The notes under the pieces: generated by a model | Seen by the model: only the letters and a program-made list of their open reading frames with translations | The model's database searches: none | Told to the model about the DNA's origin: nothing | In this document: piece by piece, positions 1 to 41,183 of the stretch | How positions within the stretch are numbered: position 1 is the first letter of the stretch | Layout of the letters: each line of letters opens with the position of its first letter | Origin: a virus | IMG/VR virus record: IMGVR_UViG_3300025769_000271 | Span: 1-41,183 of that record | DNA: 41,183 nucleotides | Direction: 5' to 3' (one strand) | Program-made: the position numbers and the translations under genes

Positions 1-114
1 AGATGCTAAACGCGCTGGAATGGATATAGCACTATTAACAGAGGATTTCTTTATCGACTCACATTGGATTGCCCCTCAGAAGCTGGCTGAGTTTTATAAA
101 CGTGTACTTAATTA
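1..114 (+). repeat. Direct repeat, copy 1 (identical to 35753-35866)
   Basis: Bases 1-114 are identical to 35753-35866 (offset 35752). Similarity stops abruptly at the endolysin stop codon, after which the two HNH genes differ. The repeat may extend further left beyond the window. Confidence 0.95.
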
Positions 115-115
115 G
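2..115 (+). CDS. C-terminal end of amidase-like endolysin, cut by window start
   Basis: This is the last 37 codons of a gene whose complete copy lies at 35298-35867. The two are identical at DNA level over the first 114 bases of the window. The fragment keeps the motif LLTEDFF, which holds the glutamate I read as the catalytic residue of an Amidase_3-type N-acetylmuramoyl-L-alanine amidase. It ends in TAG where the full copy ends in TAA followed by the next ATG. The missing 5' part is due to the window edge, not to a mutation. Confidence 0.75.
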   Translation, partial: DAKRAGMDIALLTEDFFIDSHWIAPQKLAEFYKRVLN

Positions 116-347
116 GTGTTTAATATGCTCGGCACCCGCAGAGATTCACCATCTTTACACTAGAAAGGCATATCCTGAGCATATAGATGCTAAATGGAAC
201 CACTTAGAGTTATGTAGGACCCACCACACGCAGATCCACGCTATAGGTAGAACGACCTTCATAAAGAAGTATAGGTTAGAGGATTATTTTAACGAGAAGG
301 GTTGGGAGCAGTGCCAACTCTCTAATAAATGGATAAAGCCAATATAG
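102..347 (+). CDS. HNHc_6-like small nuclease, start uncertain
   Basis: A protein of about 80 residues with a CLIC zinc knuckle, the motif AEIHH and a later LCRTHHTQIH segment, the pattern of phage HNHc_6/DUF968-type nucleases often found near recombination genes. It is the counterpart of 35867-36139: both end in LSNKWI(K/R)P. The counterpart starts with about 12 extra residues from an ATG overlapping the endolysin stop. Here no ATG exists; the only usual starts in frame are GTG at 102 and TTG at 69, both inside the upstream gene and without a clear ribosome site. The N-terminus therefore looks truncated or replaced exactly where the 114-nt identical repeat ends. Function by motif only. Confidence 0.6.
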   Translation: MYLIRCLICSAPAEIHHLYTRKAYPEHIDAKWNHLELCRTHHTQIHAIGRTTFIKKYRLEDYFNEKGWEQCQLSNKWIKPI

Positions 348-355
348 GTAACAAT

Positions 356-381
356 AGATTATCTATCAGGGTTAATAATCT
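356..381. promoter_or_regulatory. 7-bp inverted repeat before small gene
   Basis: AGATTAT (356-362) and ATAATCT (375-381) form a perfect inverted repeat with a 12-nt loop. It lies directly before the ribosome site AGAGGA of the gene at 391. It could be an operator or a weak hairpin; no poly-T follows. It is absent from the second copy of this region, which lacks the gene too. Confidence 0.35.
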
Positions 382-390
382 AGAGGACTT

Positions 391-576
391 ATGGAAACAA
401 AAGATAAAGAATTTTTGAATGACCTTATAACAACTATTCGTTCTTTTAGTAATGAAGAACTTAATAAAAACTATTTATGGAACCTAATAGAAGTTATGCA
501 AACAGAGGCTAATGACCATGGAGATAGGGCTATATTAAAAGTCGAATCTCTATATAGAAGATTAGCGGAATTATAG
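391..576 (+). CDS. Small hypothetical protein (61 aa)
   Basis: ATG preceded by AGAGGA seven bases upstream. The product is short, charged and predicted mostly helical, with no recognisable motif. It is present only in the left version of the duplicated region: the right version (36140-36181) passes straight from the HNH gene to the next small gene. It is therefore an accessory gene that differs between the two genotypes. Confidence 0.6.
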   Translation: METKDKEFLNDLITTIRSFSNEELNKNYLWNLIEVMQTEANDHGDRAILKVESLYRRLAEL

Positions 577-624
577 ATAATTATATATCATCTACCAAAA
601 CCGTCAGTCTTTTGACCCCTTAAT

Positions 625-658
625 TTGACAACATACTCCAATGCCTTGAAACTTTAAT
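625..658 (+). promoter_or_regulatory. Conserved TTGACA element before metallophosphoesterase
   Basis: TTGACA at 625-630 is kept in the second copy (36146-36151) at exactly the same distance (9 nt) from the shared AATGCC block, although the bases around it differ. A -35 role is possible, but the best -10-like sequence, TTTAAT, is 22 nt away, which is too long for a normal sigma-70 promoter. The conservation is seen; the promoter role is a guess. Confidence 0.3.
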
Positions 659-1455
659 CTGTGATTAAGAAAAAAGAAAAGGTGTATATCTCATTCAATC
701 AATTTTCTGATAACAGGAAGAAGTATCTTCAAAAGTTAGTGTCAGGGGAAATAGAAATCTATCTCATTAGTAATGACTACCCACCTTTGAAATTATGTTT
801 AGCCGAACTTAGTTAGAAGGGAGCTAAAATTGAACTCGAAAAGGATATTGGTTCTCAATGATGTTCATGCGCCCTTCCATGATTCAAAGCTAATAACCAT
901 AGAGGGTAGAGGTTTAGTTCTCGATGTTGCTAAAGATATAAACGTAGATGAAATTATAATTAATGGTGACCTTTTAGATTTTTACTCCATTAATAGCCAC
1001 GGTGCTAAACACCCCGATATTCAACAAAAGCTAGAAGATGAACTGATCTGGGGAAGAGAGTTCATCGAACACCTAAGAAATCGCTTCAACTGTAAAATTA
1101 CATTTATATTTGGGAACCACGAATGGAGATTAGATCGCTTTATATTAAACAATGCCCCTATGGTTTGGGGGTTATTGAGTCTTAAAAACTTCATGGAGCT
1201 AGAAAGATTTGAAATAGATTATTTGGAGTATAACGATGCCTATAGAGTACATGATAGTAATTTGTTTATTCAACATTCTCCACCATCTTACGGTGTTAAT
1301 GGTGCTAGAACTTCACTACTTAAAAAACTCGACTCTTCACATATCTACGGCTGTACTCATCGTATGCAACACGCTGCTGTTACTGGACATAGTGGTGAAC
1401 TATACAACGCCTGGTTCAATGGGTGGCTGGGTTCCGTAGATGAAACTCAAGAGCA
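641..1455 (+). repeat. Near-identical block, copy 1 (matches 36162-36976)
   Basis: This block matches 36162-36976 at offset 35521 with only two differences (659 C/T and 705 T/C). Bases 706-1455 are perfectly identical (750 nt). Left of it the copies differ in gene content; right of it they differ at about every second codon. It spans a 51-residue gene and most of the metallophosphoesterase. Confidence 0.95.
661..816 (+). CDS. Small conserved protein (51 aa), GTG start
   Basis: An open frame from GTG to TAG, 51 residues, basic at the N-terminus (MIKKKEK) and with the segment YLISNDYPPLKL. It occurs identically at 36182-36337. The single base difference inside it (position 705) is synonymous in this frame (TTT/TTC), which mildly supports coding. 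It sits 13 bases before the metallophosphoesterase. No family recognised. No strong ribosome site before the GTG, so the start is tentative. Confidence 0.5.
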   Translation: MIKKKEKVYISFNQFSDNRKKYLQKLVSGEIEIYLISNDYPPLKLCLAELS

Positions 1456-1606
1456 CAAGAGGGTTTTCTCGTATGCTAAAGGTCACGAGAACTGGCAAAA
1501 GTGTTTCTCTATAGTAAACCTAATAGACGACAGGGAGTATCACGTTCAACAGGTTCCGATTATAAACAATAGATGCGTTGTAGATGGACAGCTTTATGAG
1601 GCTTAG
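830..1606 (+). CDS. Calcineurin-like metallophosphoesterase
   Basis: A 258-residue two-metal phosphoesterase. Motifs in order: D11-V-H13, NGDLLD (G46-D47), GNHE (95-98), H149 in FIQHS, and GCTH (174-177), which together give the usual metal ligands of the calcineurin-like fold. The substrate is unknown; phage members are variously linked to nucleotides, nucleic acids or protein phosphates. TTG start preceded by AAGGGAG. A second copy at 36351-37127 encodes the same protein residue for residue, although the last 150 bases differ at about 24 codons, all silently. That points to strong purifying selection. It lies between the endolysin/HNH genes and the ParB-methyltransferase in both copies. Confidence 0.85.
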   Translation: MNSKRILVLNDVHAPFHDSKLITIEGRGLVLDVAKDINVDEIIINGDLLDFYSINSHGAKHPDIQQKLEDELIWGREFIEHLRNRFNCKITFIFGNHEWRLDRFILNNAPMVWGLLSLKNFMELERFEIDYLEYNDAYRVHDSNLFIQHSPPSYGVNGARTSLLKKLDSSHIYGCTHRMQHAAVTGHSGELYNAWFNGWLGSVDETQEHKRVFSYAKGHENWQKCFSIVNLIDDREYHVQQVPIINNRCVVDGQLYEA

Positions 1607-1818
1607 GTATGTGGCACTCATTATTGTACTTTCTCAATGCGTTATTACACCTTCAAAAGATGTCAGATATGGATACAAGGAATGTCTTATCACCGAATTT
1701 CAGAACATCAACGGGGTCACCTTTGAAACCTGCTACCTGTATTCAAGTGACTAGAATCTACATTGTTGACTTTAGGGGTAAAAAACTAAAGACTAAATAC
1801 TACGTTAAAAACTCTTAG
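1596..1818 (+). CDS. Small exported-type protein with possible +1 frameshift extension
   Basis: ATG at 1596 overlaps the end of the phosphoesterase gene in another frame and opens a 52-residue ORF ending at TAG 1752-1754. It has a hydrophobic N-terminus and a cysteine (VLSQC) like a degenerate lipobox, then KDVRYGYKECLITEF. The counterpart at 37117-37272 keeps KECLITE and NGVTFETCYLY-type segments, so this frame is real. Beyond the stop, the +1 frame continues as IYIVDF and reaches TAG at 1816-1818; the right copy does the same (VYIVDF, same length of 21 codons). Programmed frameshift, an ancestral frameshift, or two tiny ORFs are all possible. Export is inferred from the hydrophobic start only. 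Confidence 0.5.
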
Positions 1819-1827
1819 GGAGTAGAT

Positions 1828-3132
1828 ATGGAATCAGGTTCCACCGAGATTAGATCAAAAGAAATCCAGTTAGTTAACATCAACGAATTAATCCCCTACG
1901 AAAAGAATATGAACTCACACTCGCCTGAGCAAATCGATAGGCTGTGTAAATTGATTGAGTATCAGGGATTTCGAGATCCTTTAATTGTTCAAAGGGGAAC
2001 TAATCGTATCGCGTGTGGTCACGGTAGGTGGGAATGCGCTAAGAAGTTAGGCATGGTAGAGGTTCCTGTTATTTACCAGGAGTTTGAATCAGAGGAGCAA
2101 TTCTATTCCTTTGTTGTTAGTCATAACGCCATAGCTGAATGGTCAATATTAGACCTGGGGCAAATTAACACTGATATTATCGATCTAGGTCCTGAGCTTG
2201 ATATTGAAATGCTCGGCTTAAAAGACTTCGAGGTTGAACCGCTTGATAGGTTAGACCCTCAGTCAGATGAGGACGCTGTCCCCGAAGTTGAACACCCGAT
2301 TACTAGGCGGGGTGATGTTTGGCTCCTGGGGAATCATAGAGCTATGTGCGGTGATAGCACAATGATTGATGATGTGGATAAGTTAATGGCGGGGGAAAAG
2401 GCTGATATGGTTTTTACTGACCCGCCCTATGGGATAAGTTTAGGGTTTGAAACACCGGAGCAAGCCAAGGCAAGAAACAGAAGAACAGATGGTCTTGTTG
2501 TTAAAAACGATGACTTGCAGGACGGTGATTTACAGGAGTTACTTACAGACTCATTAGCTCTTTCAACAGCAAACCTTAAGTCCGGTGGTGCTTTTTATAT
2601 ATGTAGTCCGATAGATAAAGAGGTGAGAAAGTTCATACAGGCTTGTGAGGACAATGACCTTCATTACCAAAGCGGTTTGGTTTGGAATAAATCTAGTCTT
2701 TGCTTGTCGAGACATGACTACCACCCAAAACATGAGATTATACATTACGGTTGGAAAAAAGGGGCTGCGCATAATTGGTACGCCGATAGGAAACAAACAA
2801 GCGTCTACGACTTCGATAAACCGTCAAGGTCTGAAAACCACCCAACAAGCAAACCTGTTGATTTGGTTTCTTATTATATTGGAAATGTTAGCAAGTCTGG
2901 AAACCTTGTTATTGATTCATTTCTCGGCTCCGGTTCCACATTAATCGCCTGTGAGAAAACCAACCGTAAATGCTACGGCATGGAACTAGATGAAAAATAC
3001 TGTGATGTGATTATAAAGCGTTGGGAAGAGTACACCGGAAATAAAGCCACGCTAGAGGCAACAGGTCAGACTTATGCTGAACTAAGGGTAGAGAGAGATG
3101 ATGACGCGGAACCGAACGGTATTAAAGAATGA
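1828..3132 (+). CDS. ParB-like domain fused to DNA adenine/N4-cytosine methyltransferase
   Basis: 434 residues. Residues about 14-110 form a ParB/Srx-type nuclease-like domain (ELIPYEKN, then GHGRWECAKKLG). Residues about 155-425 form a beta-class amino-methyltransferase: catalytic DPPY at 198-201, then the variable recognition region, then the S-adenosylmethionine motif FLGSGST at 365-371. It would methylate phage DNA, perhaps for anti-restriction or to mark DNA for packaging (inference from its place before terS). Start ATG with GGGAG 7 nt upstream. Its stop overlaps the terS ATG (ATGA). The homolog at 37834-39072 shares both ends but not the middle recognition region. Confidence 0.88.
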   Translation: MESGSTEIRSKEIQLVNINELIPYEKNMNSHSPEQIDRLCKLIEYQGFRDPLIVQRGTNRIACGHGRWECAKKLGMVEVPVIYQEFESEEQFYSFVVSHNAIAEWSILDLGQINTDIIDLGPELDIEMLGLKDFEVEPLDRLDPQSDEDAVPEVEHPITRRGDVWLLGNHRAMCGDSTMIDDVDKLMAGEKADMVFTDPPYGISLGFETPEQAKARNRRTDGLVVKNDDLQDGDLQELLTDSLALSTANLKSGGAFYICSPIDKEVRKFIQACEDNDLHYQSGLVWNKSSLCLSRHDYHPKHEIIHYGWKKGAAHNWYADRKQTSVYDFDKPSRSENHPTSKPVDLVSYYIGNVSKSGNLVIDSFLGSGSTLIACEKTNRKCYGMELDEKYCDVIIKRWEEYTGNKATLEATGQTYAELRVERDDDAEPNGIKE

Positions 3133-3515
3133 GCGCATCTAAATATGATGAATCTTACCCAGAGAGACTTATAGAGCACATGAGTAAGGGTTTGTCCTAT
3201 GAGTCATTCGGTGCTGTTGTTAATGTCGGAAAGACAACAATGTATGACTGGGAAGGGCGGCACCCAGAATGGAAAGAAGCCAAGGGTGTGGCATTTAATA
3301 AGGCTCAGATATTCCTCGAGCAAAGATTGGTGGCTAAAATATCAGGAAATGATGTTAAAGGGCTTAATGTAAAGGCGATCGACACGACACTTTTAATTTT
3401 CGCACTTAAAACAAGATTCCACGAGACATATGGAGATAAGACTAAATTAGAGCATAGTGGTGAGATCGTAATGCCGGACATAGGTTTTTATCGTGACAAA
3501 CCAGAGTCTTCTTAG
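3129..3515 (+). CDS. terS: Terminase small subunit candidate
   Basis: 128 residues directly before the large terminase, overlapping it by 23 bases. The N-terminal half reads as a helix-turn-helix (ESFGAVVNVGKTTMYDWEG), followed by a helical middle and a loose acidic tail, the usual plan of a DNA-recognising small terminase. Its role would be to recognise the packaging site and feed DNA to TerL. The protein at the same place in the second copy (39658-40005) is a different sequence, so the two genotypes use different packaging recognisers. Identity rests on position and HTH, not on close similarity. Confidence 0.75.
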   Translation: MSASKYDESYPERLIEHMSKGLSYESFGAVVNVGKTTMYDWEGRHPEWKEAKGVAFNKAQIFLEQRLVAKISGNDVKGLNVKAIDTTLLIFALKTRFHETYGDKTKLEHSGEIVMPDIGFYRDKPESS

Positions 3516-4728
3516 TTATCAGTTCGATACACTCGACTTATTAGATCAGTATAAATTTGTTTTACTACTAGGTGGAATTGGTAGTGGTAAATCACACACT
3601 GGCTCACCGTGGACTATTAAAAAATTTAGAGACTCATCGGACTCATTAGGTTTAATTACAGCAAACACCTACGGTCAGCTTCAAAAAGCAACACTCGCAT
3701 CACTGTTTAAGAATTATGTGGATTGGGGTATTCCCTTCTCGTATAATCAGCAAAAATCTCTATTAACTGTGGGTTATAAAAAGCAGTTTCTTTGTCTTGG
3801 TTTGGATAATTTTGACAACCATAGAGGTATAGAGGTTGGTGAATGGTGGGGTGATGAGGTTGCATATAATAAAGAAGAAGCCTTTGAGGTTATGTCAGGT
3901 AGGTTAAGGGATAAGCGTGGGAAGTTAGATGTTCTCTTTACAACAACACCCAAAGGGTTTAACTGGTTGTACCATTACTTTCACCCCGATGGCGACAATC
4001 ACAACCCTAAACTCTATCACTATGTAAAAGCTAAAACTCAATTCAATCATCACCTTCCAGATGGCTATGTGGATACCCTTCTTACTCAATATGACGAGAA
4101 ATTAATCCAGCAAGAATTAAACGGTGAGTTCGTCAATGTTACGAGTGGTAGGATTTATTATTCTTTTAATTCTGATATTAACTGTGCCCCTATTAAAAAA
4201 CACCCAAATTATCCATTATGGGTAGGAATGGATTTCAACCCTCACAAAATGTCAGCCGTAGTTGGTCAAGTAATTGATGGTGTACTGCATATTATAGATG
4301 AGATATTCGACACCTCACCAGGCTCAAACACTGAAAAAGTGTGTAGAGAGCTAATTTCAAGACACGGTCAAAAACTAACAATAGTTCCCGACTCTACTGG
4401 TAAGAAGGCAACATCTAACGCCTCCAGGTCAGATATTCAGATATTAAAAGACTACGGTTTTAACGTGAAAACAGCTACAAACCCCTTTCGAGTTGACAGA
4501 TATGCCGCTGTTAATGGAGCATTAAGTAAACAAAAGGTGGTCATAGACTCCAAACTCAAAAACTTGATTAAGGATTTAGAATCGGTGAGCTACAAGGAAG
4601 GCACAGATAAGCCAGAAGTTGATGATCCTATGCTAACTCACATGAGTGATGCGTTTGGTTACCTTGTTTACAGAACCGTTAATCCACTACTAAATAAACC
4701 ATCTAAAATCACAACATATCAAAGGTAA
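3493..4728 (+). CDS. terL: Terminase large subunit
   Basis: 411 residues: an N-terminal packaging ATPase with Walker A GGIGSGKS (27-34), an acidic pair after hydrophobic residues GEWWGDE (D121/E122, Walker B region) and the coupling motif TTTPKG (150-155), followed by an RNase H-fold nuclease beginning at MDFNPHK (D247). It drives DNA into the prohead and cuts the concatemer. GTG start inside terS. The copy at 40005-41183 is close in the nuclease half but clearly more diverged in the ATPase half, which suggests recombination inside the gene. Confidence 0.95.
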   Translation: MTNQSLLSYQFDTLDLLDQYKFVLLLGGIGSGKSHTGSPWTIKKFRDSSDSLGLITANTYGQLQKATLASLFKNYVDWGIPFSYNQQKSLLTVGYKKQFLCLGLDNFDNHRGIEVGEWWGDEVAYNKEEAFEVMSGRLRDKRGKLDVLFTTTPKGFNWLYHYFHPDGDNHNPKLYHYVKAKTQFNHHLPDGYVDTLLTQYDEKLIQQELNGEFVNVTSGRIYYSFNSDINCAPIKKHPNYPLWVGMDFNPHKMSAVVGQVIDGVLHIIDEIFDTSPGSNTEKVCRELISRHGQKLTIVPDSTGKKATSNASRSDIQILKDYGFNVKTATNPFRVDRYAAVNGALSKQKVVIDSKLKNLIKDLESVSYKEGTDKPEVDDPMLTHMSDAFGYLVYRTVNPLLNKPSKITTYQR

Positions 4729-4731
4729 TTC

Positions 4732-6282
4732 ATGGACTTGAATACACTAGAGGGTAGAAACCTCCTAATTGAACAAATCGCATCTACTGAGAACGTAAAG
4801 CGTAAAGCTCTTTCTCTTAGGCAAACTGAAATCTACGGGGATTACCTCTATAATCATGTTTGGGATAATATCGCTGGAAGATTTTCAGAACAGACAGCAT
4901 CTCAAATGCCTATTTGTGCTTACATTAATCTAGCTAGAAGGATTGTAAAAGCCGAGGCTTCTATTTATAAGGACGAGCCATTAAGAACATTCAGTGATGT
5001 ATCAGATGAACAGAACGAGGTGCTTCAAACTGTTTATAAAGAAATGATGGCTGATGTTAAGCTCATGCGCTCTAACGAGTCATTTAAGCTACAACAGCAA
5101 AACCACGTGATGATTGTTCCTAAAGACGGGAAGCTAATCATGAGGGTTTTAAGAAACCACCATATTGATTCTATTCAGGATCCCAATGACCCAGAGACAG
5201 CTATCGGTTATGTAATTAATAACTTTGATAGAACCTTCTTCTCAGATAATAGGCGTAGAGATAATCAGAATAATAGAACAGGTAGATTTAATCAGTTCAC
5301 CAACCAGAGAAACGATGCGATTGATGAAGTAATTGGTGATGAGGACGATTGGAAGAGTGTTAAGAAGCGTTACTTAGTATGGACTAAAGAGCATAACTTC
5401 ATTATGAACGGTAAAGGTGAGGTTGTATCTGAGACAGAAGAAAACCCTATCGGCATTGTTCCAATTATCGACATCTCCCAGGAGAAGGATTTTACCTATT
5501 GGGTTAAACAAGGTGATGCGATTGTAGATGCTACCCTAGATTATAATGTAACGATGAGTGATGTTGGTCATATCGTACAGAACCAAGGCTTCGCTCAGGC
5601 TTATATGATTGCCGATAAAGATATGATTCCCGATAACCTGCAAATCGGACCTAATAGCTTACTCCACCTTCCTATAGATCAGTCATCTGAACAACGCCCA
5701 GAATTTGGCTTTGCTCAAACAGGTGCTGATATTGAGGGTGGGTTAAAGTATGCCAATGATAAACTAATCGCATTCCTTACCAGTAGAGGATTAGACCCCG
5801 ATGTAGTTACTACCTCAACAGATGGTGGTGCTTCTAATAGTGGTGTTCAAGAGTTTCTAAGAATGATGAAACACTTCAAAGCCACTAAAGAGGATTACGC
5901 TACTTACCAACGTGCTGAAACCCAAATCTATGACATTATTAAATCATGGAACAACTTAGCACCCGAGTTATTAAATCCTAAATATACTACCTCTCAAATC
6001 TCAGAAGATTCAGAGCTAATGATTTCATACGCTGGTCCTGAGATGCTTCAAACAGAACAAGAGAAGGTTGACGTATGGGCTTCTAAGATTGAAGCGGGTG
6101 TTGCCTCCAGGGTAGATGCCATCATGAATTTAGAAGGGTTAGATAGAGAGAAAGCCATCGAAAGGCTCGAAGAAATAGACATGGACGATATGAATGGGAA
6201 TCAAGACACTAGGGGAGCCGATAACCAAGAAGATCAAACTAGATTTAACGGGTCTGAATCGGAGTCAGAAGAAGAGAGCTAA
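4732..6282 (+). CDS. Portal protein
   Basis: 516 residues, directly after terL, the standard place for the portal. Helical N-terminus, a beta-rich middle with the segments LRNHHIDSIQDPNDPETAIG and EENPIGIVPII typical of SPP1 gp6-like portals, and an acidic disordered C-terminus ending in repeated Glu/Ser. It forms the dodecameric ring through which DNA enters and to which the connector attaches. Family assigned from position, length and these segments; I cannot run a profile search. Confidence 0.88.
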   Translation: MDLNTLEGRNLLIEQIASTENVKRKALSLRQTEIYGDYLYNHVWDNIAGRFSEQTASQMPICAYINLARRIVKAEASIYKDEPLRTFSDVSDEQNEVLQTVYKEMMADVKLMRSNESFKLQQQNHVMIVPKDGKLIMRVLRNHHIDSIQDPNDPETAIGYVINNFDRTFFSDNRRRDNQNNRTGRFNQFTNQRNDAIDEVIGDEDDWKSVKKRYLVWTKEHNFIMNGKGEVVSETEENPIGIVPIIDISQEKDFTYWVKQGDAIVDATLDYNVTMSDVGHIVQNQGFAQAYMIADKDMIPDNLQIGPNSLLHLPIDQSSEQRPEFGFAQTGADIEGGLKYANDKLIAFLTSRGLDPDVVTTSTDGGASNSGVQEFLRMMKHFKATKEDYATYQRAETQIYDIIKSWNNLAPELLNPKYTTSQISEDSELMISYAGPEMLQTEQEKVDVWASKIEAGVASRVDAIMNLEGLDREKAIERLEEIDMDDMNGNQDTRGADNQEDQTRFNGSESESEEES

Positions 6283-6754
6283 GGAAGAAGCTGGAAGATT
6301 GATTGTAGAAGGTATTCAAGACCATCTTGACCAATCTAAAAGCCCTGTCTCTGGTGGGAGGTTTAAAAGACTCCTAAAAGATGGAACGCCCTCTCTTTTG
6401 TTTGAAGAAGGTGATCTAAGAAGTGCTATCGTTTCAAAGAACCGTAAGGGTGATGAAATAGAAGTGGGTGTCTTTAAGAGCTCAGAGTTAAAGAAAGCAT
6501 ATAACCATAATATCGGTGACACTCTTCCAGTTAGACAATTTATTCCAGATGTAGATCAGAACTTTAAAAACAAAATAGTCGAACCAGCTAAAAGAAAAAT
6601 AGAAGAACTAAAGGGCGGTGAGCGGGCTAACAATCAAAGAACCTTATCGTCTTTATTAGATGAGGCTTTTGAGAGTGCTGTAATTGAGAGTGAGTCAACA
6701 GGTAGCGGTATTGGTCTAACTATCGGCAACCTTCTGGAGAACTTAGATGGCTAA
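6194..6754 (+). CDS. Virion morphogenesis / tail-completion-like protein
   Basis: 186 residues, overlapping the portal end by 89 bases. The basic N-terminus, then a core with HNIGDTLPVRQFIP resembles the 'phage virion morphogenesis' family (Mu gpG-like, PF05069), where a conserved H-x-G...RPF segment is typical. Such proteins act late in head or tail joining. ATG at 6194; a later start is possible because of the long overlap with the portal reading frame. The C-terminus is acidic. Confidence 0.6.
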   Translation: MGIKTLGEPITKKIKLDLTGLNRSQKKRAKEEAGRLIVEGIQDHLDQSKSPVSGGRFKRLLKDGTPSLLFEEGDLRSAIVSKNRKGDEIEVGVFKSSELKKAYNHNIGDTLPVRQFIPDVDQNFKNKIVEPAKRKIEELKGGERANNQRTLSSLLDEAFESAVIESESTGSGIGLTIGNLLENLDG

Positions 6755-7283
6755 AACCAGGATAGGTAAAGGGTTAAAAGATTTACTTACCAAGAAGCCT
6801 AAAAAACTGGCTCTTAAAGCTCTTAATAATCCTAAGTTAGCTAACCGCATTAAAAACAGGCTATTACTACCAATTAAAAAAGATGGAACCCTACCTAGTG
6901 GTAAAAGTGTCAAAGGATTGGCTGACTCAACTATTGAAAGGCGTAAAAGATTAGCCACGGTAAACAGAACATCAAGATTCTATAGTGCCGCCACCTCTAA
7001 TCTCACCTTTACAGGTAAGTTTCTCAACTCATTTAAGGCTAAAATAGAACAGAAGGGTAAAAAGGTAGAGTTCTCGGCTTTTCCAACTAACGACCATAAA
7101 CCCTATAAGGGTGTTAAGGGTAAGAAGATAGGGAAACTAATAACTAACGAGGCTCTAGGTCAGTATCTTATAGATGGTGGACGGGATTACACGGTCATTA
7201 GTGAAGAAAATCAAAAAGCTATAGCAAAGTCGATGAAATCGGCAATATTAAAAGAGTTCAAATTGAACTTGAAACGCAAATAA
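6747..7283 (+). CDS. Basic structural/connector protein, function uncertain
   Basis: 178 residues, strongly basic N-terminal half (KKPKKLALK and following). The C-terminal part, LTFTGKFLNSF and later ALGQYLIDGGRDY, resembles small neck or tail-completion proteins, but I cannot name a family. It overlaps the previous gene by 8 bases and precedes the scaffold, so a head or neck role is likely. Confidence 0.55.
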   Translation: MAKTRIGKGLKDLLTKKPKKLALKALNNPKLANRIKNRLLLPIKKDGTLPSGKSVKGLADSTIERRKRLATVNRTSRFYSAATSNLTFTGKFLNSFKAKIEQKGKKVEFSAFPTNDHKPYKGVKGKKIGKLITNEALGQYLIDGGRDYTVISEENQKAIAKSMKSAILKEFKLNLKRK

Positions 7284-7311
7284 TTGACACTACAGTCAAA
7301 GGAGAATTAAA

Positions 7312-7935
7312 ATGTCAGAAGAAACCAACAACGCTCAGGGCGAACTCGATCAGGCTAATGGCTTAGATGAGGGTGGTAATTTAAACAGCGTCGATAAGAT
7401 GCCTGAAGATAACCAACTTGCTTATGAGACCTACAAAAAAGCATTATCTCAACGTCATAAATTTAAAGAGAAAGCTGACGCTTTAGAAGCTCAACTTGAG
7501 CAGTTAAAGCAACGTGAACTCGAAGCAGAAGGTAAATCTAAGGAAAAGGCTGACTACTGGAAGAACAAAGCAACCGAACTAGAGGATAAATACCAAAAGA
7601 CTCAAGCCCAATACGGCTGGAATCAGGTTAAGTCCCAATTATCTAGTGAGCTTTTAAAGAACGGTTGTGTAGATCCAGAGGTAGCAATCACACTTATTGA
7701 TAAAACAGAGCTTGACAGTGTCGAAGTTAATGACGACTTCACTGTTAGCACTCAGGATTTAACGAGAATCGTTGACTCACTTAAAAGAGACCAGCGCACT
7801 CAGAAGATTCGCCTGTTTGGAGGTCCAGTTGGAGTAAATGATATGGTTCCTGCGAGTGATAATAACTTTAAGGAAAAAGAGAAAGACCTATCGCAACTAA
7901 GCAGCGATGAGTTGATCGAAGAAATGAGAAAATAG
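7312..7935 (+). CDS. Capsid scaffold protein candidate
   Basis: 207 residues, very charged. Residues about 40-100 are a coiled coil rich in Lys, Glu, Gln and Ala; the C-terminus is charged (ending SSDELIEEMRK). Position directly before the major capsid gene and this composition match phage scaffolds. Good ribosome site AAAGGAG before ATG. No separate prohead protease gene is visible nearby, so scaffold removal may not need one or may use host enzymes (inference). Confidence 0.75.
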   Translation: MSEETNNAQGELDQANGLDEGGNLNSVDKMPEDNQLAYETYKKALSQRHKFKEKADALEAQLEQLKQRELEAEGKSKEKADYWKNKATELEDKYQKTQAQYGWNQVKSQLSSELLKNGCVDPEVAITLIDKTELDSVEVNDDFTVSTQDLTRIVDSLKRDQRTQKIRLFGGPVGVNDMVPASDNNFKEKEKDLSQLSSDELIEEMRK

Positions 7936-7956
7936 CTAAAATTATAAGGAGATAAT

Positions 7957-8808
7957 ATGGCTGCACAAAATTTAGTAAACACAAAAGCGGACCTGATTGC
8001 CGCCCTAGTTCAAAGAGAACTAAAAGAATCAGCATCACTACTAAGCTGTCTACGTGACTATTCTAGCCTAGCTGGAAAAGGTGCTAAGTCGGTTTCTATT
8101 CCTAAGTATTCAAGTTTCACGGTTCAAGATAGAGCTTTCGGAACTGCTGCTTCTGAGAATGCGCCTCTAACTGACTCTGTTGATAAGATTGATCTTGATA
8201 AAAACAAGATTGTTCTTTTCGGTTACGATGCTGCTGATGCTATGCAATCAACTACAGATTACCTAGCCGAAGCTATTCGTAGAGCTTCTTCTGCTCATGG
8301 TCGTCAAATCAATGACGATATTATTACTGAGTGGGAAAGCGTTGCTGGTCTTAATGTTAACGGTGCTGCACCTGCTGACATTACTACTGATGACATTCTC
8401 GACATGAGAGAGTTCCTAATCACTAACTTTGCAGACATGACTACTGCAAAACTTGTTATCGCTGCTGATATGGAAAAAGCTATGCTTAAACTTCCAGAAT
8501 TTTCTCAGTACGATTACAGAGGAAACGGACCTTCTCCAATCGTTAACGGAATGATCGGAACTGTTTATGGTGTTCCTGTAATTCTTAACCAACAAGTTAA
8601 AGCTCAACAGGCTTTTATGGTAGCTCCAGAAGGTTCTGGTTTTGCTTTCCAAAGAAGTCCAGCCGTTGCTGAAGATCAGGCTCTAAAATATGGAACTGGT
8701 GGACGCGAAGTTGCTGTAGATTGTCTCTACGGACTAAACGGTCTTCAACTTGGTGAAGGTACTGCCGGTGTTGGTGAGTCACCTCTAATCGCTAAACTAG
8801 CTGACTAG
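7957..8808 (+). CDS. Major capsid protein (HK97-type fold, inferred)
   Basis: 283 residues following the scaffold, with AAGGAG eight bases upstream. N-terminal helical arm, then SVSIPKYSSF, a central alternation of helices and strands, and VNGMIGTVYGVPVILNQQV near the end, a pattern typical of HK97-fold capsid proteins where a conserved G-x-P-V strand precedes the final domain. It has no visible cleaved prodomain. It is likely the most abundant product. A strong hairpin follows 45 bases after the stop. Confidence 0.88.
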   Translation: MAAQNLVNTKADLIAALVQRELKESASLLSCLRDYSSLAGKGAKSVSIPKYSSFTVQDRAFGTAASENAPLTDSVDKIDLDKNKIVLFGYDAADAMQSTTDYLAEAIRRASSAHGRQINDDIITEWESVAGLNVNGAAPADITTDDILDMREFLITNFADMTTAKLVIAADMEKAMLKLPEFSQYDYRGNGPSPIVNGMIGTVYGVPVILNQQVKAQQAFMVAPEGSGFAFQRSPAVAEDQALKYGTGGREVAVDCLYGLNGLQLGEGTAGVGESPLIAKLAD

Positions 8809-8813
8809 AGTAA

Positions 8814-9029
8814 GTGTCTACGCTTCATAGCAAAGATTTACCCGATTATATTACGTCGGAGACCCCAGCGGGTCTTCGGCGTTCTATGTTTAAGGTGAAT
8901 GCTAAATATGGGGCTAATCATCAGTTTTTTGACATCAGTCAATTTACTGACAAGAAGGGAAAGAAGAAATTCATTGCTTGGTTCTATAAGGACTTTAAAA
9001 ACCTAGAGGAGCTAAACGATGCCGATTGA
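8814..9029 (+). CDS. Small protein after capsid gene (71 aa)
   Basis: GTG start 6 bases after the capsid stop. A short mixed-charge product with GANHQFFDISQF and an aromatic IAWFYKDF segment; no family recognised. A 13-bp hairpin lies inside its first third (8853-8882), so expression is probably lower than that of the capsid. The end overlaps the next gene by 11 bases. Confidence 0.6.
   Translation: MSTLHSKDLPDYITSETPAGLRRSMFKVNAKYGANHQFFDISQFTDKKGKKKFIAWFYKDFKNLEELNDAD
8853..8882 (+). terminator. Strong hairpin after capsid gene, inside next ORF
   Basis: ACGTCGGAGACCC (8853-8865) pairs with GGGTCTTCGGCGT (8870-8882) around a 4-nt CAGC loop: 13 pairs, two of them G-T. The T content that follows (TCTATGTTT) is weak. 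It may be a leaky terminator or an mRNA 3'-end stabiliser that sets capsid mRNA above the downstream genes. Confidence 0.6.
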
Positions 9030-9471
9030 TAAGTGCTCCTATAGGGATAGGGAGATGCAAAAATTTGTTGAATCTCCCACCAGAACAGGTGAGGCGGCGG
9101 TTGAGGTTGTGGTTGGTAATACTTCTGCAATCCCAGTTACATTTACTCAGGGTGTGCCGATAATTGAATATGGCGACATCGCATCGTTAGCATCTGGGAC
9201 ACTTACAACGATTCTTACTTATACAGTTCCAGTAGGTAAGACATTAGCTTTAGAGAAGATTGAAGTTTCTGGGTGTAATGTGGCTGATTATACAGTCGAA
9301 ATAGATGGGGCTAACAAAGGTAAAAGAAGAACATATTTCGGTAACTTTAATGCCGATTTTGAATATAAAGGATTTCAGATAGCCACGGGGTTAGTTATCA
9401 GAGTTAGAGTAATTCACTCAAGACCCTCGGCAGGTGATTTTGACGCAACACTAGTTGGAGCATTAATATGA
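9019..9471 (+). CDS. Virion-associated beta-rich protein
   Basis: 150 residues, mostly beta-type sequence with the segments LTTILTYTVPVGKTLALEKIE and YTVEIDG, resembling virion decoration or fiber-like jelly-roll proteins. A similar layout (threshold 'PVGKTLAL' or 'PSGQTAIL' strand) recurs in the protein at 24679, suggesting a shared fold. Placed between capsid and connector genes. Exact role unknown. Confidence 0.55.
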   Translation: MPIDKCSYRDREMQKFVESPTRTGEAAVEVVVGNTSAIPVTFTQGVPIIEYGDIASLASGTLTTILTYTVPVGKTLALEKIEVSGCNVADYTVEIDGANKGKRRTYFGNFNADFEYKGFQIATGLVIRVRVIHSRPSAGDFDATLVGALI

Positions 9472-9629
9472 GTTTAGAAGAAAAGAAAAAAGAATTAGAA
9501 ATAAAAAGGGTTTCTTTGGGAGTAGATGAACTTGAGTTAAGAGTTCTCGAAAGAGAGGAAGACATTAAAAGGCTTAAACAGAATATAGAAATTAGTAAAG
9601 AAAAACTCAAAGAACTTAAAGGAGAATAA
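9468..9629 (+). CDS. Short coiled-coil protein (53 aa)
   Basis: ATG overlaps the upstream stop (ATGA) and the frame closes at TAA 9627-9629. The product is almost entirely charged heptads (MSLEEKKKELEIKRV, later EEDIKRLKQNIEISK), a single coiled coil. The end carries AAAGGAGAAT, the ribosome site of the next gene. Likely translated by coupling; the role may be trimerisation or assembly. Confidence 0.6.
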   Translation: MSLEEKKKELEIKRVSLGVDELELRVLEREEDIKRLKQNIEISKEKLKELKGE

Positions 9630-9631
9630 CA

Positions 9632-10573
9632 ATGGCAGATCAAAACACCTCACTCCCAATTCGCACCGTAACGGCTGGCGATGTAGATATTAATATTAGT
9701 GATGCGGTAACGCCTTCACAGAAGCTAGTTGTAAATGCCGATGGCTCGATTGATACAAACTTTGCCGCCGGTTCTAAGATTATCATTACAGATGGCGTTG
9801 AGGATCTTCTCGTCAATGCAGATGGTTCAATCAATACAAACTTTCCTGCCGGAACACAGATAGAAATTACTGACGGGACGGAAACGCTTTTAGTAAATGC
9901 TGATGGCTCAATCAATGCAGTGGTAACGGCTACGGCTCTTGATATTAGACCTCTAACGAATGCTGATGTAGTAACTGTTGAAGATGGTGGTGGTTCACTT
10001 ACTGTTGACGGTACGGTTGCTGCTACTCAATCTGGAACATGGGATATTGGAACAGTAACCACTCTCACGGGAATTACTAATGATGTAAATATTGCCGATG
10101 GTGGTAACTCTATCACAGTTGATGCGGTTGATTTAGACATTAGAGATTTAGATGCTGCCACAGACTCAGTGCAAGCTAATCTATTCGATGAAACAGGAAC
10201 GGCATTTAGTGGAACAAACCCTCTACCAGTTGAAATGGTTTCAGATCAGGCTGGGGACGAGGTTTGTGACTATAACACAACCGCTGCCGTAGCCAAGGAC
10301 GCATCGACTAATCACGATTATGTAGTAACCGCTGCTAAAACATTACTCGCAGAGAGTGTCTGGGCTTCTGGTTCTGGTAAAATGAAAGTTGAAGTTTTAA
10401 GCAATGGGACTACAATTTTTGTAGGCTTTAACTCTACCGCTAATCCAAATATTGATATTCCAATCAAAAAGATTTGCAAAACTGCTGCCACTCAAACTTT
10501 CAGAATCACCATTACTAACCTTGATAACCAAGCGCAGGATTTATACTCTACGCTTACAGGTCTTGAAGTCTAA
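9632..10573 (+). CDS. Repeat-containing virion protein
   Basis: 313 residues, acidic, rich in Asp, Thr and Val. The N-terminal part holds three copies of a 27-residue repeat centred on VNADGSI followed by a TNF-AG and ITDG segment. The C-terminal part (YVVTAAKTLLAESVWASG and FRITITNLDNQAQ) looks like a beta-sandwich. Such repeat proteins often decorate capsids or form whiskers. The three DNA repeats have an exact 81-nt spacing. Function inferred from context only. Confidence 0.6.
   Translation: MADQNTSLPIRTVTAGDVDINISDAVTPSQKLVVNADGSIDTNFAAGSKIIITDGVEDLLVNADGSINTNFPAGTQIEITDGTETLLVNADGSINAVVTATALDIRPLTNADVVTVEDGGGSLTVDGTVAATQSGTWDIGTVTTLTGITNDVNIADGGNSITVDAVDLDIRDLDAATDSVQANLFDETGTAFSGTNPLPVEMVSDQAGDEVCDYNTTAAVAKDASTNHDYVVTAAKTLLAESVWASGSGKMKVEVLSNGTTIFVGFNSTANPNIDIPIKKICKTAATQTFRITITNLDNQAQDLYSTLTGLEV
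9731..9918 (+). repeat. Three tandem 81-nt coding repeats
   Basis: Units begin with GT(A/C)AATGC at 9731, 9812 and 9893, exactly 81 nt (27 codons) apart; the third is partial. They encode the VNADGSI repeats. Third-base differences between units show the duplication is old but the protein motif is kept. Confidence 0.85.
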
Positions 10574-11190
10574 TGGGTGATATAATCGACAGAGAATCCT
10601 CAAGCCCCATCAGAATAGTTGGTGGGGACGAGGCTTTTGAGGCTGATGTAATTACTGAGGGTGGTTTTAAAAAGCTCTATGTAAAGGCTACTGCCGCGCC
10701 TCAACCTGTAGGTAATTTATTTTTTCTTCACGCTAAAAATGGTAGTGAAGAACAAATGTCCGTAGACGGTTCTACAACCGAAGTAGAATTTATTATAAAT
10801 GCCGAGGCTGTAAATGATTTAATTGTAACCTCTCTTTTGTTCGAAGCTTTCGATGGCGGCTTAAAAATTGATAAGTTCTTAGGTCAAAACTCACCCCTTA
10901 CAAACGGAATATTGATCGAAGTTAAATCGCAAGATGATATTTTTCAATTTCTACCTATTACAAATACTCAGGAGTTTGACTCTCATTTCTCTTTTGGTTC
11001 TGGGCGTTCTTTTTCTTTGGTTTTCGCCTCGGGCAATGACTCTATGGTAGCGAGGTTCGGGCTAGACACGCCTTTTATAATTAAAAAGCAAGGCACTTAC
11101 GCCTCTGATGACTATATTAAAGTGATAATCAGAGATGATCTAGAATCTATTAGTAGTCTACAGTTTTTAGCCAGTGGGGGTAGAGAATGA
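10573..11190 (+). CDS. Virion-associated protein, unknown
   Basis: 205 residues, starting at the last base of the previous stop (TAATG). N-terminal SSSPIRIVGGDE resembles the start of the previous protein (TSLPIRTVTAGD), so the two may share an attachment domain. The rest is beta-rich with FSFGSGRSFSLVFASG. Part of the structural cluster between capsid and tail. Confidence 0.5.
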   Translation: MGDIIDRESSSPIRIVGGDEAFEADVITEGGFKKLYVKATAAPQPVGNLFFLHAKNGSEEQMSVDGSTTEVEFIINAEAVNDLIVTSLLFEAFDGGLKIDKFLGQNSPLTNGILIEVKSQDDIFQFLPITNTQEFDSHFSFGSGRSFSLVFASGNDSMVARFGLDTPFIIKKQGTYASDDYIKVIIRDDLESISSLQFLASGGRE

Positions 11191-11624
11191 TAGTCATACC
11201 AGAAAGAGACTCGCAAGGGCATAACATAAGCACGTCTAACCCTTTCGCAGCTAAAGAAATAGACGGAAAGAAACTTTATAAAAGAGTTCACGGGGTAGTT
11301 GTTGATTGTGTTGTTGGTCTTAATCTTTTTGATATAATTGTTCCTTATGTAGAGGCTAAACTAAATAAAATAGAAATCATGTGGTGTCCTGAGGAATGTA
11401 CTGCTGATTTTAAAGTTTATGACACACCAACAGGGACAATATCAACCGTTCCTAATTATATGTTGAATCAGTTCGGCTTTGGTATTGGTGTAGCTAAAGG
11501 CTTACATATAGAGCAATCCGAATATGACGCCGATGTTATTAAAGATATGAAACTTAGTTGTGAACTAACCACACCCACGGCTAAAAAAATATGTGTGAAC
11601 TTTGTTTTAAATGAGTTGAAATGA
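11187..11624 (+). CDS. Virion-associated protein, unknown
   Basis: 145 residues, ATGA overlap with the upstream gene. Predicted beta-rich, with LYKRVHGVVVDCVVG and six cysteines in all (for example WCPEECTADF). No family recognised. Its stop overlaps the next ATG. Confidence 0.5.
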   Translation: MIVIPERDSQGHNISTSNPFAAKEIDGKKLYKRVHGVVVDCVVGLNLFDIIVPYVEAKLNKIEIMWCPEECTADFKVYDTPTGTISTVPNYMLNQFGFGIGVAKGLHIEQSEYDADVIKDMKLSCELTTPTAKKICVNFVLNELK

Positions 11625-12139
11625 TTAAATATCTCTTCACAAATAATAAATTAATAGGCTCTCGGTTGATAAGCAAAGTGAGCAAATATAAAGGGCAAAC
11701 ATATTGTGAAACACCTAGTCATTTTGGCATTCTTTTCTTTGACCGTGTCGTCCTGCACAGTAACTTCGCTAACGGAGTACACTTCGAGCCATTTTATTTC
11801 TTTAAGAAGAAAAATAACATCGTCAGAGCGTTCCATAAACGGGACTGTAAGCTGTCCAGAATTGAATCGACACTCATGTTCGACCAACTCACCCAAAAGG
11901 CTTACGGGGCTTCATACGACTTCATGGCGGTTGCCTATTTTACGTTTCGCCTTGCCTTAAAGTGGTTATTTAATAGACCAATACCCGACAAAAACAAATG
12001 GGAAGTGAGCGATAAGTGGTTTTGTAATGAGCTCTTTGAAATCGTAACCGATGAAGATTTATCGATGAAAACCCCGAACGACCTTATGTTTCTACTCGAG
12101 ACTTGTGGACGTTTTGACCGCTCGCAAACTTTTAAATAG
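11621..12139 (+). CDS. Permuted NlpC/P60-like cysteine hydrolase
   Basis: 172 residues. PSHFGILFFD (H34) early and WFCNELFE (C135) late is the order expected for permuted papain-like (YiiX/YebB-type) NlpC/P60 proteins, in which the His strand precedes the Cys helix. These cleave peptide or acyl bonds, and in phage virions could open the cell wall during entry. A hydrophobic stretch near 103-118 could be a buried helix. It sits among structural genes rather than lysis genes, which favours a virion-borne role (inference). Confidence 0.5.
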   Translation: MIKYLFTNNKLIGSRLISKVSKYKGQTYCETPSHFGILFFDRVVLHSNFANGVHFEPFYFFKKKNNIVRAFHKRDCKLSRIESTLMFDQLTQKAYGASYDFMAVAYFTFRLALKWLFNRPIPDKNKWEVSDKWFCNELFEIVTDEDLSMKTPNDLMFLLETCGRFDRSQTFK

Positions 12140-12148
12140 GATTTAGAT

Positions 12149-12835
12149 ATGATTTTTCCAGTATTAAAATTAGAGGACATTGTTCAAGTTGACGATCAGA
12201 CTAGATTAGATGCTAGAAAATCTTATACAACACCAGATGAAGCCTCTGTTACCCTAATAGAGATAGAGCCAGATACCGCACTAGGTTTCCTTGACATCAC
12301 ATCACAGCAATTTCTGGACTATCAATATTCCACGGACGGGGATAAGTCAGTCAGTCTCAGGATTACTACGGACGGTGCTCCTGAGACCCTCACCAAAACT
12401 TTAACGATAACCACGGCAGTGGACGACAAACTCTTTAGCTCCGATGAAGAACTGACTTCTCACGAGCCTGATATACTAGAGTATGTAAAACCAGGGCGCA
12501 ACTCATTCTTAAACATTCACCGTAACGCACAAGACAGAATTTTGACATGGCTAGATGAACACCGCATCAATGATATTGACGGCAATAGGCTAACTAAAGA
12601 TGCCATCGTAGATATTGAAGAAGTTAACGATTGGTCTAAATTCATGGTTCTAAGATTAATCTTTGAAGGTTTAAGCAACTCTGTAGAAGACCTATTCTCT
12701 AATAAGGCTCAAATGTATAGAGAACTTGAGGCTATCGCTCGTAATAGGTCACAAATAAGATTGGATAAAAATGGTGACGGGGATATTGACCCCACCGCTT
12801 ATGATTTACGATCTTTTGGATTGGTTAGAAAATGA
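12149..12835 (+). CDS. Head-tail connector-region protein with calcium-loop-like motif
   Basis: 228 residues between the structural cluster and the tail-terminator candidate. Helical C-terminal half (MYRELEAIARNRSQIRLDKN). Near the end, DKNGDGDID has the exact spacing of an EF-hand or dockerin calcium loop (Asp at 1, 5, 9 with Gly at 6). The tail also ends in YDLRSFGLVRK. Probably a head-completion or joining protein by position; metal binding is inferred. Confidence 0.55.
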   Translation: MIFPVLKLEDIVQVDDQTRLDARKSYTTPDEASVTLIEIEPDTALGFLDITSQQFLDYQYSTDGDKSVSLRITTDGAPETLTKTLTITTAVDDKLFSSDEELTSHEPDILEYVKPGRNSFLNIHRNAQDRILTWLDEHRINDIDGNRLTKDAIVDIEEVNDWSKFMVLRLIFEGLSNSVEDLFSNKAQMYRELEAIARNRSQIRLDKNGDGDIDPTAYDLRSFGLVRK

Positions 12836-13293
12836 CTTTCTATTCTGATATCAGGAAATATTTCAATAAAGAGATTCAGTCAGTAGACTCGGATCTAAAG
12901 GAATGGAAAGATGCGCTTGTTTATGACGATGCTGCTAATATACCTTCTACTTTACTCAATAACAGGTATCACATAGAGATAGGCTCCTGGTCTTCTACAC
13001 CAGCTCAAGACCTATCAGTTCAAGATCAGTTCTCGGTAATCTTAACCATATTTAAGAAGGGTTTTGATGAGCCACAGGACGTTTTAGACGAGTTACTAGA
13101 TAAGGCTTTATGTATTAAGGCTCAACTAATTAACCCCCAGAACGTAGAAACTTTTAAGCAAGTAAATACCTCGGCTATAGAAGCCGTTGAAAACACCTCA
13201 GGTACTGCTGGGGAGATAGATTCAACTAATGACAATATTATCAAAATAGCACTAGAATTTAACGTGAGGTTATATTTCGGTGTTATTCAATAG
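12832..13293 (+). CDS. Tail terminator-like protein
   Basis: 153 residues, ATGA overlap with the previous gene and placed right before the tail-tube gene, the usual place of the tail terminator (lambda gpU-like) protein. Content fits: an N-terminal helix, a strand with RYHIEIGSW, then FSVILTIFKKG and a final strand with LEFNVRLYFGV. It would cap the tail tube and join it to the head. Confidence 0.6.
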   Translation: MTFYSDIRKYFNKEIQSVDSDLKEWKDALVYDDAANIPSTLLNNRYHIEIGSWSSTPAQDLSVQDQFSVILTIFKKGFDEPQDVLDELLDKALCIKAQLINPQNVETFKQVNTSAIEAVENTSGTAGEIDSTNDNIIKIALEFNVRLYFGVIQ

Positions 13294-13302
13294 GAGAAAA
13301 TA

Positions 13303-14226
13303 ATGGCAAACGTACAAGGTTCAACTTTTTTACTAAGTGCTGCCGATGTCAAATGGGTCCGTAGAGAAGGGACTTGTATCGATGTCACTACAGCAGCAAC
13401 ATCTCAAGATGGTACTTATTTTGAGATTGACGCTCCAGACGATCATGCTGGAAACAATCAGGCTTTTTATTGCTGGTTTGATTTAGATGCTTCAAGTATT
13501 GACCCAGCACCCGCTGGAAGAACAGCTATTGAGGTAGATGTGGTTACTGGTGACACAGCAGAAGATGTGGCAACTAAATTAGCCGCAGCTTTAGATGGTA
13601 ACGCTAACTTTAGAGCATCTGTAGACCCTAGCGATCTATCACAGGTTCTAGTTAAGTCTTACTATGGTGGTCCAGTTACTCAGGTAACAACTGATGGTGA
13701 TACTACTTTTACATTCGTTCAAACCACAAGTGGCTTAGGTGGAGACCTGGGGAAAACATCTGGTGGTGTAGAAGTTTCAATGGAAGCTCAATCGGTAGAA
13801 ATTAAATCAGATCAAACAGGTGAGCTTGTTCTTGATGAGGTTTTTACAGGCTCAAGTGTTGAGGCATCGATGTCATTCTTAGAAATGACAGCCGATAGAT
13901 GGAAAACAATTGTTGGTTCTGTTACTGGTGATACTTTTACCCCAGGTGGTGGGACAGAGTTGACTGGTTATGGTGAGTCAAGATTGTATAGCTCATTCTT
14001 TGACCTAGGTGGGCAATTAATCCTTCACCCAACTAGAAAAGATGCTTCCGATAGAAGTTTTGATATTACTTTTTGGAAAGCAGCACCGAAACCTTCATCG
14101 ATTAACTTCTCTGGTGAGGAGCCACAATCAATGGAAGTTACATTTACAGCACTAGCTGATAGATCAGTGGAAAGCGCGATTAGTCTCATGGCTTTTGGTG
14201 ACCACGATCAAGACGTATTTATCTAA
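13303..14226 (+). CDS. Major tail tube protein
   Basis: 307 residues, after the tail terminator and before the frameshifted chaperone, with AGGAG upstream. The C-terminal two thirds hold a tube-type beta-sandwich (SVEIKSDQTGELVLDEVF, later MEVTFTALAD). The N-terminal part (TYFEIDAPDDHAG and TAEDVATKLAAALDG) looks like an inserted domain seen in other large tail-tube proteins. It polymerises around the tape measure. Confidence 0.8.
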   Translation: MANVQGSTFLLSAADVKWVRREGTCIDVTTAATSQDGTYFEIDAPDDHAGNNQAFYCWFDLDASSIDPAPAGRTAIEVDVVTGDTAEDVATKLAAALDGNANFRASVDPSDLSQVLVKSYYGGPVTQVTTDGDTTFTFVQTTSGLGGDLGKTSGGVEVSMEAQSVEIKSDQTGELVLDEVFTGSSVEASMSFLEMTADRWKTIVGSVTGDTFTPGGGTELTGYGESRLYSSFFDLGGQLILHPTRKDASDRSFDITFWKAAPKPSSINFSGEEPQSMEVTFTALADRSVESAISLMAFGDHDQDVFI

Positions 14227-14247
14227 GGGATAAAATAGAGAGGAAAG

Positions 14248-14493
14248 ATGAAATTCGAAAGAAGAAGTTTAAAGGTTAATGTTTACGGGGAGGATTATGA
14301 AATAACCTTCCCCACTGTCAAACAGTCTCAGGATTACGCAAAATCTGTTAAGGATATTGATGATTCTGAGGCTACTGGCAAACTGCTTGGCTTTTTAGAT
14401 GGCTTAGGTTTACCAAAAAAAGTTTCAGAAGATATGGAGAGTGAACACCTTACTCAAATTGTCTCTGCACTGGTTCCTAGCCAAAAAAAGTAA
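14248..14493 (+). CDS. Tail assembly chaperone, short form (G-like)
   Basis: 81 residues, ATG after GAGAGGAAAG. It lies between tail-tube and tape-measure genes, where lambda-type phages encode gpG/gpGT. N-terminal beta strands with YGEDYEITFPTVKQ, then a helical part ending in VPSQKK-stop. The final codons form the slippery heptamer A AAA AAG directly before TAA, so a fraction of ribosomes should slip -1 and make the long form. Confidence 0.85.
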   Translation: MKFERRSLKVNVYGEDYEITFPTVKQSQDYAKSVKDIDDSEATGKLLGFLDGLGLPKKVSEDMESEHLTQIVSALVPSQKK

Positions 14494-14771
14494 CGCCTGA
14501 CATATTCTTTAAAGCTAAGTTAGCTTACTTTTATGGGTGGACAGCCGAATACGTTGAAAGCCTAGAATATGTCACTGCTTTGGAATATTTTAAAGCGATT
14601 GATGTTATAGAAGCTCAAGATTGTCTAATAAAAATGCAGGTTCAAGATTACCCACGCATGAATAAGCAATCTAGAAGCAAATTACATCGGACCATAAGTA
14701 AGAAGGCTTATCCAAAAGAGATGCAAAAAGAATTATCTTTTGAGGATTTCATAAGGAAAGTGAATGGCTGA
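14248..14771 (+). CDS. Tail assembly chaperone, long form via -1 frameshift (GT-like)
   Basis: Predicted product of 174 residues: 81 codons in the first frame to 14490, then continuation in the -1 frame from G14490 (VTPDIFFKAKLAYFYGW and onward) to the stop at 14769-14771. The second frame has no plausible own start near the junction; the first usual start is TTG 14580. The T-like half is helical and would bind the tape measure while G-like copies coat it. Conserved in siphoviruses. The end overlaps the tape-measure ATG by 8 bases. Confidence 0.88.
14484..14490 (+). promoter_or_regulatory. Slippery heptamer for -1 ribosomal frameshift
   Basis: A AAA AAG at 14484-14490, in phase with the upstream gene and followed at once by TAA. 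This is the best known bacterial slippery sequence. AAGCT and AGCTT around 14511-14525 form a small 5-bp inverted repeat downstream that could act as a weak stimulator. Confidence 0.88.
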
Positions 14772-16977
14772 CGAACGGATTGTAATTGAACTAGATTTAG
14801 ACACTGGTGAGATAACAAACAAATTCAAAAAGATTGAAGGTAAAGGTAAACAGGCTGGAAAGAAGTCTGGTAAAGCGTTTCAATCTGGCTTCAAACAAGG
14901 GATAGGACGACTTGATTTAGTTGTTGCTAATCTACAAGCCCAAGCCGTAGCTAAGTCCATTCAAGCTATTAGTTCAGCTTTTAGATCGGGAATAAATGAC
15001 CTTAGAAATTTTAGCCGTGGTATCGCTGAGATTAACTCTATCCTTCCAGGTAATGATAAGCTAACCAAACAAGCCACACAGTCGCTGATAAATTTTAGTT
15101 CTCAATTTGCCACTGGAACAACAGAGCAAGCTAGAGCCTTTTATAATATCGTTTCTGCTGGTGTAAGAGGTACAGCTCAACAAATTAAAGCACTAGAAGT
15201 GGCAAACACTGCTGCCGTTGCTGGTCTTGTTGATATTGATGCTGCCGCTAAGGTTTTAGTGTCATCTGTTAATGCTTACTCTAGGAGTGGGTTAACCGCT
15301 ACAAGAGCATCTGATGTTTTATTTGCTACCGTTAGAGAAGGTCAAACAACATTTAGTGAGCTGACCGATCAAGTTGGTGTTGTTGCACCCTTAGCCTCTG
15401 CTGCTGGCTTATCTTTTGATGAACTAGGTGGGGCTATCGCAGCCATCACCAAATCAGGTGTAAAAACAGATAGGGCTATCATTGGTCTTAGAGCAGTTCT
15501 TACCTCTATCGTTAAACCAGCTAGAGAGGCGAGTGACGAGGCTAAAAGGTTGGGGATTAACTTAACTCAATCGGGATTACAAGCTAAAGGTTTTGCGGGG
15601 TTTATTAGAGATATTCAACAAAGAACTGGTGGCTCTGCTGAATCAATCGCTAAATTGTTCGGAAACGTAAGAGCATTAACACCTATCCTACAACTAGCAA
15701 ACTCACAAGCCGCTAACTTTGAGGATATTTTAAAAAGAACTGCCGATAGTGCTAATAATACTGCTGACGCTTTTAAGATTATTGAGCAAAACCTCGATTT
15801 CAAAATAGCTAAAAGATCACAGGAGATAAAAAACTTCGGTTTAATTATCGCCCAAACAGCACAGCAAACATTCGGCTCAGTTATATCTCAGGTTATCCCG
15901 TCTATAGAAACGATACAAAGGGGCTTTATAAACTTTGCTAAAATCACTAATAGATTTGTCATAGCACCATTAGAGCTCGTTTATAATTCTTTTAGAATAG
16001 CATTTAATGGAATCAATACCATCGTGGCGGGGGCGGTTTCACTTGTTGGTAAAGAGCTTGGTAAGTTTGGAAAAATATTAGAAGATGCTTTCGGTGTTAC
16101 AAAACTAAGTGAGAACCTTAGGACTTTTGCTGAAACATCTAAAGAGGTGTTTGACCAGAATGCTAAAGGCTTAGGTGAGTCTGTTGATAATCTATTTCAA
16201 GGTACTGTTTTTGGTAAAACTGATGAGTTTATCAACAACCTAGAGACCAACCTATCTGCCGCTAAAGAAAAAATTGATACGTCTGGAATAGATGTTACTG
16301 GTGGTGGGGGTGGAGATAAGCCAGAGATTGATACAACTGGTGCAACTCAAGATGTTGTGAATTTAAGCACAGCTATTAGTCAACTAGGTTTAGGTTTTAG
16401 GTCCACTGAGGCTGAAATAAAAAAAGGTGTGGTTGGGTTATCTAAAGCCGCTGCTTTTCTAGGACAATCAATTAAAAAAGGAATCGGTCAAGGTATTGGT
16501 GCAGGGTTTGGTGCTTTTGGTGCTGCTCTAGTTAAGGGTGAAAATGCTTTAGATGCTTTTGCAAAAGCCTTTCTTGGAACATTAGGTCAAATGATGATTC
16601 AACAGGGAACAATGTTTATCCTGCAAGGTTTAGGATTCTCTGTAATACCAGGACTACAAGCTAGTGGTGGAACTCTAATCGCAACTGGTGGTGCATTAGC
16701 TATTGCTGGTGGTGCGTTAAGTGCCTTGGCTGGTGGTGGTGGAGCTGCTTCAAGTGTTGGTGCTGCGAGTGGTGCTGGTGGTGGTGGAATAGCTACTGGT
16801 CCAGAGAGTGGATTTACCGAGCAAGTAGAAGAAAGAGAAGAGCCAGGAACCGAGGTCAATCTTACAATAAATGGAGATGTGCTAGATTCTCAGGAAACTG
16901 GTACTAGAATAATTTCTCTGATTAACGATGCTTTTGAAAAAGATGGTGTAGTAATTAAAGGGGCATCATTCGCATGA
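14764..16977 (+). CDS. Tape measure protein
   Basis: 737 residues. The region about 60-330 reads as a PhageMin_Tail domain (repeated Ala, Gly, Ser-rich helices, for example QSLINFSSQFATGTTEQARAF without a gap), followed by coiled-coil and then a hydrophobic glycine/alanine-rich end (LIATGGALAIAGGALSALAG). By the usual rule of about 0.15 nm per residue the tail would be about 110 nm. It sets tail length and later leaves the tail during DNA injection; the hydrophobic end may enter the host membrane. ATG overlaps the chaperone end. Confidence 0.9.
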   Translation: MADERIVIELDLDTGEITNKFKKIEGKGKQAGKKSGKAFQSGFKQGIGRLDLVVANLQAQAVAKSIQAISSAFRSGINDLRNFSRGIAEINSILPGNDKLTKQATQSLINFSSQFATGTTEQARAFYNIVSAGVRGTAQQIKALEVANTAAVAGLVDIDAAAKVLVSSVNAYSRSGLTATRASDVLFATVREGQTTFSELTDQVGVVAPLASAAGLSFDELGGAIAAITKSGVKTDRAIIGLRAVLTSIVKPAREASDEAKRLGINLTQSGLQAKGFAGFIRDIQQRTGGSAESIAKLFGNVRALTPILQLANSQAANFEDILKRTADSANNTADAFKIIEQNLDFKIAKRSQEIKNFGLIIAQTAQQTFGSVISQVIPSIETIQRGFINFAKITNRFVIAPLELVYNSFRIAFNGINTIVAGAVSLVGKELGKFGKILEDAFGVTKLSENLRTFAETSKEVFDQNAKGLGESVDNLFQGTVFGKTDEFINNLETNLSAAKEKIDTSGIDVTGGGGGDKPEIDTTGATQDVVNLSTAISQLGLGFRSTEAEIKKGVVGLSKAAAFLGQSIKKGIGQGIGAGFGAFGAALVKGENALDAFAKAFLGTLGQMMIQQGTMFILQGLGFSVIPGLQASGGTLIATGGALAIAGGALSALAGGGGAASSVGAASGAGGGGIATGPESGFTEQVEEREEPGTEVNLTINGDVLDSQETGTRIISLINDAFEKDGVVIKGASFA

Positions 16978-17756
16978 CGATAAAAACAAGATCAGCTTTT
17001 TATTATGTAGACGGGATAGATGCTGACTCTATCTATCTTAACTTTATAGAGCCTACACAGTTAAATATAGAACTAGCCGCTACTATGTTAGTGGGAACCT
17101 ATTCAATGACTCAACTTGCAAGCGAGATCCAAAGGGGAATGAACGATGCTGGAGATAACACATACACAGTTACTTTTGATCGCAGCACTCGGGTCATGTC
17201 TATTACTGGAGACGCTTCGTTTAATCTACTCGTTACAACGGGTTCAAATTCGGGTGCCTCAGTCTTTCCTCTTATTGGCTTTACCTCTGATAAAACGGGA
17301 TTAAGTACCTATGATGCTGACGAGGCTATGGGTGACGAGTATATCCCCCAGTATGCTTTTCAAGATTATAAGGCTTTTGATAATAGTGTAGAAGGAATAA
17401 GACCGTCTATAAATGAGAGTGCTAGTGGTGTGATAGAAGTTATCACCTATGGACAACGCTCCTTTATGGAGGGCAATATTAAATGGATAACCAATCGTGA
17501 GAGGTCTAAAGACTCTTTCATAAGCAATAACCCCACGGCTCTTGAAGATGTTAGAGCCTTTCTTAATTTCGCTATTACTAAACAGAATATGGAGTTTATG
17601 GAAGATATTTCAGACAGGAATACTTTTGACACCGTATTGCTAGAGAGAACGAGAAAATCAACAAAGGGAACTGGTTACGAACTTAAAGAGTTGATCGGTC
17701 AGGGTTTAGATGGTTACTTTGAAACAGGAACTTTAAGATTTAGGAAGGTAGAATAA
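16974..17756 (+). CDS. Distal tail protein candidate
   Basis: 260 residues directly after the tape measure (ATGA overlap), the usual place of a distal tail (Dit-like) protein. N-terminal strands, the segment YTVTFDRSTRVMSITGD, and a helical C-terminal part with NTFDTVLLERTRKS. No direct family match by eye. Its stop is one base from the GIY-YIG gene start; AGGAAGG upstream of that start lies inside its end. Confidence 0.55.
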   Translation: MTIKTRSAFYYVDGIDADSIYLNFIEPTQLNIELAATMLVGTYSMTQLASEIQRGMNDAGDNTYTVTFDRSTRVMSITGDASFNLLVTTGSNSGASVFPLIGFTSDKTGLSTYDADEAMGDEYIPQYAFQDYKAFDNSVEGIRPSINESASGVIEVITYGQRSFMEGNIKWITNRERSKDSFISNNPTALEDVRAFLNFAITKQNMEFMEDISDRNTFDTVLLERTRKSTKGTGYELKELIGQGLDGYFETGTLRFRKVE

Positions 17757-17757
17757 T

Positions 17758-18276
17758 ATGGCTGTTATATATAGAGGATTATTGCCTGACGGAAGGAGTT
17801 ATGTGGGCTCTACGGTAAGAAAATTCTCAACCAGACTGAATGAGCATAGATACTACTTCAAAGTTAAAAAGTATAAGATGTACAAAAACATTAACTGTGC
17901 TTTTGATGATATAGAGTGGTCAATACTCGAGGAGTGTGACGATGGTGTTGTCTGGGATAGAGAGAATTATTATATTAGAAAATTCGACTCTATTGAGAAT
18001 GGTTTAAACTCTGGACTAGCGAGTAAAGGGTGTGTTGGTAGATTTGTTTCAGAGAGTGAGAAATTTATTAAAAAGAGGGCGAGAGAGTTTAGAATGCCAT
18101 ATTTTAAAATATCCTATAAAAACAATCCATCATATAATTTGATTAGTAATAGTTATAGTAGAGCATCTGAATTTACAGGCTTCAGTAAAGACACTGTAAG
18201 AAAAAAGATAAAATACTCGCATAGTTGTAAAAAATTTAATTATGAATATTTAAATGGGGGTGAATTATCTCAGTAA
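17758..18276 (+). CDS. GIY-YIG endonuclease (mobile)
   Basis: 172 residues. N-terminal GIY-YIG nuclease: VIY (3-5), YVG (15-17), catalytic-type R26 in STRLNEH, and E69-N70 in WDRENYYI. The C-terminal part (SRASEFTGFSKDTVRKKIKY) is a DNA-binding HTH of the kind seen in NUMOD-carrying homing enzymes. It cuts a specific site to copy itself into phages lacking it. It lies exactly at the 5' end of the tail fiber frame, which has no usual start codon of its own. The first codons ATG GCT GT match what the fiber start should be (see findings). Confidence 0.85.
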   Translation: MAVIYRGLLPDGRSYVGSTVRKFSTRLNEHRYYFKVKKYKMYKNINCAFDDIEWSILEECDDGVVWDRENYYIRKFDSIENGLNSGLASKGCVGRFVSESEKFIKKRAREFRMPYFKISYKNNPSYNLISNSYSRASEFTGFSKDTVRKKIKYSHSCKKFNYEYLNGGELSQ

Positions 18277-20822
18277 ATAATGGCGCACCAGCCGATGAGA
18301 ACACGTTTAACCTTGGCTTTTTATCTAGGTTAGCTGATTCAGACACTATAGGAAAGATTGACTTAAACGAGGCTTCTAGCCCTGCAATTACCGATCTTCA
18401 AGGGACCGTTAACGACCAGCGAACAGATATAGACCAAAATAGAACTGATATTGACTCCAACGATGTTGAGTTAGCCGATCATGAGTCAAGAATCTCTACC
18501 AATGAAACTGATATTTCTAACCTACAGGGTGACACTGTTGATTTAACAACAAACCAAACCGCTGCGGGTGAGAAAACATGGTCAGATGATGCCTTTTTTA
18601 GCCAAGACGTAACAATCACTGGTGACTTAACTGTAGACGGAACCACTACAACACTAAATACCGCCACGCTTGATGTAGAAGATCAAAATATAACTGTTAA
18701 TAACGGTGGAAATGATGCCTCATCAGAAGGTGCGGGTTTAACAGTAGAAAGAACTGGGACTGATGGAACATTCTTATATGAAGATGCTTTAGATAATAAA
18801 TTCAAGTTAGGTGCCTTAGGTTCTGAGGTAGAAGTTTCTGGTATCGTAAAAAATACCCTAGCAAACTTACAGGCTCTGGTTAATCCATCAGAATCTAATC
18901 TTTATTTTGCTACTGATACTCTAGAGACATTCAGATCAGACGGGACTCAGTTGCTACCATTTGGAACAGGTGGCGGGGGCGGTTTAGATAACTGGCTTGC
19001 GGAGGATTTCGAATCAACTCAGGCTAGTGATTTCTCCACAGGTAACTCTGCAACTTTCGAGGGTGGTGGAACTCTTGATGGTGTTTTATCAGATGAAACA
19101 ACTAGCCCACTATCTAAAGACAGCTCACTAAAATATGTAGCGGGCTCTAGTTCTTTAAACGACTATTTCGCATCGCCTGTAATTGAAGTTGATTTCAAAC
19201 AACAAGAAAACGATTCTGGTTTTACATTCTATTTCACATGGGACGGGACGACAGATATTGAAGCGGTGGTTTGGGACGAGACTAATTCCAGTAAGCTCAA
19301 TTCTGTTTTAGATGTAATTAATACTGCCGATGGTGCTACTAGATACTCGTCAACCTTCTACCCACCCTCTACCTGCACTCAAGTTAGGTATGGATTCCAT
19401 ATTCTAGAGGCTCCCACTAATGGAGATGTTTTAATAGTAGATGATGTAGAATTTTCAACTAATCCTTTTACTTATAAAGAGATAATAGAAACACAGGCGT
19501 ATTCATTAGAGCAACCAGGTAACGCTCTAACCAATAGGGCTAATGAAATAGAATTTAACTTGGGAACGGCAACTATAACTAATAATGGTGCTAATTTATT
19601 AAGAATAGAAGATGATTCAGCAAACACTAGAACTAAATTTATAGCTAATAGAAAAACTATTTTAAGTATAGATGCAGCCGGATTGCTCGACACTACCAAT
19701 AGGTCCATAGGTTTCACTAAAAATGGAACACTTATAAGTAACGGTAGTGTGAATAGTGGAGCCAACACCTCGGCAGGACATAGTTTTGAAATTGAACTAG
19801 AGGCAGAGGATTTTGTAACTGTAACTAGCGTGACTAACAGTAGCAGTATTGGCGGTGCTAGTGTAACTAATAATGCAGACACTTTTAGGCTTAATTTTTC
19901 AGCCACCGCCACCGCAGAAAGTGTAATCACCCCCGCCCGCTCAAACATGAGTGACTGGACAGCATATACCCCGACAACTCAAGGAATAGGAACTGCCACT
20001 GATGTAAACTTACAATGGCGCAGGATTGGTGACACCTTACACGTTCAAGGCGATATTACCACTGGAACGGTTACTGGTTCAGAGTTACAAATTGGATTAC
20101 CCTCTGGGTTAACAATTGACCTGCCCACTTCAAACGTAACCTATGTGGGGACAACAATTAGAGGACAAGTAACCACAGGAAATGATTTTTCTACACTAGC
20201 CACAGATGGTGACACTTTTGTTAATTTTTCAATTGTTGGCTCATCTTCATTCGACCCTTTAGTTCCACAAAACGCCAGCACTATTATAAACTCATCGGCA
20301 GAAATGAGTCTGCAATTTTCGGTTCCAATCGCAGAATGGACTAGCGATGCCCAGTTTTTAGCAGCGGTACCGGTGCAGAAGGTTTGCTATCTTAAAGATG
20401 TAAAAGCTAGTGGTGTATCTGGTGGAACTTTCACAAGTGGTTCATATCAAACTAGAACATTAAATACAATTGAAGGCGATTCTAGTATTGTGTCTCTTTC
20501 GTCCAATCAATTTACATTACCGGCAGGTAAGTATGGTATAGAAGGGAGTGCTATTGGCTATAAGGTAGATTCTCATAAGACTATTATCTATAATACTAGT
20601 GACTCAACCACAGATATAATTGGTTCTGTGGAAGAATCTGCGGCAGTTAACACTACGGGAACTAGATCATTTCTAATGGGTGAAATAGAGATAACAAGTA
20701 GTAAAACTTTTGAGCTTCGTCATAGATGCCTCACTACTCGCTCAACTAATGGTTATGGAGATTCATCTTCCTTTGGTGATAATGAGATTTATTCACAAAT
20801 TAAAATTACTAAATTGAGGTAA
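18264..20822 (+). CDS. Long tail fiber, start codon displaced
   Basis: The frame is open from 18264 to TAA 20820-20822 (852 codons) but holds no ATG, GTG or TTG before TTG 18951. The upstream 225 codons are clearly fiber: VNNGAPADENTFNLGF, a coiled coil (DQRTDIDQNRTDIDSND), then DLTVDGTTTTLNTATLDVED, a common phage fiber segment. Middle: beta-rich. The C-terminal 140 residues (from QKVCYLKDVKASG) look like a C1q/TNF-type receptor-binding head. ATT or ATC at 18264/18267 behind GGGGGTG is one possible start; a spliced or frameshifted link to the ATG of the GIY-YIG gene is another. Binds the host surface. Confidence 0.7.
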   Translation: MISVNNGAPADENTFNLGFLSRLADSDTIGKIDLNEASSPAITDLQGTVNDQRTDIDQNRTDIDSNDVELADHESRISTNETDISNLQGDTVDLTTNQTAAGEKTWSDDAFFSQDVTITGDLTVDGTTTTLNTATLDVEDQNITVNNGGNDASSEGAGLTVERTGTDGTFLYEDALDNKFKLGALGSEVEVSGIVKNTLANLQALVNPSESNLYFATDTLETFRSDGTQLLPFGTGGGGGLDNWLAEDFESTQASDFSTGNSATFEGGGTLDGVLSDETTSPLSKDSSLKYVAGSSSLNDYFASPVIEVDFKQQENDSGFTFYFTWDGTTDIEAVVWDETNSSKLNSVLDVINTADGATRYSSTFYPPSTCTQVRYGFHILEAPTNGDVLIVDDVEFSTNPFTYKEIIETQAYSLEQPGNALTNRANEIEFNLGTATITNNGANLLRIEDDSANTRTKFIANRKTILSIDAAGLLDTTNRSIGFTKNGTLISNGSVNSGANTSAGHSFEIELEAEDFVTVTSVTNSSSIGGASVTNNADTFRLNFSATATAESVITPARSNMSDWTAYTPTTQGIGTATDVNLQWRRIGDTLHVQGDITTGTVTGSELQIGLPSGLTIDLPTSNVTYVGTTIRGQVTTGNDFSTLATDGDTFVNFSIVGSSSFDPLVPQNASTIINSSAEMSLQFSVPIAEWTSDAQFLAAVPVQKVCYLKDVKASGVSGGTFTSGSYQTRTLNTIEGDSSIVSLSSNQFTLPAGKYGIEGSAIGYKVDSHKTIIYNTSDSTTDIIGSVEESAAVNTTGTRSFLMGEIEITSSKTFELRHRCLTTRSTNGYGDSSSFGDNEIYSQIKITKLR

Positions 20823-20826
20823 TAAA

Positions 20827-21369
20827 ATGGGTATAGAAGAGATTAACGCTTTAGAGTTAGATGATTATAGGGAAACACTATCTCATAGGCTTTGGAATAG
20901 GTTTGACCCTCGACCAGAAGAGATGCCTGAGTTCTCAGAGGCAGAGTTAGAATCAGAATTTACGGCTTACAAATCAGAGCTGATCGCACAAGAAAACGAA
21001 AGGCTTAGGCGTAAAGATTTAGAGGATAGATTTAAAGGTTTAACCGATATGAGACAGGCGTTCCACTCTCTACACTCAGAACCTAATCCAGAACTGTGGT
21101 TAAAGAACCTTCTGTTTAGTGACCCTGCTAATGCTGAAAGTAAAATGGCAGAACTGGAATCCAAGGATATAGAGCTTCAAACCTCCCCAGAGAAAATATG
21201 GGCTGATTATTACGAGGCTCGTAATGCCGAGTATGCTAAACGAGGTGTGACCCGTGATGCGATCATGGAGGCTCAATGGGAAAAGGATATGGAAGGAAGA
21301 CCAGAGAAAGCCGATGCCCTACAATTAATAAGACTAGAGGTAAAAGAATTAATCCCAAAGCCGGAGTAA
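20827..21369 (+). CDS. Small tail-associated or fiber-assembly protein
   Basis: 180 residues after the fiber gene, GAGGT ribosome site. Very charged and helical, with ELESEFTAYKSELIAQENE and PEKIWADYYEARNAEYAKRG. No family recognised. Position between fiber and hub fits a fiber assembly chaperone or linker (inference). Confidence 0.5.
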   Translation: MGIEEINALELDDYRETLSHRLWNRFDPRPEEMPEFSEAELESEFTAYKSELIAQENERLRRKDLEDRFKGLTDMRQAFHSLHSEPNPELWLKNLLFSDPANAESKMAELESKDIELQTSPEKIWADYYEARNAEYAKRGVTRDAIMEAQWEKDMEGRPEKADALQLIRLEVKELIPKPE

Positions 21370-21372
21370 ACT

Positions 21373-21627
21373 ATGGACCCATTCGTAATTATAGGAAGTG
21401 TTTTAACTGTCGTTATGAGTATAAATGCTTTCTTTTTGAAGGGTGTTTACTCAGATATGCAATACATCAAAATAGAGTTAGCTAAATTATTAACCGACCA
21501 TGACAATAGCAAACTGCTAGTGTCTTCACATGAAAAAGAGTTAAAAAACCTGAGAGAAAGGCTTCACACCATTGAGGGCGCACAATCTCAGTTAATCAAA
21601 TTTATAGAAGAGCATGAAGGAAGATAA
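21373..21627 (+). CDS. Single-membrane-segment coiled-coil protein
   Basis: 84 residues: one hydrophobic segment at about 5-22 (VIIGSVLTVVMSINAFF) followed by a charged coiled coil (SSHEKELKNLRERLHTIEG). This plan resembles XhlA-type or i-spanin-type lysis helpers, but it sits among tail genes. Its stop overlaps the hub ATG (TAATG). Membrane placement is inferred. Confidence 0.55.
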   Translation: MDPFVIIGSVLTVVMSINAFFLKGVYSDMQYIKIELAKLLTDHDNSKLLVSSHEKELKNLRERLHTIEGAQSQLIKFIEEHEGR

Positions 21628-24119
21628 TGTCTCAAGAATTATCAGTAAAAGCAGAACTACTTTCACAAGAGACTAATATAGGTCAAAACATCATCTTAGA
21701 GATTGATGGTATTCCCCTTATATTTGGTGCCCAGCCTATTTTTAGGGTTTGGGAGATCGGTGAAGATGGCGTAACCATCGGACAAGCTGGTTTAACTATC
21801 GGTGGTCTTATAAAGATTCAAAACAGCCGTGATTATATCATGCTAGATGGGACCACTAATAATGTTAACCAGCAACTAGAGGTTGATTCTGGTGGTGCGG
21901 GGTCAGTAACTAAATTCTCAATTCAATTAGTAGATAAAAACCAAGAGCTCACAAGATTATTCTCACCTGGTCAAACCCTTGCTGATATTCTAGGAAAAGA
22001 AGCCACTGTTTATCTTGGCTTTAAAGGTGGATCTCATAAACAGGATTCTTTAAGATTATTCGAGGGTGTAATTGACGCTCAGGAAACTGGCTCGGGCTGG
22101 TGGAGATTAACCGTTGCCCACCCTCAAACACTTACTAGAACAAATATTTGTCAGCAAATATCAACCGAGCTTGACGGTGCTATTGACGATACACAAACGA
22201 CAATATCTGTCGCATCTACTCAGGGTTATCTAGAGCCTGTTGATACGATGCGAACCCTAATAAGAATAGAAGATGAGTTAATAGAATACACGGGTATTAG
22301 TGGAAATGATTTTACAGGTTGCACCAGAGGTGTAGAGACCACACTAGCCACTGCTCACGATGATGAAACAGAACTGCAATCATACTTTATCTTTGAAGAT
22401 AACCCGATAGACCTAGCTTTAAAGCTAATGCTCTCAAGAGACGGGACCCCAGCTTATGAGGGTGTAGAAATAGACAGGTTTGTTCAAACTGTAGGGTTAA
22501 GTGAAATAGAAGATGCGGTAATATTTTCCTCATTTACTTTTCAAGATGATTTTGGTCTAACCCCAGGGGACACGGTAACAATCACTGGAGCAACTAACGG
22601 GGCTAATAATGTAACCGATCAACCTATCACTGCTTTTGTGGTTGGTTCTTATGGGACCGCTGTTATCTTAGGTGGTGCTGGTCTTGTAATAGAAACAGAC
22701 TCCCCCGCTGTTATGGATATTAAATCACAGTATGATGTTTTCCCAGTTACCAGGGGCGGGGTCAGTGCTGGTGCTAACATGAAACCTAAACAGGTGGACG
22801 TAGCAAGGCATCAAGAGCTTCAATCTTTATTAGTGGCTCAAATACCCGATCTAAAAGTCTATTCAGAAGGCGATGAGAACCTAAAAGAGTTTATAGTAAA
22901 CGAGTTATTTAAACCTATTGGTTTTTATCAAGTTCCTAAATCCCGCTACTCGGTTAATGCTGTAATACCCCCGCTAGTAACTCAACAGCTTAAAAAGTTT
23001 GATTCTGACGCGGTTAAAAACCCTGATAAGTTAAAAATAAGACGTGGAACCAGTAAGAACTTTTATAACTCCATTGCTTTTAAGTTTAATCCTGATCCTA
23101 TTAATCTGGAGAAGTTTCTATCTGGTGAGGTTGTATTCTCTCAGAGGTCTATTAATAGAATTGACACGGGAACTAAATCATTGACCATTGAGTCCAGGGG
23201 TTTAAAGGGTGATGCTGCCACTAAGAACACCGTCAAATCTTTGGCGCGAAGATTAGAGGATAGATACCAATTTGCCCCAGAAACTATTGAGGTTTCTACT
23301 AATTACAAAACAGGTTTTAATGTGGAGATTGCCGATGTGGTCCTATTTGGTGACTCAGCTCTACAGCTAACAGACATAAACGATGCTACTAGAAACTTTG
23401 TCCCTCGATTGATGGAGGTGATAAATAGAAAACTTAATTTAAAGACGGGTAATCTATCTTATGAGCTCTTAGATACCGCTGCTGGTGCTGATGGTAACTA
23501 TGGCGTTATATCTCCTAACTCATTTATAGATGCTGGCTCAACCACTACTGAGATTTTTCTAAAACGATCTTTCGCTACGGGTGAGTTTGAATTTGAGAGA
23601 GAGAAGTGGACCAACTTTGTAGGGGAAGAGATATTAATTCGTTCACAAGATTGGAGCTTTCAAGAGGTAGTCACTCTGGTTAAGTTAAGTGACTCATCAT
23701 TGTTTGCTTTAGAGGTCACACCAGCCCTTAGTGTTGCCCCTAGTGAAGATTATGTGGTTGACCTACCTTATTATCCCGACACGGCTAATCAGGACGACAG
23801 AAGGCTTATGAAGTCTATCCATTGTTTTTGGACACCTCGTGTCACTATTACTGCAGCTTCACCTAATAACTTTAGATTTACCGTAGATGTTTCAGATATT
23901 GATAAATTCCTGGTAGATGCCTTCGTTAGAGTTCACTCGGTTGATTTCTCAGATGACTCTGTAGAGTCTGCACTTGATGATGATGCTCAAATAGTTGAGG
24001 TGGACACTATACTAAATCAAATTGTTGTAGACAGAGATTTGAGCTTTACGCCACAATTAAATGACCAAGTTGATTTGATTGGGTTTAAAGATGGCGGTCT
24101 ACCTTATCGCTTACTTTAA
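21627..24119 (+). CDS. Tail hub / baseplate protein
   Basis: 830 residues, the largest protein. Contains ISVASTQGYLEP... then LIEYTGISGNDFTGCTRG, a small beta domain found in many baseplate and tail-tip proteins, plus mixed alpha-beta blocks (VARHQELQSLLVAQIPDLK). It fits a tail-tip hub (lambda gpJ- or Tal-like) that links tube, fiber and host contact. Placed after the fiber gene. Assigned by size, position and this domain pattern. Confidence 0.7.
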   Translation: MSQELSVKAELLSQETNIGQNIILEIDGIPLIFGAQPIFRVWEIGEDGVTIGQAGLTIGGLIKIQNSRDYIMLDGTTNNVNQQLEVDSGGAGSVTKFSIQLVDKNQELTRLFSPGQTLADILGKEATVYLGFKGGSHKQDSLRLFEGVIDAQETGSGWWRLTVAHPQTLTRTNICQQISTELDGAIDDTQTTISVASTQGYLEPVDTMRTLIRIEDELIEYTGISGNDFTGCTRGVETTLATAHDDETELQSYFIFEDNPIDLALKLMLSRDGTPAYEGVEIDRFVQTVGLSEIEDAVIFSSFTFQDDFGLTPGDTVTITGATNGANNVTDQPITAFVVGSYGTAVILGGAGLVIETDSPAVMDIKSQYDVFPVTRGGVSAGANMKPKQVDVARHQELQSLLVAQIPDLKVYSEGDENLKEFIVNELFKPIGFYQVPKSRYSVNAVIPPLVTQQLKKFDSDAVKNPDKLKIRRGTSKNFYNSIAFKFNPDPINLEKFLSGEVVFSQRSINRIDTGTKSLTIESRGLKGDAATKNTVKSLARRLEDRYQFAPETIEVSTNYKTGFNVEIADVVLFGDSALQLTDINDATRNFVPRLMEVINRKLNLKTGNLSYELLDTAAGADGNYGVISPNSFIDAGSTTTEIFLKRSFATGEFEFEREKWTNFVGEEILIRSQDWSFQEVVTLVKLSDSSLFALEVTPALSVAPSEDYVVDLPYYPDTANQDDRRLMKSIHCFWTPRVTITAASPNNFRFTVDVSDIDKFLVDAFVRVHSVDFSDDSVESALDDDAQIVEVDTILNQIVVDRDLSFTPQLNDQVDLIGFKDGGLPYRLL

Positions 24120-24130
24120 AGAGAGGACTC

Positions 24131-24676
24131 ATGGCAGAGATAACACCAGCACGTTCAAATATTAGAGAAGAGGAAACAACATATAGAGCCGCTGTTTCCG
24201 AAGCCCTGTTAACTAAAGCGGGCGCATCAATCAACTTTATTAACGATTTCCAATATGACCAAAGAAGTTTCCAGTTAAATGGATCTTATGCTTTAGGTTT
24301 GGGTCAACAGGGTGCCGATCAGGTTATTCCCTTATTGTTTGACTGTGAGATTGTGGGTTATTCGTTATGGAATGGTGCTAGTGGGACAAGTGGGCAATCT
24401 ACTTTTGATATTCACAGATTAACAGGTGGAGACACCGATGCAGGTTCTATTTTCTCTACCAGACCAGAGGTAGATTCTACCGCCTCAGATAACACTTACT
24501 CTATGTATGATTTTGCTAACGCTACGAGTGTTAATCTTCCAACTGGTTTTACTCACGGGGTTTTGATAACTGATGGTGAAAAACTAGATAGAGGCGATTC
24601 TTTAAGATTAGATATTGACGATGCAATGCCAGGGGCTTCTAACGCTGGCGTTTATATTTTTATTAGACCGAGGTAA
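24131..24676 (+). CDS. Small tail-tip beta protein
   Basis: 181 residues. Begins MAEITPARSN, and the same ITPARSN peptide occurs inside the long fiber (about residue 552 of the 18264 frame), so the two share a docking or linker element. The rest is jelly-roll-like (FDCEIVGYSLWNGASG). Likely virion tail component. Confidence 0.55.
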   Translation: MAEITPARSNIREEETTYRAAVSEALLTKAGASINFINDFQYDQRSFQLNGSYALGLGQQGADQVIPLLFDCEIVGYSLWNGASGTSGQSTFDIHRLTGGDTDAGSIFSTRPEVDSTASDNTYSMYDFANATSVNLPTGFTHGVLITDGEKLDRGDSLRLDIDDAMPGASNAGVYIFIRPR

Positions 24677-24678
24677 TT

Positions 24679-25074
24679 ATGAGTACATATACAGGTGATG
24701 CTACGATTGTTGATGTTGTAGCGTTTAGTGCAGTAGATCCTAATCAGGGTAATAATGTTCCAGATACTGTTTATACCGTCCCCTCTGGTCAGACTGCAAT
24801 TCTATCAAATATCAATATAAGTTTAGCTACCTCAGGCGGTGGTGATTTTTCCTATCAAATAGGGGCATCATCATTAACTCAGTCAGATTCTTCGATAGGC
24901 ACACCTGTTGAGATTAGAGTATTTCAAAGCAATTTAATTGCTGGTTCGGGTTTTCCTAGTGGTGACAATAAATTCCTAGGAAATATTGAGGGAATTAGAT
25001 TAGATGAGGGACAAACTATAAGATTAGACAGAATGAGTATAACTTGCACGATTACACTATATAACAAACCCTAG
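24679..25074 (+). CDS. Small tail-tip beta protein
   Basis: 131 residues of beta-type sequence with YTVPSGQTAILSNINISL and later DEGQTIRLDRMS. It resembles the beta protein at 9019-9471 in its strand order. It starts 2 bases after the previous stop. Probably a minor structural protein. Confidence 0.5.
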   Translation: MSTYTGDATIVDVVAFSAVDPNQGNNVPDTVYTVPSGQTAILSNINISLATSGGGDFSYQIGASSLTQSDSSIGTPVEIRVFQSNLIAGSGFPSGDNKFLGNIEGIRLDEGQTIRLDRMSITCTITLYNKP

Positions 25075-25083
25075 GAGGGGAAT

Positions 25084-25266
25084 ATGAAAAAAGGTTTTTT
25101 TAAGAGTAAGACATTTTGGTTTGGAGCATTAACATTTGTGGGATCTTTCGTTCCAAGTGTTCAATCATTTATCGCAGAGAACCCTGAGACTTTCGGGACT
25201 GTGTGGGGACTTCTAGCTGTTGTTCTTAGATCGGTTACAAAGTCTAAACTCGTTCTTACTGAGTAG
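25084..25266 (+). CDS. Holin candidate
   Basis: 60 residues with a basic start (MKKGFFKSKTFW), one hydrophobic segment about 11-30 and a second about 38-50 (TVWGLLAVVLRSV), ending in a charged tail. Small size, two segments and position before a spanin-like pair suggest a holin that forms the lysis hole. AGGAGG upstream of ATG is a strong ribosome site. Confidence 0.65.
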   Translation: MKKGFFKSKTFWFGALTFVGSFVPSVQSFIAENPETFGTVWGLLAVVLRSVTKSKLVLTE

Positions 25267-25475
25267 TGATTAACTCAATCTTCAAGCTCCTAGGTTCTGC
25301 TTTAAGCATCTGGGAGCATAAAGAAAAAAACAAGTATTACGATAGCTACATAGAGCTAGAAAGGCGTTACTATGAAGAGTCTAAAAAAACTCAGCCAGAT
25401 CACTCTCTTATGGACAATATTGAGCGTGAACTCTTGCTCCTCTCTAATCGCGTCAGTTCCGAAATTAAAAGATAG
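25266..25475 (+). CDS. i-spanin-like coiled-coil protein
   Basis: 69 residues from a GTG that overlaps the holin stop (TAGTG). A short hydrophobic N-terminal stretch (SIFKLLGSALSIW) is followed by a charged coiled coil (YIELERRYYEESKK, later NIERELLLLSNRVS). The next gene starts inside it in another frame. This plan resembles Rz/Rz1-type spanins. The membrane segment is short, so it is a tentative call. Confidence 0.5.
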   Translation: MINSIFKLLGSALSIWEHKEKNKYYDSYIELERRYYEESKKTQPDHSLMDNIERELLLLSNRVSSEIKR

Positions 25476-25671
25476 ACGACTACGCCTGTGTCCTCAGGGT
25501 ATTTGTTATAAATACGAGAAATGCGTTAAGTGGAAGAAGACCATCTTCGGTAATAAGAAGTGTAAAAAACGCGAGTATGTAACCGAGCTCTATAACCACG
25601 GCACCCCTAATTATATCAAAATCCAAACACTAAACTTCACCTGTACTGCCCCAGGTAGATTTCAGAAATAG
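25372..25671 (+). CDS. Outer-membrane lipoprotein, o-spanin-like
   Basis: 99 residues, beginning inside the previous ORF in another frame (104-base overlap). N-terminal signal-type segment with cysteine in SVNSCSS at residue 22, a lipobox-like site. The mature part is basic and cysteine-rich (CPQGICYKYEKCVKWKK). It differs from classic proline-rich Rz1 but the embedded arrangement is the same. Lipid anchoring in the outer membrane is inferred; it is the main sign that the host is Gram-negative. Confidence 0.55.
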   Translation: MKSLKKLSQITLLWTILSVNSCSSLIASVPKLKDRRLRLCPQGICYKYEKCVKWKKTIFGNKKCKKREYVTELYNHGTPNYIKIQTLNFTCTAPGRFQK

Positions 25672-25701
25672 AAGCCTGATCCCCCCTCTCAATCGGGCTT
25701 C
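25671..25701 (+). terminator. Terminator-like hairpin after lysis genes
   Basis: GAAGCCTGAT (25671-25680) pairs with ATCGGGCTTC (25692-25701): ten pairs including one T-G, around an 11-nt C/T-rich loop. It starts on the last base of the lipoprotein stop. A second hairpin, GGGGA-GAAA-TCCCC, follows at 25709-25722. Neither has a long T run, so termination may be factor-assisted. Confidence 0.6.
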
Positions 25702-25708
25702 GGGTGAC

Positions 25709-25722
25709 GGGGAGAAATCCCC
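25709..25722 (+). terminator. Second hairpin with GAAA tetraloop
   Basis: GGGGA (25709-25713), GAAA loop (25714-25717), TCCCC (25718-25722): a perfect 5-bp stem with a very stable GNRA loop. Outer bases GAC (25706-25708) and GTC (25731-25733) could extend it across an internal loop. It may stabilise the 3' end of the late mRNA. Confidence 0.5.
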
Positions 25723-25770
25723 TGAGCCTCGTCCTTTCGGTAACTTACAGCTCAAATATGTATAAATCTT

Positions 25771-25800
25771 CACATTTGTGTGTACACAATGTGTTACAAT
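25771..25800 (+). promoter_or_regulatory. Early promoter with overlapping operator-like dyad
   Basis: TGTTACAAT (25792-25800) is an extended -10 (TGn plus TACAAT); the -35 region is poor, as extended -10 promoters allow. CACATT-T-GTGT and ACAC-AATGTG (25771-25793) form a near-perfect dyad that ends inside the -10, so a bound protein would block it. It is the only promoter-like sequence between the late terminators and the early operon starting at 25829. Confidence 0.5.
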
Positions 25801-25828
25801 GATTATAGAAACAAACCTGGGAGGGGTT

Positions 25829-26065
25829 ATGACAAAAACAGAATTGAAACTTTTAAGTGATTTAGATTCTGGAAAGGTTTTCACCTCTACGCAAAAAGGG
25901 TGTTTAAGAGAATATAGAGCAGCCCGAAAACTTGTAAAAAAAGGTCTCGCTAAGATTGTTTTAGATTCGGAATTTGTAGTAGAGAAGTGCAGGGGTCTTT
26001 TTGGTGATAATAGCTATGGCGTTACTTGTCACTATTATAAGCGACTAGTTATTGAGAAGGTTTAA
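25829..26065 (+). CDS. Small early protein (78 aa)
   Basis: First gene after the early promoter. ATG at 25829 chosen over an upstream in-frame GTG because GGGAGGGG lies just before it. The product has TELKLLSDLDSGKVFT then YRAARKLVKKGLAKIVLD, which reads like a winged-helix fold; DNA binding and autoregulation through the dyad upstream are conceivable but unproven. Cysteines in VEKCRG and GVTCHYY. Confidence 0.6.
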   Translation: MTKTELKLLSDLDSGKVFTSTQKGCLREYRAARKLVKKGLAKIVLDSEFVVEKCRGLFGDNSYGVTCHYYKRLVIEKV

Positions 26066-26090
26066 TTTTTATATATAAACTGGAGGGGTT

Positions 26091-26303
26091 ATGAATAATT
26101 TAAAACTAACAAATAAGGAAATCAGAGAGGTTTATAATCTTGTAATACAGGCAAGAGATAAAAGTAAAGATATTGAGTCAATTCAAAATGATAAAAGGTT
26201 AACCGCTCGCTCAAGAGATTGCCGAATAGAATCAATGAGGGAAAAGGAACAAATGTTTAGAACAATATCGAAAAAAATAAATGAGATTATAGAAAGTAAT
26301 TAA
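26091..26303 (+). CDS. Small early protein (70 aa), helical
   Basis: ATG after TGGAGGGG. Highly charged helical product (LTNKEIREVYNLVIQARDKS, then REKEQMFRTISKKINE), possibly a small DNA- or protein-binding coiled coil. No family recognised. Member of the early operon of short genes with strong ribosome sites. Confidence 0.55.
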   Translation: MNNLKLTNKEIREVYNLVIQARDKSKDIESIQNDKRLTARSRDCRIESMREKEQMFRTISKKINEIIESN

Positions 26304-26317
26304 AAACGGAGGGATAT

Positions 26318-26467
26318 ATGGATAAATTATTACTAATGAGTGTTTTAACCCAATTACATAAAGACTTAGAAGAAGGTGAGAATAAGCCAGTGATTGATTT
26401 AATAAAACAAATAGATGAGGAAAAACTAAGAGAATATTTAGAAAAAGAAAGAGAGGAATGGAAATAA
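26318..26467 (+). CDS. Small early protein (49 aa)
   Basis: ATG after CGGAGGGAT; the frame closes at TAA 26465-26467. Product MDKLLLMSVLTQLHKDLEEG followed by an acidic helix ending EKEREEWK. No family recognised. Supported by the same ribosome site type as its neighbours and by tight packing. Confidence 0.55.
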   Translation: MDKLLLMSVLTQLHKDLEEGENKPVIDLIKQIDEEKLREYLEKEREEWK

Positions 26468-26481
26468 TAACTGGAGGGATT

Positions 26482-26706
26482 ATGACAGCACAGCAAATCA
26501 TAGAACTTATAAGAAAGAATTTCCCCAACGCCTCAGAGGTGGTACTAGAGGAAATCGCATCAAGACTAAAAGAGCATGAGGATTATGTTTTTCAGAGGGT
26601 CCACAAACAAGCCTACGAGGGTGGGAAAGATGTGGGTTATCGCCTTGGCTTTGCTGATGGTGAGCATAAAGAAAGAATGAATCACCTGGGGTGGTCTAAT
26701 GACTAA
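26482..26706 (+). CDS. Small early protein (74 aa)
   Basis: Start ATG 26482 chosen over ATG 26458 because TGGAGGG lies seven bases before it, the recurring early pattern. Helical product with RKNFPNASEVVLEEIASRLK and GYRLGFADGEHKER; the spaced glycine repeat GKDVGYRLGFADG recalls helix-packing proteins. Function unknown. Confidence 0.55.
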   Translation: MTAQQIIELIRKNFPNASEVVLEEIASRLKEHEDYVFQRVHKQAYEGGKDVGYRLGFADGEHKERMNHLGWSND

Positions 26707-26776
26707 GTTCGGACTGATCGTATTAGGTGTAAATATTTTACTAGCCCTATATATTTTCGGGGCAGCAATAGGATAA
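26699..26776 (+). CDS. Single-pass membrane microprotein (25 aa)
   Basis: ATG overlaps the end of the previous gene; 25 codons to TAA 26774-26776. Nearly the whole product is one hydrophobic segment (IVLGVNILLALYIFGAAIG) after a short MTKFG start. Tight packing before the next strong ribosome site supports it, but length alone would not. Confidence 0.45.
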   Translation: MTKFGLIVLGVNILLALYIFGAAIG

Positions 26777-26785
26777 GGGAGGGAT

Positions 26786-26977
26786 ATGAAACCAATACAT
26801 AAAAGCACTAATGCCCCTGACGGGGGTTATGAAATACTCTGCACCTACGAACCAGTGAATGAACAAAAATCAGGGGTGATCTTAAGACAGGACACTAAAG
26901 AATTTTGGGATTACCGCTGGAGAAACGTGACCTGTGAGAAGTGCTTAAGCTTTAAAAAAATAACGAGGGAAAAATGA
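26786..26977 (+). CDS. Small early protein with CxxC (63 aa)
   Basis: ATG after AAGGGAGGG. Basic/aromatic product with DTKEFWDYRWRNVTCEKC near the end, a CxxC pair that could bind zinc with another cysteine (ILCTYE) earlier. Its stop overlaps the next ATG (ATGA). Confidence 0.55.
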   Translation: MKPIHKSTNAPDGGYEILCTYEPVNEQKSGVILRQDTKEFWDYRWRNVTCEKCLSFKKITREK

Positions 26978-27204
26978 GAAAAGACTTCCATTTGCATATT
27001 AGATGCGATGCGGAATTAAAAGAATACCTATCTAATCTAGGTGGTGACTCCAAGGGTGTTTATGAGCTCTACCACACACATAAGGATTTACGTCAGGCGT
27101 TAATAGATGGAGGCTTAGAATCCCTTGAGCCATCAGATCTGGTTGGGCTTGTTCGGTGCTTAGTTAACGATAAAAAACGGCTAACAATCAAACGTGGAGC
27201 CTGA
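26974..27204 (+). CDS. Small early protein (76 aa)
   Basis: ATGA overlap with the upstream gene. Helical product with DAELKEYLSNLGGDSKGV and SDLVGLVRCLVNDKKRL. No family recognised. Downstream gene starts inside its end. Confidence 0.5.
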   Translation: MRKDFHLHIRCDAELKEYLSNLGGDSKGVYELYHTHKDLRQALIDGGLESLEPSDLVGLVRCLVNDKKRLTIKRGA

Positions 27205-27397
27205 GTTGTCTAAAAAAGAACGGGTTAAGGAATTTCTTGAATATGAAATCTTTAAAGAGTTAGAACCAGCCGATTATTACGACAATCATGGTCTATGGTT
27301 CCCTAAACAAAAGCCTAGGGTATTTAAAAAGGGTGAGATAGATCGGGCGTTAAAAGAAGTAGAGAAGAGGCTGACAAAAGGCGTTAATCCCGCCTAA
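27194..27397 (+). CDS. Small early protein (67 aa), GTG start
   Basis: GTG overlaps the previous gene by 11 bases. Charged product with KKERVKEFLEYEIFKELEPAD and a basic end (IDRALKEVEKRLTKG), interspersed here for description only. No family recognised. Confidence 0.45.
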   Translation: MEPELSKKERVKEFLEYEIFKELEPADYYDNHGLWFPKQKPRVFKKGEIDRALKEVEKRLTKGVNPA

Positions 27398-27420
27398 TCT
27401 AGTGCGTTGATAATTCATTT

Positions 27421-27438
27421 CTAATCAGGGACGATTAG
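27421..27438 (+). promoter_or_regulatory. Hairpin presenting the ribosome site in its loop
   Basis: CTAATC (27421-27426) and GATTAG (27433-27438) form a perfect 6-bp stem whose loop AGGGAC holds the ribosome site of the HECGH protein. The start TTG/ATG follows at once (27439/27442). It may help initiation or be a protein-bound control site. Confidence 0.45.
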
Positions 27439-27753
27439 TTGATGAAGAACTTCCCCCCTAAATTCATGGTTAATATTTTCGGGCTTAAAACCCCTGTGAA
27501 GGTAACTAAGAACCTAGCTCTCAATCATGGGGTTATGGGTTTATTTTCCAAACAAAAGAACGAGATCCTAATAGCCCAGGACCAAACAAAAGACGAAGCA
27601 ATCCAAACCTTGCTTCATGAGTGTGGTCATGCGTTGTTCTCTAGGGTGGGAACCACTCAGGCGATAAGCCACGAGCTAGAGGAGATTATAGTGGAGCAGT
27701 ATTCTATTATGATCTTTGAAAACTTTAACCTGACATTAAAGAAGAAGAAATGA
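27439..27753 (+). CDS. ImmA/IrrE-like small zinc metallopeptidase
   Basis: About 104 residues with TLLHECGHALFSR, the HExxH zinc motif of M78 (ImmA/IrrE-type) peptidases, followed by a helix with EEIIVEQYSI that supplies the third ligand in this family. In mobile elements such proteins cleave repressors or regulatory proteins. Here there is no adjacent repressor, so its target may be a host or toxin-related protein. TTG 27439 sits 7 bases after AGGGA; ATG 27442 is equally possible. Confidence 0.65.
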   Translation: MMKNFPPKFMVNIFGLKTPVKVTKNLALNHGVMGLFSKQKNEILIAQDQTKDEAIQTLLHECGHALFSRVGTTQAISHELEEIIVEQYSIMIFENFNLTLKKKK

Positions 27754-27986
27754 ACAGGTGTTCACATGGAAGGGAAATTATAATAAAGGAATGGGGGGAT
27801 AAAATCTACTCTGGCTGCCATGACTGTGAAAAGGAATACGAGAACTATAGGCAGTTGGAGAGACTGATGGATAAATACCCCAATAATTATTCGATATGCT
27901 CAAACGAATCGTGCAATCACATATTTTCTAAAGTTCATGATAACTGCCACCGCTGCGGGTCTGAACCTGAGCAAATGAGTTTATAG
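27750..27986 (+). CDS. Zinc-ribbon-like small protein (78 aa)
   Basis: ATGA overlap with the peptidase gene. Several cysteine pairs: SGCHDC, YSICSNESC and NCHRCGS, the last two forming a probable zinc ribbon. Could bind nucleic acid. Last gene before the second terminator. Confidence 0.55.
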   Translation: MNRCSHGREIIIKEWGDKIYSGCHDCEKEYENYRQLERLMDKYPNNYSICSNESCNHIFSKVHDNCHRCGSEPEQMSL

Positions 27987-28081
27987 TTTACTTATCAAGT
28001 GATTTACTAATATTATCCATAAGAGGGGCAAACTGATTTACTTTCTGTTCGTAAGTGTGTAGATACAGCTTATCCTTTTCT

Positions 28082-28126
28082 GAGAGTGGGGGGCTAACCC
28101 TCCCAGGAACCCCCACTTTCTTCTTT
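28082..28126 (+). terminator. Rho-independent terminator
   Basis: GAGAGTGGGGG (28082-28092) pairs with CCCCCACTTTC (28110-28120), 11 pairs with one G-T, loop of 17 nt, then TTCTTT. This is the clearest intrinsic terminator in the window and ends the operon of tiny early genes. Confidence 0.75.
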
Positions 28127-28152
28127 ACACTCAATCAAATTAAATTTATAAA
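28124..28152 (+). promoter_or_regulatory. Sigma-70-type promoter for the replication operon
   Basis: TTTACA (28124-28129), exactly 17 nt, TATAAA (28147-28152): five of six consensus bases in each box. It overlaps the T run of the terminator and reads into the replication genes, with an expected leader of about 110 nt. Confidence 0.65.
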
Positions 28153-28210
28153 AGCCATGAAACTAGCAACTTCACACATACACACACCAGCCTTTAAAAG
28201 CTGTTTAGAT

Positions 28211-28251
28211 AGCCTGACCCCGATTCTCTGCTAGTTTCTCGGGGTTGGGTT
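28211..28251 (+). terminator. Leader hairpin, attenuator-like
   Basis: AGCCTGACCCCGA (28211-28223) pairs with TCGGGGTTGGGTT (28239-28251): 13 pairs including three wobbles, 15-nt loop, then GTCTTATATA. It lies in the leader between the promoter and the replication protein start, so it could attenuate transcription or regulate translation. Confidence 0.5.
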
Positions 28252-28271
28252 GTCTTATATAGGGGATAAGT

Positions 28272-29039
28272 TTGAAGTGGTTCAAGCACTATGAAAATGC
28301 TCACACAAATAGACTAATACAGGCATTATTATCGGAAAAAAACGGACACGAACTACACTCGATGTACTGGTTGTTTATGGGTTTGTTGTGCGGTGAGTTT
28401 AAAAAAGACACCACCGAGTTTATACTTTCAGTCGATCAAATTAGGTCGAGTTTGCACGTAGTTTACGACAAGAAAGCTCACAGATTTATGAAGGTTTTAG
28501 GTGAGTTTTCGTCAAGATTTGATCAAGATTTGTTCAATCTGGAACGAATCTCTGAAAAGTTTTATAAAATTGAAACTCCTATCATATTAGAATTAATGGG
28601 AAAAGACTTCAAAAGGACGCGGACAGACCGCGGAAGTGCCACCGCTAAGAAGAAAGAAGAAAGAATAAAGAATAAGAAAGAGAATAAGAATAAGAATATA
28701 TTGTCGAGCAAAGCATCGACCATATGTGTCGAGGTAGTTGATTATTTAAATTTATTATCAGGTAAAAAATACAAATCAAGCTCCACCACAACGAGGGGTG
28801 TTATAAATGCTCGTGTTGCAGAGGGTTATGAATTAGAGGATTTTAAAACAGTAATCGACAAAAAGTGCAGAGCGTGGATTGATGATCCAAAAATGGCTAA
28901 ATTTATCCGACCTCAAACATTATTCGGAAATAAGTTCGAGTCGTACTTGAACGAGCATGAGGTATTAGAGAAATCGAAGGCTCAAAAAACACAAGATGAT
29001 TTAATAGAAATGTATAGGGAGTTTGATTGTGGAAATTGA
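28272..29039 (+). CDS. Replication initiation protein (DnaD-like, TIGR02220 C-terminus)
   Basis: 255 residues. The N-terminal 110 read as a winged-helix replisome-organiser domain (WFKHYENAHTNRLIQALLSE). A Lys/Asn/Glu linker (about 125-142, encoded by AAGAAT-like repeats) leads to the C-terminal domain with VVDYLNLLSGKKY and RPQTLFGNKFESYLNE, the signature of the phage conserved TIGR02220 domain. It would bind the origin and help load the helicase. TTG start after AGGGGA. First gene of the replication operon. Confidence 0.75.
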   Translation: MKWFKHYENAHTNRLIQALLSEKNGHELHSMYWLFMGLLCGEFKKDTTEFILSVDQIRSSLHVVYDKKAHRFMKVLGEFSSRFDQDLFNLERISEKFYKIETPIILELMGKDFKRTRTDRGSATAKKKEERIKNKKENKNKNILSSKASTICVEVVDYLNLLSGKKYKSSSTTTRGVINARVAEGYELEDFKTVIDKKCRAWIDDPKMAKFIRPQTLFGNKFESYLNEHEVLEKSKAQKTQDDLIEMYREFDCGN

Positions 29040-29565
29040 AAAGGCAATTATAAGATTTTGTGCTGGTAAAAACATATCAGTGACAAAAGAAAGGGTTCAG
29101 ATGCAGGCTGATTATCTAAGGGGCACCGAATATTCAGATGATAAGATCATCGATGCTATAGAGTCTCTATTTGGCGAAACCAGTTTTTTCCCTGATGCTA
29201 GTTTGATTTTAAAAAAACTAAAACCCGATTCAAATGAAATACAGATAGAAGCTCAAGGTATAGCCGATAAGATATTAGATGCTAATGGTCGATTTAGTTC
29301 CTTCGATCAAAAAGCCGCTAGAAATTTTATCGGCGAGGCTGGTTGGTTTGTGGTTGAAAGATTTGGAGGGTGGGACAGTGTCACTAATTTGACCTACTCT
29401 GAATTAAACACCGCCAGAGCGCAGCTCAGAAAAATAGCAGAGGGCGCAGTTTATGCCAAAACAAGTAATCCTAAGCTAGACTACACTAAACAAGCAAAGG
29501 TGCAATTAGAACAAAATATCGAACAAGGACTGAGATCGTTAGATTTTTCAGAGTTCACCAAATAA
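29029..29565 (+). CDS. Replication-associated protein, possible helicase loader
   Basis: About 178 residues. GTG 29029 chosen because AGGGAG lies seven bases before; an in-frame TTG at 29023 would be too close. N-terminal half helical with QADYLRGTEYSDDKI and FFPDASLILKKLKP, a layout like SPP1 G39P-type helicase loaders; the rest has AARNFIGEAGWFVVERFGGW. It overlaps the replication protein end. The loader role is inferred from position. Confidence 0.5.
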   Translation: MEIEKAIIRFCAGKNISVTKERVQMQADYLRGTEYSDDKIIDAIESLFGETSFFPDASLILKKLKPDSNEIQIEAQGIADKILDANGRFSSFDQKAARNFIGEAGWFVVERFGGWDSVTNLTYSELNTARAQLRKIAEGAVYAKTSNPKLDYTKQAKVQLEQNIEQGLRSLDFSEFTK

Positions 29566-29629
29566 CAACTTTACATTACGCTCAATACTTTATAGAACAC
29601 CTAAAACTTAAATTCTCGGGAGGGAAACA

Positions 29630-30004
29630 ATGGTAAACACAGTTAGCCTAGTAGGAAACCTAGGAAAAGATGCCGAACTTAAAAACACAGGAACTACACC
29701 TGTAGCAGAGTTCTCACTAGCCACTACTGAAAAGTATAACGGTCAATCAAAAACCCAATGGCATAACATTGTCCTATTTGGAAAGGTAGCCGATGCTCTT
29801 TCTCAATACCTTAAAAAAGGCAAGCAGGTTTATGTTAGCGGCTCTATCGACTATCAGAGCTGGGATAAAAAGGATGGGACAAAAGGTTACAAGACAGTAA
29901 TCAAAGCCTTTCAGGTTCAACTACTAGGCTCGAAAGAAGATAGTGGTATGGACAGACAAGATCAAAAGTTCCAAGAACAAGTATCTCAAGAAATTCCATT
30001 TTAA
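29630..30004 (+). CDS. ssb: Single-stranded DNA-binding protein
   Basis: 124 residues. OB-fold opening NTVSLVGNLGKDAELKNTG, then EKYNGQSKTQWHNIVLFGK and YLKKGKQVYVSG, the classic SSB sequence. The acidic/Gln-rich tail ends in EIPF, like the DIPF tip that binds partner proteins. Strong ribosome site CGGGAGGG. It protects single strands during replication and recombination and works with the ERF protein that follows. Confidence 0.95.
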   Translation: MVNTVSLVGNLGKDAELKNTGTTPVAEFSLATTEKYNGQSKTQWHNIVLFGKVADALSQYLKKGKQVYVSGSIDYQSWDKKDGTKGYKTVIKAFQVQLLGSKEDSGMDRQDQKFQEQVSQEIPF

Positions 30005-30022
30005 TTAACCGAGGGAGGGTAA

Positions 30023-30628
30023 ATGATAACACTAGCAGAAATACAGCAAGAGCTTAAAGCTCCTAAGTCACAACGAAACGCCTTTGGTAAATATAATTAC
30101 CGATCTTGTGAGGATATACTAACAGCGGTCAAACCCCTTTTAGGAGATTGGTCACTGGTTGTATCTGACGAGGTTGTTCTAATTGGTGAGAGGTATTACA
30201 TCAAAGCCACCGCCACTCTAAGAAAACCCGCAGCACCCATGACAGATGGTAACTTTCACGAGGTCTCAGCTTTTGCTAGAGAATCTTTAACGCAGAAGGG
30301 CATGAGTGATGCGCAGCTAACTGGTAGCGCATCGAGTTACGCGAGAAAGTACGCACTCAATGGATTATTTGCGATTGATGACACCAAAGATGACGATGCA
30401 ACTAACGACCACGGTAAGAAGCCCTCAGGTAAGCCTGTGAACGATTCTATCACCAAACTCAACGATAGTATCACGGTAGAACTTAAACGCCTTACAGACG
30501 ATTTTAAGGACACTGACAGCCTAATCGATATTTACAAAGAATTAGGGGTAGAGAACTTTAATCAGATCCAAAACAATACACCCGCGTCAAAAGAAATGGT
30601 GCTTAAACAATTAAAAGGCATGGAGTGA
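30023..30628 (+). CDS. erf: ERF-family single-strand annealing protein
   Basis: 201 residues. N-terminal ERF core: LKAPKSQRNAFGKYNYRSCE, then YYIKATATL and GSASSYARKYALNGLFAIDD, the last being the strongest family signature. The C-terminal part is charged and helical. It anneals complementary strands for recombination-dependent replication, and probably drives the mosaicism seen here. GAGGGAGGG ribosome site. Confidence 0.9.
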   Translation: MITLAEIQQELKAPKSQRNAFGKYNYRSCEDILTAVKPLLGDWSLVVSDEVVLIGERYYIKATATLRKPAAPMTDGNFHEVSAFARESLTQKGMSDAQLTGSASSYARKYALNGLFAIDDTKDDDATNDHGKKPSGKPVNDSITKLNDSITVELKRLTDDFKDTDSLIDIYKELGVENFNQIQNNTPASKEMVLKQLKGME

Positions 30629-30825
30629 AAATCCACCTAAAGAAAAACGATAAAGAAACCTATTGTGGTCGGGTACTAGCTCCTCATTGGGGATTGTTAG
30701 TTACCCAGGACCATAAAAAGGTCCAGTGTCGTATCTGTAGGGCTTTTATCGATCATAAGGAGTGGGATAATGTCTTCCATAGAATATACGATAGGGATAA
30801 ATCATTAAAACGAGAATACAGGTAA
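30625..30825 (+). CDS. Small zinc-binding-type protein (66 aa)
   Basis: GTG overlapping the erf stop (GTGA). Contains [10 protein letters not shown] and [10 protein letters not shown], a likely zinc site. Basic. Function unknown. Confidence 0.55.
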
Positions 30826-31253
30826 TATGTGATTATTGCGGTAGTGGTTTTGAGCAAATATTGGGTTATGTGAATACAAGTAGAAAGCTCGGCAGGGGTT
30901 TATATTGCTCCAATCGATGTTCTGGAAAAAGTAATGTCATATATGAGGAATGGACTACCAAAACAATTAACGGGAAACTAGTTTATCCTGACCATTATGG
31001 TAGATGGAAAGGAATGAAGTCTAGGTGTAACAATCCTGGGAATATCTCATATGTTAATTATGGAGGTAGGGGCATAAGGGTTTGTGACGAGTGGGATATT
31101 TTTAAAAACTTCTATCTATGGTGTAAAGAAACTTATTCCGTTGGAAAAACATTGGACCGGATAGATAATGATGGTCCATATTCCCCTGATAATTGCCGCT
31201 GGGCTACATGGCATGAACAGGCTAAAAATAGAAGAAAAAGGAGGACCGTTTGA
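30825..31253 (+). CDS. HNH homing endonuclease 1, unusual start
   Basis: About 142 residues if read from ATA 30825; no ATG, GTG or TTG exists in frame before TTG 30861, yet the upstream codons encode CDYCG, the first half of a zinc site completed by LYCSNRC, so they belong to the protein. The core has [24 protein letters not shown] and TLDRIDNDG...NCRWAT, the pattern of AP2-associated HNH homing enzymes. The paralog at 31619-32086 shares most of this core. Probably an insertion between erf-operon genes. Confidence 0.7.
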
Positions 31254-31367
31254 GTTTGGAAATCTTTACCGTTATAAAAATGTTGCACAGCATACCAGAA
31301 ATTAAAACTAGAGAAAAAATCACTTCTTGCGTGTTTTACAATCAAAAACGAGGTAGCATTAATCTTA

Positions 31368-31613
31368 ATGAGAGATTCAAGTTTTGCAAAAACCTTCAGA
31401 AAACTAATAACAGAAAGGATTCACGAGCTAGTGAGCGATATGGAGAAGATTTCCATAAGCGACAACACGCCAGGGTACAAGCAGCGAGAAATGGACAAGA
31501 GATTGTCCATGATAAATCACAACTTTGACATCTATTGGGTTTTTTTTAAATCAATACACGGTCAAAAAGAGAGAATAATGGAGAGTTTAAATACTCTTTA
31601 TCGAATACATTAA
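31368..31613 (+). CDS. Small conserved-type protein (81 aa)
   Basis: Lies between the two HNH genes. Helical product with [18 protein letters not shown] and [19 protein letters not shown]. No family recognised. The 114 bases before it (31254-31367) hold no convincing gene and only a weak ribosome site. It may be a fragment of the original gene order interrupted by HNH insertions. Confidence 0.5.
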
Positions 31614-31618
31614 AACCT

Positions 31619-32086
31619 TTGGGAGGGGATATTAAACACAAATTTAAAACTATCAATAACAAAGTTATTACTCCTCAGCATTATTCGAGGTGGAGAAGTA
31701 TGCTTAATAGGTGTAGAAACCCTAAAGATAAAGCATTTAAAAACTATGGAGGAAGGGGTATTTATGTTTGTGAATCGTGGTGTGTTTTTGAAAACTTCTT
31801 TAAATGGTGCCAAGAAACCTATGAACCAGATAAGACGTTAGATCGTATTGATAATGACGGTCCCTACACTCCAGATAACTGCAGGTGGGCAACAAGGTTC
31901 GAGCAACTAAAAAACAGAAGAAAGTATAATGTAGTAAATACTAGGATTTGCTCTGATGTTATTTATATGTGCAACGAAATGTCTAAAGACAGAATACCCC
32001 AAAAGGATATATGTGAACTCCTAAAAATCTCAAGAAGCACCTTGTGTAAAATAAAAAACAAATCGTATAGAGGTGGTAGGTTATGA
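31619..32086 (+). CDS. HNH homing endonuclease 2, unusual start
   Basis: About 155 residues from TTG 31619, with no ribosome site at a good distance; the frame is open further up to 31550 without usual starts. Core [49 protein letters not shown] matches HNH 1. It has an extra C-terminal HTH ([19 protein letters not shown]) that would read the target site. ATG overlap with the exonuclease gene. Confidence 0.75.
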
Positions 32087-32613
32087 GATGTATTATTGAC
32101 TTTGAAACATCAAGTCTAAAATGTAGGTCACCTATCCAAGTTGGCTTAATAGTAATAAACGATAAATTAGAAGTGGTCAGAGAGTTTGAGAGCCTTATCA
32201 AACTAGAGGGTTATTCCACATGGGACGAAAACGCTTATGCTGTTCATGGGATAGATAGGGAGCGGTTAAAAGACGCGCCCACCACTGAGCAGGTAGCTTT
32301 AATGTTAGCTGGTATTTTCAAAGTACATGAGAGTTGGGTCCACTCTAACGAGATCATTTATCACGCCCAGGGTAATTTCGATATTCAGATATTAAACGAT
32401 CTAATGATTCGAGGTGGTTTAATGGGTTCTGGTATGCCGATAAAATGGTCCACATACAACACTTTAAAAGAAGCTAGAAAACATAAACTATTTGATAAGT
32501 ACGCTTTAAGTTATATCGCAGCCAAATTAGATTACGAGTATAAAGCCCACGATGCCCTATCGGATTGCAAGGCTACGCTAAAGCTTATAGAAGAAATAAG
32601 GAAATACGAATGA
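32083..32613 (+). CDS. DEDDh-type 3'-5' exonuclease
   Basis: 176 residues. [11 protein letters not shown] (D6, E8), GNFDIQIL near residue 98, and AHDALSDC near 156 give the DEDD acidic residues plus the H of the DEDDh subtype (DnaQ/RNase T-like). It would trim DNA or RNA 3' ends, maybe as proofreading or in recombination. There is no phage DNA polymerase in the window, so it may work with the host polymerase. Confidence 0.82.
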
Positions 32614-33536
32614 AAGTATTAAGTTTATTTGATGGTATGTCATGCGGACAAATTGCATTAAAAAGAATCGGGATTATTCCCGAGAAATATTACGCAGCCG
32701 AGATAGATAAGTGGGCGATTCAGATAACTCAAAAAAATTTCCCCGACACTATCCAGCTTGGTGATGTAACCGAGGTGAGTTTCCCCGAGGGTGAGATTGA
32801 TTTACTTTTAGCCGGAAGCCCTTGTCAGGGATTTAGTTTCGCGGGGAAGCAGTTAAATTTCGATGATCCTAGGAGTAAGTTATTTTGGGAGTTCGTTAGA
32901 ATACTAAGAGAAGCTAAACCTAAATACTTCTTATTAGAAAACGTGAAAATGAAAAAAGAATACCAGGACGTGATAAGCGAGGCGGTGGGGGTCGAGCCAA
33001 TAGAAATTAATTCGGCATTGGTTTCCGCTCAAAATAGAAAGAGGTATTACTGGACCAATATTTCTAATTTTAAAACCCCAGACGATAAAAGCATAAATCT
33101 CTCCGATGTTTTAGAGTGTGGAACAGTTGATTATGTTAAGGTTTCAAAGAAGGGTGTTTATAAGAAATTCCAAAATAAAGCATCATGCTTAACTGGTGGC
33201 GCAAACTCTGGAGGGAATCATTCAGATATGGATTTAATCGGAAAACTTATCCATGTTGGGAATGCCACTGACATAAAAGGATTCGAAACCATTAAAAGAA
33301 TTTATTCACAATGGGGAAAATGCCCAACACTTACCACAATGACTGGAGGACATAGACACCCGAAAATATCTATTAACGATTACGAATACAGGAGACTAAC
33401 CCCCATTGAATGCGAAAGACTTCAAACCGTTCCAGATAATTACACCGAGGGGGTTTCTAATACCCAGAGATATAAAATGCTAGGCAATGGCTGGACGGTG
33501 GACGTTATTGCTCACATCTTAAAAGGTATCGAGTGA
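32610..33536 (+). CDS. DNA cytosine-5 methyltransferase
   Basis: 308 residues from ATG 32610 (ATGA overlap); the longer reading from TTG 32565 would run into the exonuclease. Motif I SLFDGMSCG (5-13), motif IV AGSPCQGFS with C72, motif VI LLENV (E110), motif VIII QNRKRYY, then a variable recognition region, motif IX RRLTPIECERLQTVP and motif X MLGNGWTVD. All key residues present, so it should be active. Methylates phage DNA, most likely against host restriction. Second methyltransferase type besides the ParB fusion. Confidence 0.92.
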   Translation: MKVLSLFDGMSCGQIALKRIGIIPEKYYAAEIDKWAIQITQKNFPDTIQLGDVTEVSFPEGEIDLLLAGSPCQGFSFAGKQLNFDDPRSKLFWEFVRILREAKPKYFLLENVKMKKEYQDVISEAVGVEPIEINSALVSAQNRKRYYWTNISNFKTPDDKSINLSDVLECGTVDYVKVSKKGVYKKFQNKASCLTGGANSGGNHSDMDLIGKLIHVGNATDIKGFETIKRIYSQWGKCPTLTTMTGGHRHPKISINDYEYRRLTPIECERLQTVPDNYTEGVSNTQRYKMLGNGWTVDVIAHILKGIE

Positions 33537-33793
33537 AGGCTAAATCATATTTCAAATGCCTAAGAATTATCCAATCCTCCACATATAACACTTGCTGTTT
33601 ATGGGAATGGTTGTTCAAATTAAGGAATAACAAAACCCTCACTTATGAGCAGTTCCTTATCGTGGCAGAAGAGTATGATAAAAGACAAAAAGACAATCAA
33701 TCTTATCAAGCAGGCATTGAGAGCGGCAACGCTCAAGTGGCATATAAGAAACGAAACCAAACAGGGTGCGAGAGTTTATATAAAAGAGGGTGA
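33533..33793 (+). CDS. Small protein (up to 86 aa), overlaps HNH gene
   Basis: GTG overlapping the methyltransferase stop (GTGA). The first 50 residues (KSYFKCLRIIQSSTYNTCC, LTYEQFLIVAEEYDKRQ) look like a real protein; the rest overlaps the next gene by over 100 bases in another frame and may be partly spurious. No family recognised. Confidence 0.45.
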   Translation: MKAKSYFKCLRIIQSSTYNTCCLWEWLFKLRNNKTLTYEQFLIVAEEYDKRQKDNQSYQAGIESGNAQVAYKKRNQTGCESLYKRG

Positions 33794-34010
33794 GTTTAAA
33801 AACGGTAAGCCCAAAAAAAGGGTTTATTACAAGTGTAAAATCTGCAGAGGCAATTTTAAAACAGGTGACGTGCAGGTCGATCATATCGATGAAATCGGTA
33901 AATTTACAGGGGATTGGAATGATTACATCGAGAGAATGTTTTGTGATATATCAAACCTCCAGGTTCTTTGTAAGGATTGCCATAAGAAGAAAACAAAGAA
34001 GGCAAGATGA
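33675..34010 (+). CDS. HNH endonuclease
   Basis: 111 residues from ATG 33675 (AGAAGAG upstream); an earlier ATG at 33645 is in frame. Zinc and HNH signature: YKCKICRGNF, VQVDHIDEIGKF and NLQVLCKDCHKKK. Such stand-alone HNH proteins in phages act in recombination/packaging or as homing enzymes. Its stop overlaps the next ATG. Confidence 0.7.
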   Translation: MIKDKKTINLIKQALRAATLKWHIRNETKQGARVYIKEGEFKNGKPKKRVYYKCKICRGNFKTGDVQVDHIDEIGKFTGDWNDYIERMFCDISNLQVLCKDCHKKKTKKAR

Positions 34011-34168
34011 ATAAAAAAGAGATGGAAGAAAAAATAAAAGAGTTAGAGGATAAATATAAGGAAGCATTAGACGTGTTAAGGGAGATAGATAAACTGCCAA
34101 TAGTTAGCTATCACTTAGAGAGATATAAACATAAGAATAGGGAGGATTATTATGGCTTGCGTAACTAA
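34007..34168 (+). CDS. Small coiled-coil protein (53 aa)
   Basis: ATGA overlap with the HNH gene; closes at TAA 34166-34168. Charged helix KKEMEEKIKELEDKYKEALD followed by LPIVSYHLERYKHKN. The next gene begins inside its end behind GGGAGG. No family recognised. Confidence 0.55.
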   Translation: MNKKEMEEKIKELEDKYKEALDVLREIDKLPIVSYHLERYKHKNREDYYGLRN

Positions 34169-34289
34169 TTACTGCAACGGGTGTGGACATACATGGTGGG
34201 GGGTAGCAAAACCTTGTCCTAGGTGTCAGTCAGAGGATTTCATAACTGAGTTTGATGAGTGGCAAGATCATGAGGAGGCGGGGGAATGA
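34152..34289 (+). CDS. Zinc-ribbon microprotein (45 aa)
   Basis: ATG behind GGGAGG, 17-base overlap with the previous gene. NYCNGCGHTWW and KPCPRCQSEDF form a complete four-cysteine zinc ribbon, followed by an acidic tail. The end GGGGAATGA carries both the ribosome site and the start of the next gene. Confidence 0.6.
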   Translation: MACVTNYCNGCGHTWWGVAKPCPRCQSEDFITEFDEWQDHEEAGE

Positions 34290-34642
34290 GTGAAACATTT
34301 GAAGAGTGGTTCAAAGAGGATGGAAATGGAGACTTTAATTACTTCTCTAGAGATTATTACGCTGGGCAATGGGCACCGTTGATTAAACATGCTTGGAACC
34401 ACCAACAAAAGAAAATAGTAGCCCTCCAAGCCGAGGTGGACGCTTTAAGAAATAACAATAAAGAATTACTAGACCAAAGGTTCGAGCTTATGGATAAGGT
34501 TGGAACCCTCACCTCTCAACTAGAAAAGCTTACTAAGTGTAGTTTGAACCATTACGAGGACAATAGAAATTGTATTACAGAAAGGATAACTAACTTATGC
34601 CAAGGCTGTAAGAATAAAAAACTACTGGAGGCAGGGGAATGA
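34286..34642 (+). CDS. Coiled-coil protein with cysteine cluster (118 aa)
   Basis: Starts by GGGGA-ATGA coupling. N-terminal EEWFKEDGNGDFNYFSRDYY, a central coiled coil (VALQAEVDALRNNNKELLDQ), and a C-terminal cysteine set (TKCSLNHYED...LCQGCKNKK) that could bind zinc. Function unknown. Confidence 0.55.
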   Translation: MSETFEEWFKEDGNGDFNYFSRDYYAGQWAPLIKHAWNHQQKKIVALQAEVDALRNNNKELLDQRFELMDKVGTLTSQLEKLTKCSLNHYEDNRNCITERITNLCQGCKNKKLLEAGE

Positions 34643-34836
34643 ATTGTTTAATTTGCGGAAAGTATGCAGGTGAAAACGCTCATGCTACCTGTGTGGTTAA
34701 ACTCAAGAATAATCACGCCAAGGCTGAGGAAGGTTTAGAGATAATCGCAAGTCACCCAGAGGGTGAAAATAAAAGTGCGGTCTATATGAAAGCAACCGCC
34801 CGTGAATATTTTAAAGATAAGGAGACAGGGGAATGA
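34639..34836 (+). CDS. Small protein (65 aa), paralogous tail
   Basis: Coupled start (GGGGA-ATGA). MNCLICGKYAGENAHATC zinc-type start, then helix, ending in TAREYFKDKETGE. The TAREYFK ending recurs in the next gene, so the pair shares a duplicated C-terminal module. Confidence 0.55.
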   Translation: MNCLICGKYAGENAHATCVVKLKNNHAKAEEGLEIIASHPEGENKSAVYMKATAREYFKDKETGE

Positions 34837-35030
34837 GTGAAGAAACGCAAGCAATAACAATAGAAGAATACAAGGAATATATCCAACTCAAAGACCAACT
34901 CGCCAATACTGAGAAGGTTATAGAGGAATATAACAAAAACGTGGATTATTACCAGAGTGAGCTTGCAGGGTCATGGTTAACTATAAGGGAAACCGCCCGA
35001 GAATACTTTAAGAATAAGGAGGATAAGTGA
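34833..35030 (+). CDS. Small coiled-coil protein (65 aa), paralogous tail
   Basis: Coupled start. Helical YKEYIQLKDQLANTEKVIEE then WLTIRETAREYFKNKEDK; the ending repeats that of the previous protein with synonymous DNA differences. Function unknown. Confidence 0.55.
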   Translation: MSEETQAITIEEYKEYIQLKDQLANTEKVIEEYNKNVDYYQSELAGSWLTIRETAREYFKNKEDK

Positions 35031-35305
35031 AATCAACAAAGATCAAAAAGACAGATACTGAAAATAATCGAAAGAGAATACTAAAAACGATAAGCGTCAA
35101 AGAAATGACAATAAACGAGTGTATAGATAAAATGTTTAAGTCTGATATTAGAACAGGCAAGATTAATCAACGCAACTGGCGTTACTATGTTCACTTAAAT
35201 AAGCTATTTGACCCTATGAGAAGGGCTGGGTTATTAGAAGTAGTCGGATCTAAAATAGGTGAGACTAATAAACTAGAAAAAGTATGGAGAAGGTTAGATG
35301 TTTGA
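35027..35305 (+). CDS. Small winged-helix-like protein (92 aa)
   Basis: GTG overlap with the previous stop (GTGA). Basic N-terminus, then RILKTISVKEMTINECIDKM and a later FDPMRRAGLLEVVGSKIG, which reads as a winged-helix fold. Possibly a DNA-binding regulator acting just before the endolysin. Not assigned to a family. Confidence 0.5.
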   Translation: MKSTKIKKTDTENNRKRILKTISVKEMTINECIDKMFKSDIRTGKINQRNWRYYVHLNKLFDPMRRAGLLEVVGSKIGETNKLEKVWRRLDV

Positions 35306-35867
35306 TTGCTTTAAAAAAGATTATTCAAAACCAAGTAAACCAGTAGAGTCCCACGGGGAAGGCGAACCATTTAAGCCCGTCTGGGGATTTATTAACCCTC
35401 ACTTAAAAAACGCAGGGGGAGCTATGCACCCTCAGAAGAAGGTGGACGAATACCGTTATGGCGTAATGATGAAAAACCACCACGACTACCCACTAGAGTT
35501 TAGAGATGATGGCGGGGTTTACGGTGCAGCTAAAAGACTAATAAAACATGGGTGTAATGCCTCGGTAGAGAGTCATAAGAATGCCTATAATAAAAAAGTT
35601 AACGGTATGGAGATTCTCGTGCTCAAAAACGATCGCCTCTCTATTGAGTATGCTGAAATGTTTATAGAAGAGTTTAGGGTAATGTTCCCAGGTGTTCCGA
35701 TCAGGGGGATTAAGCAGAAATCTAAAGGTGATAGGGGTGCAAAGAATTTAATAGATGCTAAACGCGCTGGAATGGATATAGCACTATTAACAGAGGATTT
35801 CTTTATCGACTCACATTGGATTGCCCCTCAGAAGCTGGCTGAGTTTTATAAACGTGTACTTAATTAA
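35298..35867 (+). CDS. N-acetylmuramoyl-L-alanine amidase-like endolysin
   Basis: 189 residues. The order NPHLKNAGG (H35), KVDEYRYG (E51), VESHKNAYN (H93) and LLTEDFF (E166) matches the zinc ligands and catalytic Glu of Amidase_3 enzymes; GMEILVL and SIEYAEMFIEEF fit the family strands and helices between them. It would cut the sugar-peptide bond of peptidoglycan at lysis. It is far from the holin (about 10 kb), at the end of the replication operon. Its last 114 bases repeat at the window start. Family assigned by eye. Confidence 0.6.
   Translation: MFDCFKKDYSKPSKPVESHGEGEPFKPVWGFINPHLKNAGGAMHPQKKVDEYRYGVMMKNHHDYPLEFRDDGGVYGAAKRLIKHGCNASVESHKNAYNKKVNGMEILVLKNDRLSIEYAEMFIEEFRVMFPGVPIRGIKQKSKGDRGAKNLIDAKRAGMDIALLTEDFFIDSHWIAPQKLAEFYKRVLN
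35753..35866 (+). repeat. Direct repeat, copy 2 (identical to 1-114)
   Basis: Identical to the first 114 bases of the window. Copies diverge after the shared AATTA, TAG on the left and TAATGG on the right. Confidence 0.95.
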
Positions 35868-36139
35868 TGGCGAGAAATAAAGAATTGGCTAAATCTCATC
35901 GTGGGAAACCTTGTATAGTTTGTGGTGACCCAGGTGAGGGAGATCATATAAAAAACTACGCTGGAAACCCTGATAACGATGTTCCCGTTAATGTTTGGAC
36001 CCTATGCAGGTTTCATCATATAGAGAAGGGTTGGTCACTGAATGATTTTGTGGTCAATTATAAATTAGAGGGTGAGCTACAGTCCAGGGGGTTTGAGTTT
36101 AGTGATTTATCTAATAAATGGATAAGACCACTCAAGTAA
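35867..36139 (+). CDS. HNHc_6-like nuclease, intact version
   Basis: 90 residues. ATG overlaps the endolysin stop (TAATG). CIVCGDPGEGDHIKN and WTLCRFHHIEKGW are the zinc and His motifs; ends LSNKWIRPLK. It is the full-length counterpart of 102-347, with only moderate similarity, so the two are different alleles of one gene. Confidence 0.7.
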   Translation: MARNKELAKSHRGKPCIVCGDPGEGDHIKNYAGNPDNDVPVNVWTLCRFHHIEKGWSLNDFVVNYKLEGELQSRGFEFSDLSNKWIRPLK

Positions 36140-36161
36140 TCTAATTTGACATACCTATTTA

Positions 36162-36976
36162 ATGCCTTGAAACTTTAATTTGTGATTAAGAAAAAAGAAA
36201 AGGTGTATATCTCATTCAATCAATTCTCTGATAACAGGAAGAAGTATCTTCAAAAGTTAGTGTCAGGGGAAATAGAAATCTATCTCATTAGTAATGACTA
36301 CCCACCTTTGAAATTATGTTTAGCCGAACTTAGTTAGAAGGGAGCTAAAATTGAACTCGAAAAGGATATTGGTTCTCAATGATGTTCATGCGCCCTTCCA
36401 TGATTCAAAGCTAATAACCATAGAGGGTAGAGGTTTAGTTCTCGATGTTGCTAAAGATATAAACGTAGATGAAATTATAATTAATGGTGACCTTTTAGAT
36501 TTTTACTCCATTAATAGCCACGGTGCTAAACACCCCGATATTCAACAAAAGCTAGAAGATGAACTGATCTGGGGAAGAGAGTTCATCGAACACCTAAGAA
36601 ATCGCTTCAACTGTAAAATTACATTTATATTTGGGAACCACGAATGGAGATTAGATCGCTTTATATTAAACAATGCCCCTATGGTTTGGGGGTTATTGAG
36701 TCTTAAAAACTTCATGGAGCTAGAAAGATTTGAAATAGATTATTTGGAGTATAACGATGCCTATAGAGTACATGATAGTAATTTGTTTATTCAACATTCT
36801 CCACCATCTTACGGTGTTAATGGTGCTAGAACTTCACTACTTAAAAAACTCGACTCTTCACATATCTACGGCTGTACTCATCGTATGCAACACGCTGCTG
36901 TTACTGGACATAGTGGTGAACTATACAACGCCTGGTTCAATGGGTGGCTGGGTTCCGTAGATGAAACTCAAGAGCA
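36162..36976 (+). repeat. Near-identical block, copy 2 (matches 641-1455)
   Basis: Two differences in 815 bases; 36227-36976 is perfectly identical to 706-1455. Outside the block similarity falls at once, with different sequence to the left and about half of codons silently changed to the right. Confidence 0.95.
36182..36337 (+). CDS. Small conserved protein (51 aa), second copy
   Basis: Same protein as 661-816; one synonymous difference (TTC for TTT). GTG start. Directly before the metallophosphoesterase. Confidence 0.5.
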   Translation: MIKKKEKVYISFNQFSDNRKKYLQKLVSGEIEIYLISNDYPPLKLCLAELS

Positions 36977-37127
36977 TAAAAGGGTTTTCTCGTATGCTAA
37001 GGGGCATGAGAATTGGCAGAAGTGCTTCTCTATAGTTAATTTAATAGACGATAGGGAATATCACGTCCAGCAGGTTCCCATAATAAATAACAGATGCGTA
37101 GTTGACGGGCAACTTTATGAGGCTTAG
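36351..37127 (+). CDS. Calcineurin-like metallophosphoesterase, second copy
   Basis: 258 residues, identical in protein sequence to 830-1606 with all metal motifs (DVH, GD, GNHE, GCTH). DNA is identical over the first 627 bases, then differs at about 24 of 50 codons, all silent. Such a pattern means that the two copies come from diverged strains that share a recombined block. TTG start with AAGGGAG. Confidence 0.85.
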   Translation: MNSKRILVLNDVHAPFHDSKLITIEGRGLVLDVAKDINVDEIIINGDLLDFYSINSHGAKHPDIQQKLEDELIWGREFIEHLRNRFNCKITFIFGNHEWRLDRFILNNAPMVWGLLSLKNFMELERFEIDYLEYNDAYRVHDSNLFIQHSPPSYGVNGARTSLLKKLDSSHIYGCTHRMQHAAVTGHSGELYNAWFNGWLGSVDETQEHKRVFSYAKGHENWQKCFSIVNLIDDREYHVQQVPIINNRCVVDGQLYEA

Positions 37128-37336
37128 TTATGTGGTCGTGGTTGTTTTATTTGCTCAATGTGTTATCGCTCCCTCAAAAGATGTCAGATGGAACTACAAG
37201 GAATGTCTTATCACTGAGTACCAAAACATCGACGGGGTTACTTTCGAAACCTGTTACTTATACTCGGACTAAGGTCTACATTGTTGACTTTCAAAGGAAA
37301 AGGTTGGTTAATATAACTTATTACATAAACTCTTAG
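37117..37336 (+). CDS. Small exported-type protein, second copy, possible +1 frameshift
   Basis: ATG inside the phosphoesterase end; frame closes at TAA 37270-37272 (51 residues: hydrophobic VVVVVLFAQC then PSKDVRWNYKECLITEY). The +1 frame then continues with VYIVDF to TAG 37334-37336. Same layout and same 21-codon extension as 1596-1818. Confidence 0.5.
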
Positions 37337-37345
37337 GGAGTAGAT

Positions 37346-37846
37346 ATGGCTCAGGGTCACATACCGATAACACAATGGTCAGAAATACCAAATCATAGCG
37401 ATTATTTAATATCTAGCTGTGGCAACGTCTTAAGCCTAAAAAGATCAAAACCCTTACTTAGAAGCCAAACACTAGATAATTGGAACTATAAGCAATTATC
37501 CTTATCTAAAGATGGTAAAAAAAATACATATAGAACACACTGTTTAGTGGCGAACTCTTATATCCAAAAAATTCCTAAAGGTATGCAGGTTAACCATAAA
37601 GACGGTGTAAAGGCTAATAACTCTTTATCAAACCTAGAGATCGTAACACCAAAAGAAAATACCCGTCACGCTATAGAGGGTGGGCTAAAGGGTAGCTATT
37701 TTAAAAATACAATAAGCAAAGAAACCGCAGATAATATAAAAGAAAAACTACTTTTGGGTTGCAGCGTTCGCGAGATTGCCGAATCATTAAATGTTAACAC
37801 GGGGATAGTTTCTCAAATTAAATATGGTAGAACATGGAAAACTTAG
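37346..37846 (+). CDS. NUMOD4/HNH_3 homing endonuclease inserted before the methyltransferase
   Basis: 166 residues. NUMOD4-type start (ITQWSEIPNHSDYLISSCGN), HNH_3 core MQVNHKDGVKANNSLSNLE with VTPKENTRHA, and a C-terminal HTH (SVREIAESLNVNTGIVSQIK). It is absent from the left copy, where the methyltransferase starts at this same point behind the same GGGAGTAGAT ribosome site. The methyltransferase ATG now lies inside the last codons of this gene. A clean example of homing insertion at a gene boundary. Confidence 0.85.
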   Translation: MAQGHIPITQWSEIPNHSDYLISSCGNVLSLKRSKPLLRSQTLDNWNYKQLSLSKDGKKNTYRTHCLVANSYIQKIPKGMQVNHKDGVKANNSLSNLEIVTPKENTRHAIEGGLKGSYFKNTISKETADNIKEKLLLGCSVREIAESLNVNTGIVSQIKYGRTWKT

Positions 37847-39072
37847 TTAAAACCGAAATCAAATCTAAAGAAATCCAGTTTGTAAAAACATCAGAGCTAA
37901 TCCCTTACGATAAAAACATGAACAAACACACCCCCGATCAGATAGATAGGCTGTGTAAGCTCATTGAATACCAGGGTTTTCGTGACCCGCTTATCGTTCA
38001 GTTGGGAACCAATAGGGTGGCTTGCGGTCATGGCAGATTAGAGGCGGCAAAGAAACTAGGAATGGCAGAGGTGCCAGTTATCCTCCAAGAGTTTGAATCG
38101 GAGGAACAATTCTATTCTTTTGTTGTGAGTCATAACGCAATAGCAGAATGGTCAGCATTAGACCTGGGGCAAATAAATACAGATATAATTGACCTTGGAC
38201 CAGATCTTGATATTGATTTATTAGGGATTAAAGACTTTGTGTTAGAGCCTATTGAGAAGTTTGAGCCTCAGTCAGATGAGGACGCTGTGCCAGAGGTTGA
38301 ACACCCTATTACGAGAAAAGGGGATGTTTGGCTTCTGGGGAATCATCGAGTGATGTGTGGTGATTCGACAATGATTGATGATGTTGAGAAGTTAATGGCG
38401 GGGGAGAAGATAGACCTTATTCACACCGACCCGCCTTATGGAATAAAGGAAGATGCTTCAAAAAGAATAACTAGAGAGACGAATAGTTTAGCTAAATCCA
38501 ACAGTCATTTGGTTAATTTTAACGATGAAAATACCGATTGCGCTATAGATGCTTTTAATTTGTGCGAAGGATTTAATATAAAAAATCAGGTGTGGTGGGG
38601 GGCTAATTATTATTGCCAATCACTCCCTGAGACAGCTAATTGGATAATCTGGGACAAGCGTGTCGAGGAAAAGCAAAAGGATAACAATTCCGACTGTGAG
38701 TTAGCATGGGTAAAATCTAAATGGAATAGTGCTAGAATATTTAGGCACTTATGGAAAGGGTTAATTAAGGATAGTGAGCATGGACAGAAAAGAGTTCACC
38801 CAACACAGAAACCTGTCGCCTTGGCTGAATGGTGTATCGATTTTTTCAAGGAAGATATTGAAAACGTCATGGATTTATTTGGCGGCAGTGGTTCTACACT
38901 GATAGCCTGTGAGGTGAAAAACAAAAAATGTTACATGATGGAGTTTACCGAACACTACTGCGATGTAATTGTAAAGCGATGGGAAGAATACACCGGAAAT
39001 AAAGCAACCCTAGAATCCACAGGTCAGACTTATACTGAGCTAAAGGTTGAGAGAGATGGCGCGCCCTCGTAA
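37834..39072 (+). CDS. ParB-like domain fused to DNA methyltransferase, alternative specificity
   Basis: 412 residues. ParB-like N-terminus (about 15-110; ELIPYDKN, GHGRLEAAKKLG) and amino-methyltransferase motifs DPPY (199-202) and FGGSGST (349-355). Ends are close to the protein at 1828-3132, but the region between, WWGANYYCQSLPETANWIIW and on to HPTQKPVALAEWC, is unrelated in detail. Target specificity therefore differs. Start ATG inside the HNH gene end, with a poor ribosome site, so translation may depend on coupling. Confidence 0.87.
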   Translation: MENLVKTEIKSKEIQFVKTSELIPYDKNMNKHTPDQIDRLCKLIEYQGFRDPLIVQLGTNRVACGHGRLEAAKKLGMAEVPVILQEFESEEQFYSFVVSHNAIAEWSALDLGQINTDIIDLGPDLDIDLLGIKDFVLEPIEKFEPQSDEDAVPEVEHPITRKGDVWLLGNHRVMCGDSTMIDDVEKLMAGEKIDLIHTDPPYGIKEDASKRITRETNSLAKSNSHLVNFNDENTDCAIDAFNLCEGFNIKNQVWWGANYYCQSLPETANWIIWDKRVEEKQKDNNSDCELAWVKSKWNSARIFRHLWKGLIKDSEHGQKRVHPTQKPVALAEWCIDFFKEDIENVMDLFGGSGSTLIACEVKNKKCYMMEFTEHYCDVIVKRWEEYTGNKATLESTGQTYTELKVERDGAPS

Positions 39073-39658
39073 AGAATTAGAAGATATTAAAATAAGCAGA
39101 AGTGATTTTAACGAGCACATGGTTAATGTTGCAGTTAAAAAACAAATACCATTATGGATAGCAGAAGAGATTATTCCGAGTATTAATAATGAGCAAAGCA
39201 AGAGAATAACCGAGGCTGCAACGAGGTTTGGTGAAGTTGATTATCTATGCAAAATTTTCCCAGAATTAAAAAATAAGATAAAGTACAGATATGAGACCCC
39301 AAGGGAAAAATCAGACAGAACGATGTTTAGAGACAGATTAAGAACTCTGGTCAGGTGCAATCTCGAATCGAACGGTATTATAGTCAGGAGTATGACCGAA
39401 TCAATGATCGAGTTTATACTAGGTTACAAGATCAATGATCTGATGACACACCTCGAATCCCAGTTTACCGCAAAAATGGAGTGGAAAACACAGGGTAGTG
39501 TTTGGCATTTAGATCATATTTACCCGTGCGCAAAACTAAGATTTGAATCGGTACATGATAGTAATTTCATAAAGTTATGGTCAATGGATAATCTGAGACC
39601 ACTTTGTAAATACGAGAACATTAAAAAGGGTTCAAAAATAATCGAGTGCGGTGAATAA
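39056..39658 (+). CDS. HNH endonuclease inserted before terS
   Basis: 200 residues from ATG 39056 (AGAG upstream), chosen over TTG 39047. Helical N-terminal part, then GSVWHLDHIYPCAKL and NLRPLCKYENIKKGSK, the HNH motif of a family common in phage genomes. The left copy has no gene here: its methyltransferase stop touches terS directly. Its stop overlaps the next ATG (TAATG). Confidence 0.8.
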   Translation: MARPRKELEDIKISRSDFNEHMVNVAVKKQIPLWIAEEIIPSINNEQSKRITEAATRFGEVDYLCKIFPELKNKIKYRYETPREKSDRTMFRDRLRTLVRCNLESNGIIVRSMTESMIEFILGYKINDLMTHLESQFTAKMEWKTQGSVWHLDHIYPCAKLRFESVHDSNFIKLWSMDNLRPLCKYENIKKGSKIIECGE

Positions 39659-40005
39659 TGGCAAAAAAGCAATTAGACTATTCAGCATTAGATGCCTTGC
39701 TTCAATTCAAAACAACTAAAAGGTTTTGCGCTGACTATCTTGGTGTCTCAGAGGACACCATCGAAAGAAGATTGAAGGAAGATCATAACTCCACATTTAA
39801 AGAATATCACCAACTCAAAATGGGTAGGACAGCAGTAAACCTACAACAGAAAGCGATAGAGCAAGCCCTGAAGGGAAATACAACCATGATGATCTTCTGT
39901 CTTAAAAACCTCGCGGGCTGGGCTGATAAACAAGAGATTCAACAAACCACCGAATCAGTTGTTATCCAATACAATGCAGAAGAAGGCGATGTAGAAACCT
40001 TCTAA
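39658..40005 (+). CDS. terS: Terminase small subunit candidate, different type
   Basis: 115 residues. HTH-like TKRFCADYLGVSEDTIERRL, then a helical segment AVNLQQKAIEQALKGNTTMMI and LKNLAGWADKQ, a pattern common in phage small terminases. It is not similar to the left TerS (3129-3515) although the TerL genes are related, so the packaging recogniser was replaced. Its stop overlaps the TerL ATG (TAATG). Confidence 0.78.
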   Translation: MAKKQLDYSALDALLQFKTTKRFCADYLGVSEDTIERRLKEDHNSTFKEYHQLKMGRTAVNLQQKAIEQALKGNTTMMIFCLKNLAGWADKQEIQQTTESVVIQYNAEEGDVETF

Positions 40006-41183
40006 TGGAAGTTAACCTACTCTCCCACCAGGCGGCAGCACTTAAATCTGAAAAGAAATACACCGCTTTAATTAGTGGCATCGGTGCTGGAAAAACATGG
40101 ACGGGAGTGCATTGGGTTATTAAGCGATCTAAGTCTCACCCTAAATCACTGGGGTTTATTGGGGCTAACACTTTCGGACAGCTTCGAAACTCAACTTTAG
40201 CTGCTGTATTCAACGAGCTAACCAGACTATCAATCCCATTTAGCTATAATCAATCATCAGGCATTTTAGAAGTCATGGGTAAAAAATGGCTTTGTAAATC
40301 AATGGATAACTTCGATGTTTTAAGGGGTATTGAAGTGGGTGAGATATGGCTAGATGAGTGCGCTTATATGAAGGAAGAAGCGTTTAAAGTTATAATGGGT
40401 AGGCTTAGGGATAACCGTGGCTCTTTAACTATGTTCCTAACATCTACCCCTAAAGGTTATAATTGGTGCTATCACTATCTACACCCAGAAGGCGATAATA
40501 TACTAAATGACTCAATAGCTATTAGAGCTCACTCTAGTGCTAACAAATTCCTTCCAGACGGCTATATCGATTCCCTGGAGAGTCAATTCGATAGCAAGCT
40601 TCTCGCTCAAGAGCTTTCGGGGGACTTCATAAATGTTTCTACTGGGGTTATTTACTATGCCTTTGATCGCAACATTAACGTAAAAGATTTAAAGCATAAC
40701 CCTAACTACCCTATATGGGTGGGAATGGACTTTAACCCTCATAAAATGTCAGCAGTAATCGGTCAGGTAATAGATAATGTCCTGTATGTGTTCGATGAGA
40801 TTTTTGACACTACAATTGGCTCTAACACCGAGAAGATATGTAAAGAACTAATAATGAGGTATGGTAATAATCTAACCATAGTTCCCGACTCTACAGGTAA
40901 GAAGGCAACGTCAAACGCCTCTAGGTCAGATATTCAAATCCTAAAGGACTATAATTTCAATGTTAAGGCTCTTACCAATCCTTTCAGAGTTGACAGATAT
41001 GCCTCGGTTAACGGAGCATTTAGTAAAGAAAAAGTGGTCATAGGTTCAAAACTAAAACATTTACCTAAGGATTTAGAGTCAGTGAGTTATAAAGAAGGAA
41101 CAGATAAGCCCGATGTCTCCGATCCTAACCACGGTCACATGACCGATGCTTTTGGCTATCTTGTTTATAGAACCGTAAACCCA
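40005..41183 (+). CDS. terL: Terminase large subunit, second copy, cut by window end
   Basis: 393 codons open to the window edge. Walker A ISGIGAGKT, GEIWLDECAY acidic site, TSTPKG, then nuclease start MDFNPHK. The ATPase half differs widely from the left TerL, while most of the nuclease half (for example VPDSTGKKATSNASRSD) is the same. It would end about 20 residues beyond the window. Confidence 0.93.
   Translation, partial: MEVNLLSHQAAALKSEKKYTALISGIGAGKTWTGVHWVIKRSKSHPKSLGFIGANTFGQLRNSTLAAVFNELTRLSIPFSYNQSSGILEVMGKKWLCKSMDNFDVLRGIEVGEIWLDECAYMKEEAFKVIMGRLRDNRGSLTMFLTSTPKGYNWCYHYLHPEGDNILNDSIAIRAHSSANKFLPDGYIDSLESQFDSKLLAQELSGDFINVSTGVIYYAFDRNINVKDLKHNPNYPIWVGMDFNPHKMSAVIGQVIDNVLYVFDEIFDTTIGSNTEKICKELIMRYGNNLTIVPDSTGKKATSNASRSDIQILKDYNFNVKALTNPFRVDRYASVNGAFSKEKVVIGSKLKHLPKDLESVSYKEGTDKPDVSDPNHGHMTDAFGYLVYRTVNP

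Follow-up and report, generated by a model that had tools for sequence, protein, structure and literature searches.

How can a gene be translated when another gene occupies its start? The question is raised by the tail fiber of a virus record of 41,183 bp with siphophage-type genes, analysed here in full and called the window. The fiber frame is open from 18264 to 20822 and its C-terminal part matches the phrog_24210 tail fiber, while its first ATG, GTG or TTG is codon 230 of the frame, at 18951. The place where relatives begin their fiber is taken by a homing-endonuclease-like ORF, which starts 1 nt after the stop of a 260-aa tail gene, t260 (Table 1). A first-pass annotation had described a GIY-YIG gene sitting on the start of a fiber frame that lacks ATG, GTG and TTG for 229 codons of typical fiber sequence. 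All of this holds: the endonuclease ORF overlaps the fiber frame, which lies in its −1 frame, by 13 nt, a frame scan returns the same startless stretch, and the first codons of that stretch match the N-termini of related fibers. Among all forward stop-to-stop frames of the window, the fiber is the sole gene-sized, non-nested frame that starts so late, so that the missing start is not a general annotation problem of this genome.

Elsewhere in the window, two overlapping frames precede the tape measure (14239-14771), the first ending AGC CAA AAA AAG TAA; they resemble the common pair of tail assembly chaperones in which AAAAAAG is the site of −1 frameshifting. Two further regions, one near each end of the record (1828-3132 and 37834-39072), both match PHROG 498 (DNA methyltransferase) and have ParB-like N-terminal parts.

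Table 1. Features at and around the fiber start, in positions of the window
Feature	Position	Strand	Basis
Tape measure, siphophage-type gene	14764-16977		
t260, 260-aa tail gene directly 5' of the insert; marker gene for finding the 77 relatives	16974-17756	+	ORF, relatives, alignment
GIY-YIG homing-endonuclease-like ORF, 172 aa, at the place where relatives begin the fiber	17758-18276	+	ORF, PHROG match
GGGGGTG, extended Shine-Dalgarno (SD) within the last endonuclease codons (Gly-Gly)	18256-18262	+	Conservation, duplex energy
ATT, other start candidate, rejected	18264-18266	+	TTT in L002; 3 nt from GGGGG
ATC, putative start codon of the fiber, decoded as fMet	18267-18269	+	Alignment with relatives' ATG/GTG/TTG; kept in L002
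Tail fiber CDS, 851 codons from the proposed ATC start plus stop	18267-20822	+	phrog_24210, dN/dS
Endonuclease TAA stop, 4 nt 3' of the fiber ATC; possible termination-reinitiation	18274-18276	+	Sequence; overlap in relatives

Position of the fiber start

Relatives were taken from IMG/VR by a t260 profile search, which returned 80 loci, 77 of them distinct; the phage collection searched held no isolated phage relative of t260 or of the fiber. At most t260 loci the fiber follows directly 3' of t260 and starts with M-[SAT]-V-x-[ND]-G-Q or M-P-I-x-F-K-S, the canonical starts at 60 loci being 48 ATG, 6 GTG and 6 TTG. Small ORFs other than the fiber follow t260 in two loci (L109 and L123, in both after 4775), so that the fiber has moved or been lost there, and in a third (L117:4768-4835) t260 is separated from a fiber starting with GTG by a mini-ORF of about 20 codons (MSVAVIFFCWLCIYGKGERT).

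In the alignment, the ATC of the window falls on the start codon of about 60 insert-free relatives, and the TCA GTA AAT AAT that follows it on their codons 2-5; in the nearest endonuclease-free relative (L066) the fiber begins TTG TCA GTA AAC AAT GGA. By this comparison the sequence that belongs to the fiber itself starts with TCA at 18270 (codon 2, Ser) and not at 18275, and the break lies just after the start codon rather than two and two-thirds codons into the gene, as the first-pass annotation had it. The MAVNN start proposed on that basis is not ancestral either, since insert-free relatives have M-S-V-N/S-[ND]-G-Q; the join of ATG GCT GT to A AAT AAT is a coincidence of GCTGT, the GIY-YIG gene of one relative (L011) starting ATG AAT TGT.

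The junction of the window recurs in L002 (IMGVR_UViG_3300034980_000340) as the GIY-YIG end followed by GGGGGTGATTT-ATC-TCA-GTA, in front of a fiber 76% identical to that of the window (24% diverged). The SD, the ATC and the stop overlap are all kept there, and the codon before the ATC is not. That codon, the ATT of the window, was rejected as a start for this lack of conservation and for lying too close to the SD; of the ATT/ATC start considered earlier, the comparative alignment picks the second half. Upstream of the ATC the fiber frame contains a single codon and then a stop, and downstream the next ATG, GTG or TTG is codon 229 from the ATC. On this comparative evidence it is highly probable that the fiber is initiated at the near-cognate AUC, with (M)SVNNGAPADENTFNLGFLSR as the predicted N-terminal peptide.

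The contig L011, from the same sample as L002, carries t260 followed by a GIY-YIG start (ATG AAT TGT TCA ATA) that overlaps the t260 stop (ATGA), and is probably the upstream half of the L002 arrangement. Both contigs end inside the endonuclease gene (L002:1 and L011:6884), about 50 nt apart when placed against the window, and these breaks may represent coexisting alleles or copies. The DNA pattern GGNGGNNNNTTATCTCAGTAA was found among viral contigs only in L002 and in the contig of L015; its 38 matches in cellular genomes are not above a rough chance estimate.

Weak start codons and their ribosome-binding sites

The fiber start is non-canonical in eight loci (collectively AUH): AUC in the window, L002, L015 and L088, AUA in L103, and AUU in L078, L082 and L089, the last with the same junction as L090. 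The next ATG, GTG or TTG is 132-229 codons downstream in five of the eight, and at codon 30 (L103), 23 (L082) and 42 (L088) in the rest, after conserved N-terminal sequence. As a control, t260 itself starts with one of the three canonical codons in 77/77 distinct loci. Start-codon type was mapped as a label on a t260 tree of 77 rows, where AUH takes five changes, all forced by well-supported (starred) branches, a count of true origins that recombination at the start could lower; the groups are window+L011, L015+L088, L078, L082+L089+L090, and L103. Judged from this tree, AUH starts arose or were lost repeatedly.

What could make such codons serviceable? The window has GGGGGTG-N4 before the ATC, leaving six nucleotides between GGGGG and the start, with a duplex energy of −14.3 kcal/mol. 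The heptamer is kept in L002, L015 and L103 and appears as GGAGGTG or GGTGGTG in L088, L082 and L089. Mean anti-SD pairing is −12.6 kcal/mol at AUH loci against −7.6 at ATG loci (p=1e-4, or 1e-3 when each close pair counts as a single row), computed over 20 nt upstream with the common bacterial anti-SD, which may not be the 16S tail of the host. The arrangement GGNGG-N6-start is found at 7/8 AUH loci and at 3/60 canonical ones (Fisher 9e-7, or 2e-4 counting lineages), and TTG is the start codon at each of these three canonical loci. Its geometry is constant in four of the five AUH lineages, the exception being L078, with a weaker SD (−6.6) and no G-rich motif. The AUH codon is the one device that all eight loci share; a strong SD stands in front of it in seven.

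The endonuclease and its possible remnants

The window ORF starts ATG GCT GTT ATA and matches PHROG 5123, 'homing endonuclease with GIY-YIG motif' (E=4e-7); no Pfam match was found for the protein itself. Its distant homolog in L103 (33% identity, pairwise E=2e-18) passes the Pfam GIY-YIG cut-off. The endonuclease is free-standing, with its own start and stop and no Rfam intron around the ORF. It is present in the window, L002/L011 and L103 and absent from the other relatives with a readable junction, that is, it occurs in two lineages, the other AUH lineages having short stretches resembling its 3' end or no insert. In both lineages that bear it, the C-termini (YLNGGELSQ*, YLDGGDLSQ* and YLNGGGL*) hold the SD and the stops overlap the fiber start, with a stretch GGGGGTG-NN-TT-AU continuing the 3' end of the gene. 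The stop/start overlap of the window is also seen in L002 and in a short ORF of L015; in L103 a TAG overlaps the ATA.

This short ORF, in a locus that has no endonuclease, comprises 12 codons (ATG ATT AAT GTA ACT ACA GGG GGT GGG TTA TCT CAG TAA), begins on the t260 stop and ends like the endonuclease. L066 likewise has an 11-codon ORF (ATG AAA TAT ATA TTA GGG GGT AAA AAT TGT CAG TAA). Both are likely scars left by deletion of an endonuclease, with the initiation site of the fiber retained, a reading drawn from a resemblance that follows in part from the shared SD and fiber codons. The peptides LTGGEIFQ/LTGG of L082/L089 and L067 may be older scars; their likeness, partly forced by the same constraint, is suggestive only. 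L078 bears no likeness to the endonuclease end. Separately, two fibers (L024:3890-3943 and L092:2652-2714) have an in-frame extension between the ATG and the conserved T/S-V, both ending GFCF, which may be the scar of a further insertion at this site.

Proposed initiation after invasion, and its alternatives

Could the fiber instead be an extension of the endonuclease? A programmed −1 frameshift near the endonuclease end, yielding an endonuclease-fiber fusion, would suit the relative frame and the 13-nt overlap, and the GGG GGT run in L103 and L015 could permit a slip. In the window and L002, however, the G run is directly followed in the fiber frame by a TGA (window 18261-18263), which in the window leaves only GAA TTA TCT CAG to slip on, with no X XXY YYZ site; no slippery heptamer occurs in the overlap (GAA TTA TCT CAG TAA in the window, GAT TTA TCT CAG TAA in L002). 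In three AUU loci (L078, L082 and L089) there is no ORF upstream from which a shift could occur, and the fusion would add about 170 residues, whereas the ATC position is exactly where related fibers start; all of this makes frameshifting very improbable. Removal of the insert from the RNA as a minimal intron, or its bypass by the ribosome, draws on the bypass of T4 gene 60 and on phage td-type group I introns, in which an endonuclease is associated with an interrupted reading frame. The tie is the same here, an endonuclease gene within coding sequence being typical of mobile introns, and the L103 homolog has a weak likeness, below the cut-off, to TIGR01453 ('group I intron endonuclease'). Unlike in those systems, we find no intron core and no take-off/landing match, and the lack of a start persists where the insert is gone: relatives with spacers of 13-82 nt (13 and 25 nt, for example) are equally startless. 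An Rfam scan of 16900-19000 at E up to 5 gave no match, with only a chance match in L103, the ORF fills nearly the whole insert, and the junction folds no better than shuffles (z −0.24). For bypass of the gene 60 type, no matched take-off and landing codons were found, and the gap is an ORF that some AUH relatives lack. The first-pass suggestions of splicing and of a ribosome slip or bypass, confronted with these startless short spacers, the lack of an Rfam intron or of a shared site and the TGA in the fiber frame, can hardly be upheld, and we give splicing or bypass next to no probability.

The missing canonical start would also be accounted for if the fiber were not made in this variant, as a dead gene or an assembly error; absence of the fiber from this variant had been entertained earlier. 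Against a dead gene, the first 200 fiber codons of the window and L002, which have the same arrangement, give a dN/dS of 0.116 at high synonymous divergence (dS 1.45), and codons 2-30 give 0.158; the fiber N-terminus is under purifying selection in two AUH pairs (0.12 and 0.23), and the endonuclease is constrained too (0.215). Misassembly is contradicted by the recurrence of the arrangement in independent contigs from several samples, and loss of the fiber in either form is likewise extremely unlikely. A possibility of more substance, still clearly the less likely one, is that AUH starts belong to the way these phages translate their fiber, low or IF3-sensitive synthesis being selected, with the endonuclease upstream by coincidence; initiation would still be at AUC 18267. 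AUU is used without any endonuclease in L078, L082 and L089/L090, so that a general causal role of the endonuclease cannot be demonstrated, AUC persists in the endonuclease-free L015 and L088, and TTG or GTG starts are used in 12/60 canonical loci. Moreover, a single mutation (C to G) would turn ATC into ATG, and none of the AUC loci shows this reversion; with so strong an SD, little expression may be enough, or the 3' G may come at a cost, for instance by forming part of an endonuclease target. Coincidence is opposed by the continuity of the GGGGGTG-NN-TT-AU stretch with the endonuclease 3' end and by the remnant-like ORFs of L015 and L066. It is doubtful, if conceivable, that the change from AUG to AUH was itself selected by destroying the cleavage site of a resident or invading GIY-YIG endonuclease, the strong SD compensating and the immunity outlasting the endonuclease. 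No phage-encoded tRNA that would explain odd initiation was found.

We therefore strongly favour a fiber start at AUC that followed invasion by the endonuclease and was rescued by the SD in the endonuclease's last codons. A free-standing GIY-YIG homing endonuclease gene would have invaded the fiber start beside t260 and taken over the position of the start codon, leaving the fiber to be translated from the AUC with fMet-tRNA. Initiation there would work because the last endonuclease codons carry the extended SD GGGGGUG, and ribosomes terminating at the endonuclease stop may reinitiate at the AUC. With a weak AUH codon behind a strong SD, fiber would be made at a low to moderate level, which would be sufficient for a virion component present in few copies. 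The case is made from sequence, by position, conservation, purifying selection, the strong SD and repeated occurrence in five lineages on the t260 tree; from these we infer AUC initiation, the role of reinitiation and the reading of short 3' stretches as scars.

A start of the AUU/AUC/AUA type is found in infC of Escherichia coli. Such starts are known in bacteria and rarely used, IF3 discriminating against them (PMC4611024), and Borrelia PncA is a verified case with AUU (PMC13398362). An AUA start in E. coli is put at no more than about 1% of AUG in the figure of Hecht et al. as quoted in PMC12864459, and an rpoS AUA mutant showed a reduction of only up to five-fold (PMC12864459). The figure of about 1% might count against our reading, fiber expression being too low unless context helps. 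The fiber codon likewise has no 3' G and is expected to be IF3-sensitive, but the bacterial genes (PMC4611024, PMC13398362) are isolated cellular cases, whereas here a structural phage gene is concerned, and a single locus shows it in several lineages.

Cases of phage genes split by a free-standing endonuclease are also known: mobE in Aeh1 nrdA, mobA in T4 gene 60 and a seg-like gene in gene 43 of phage 25 (PMC2988022). As in those cases, the endonuclease sits in an important phage gene that stays functional; there, however, two polypeptides result, whereas here the insertion falls on the start codon, the protein remains complete and its former start would be replaced by a new near-cognate one. 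Stop-start overlaps of the T4 nrdA/mobE type suggest translational coupling (PMC2988022), as does the overlap here, with the difference that the downstream structural gene, and not only the endonuclease gene, starts in the overlap, and with AUC. In the open-access literature we found no description of an AUU or AUC start in a phage fiber or of recurrent AUH starts there, nor of an endonuclease that took the start off a gene and whose 3' end provides that gene's initiation site.

Gene finders restricted to ATG, GTG and TTG would shorten or miss such fibers, the 851-aa fiber of the window being called as 623 aa from a TTG. The occurrence of AUC, AUA and AUU at one locus in five lineages, beside canonical relatives, makes the combination of a weak codon with a strong SD testable in natural sequence. 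The locus suggests that a gene can survive the loss of its start codon to a selfish element when the last codons of the intruder double as a ribosome-binding site for a near-cognate start.
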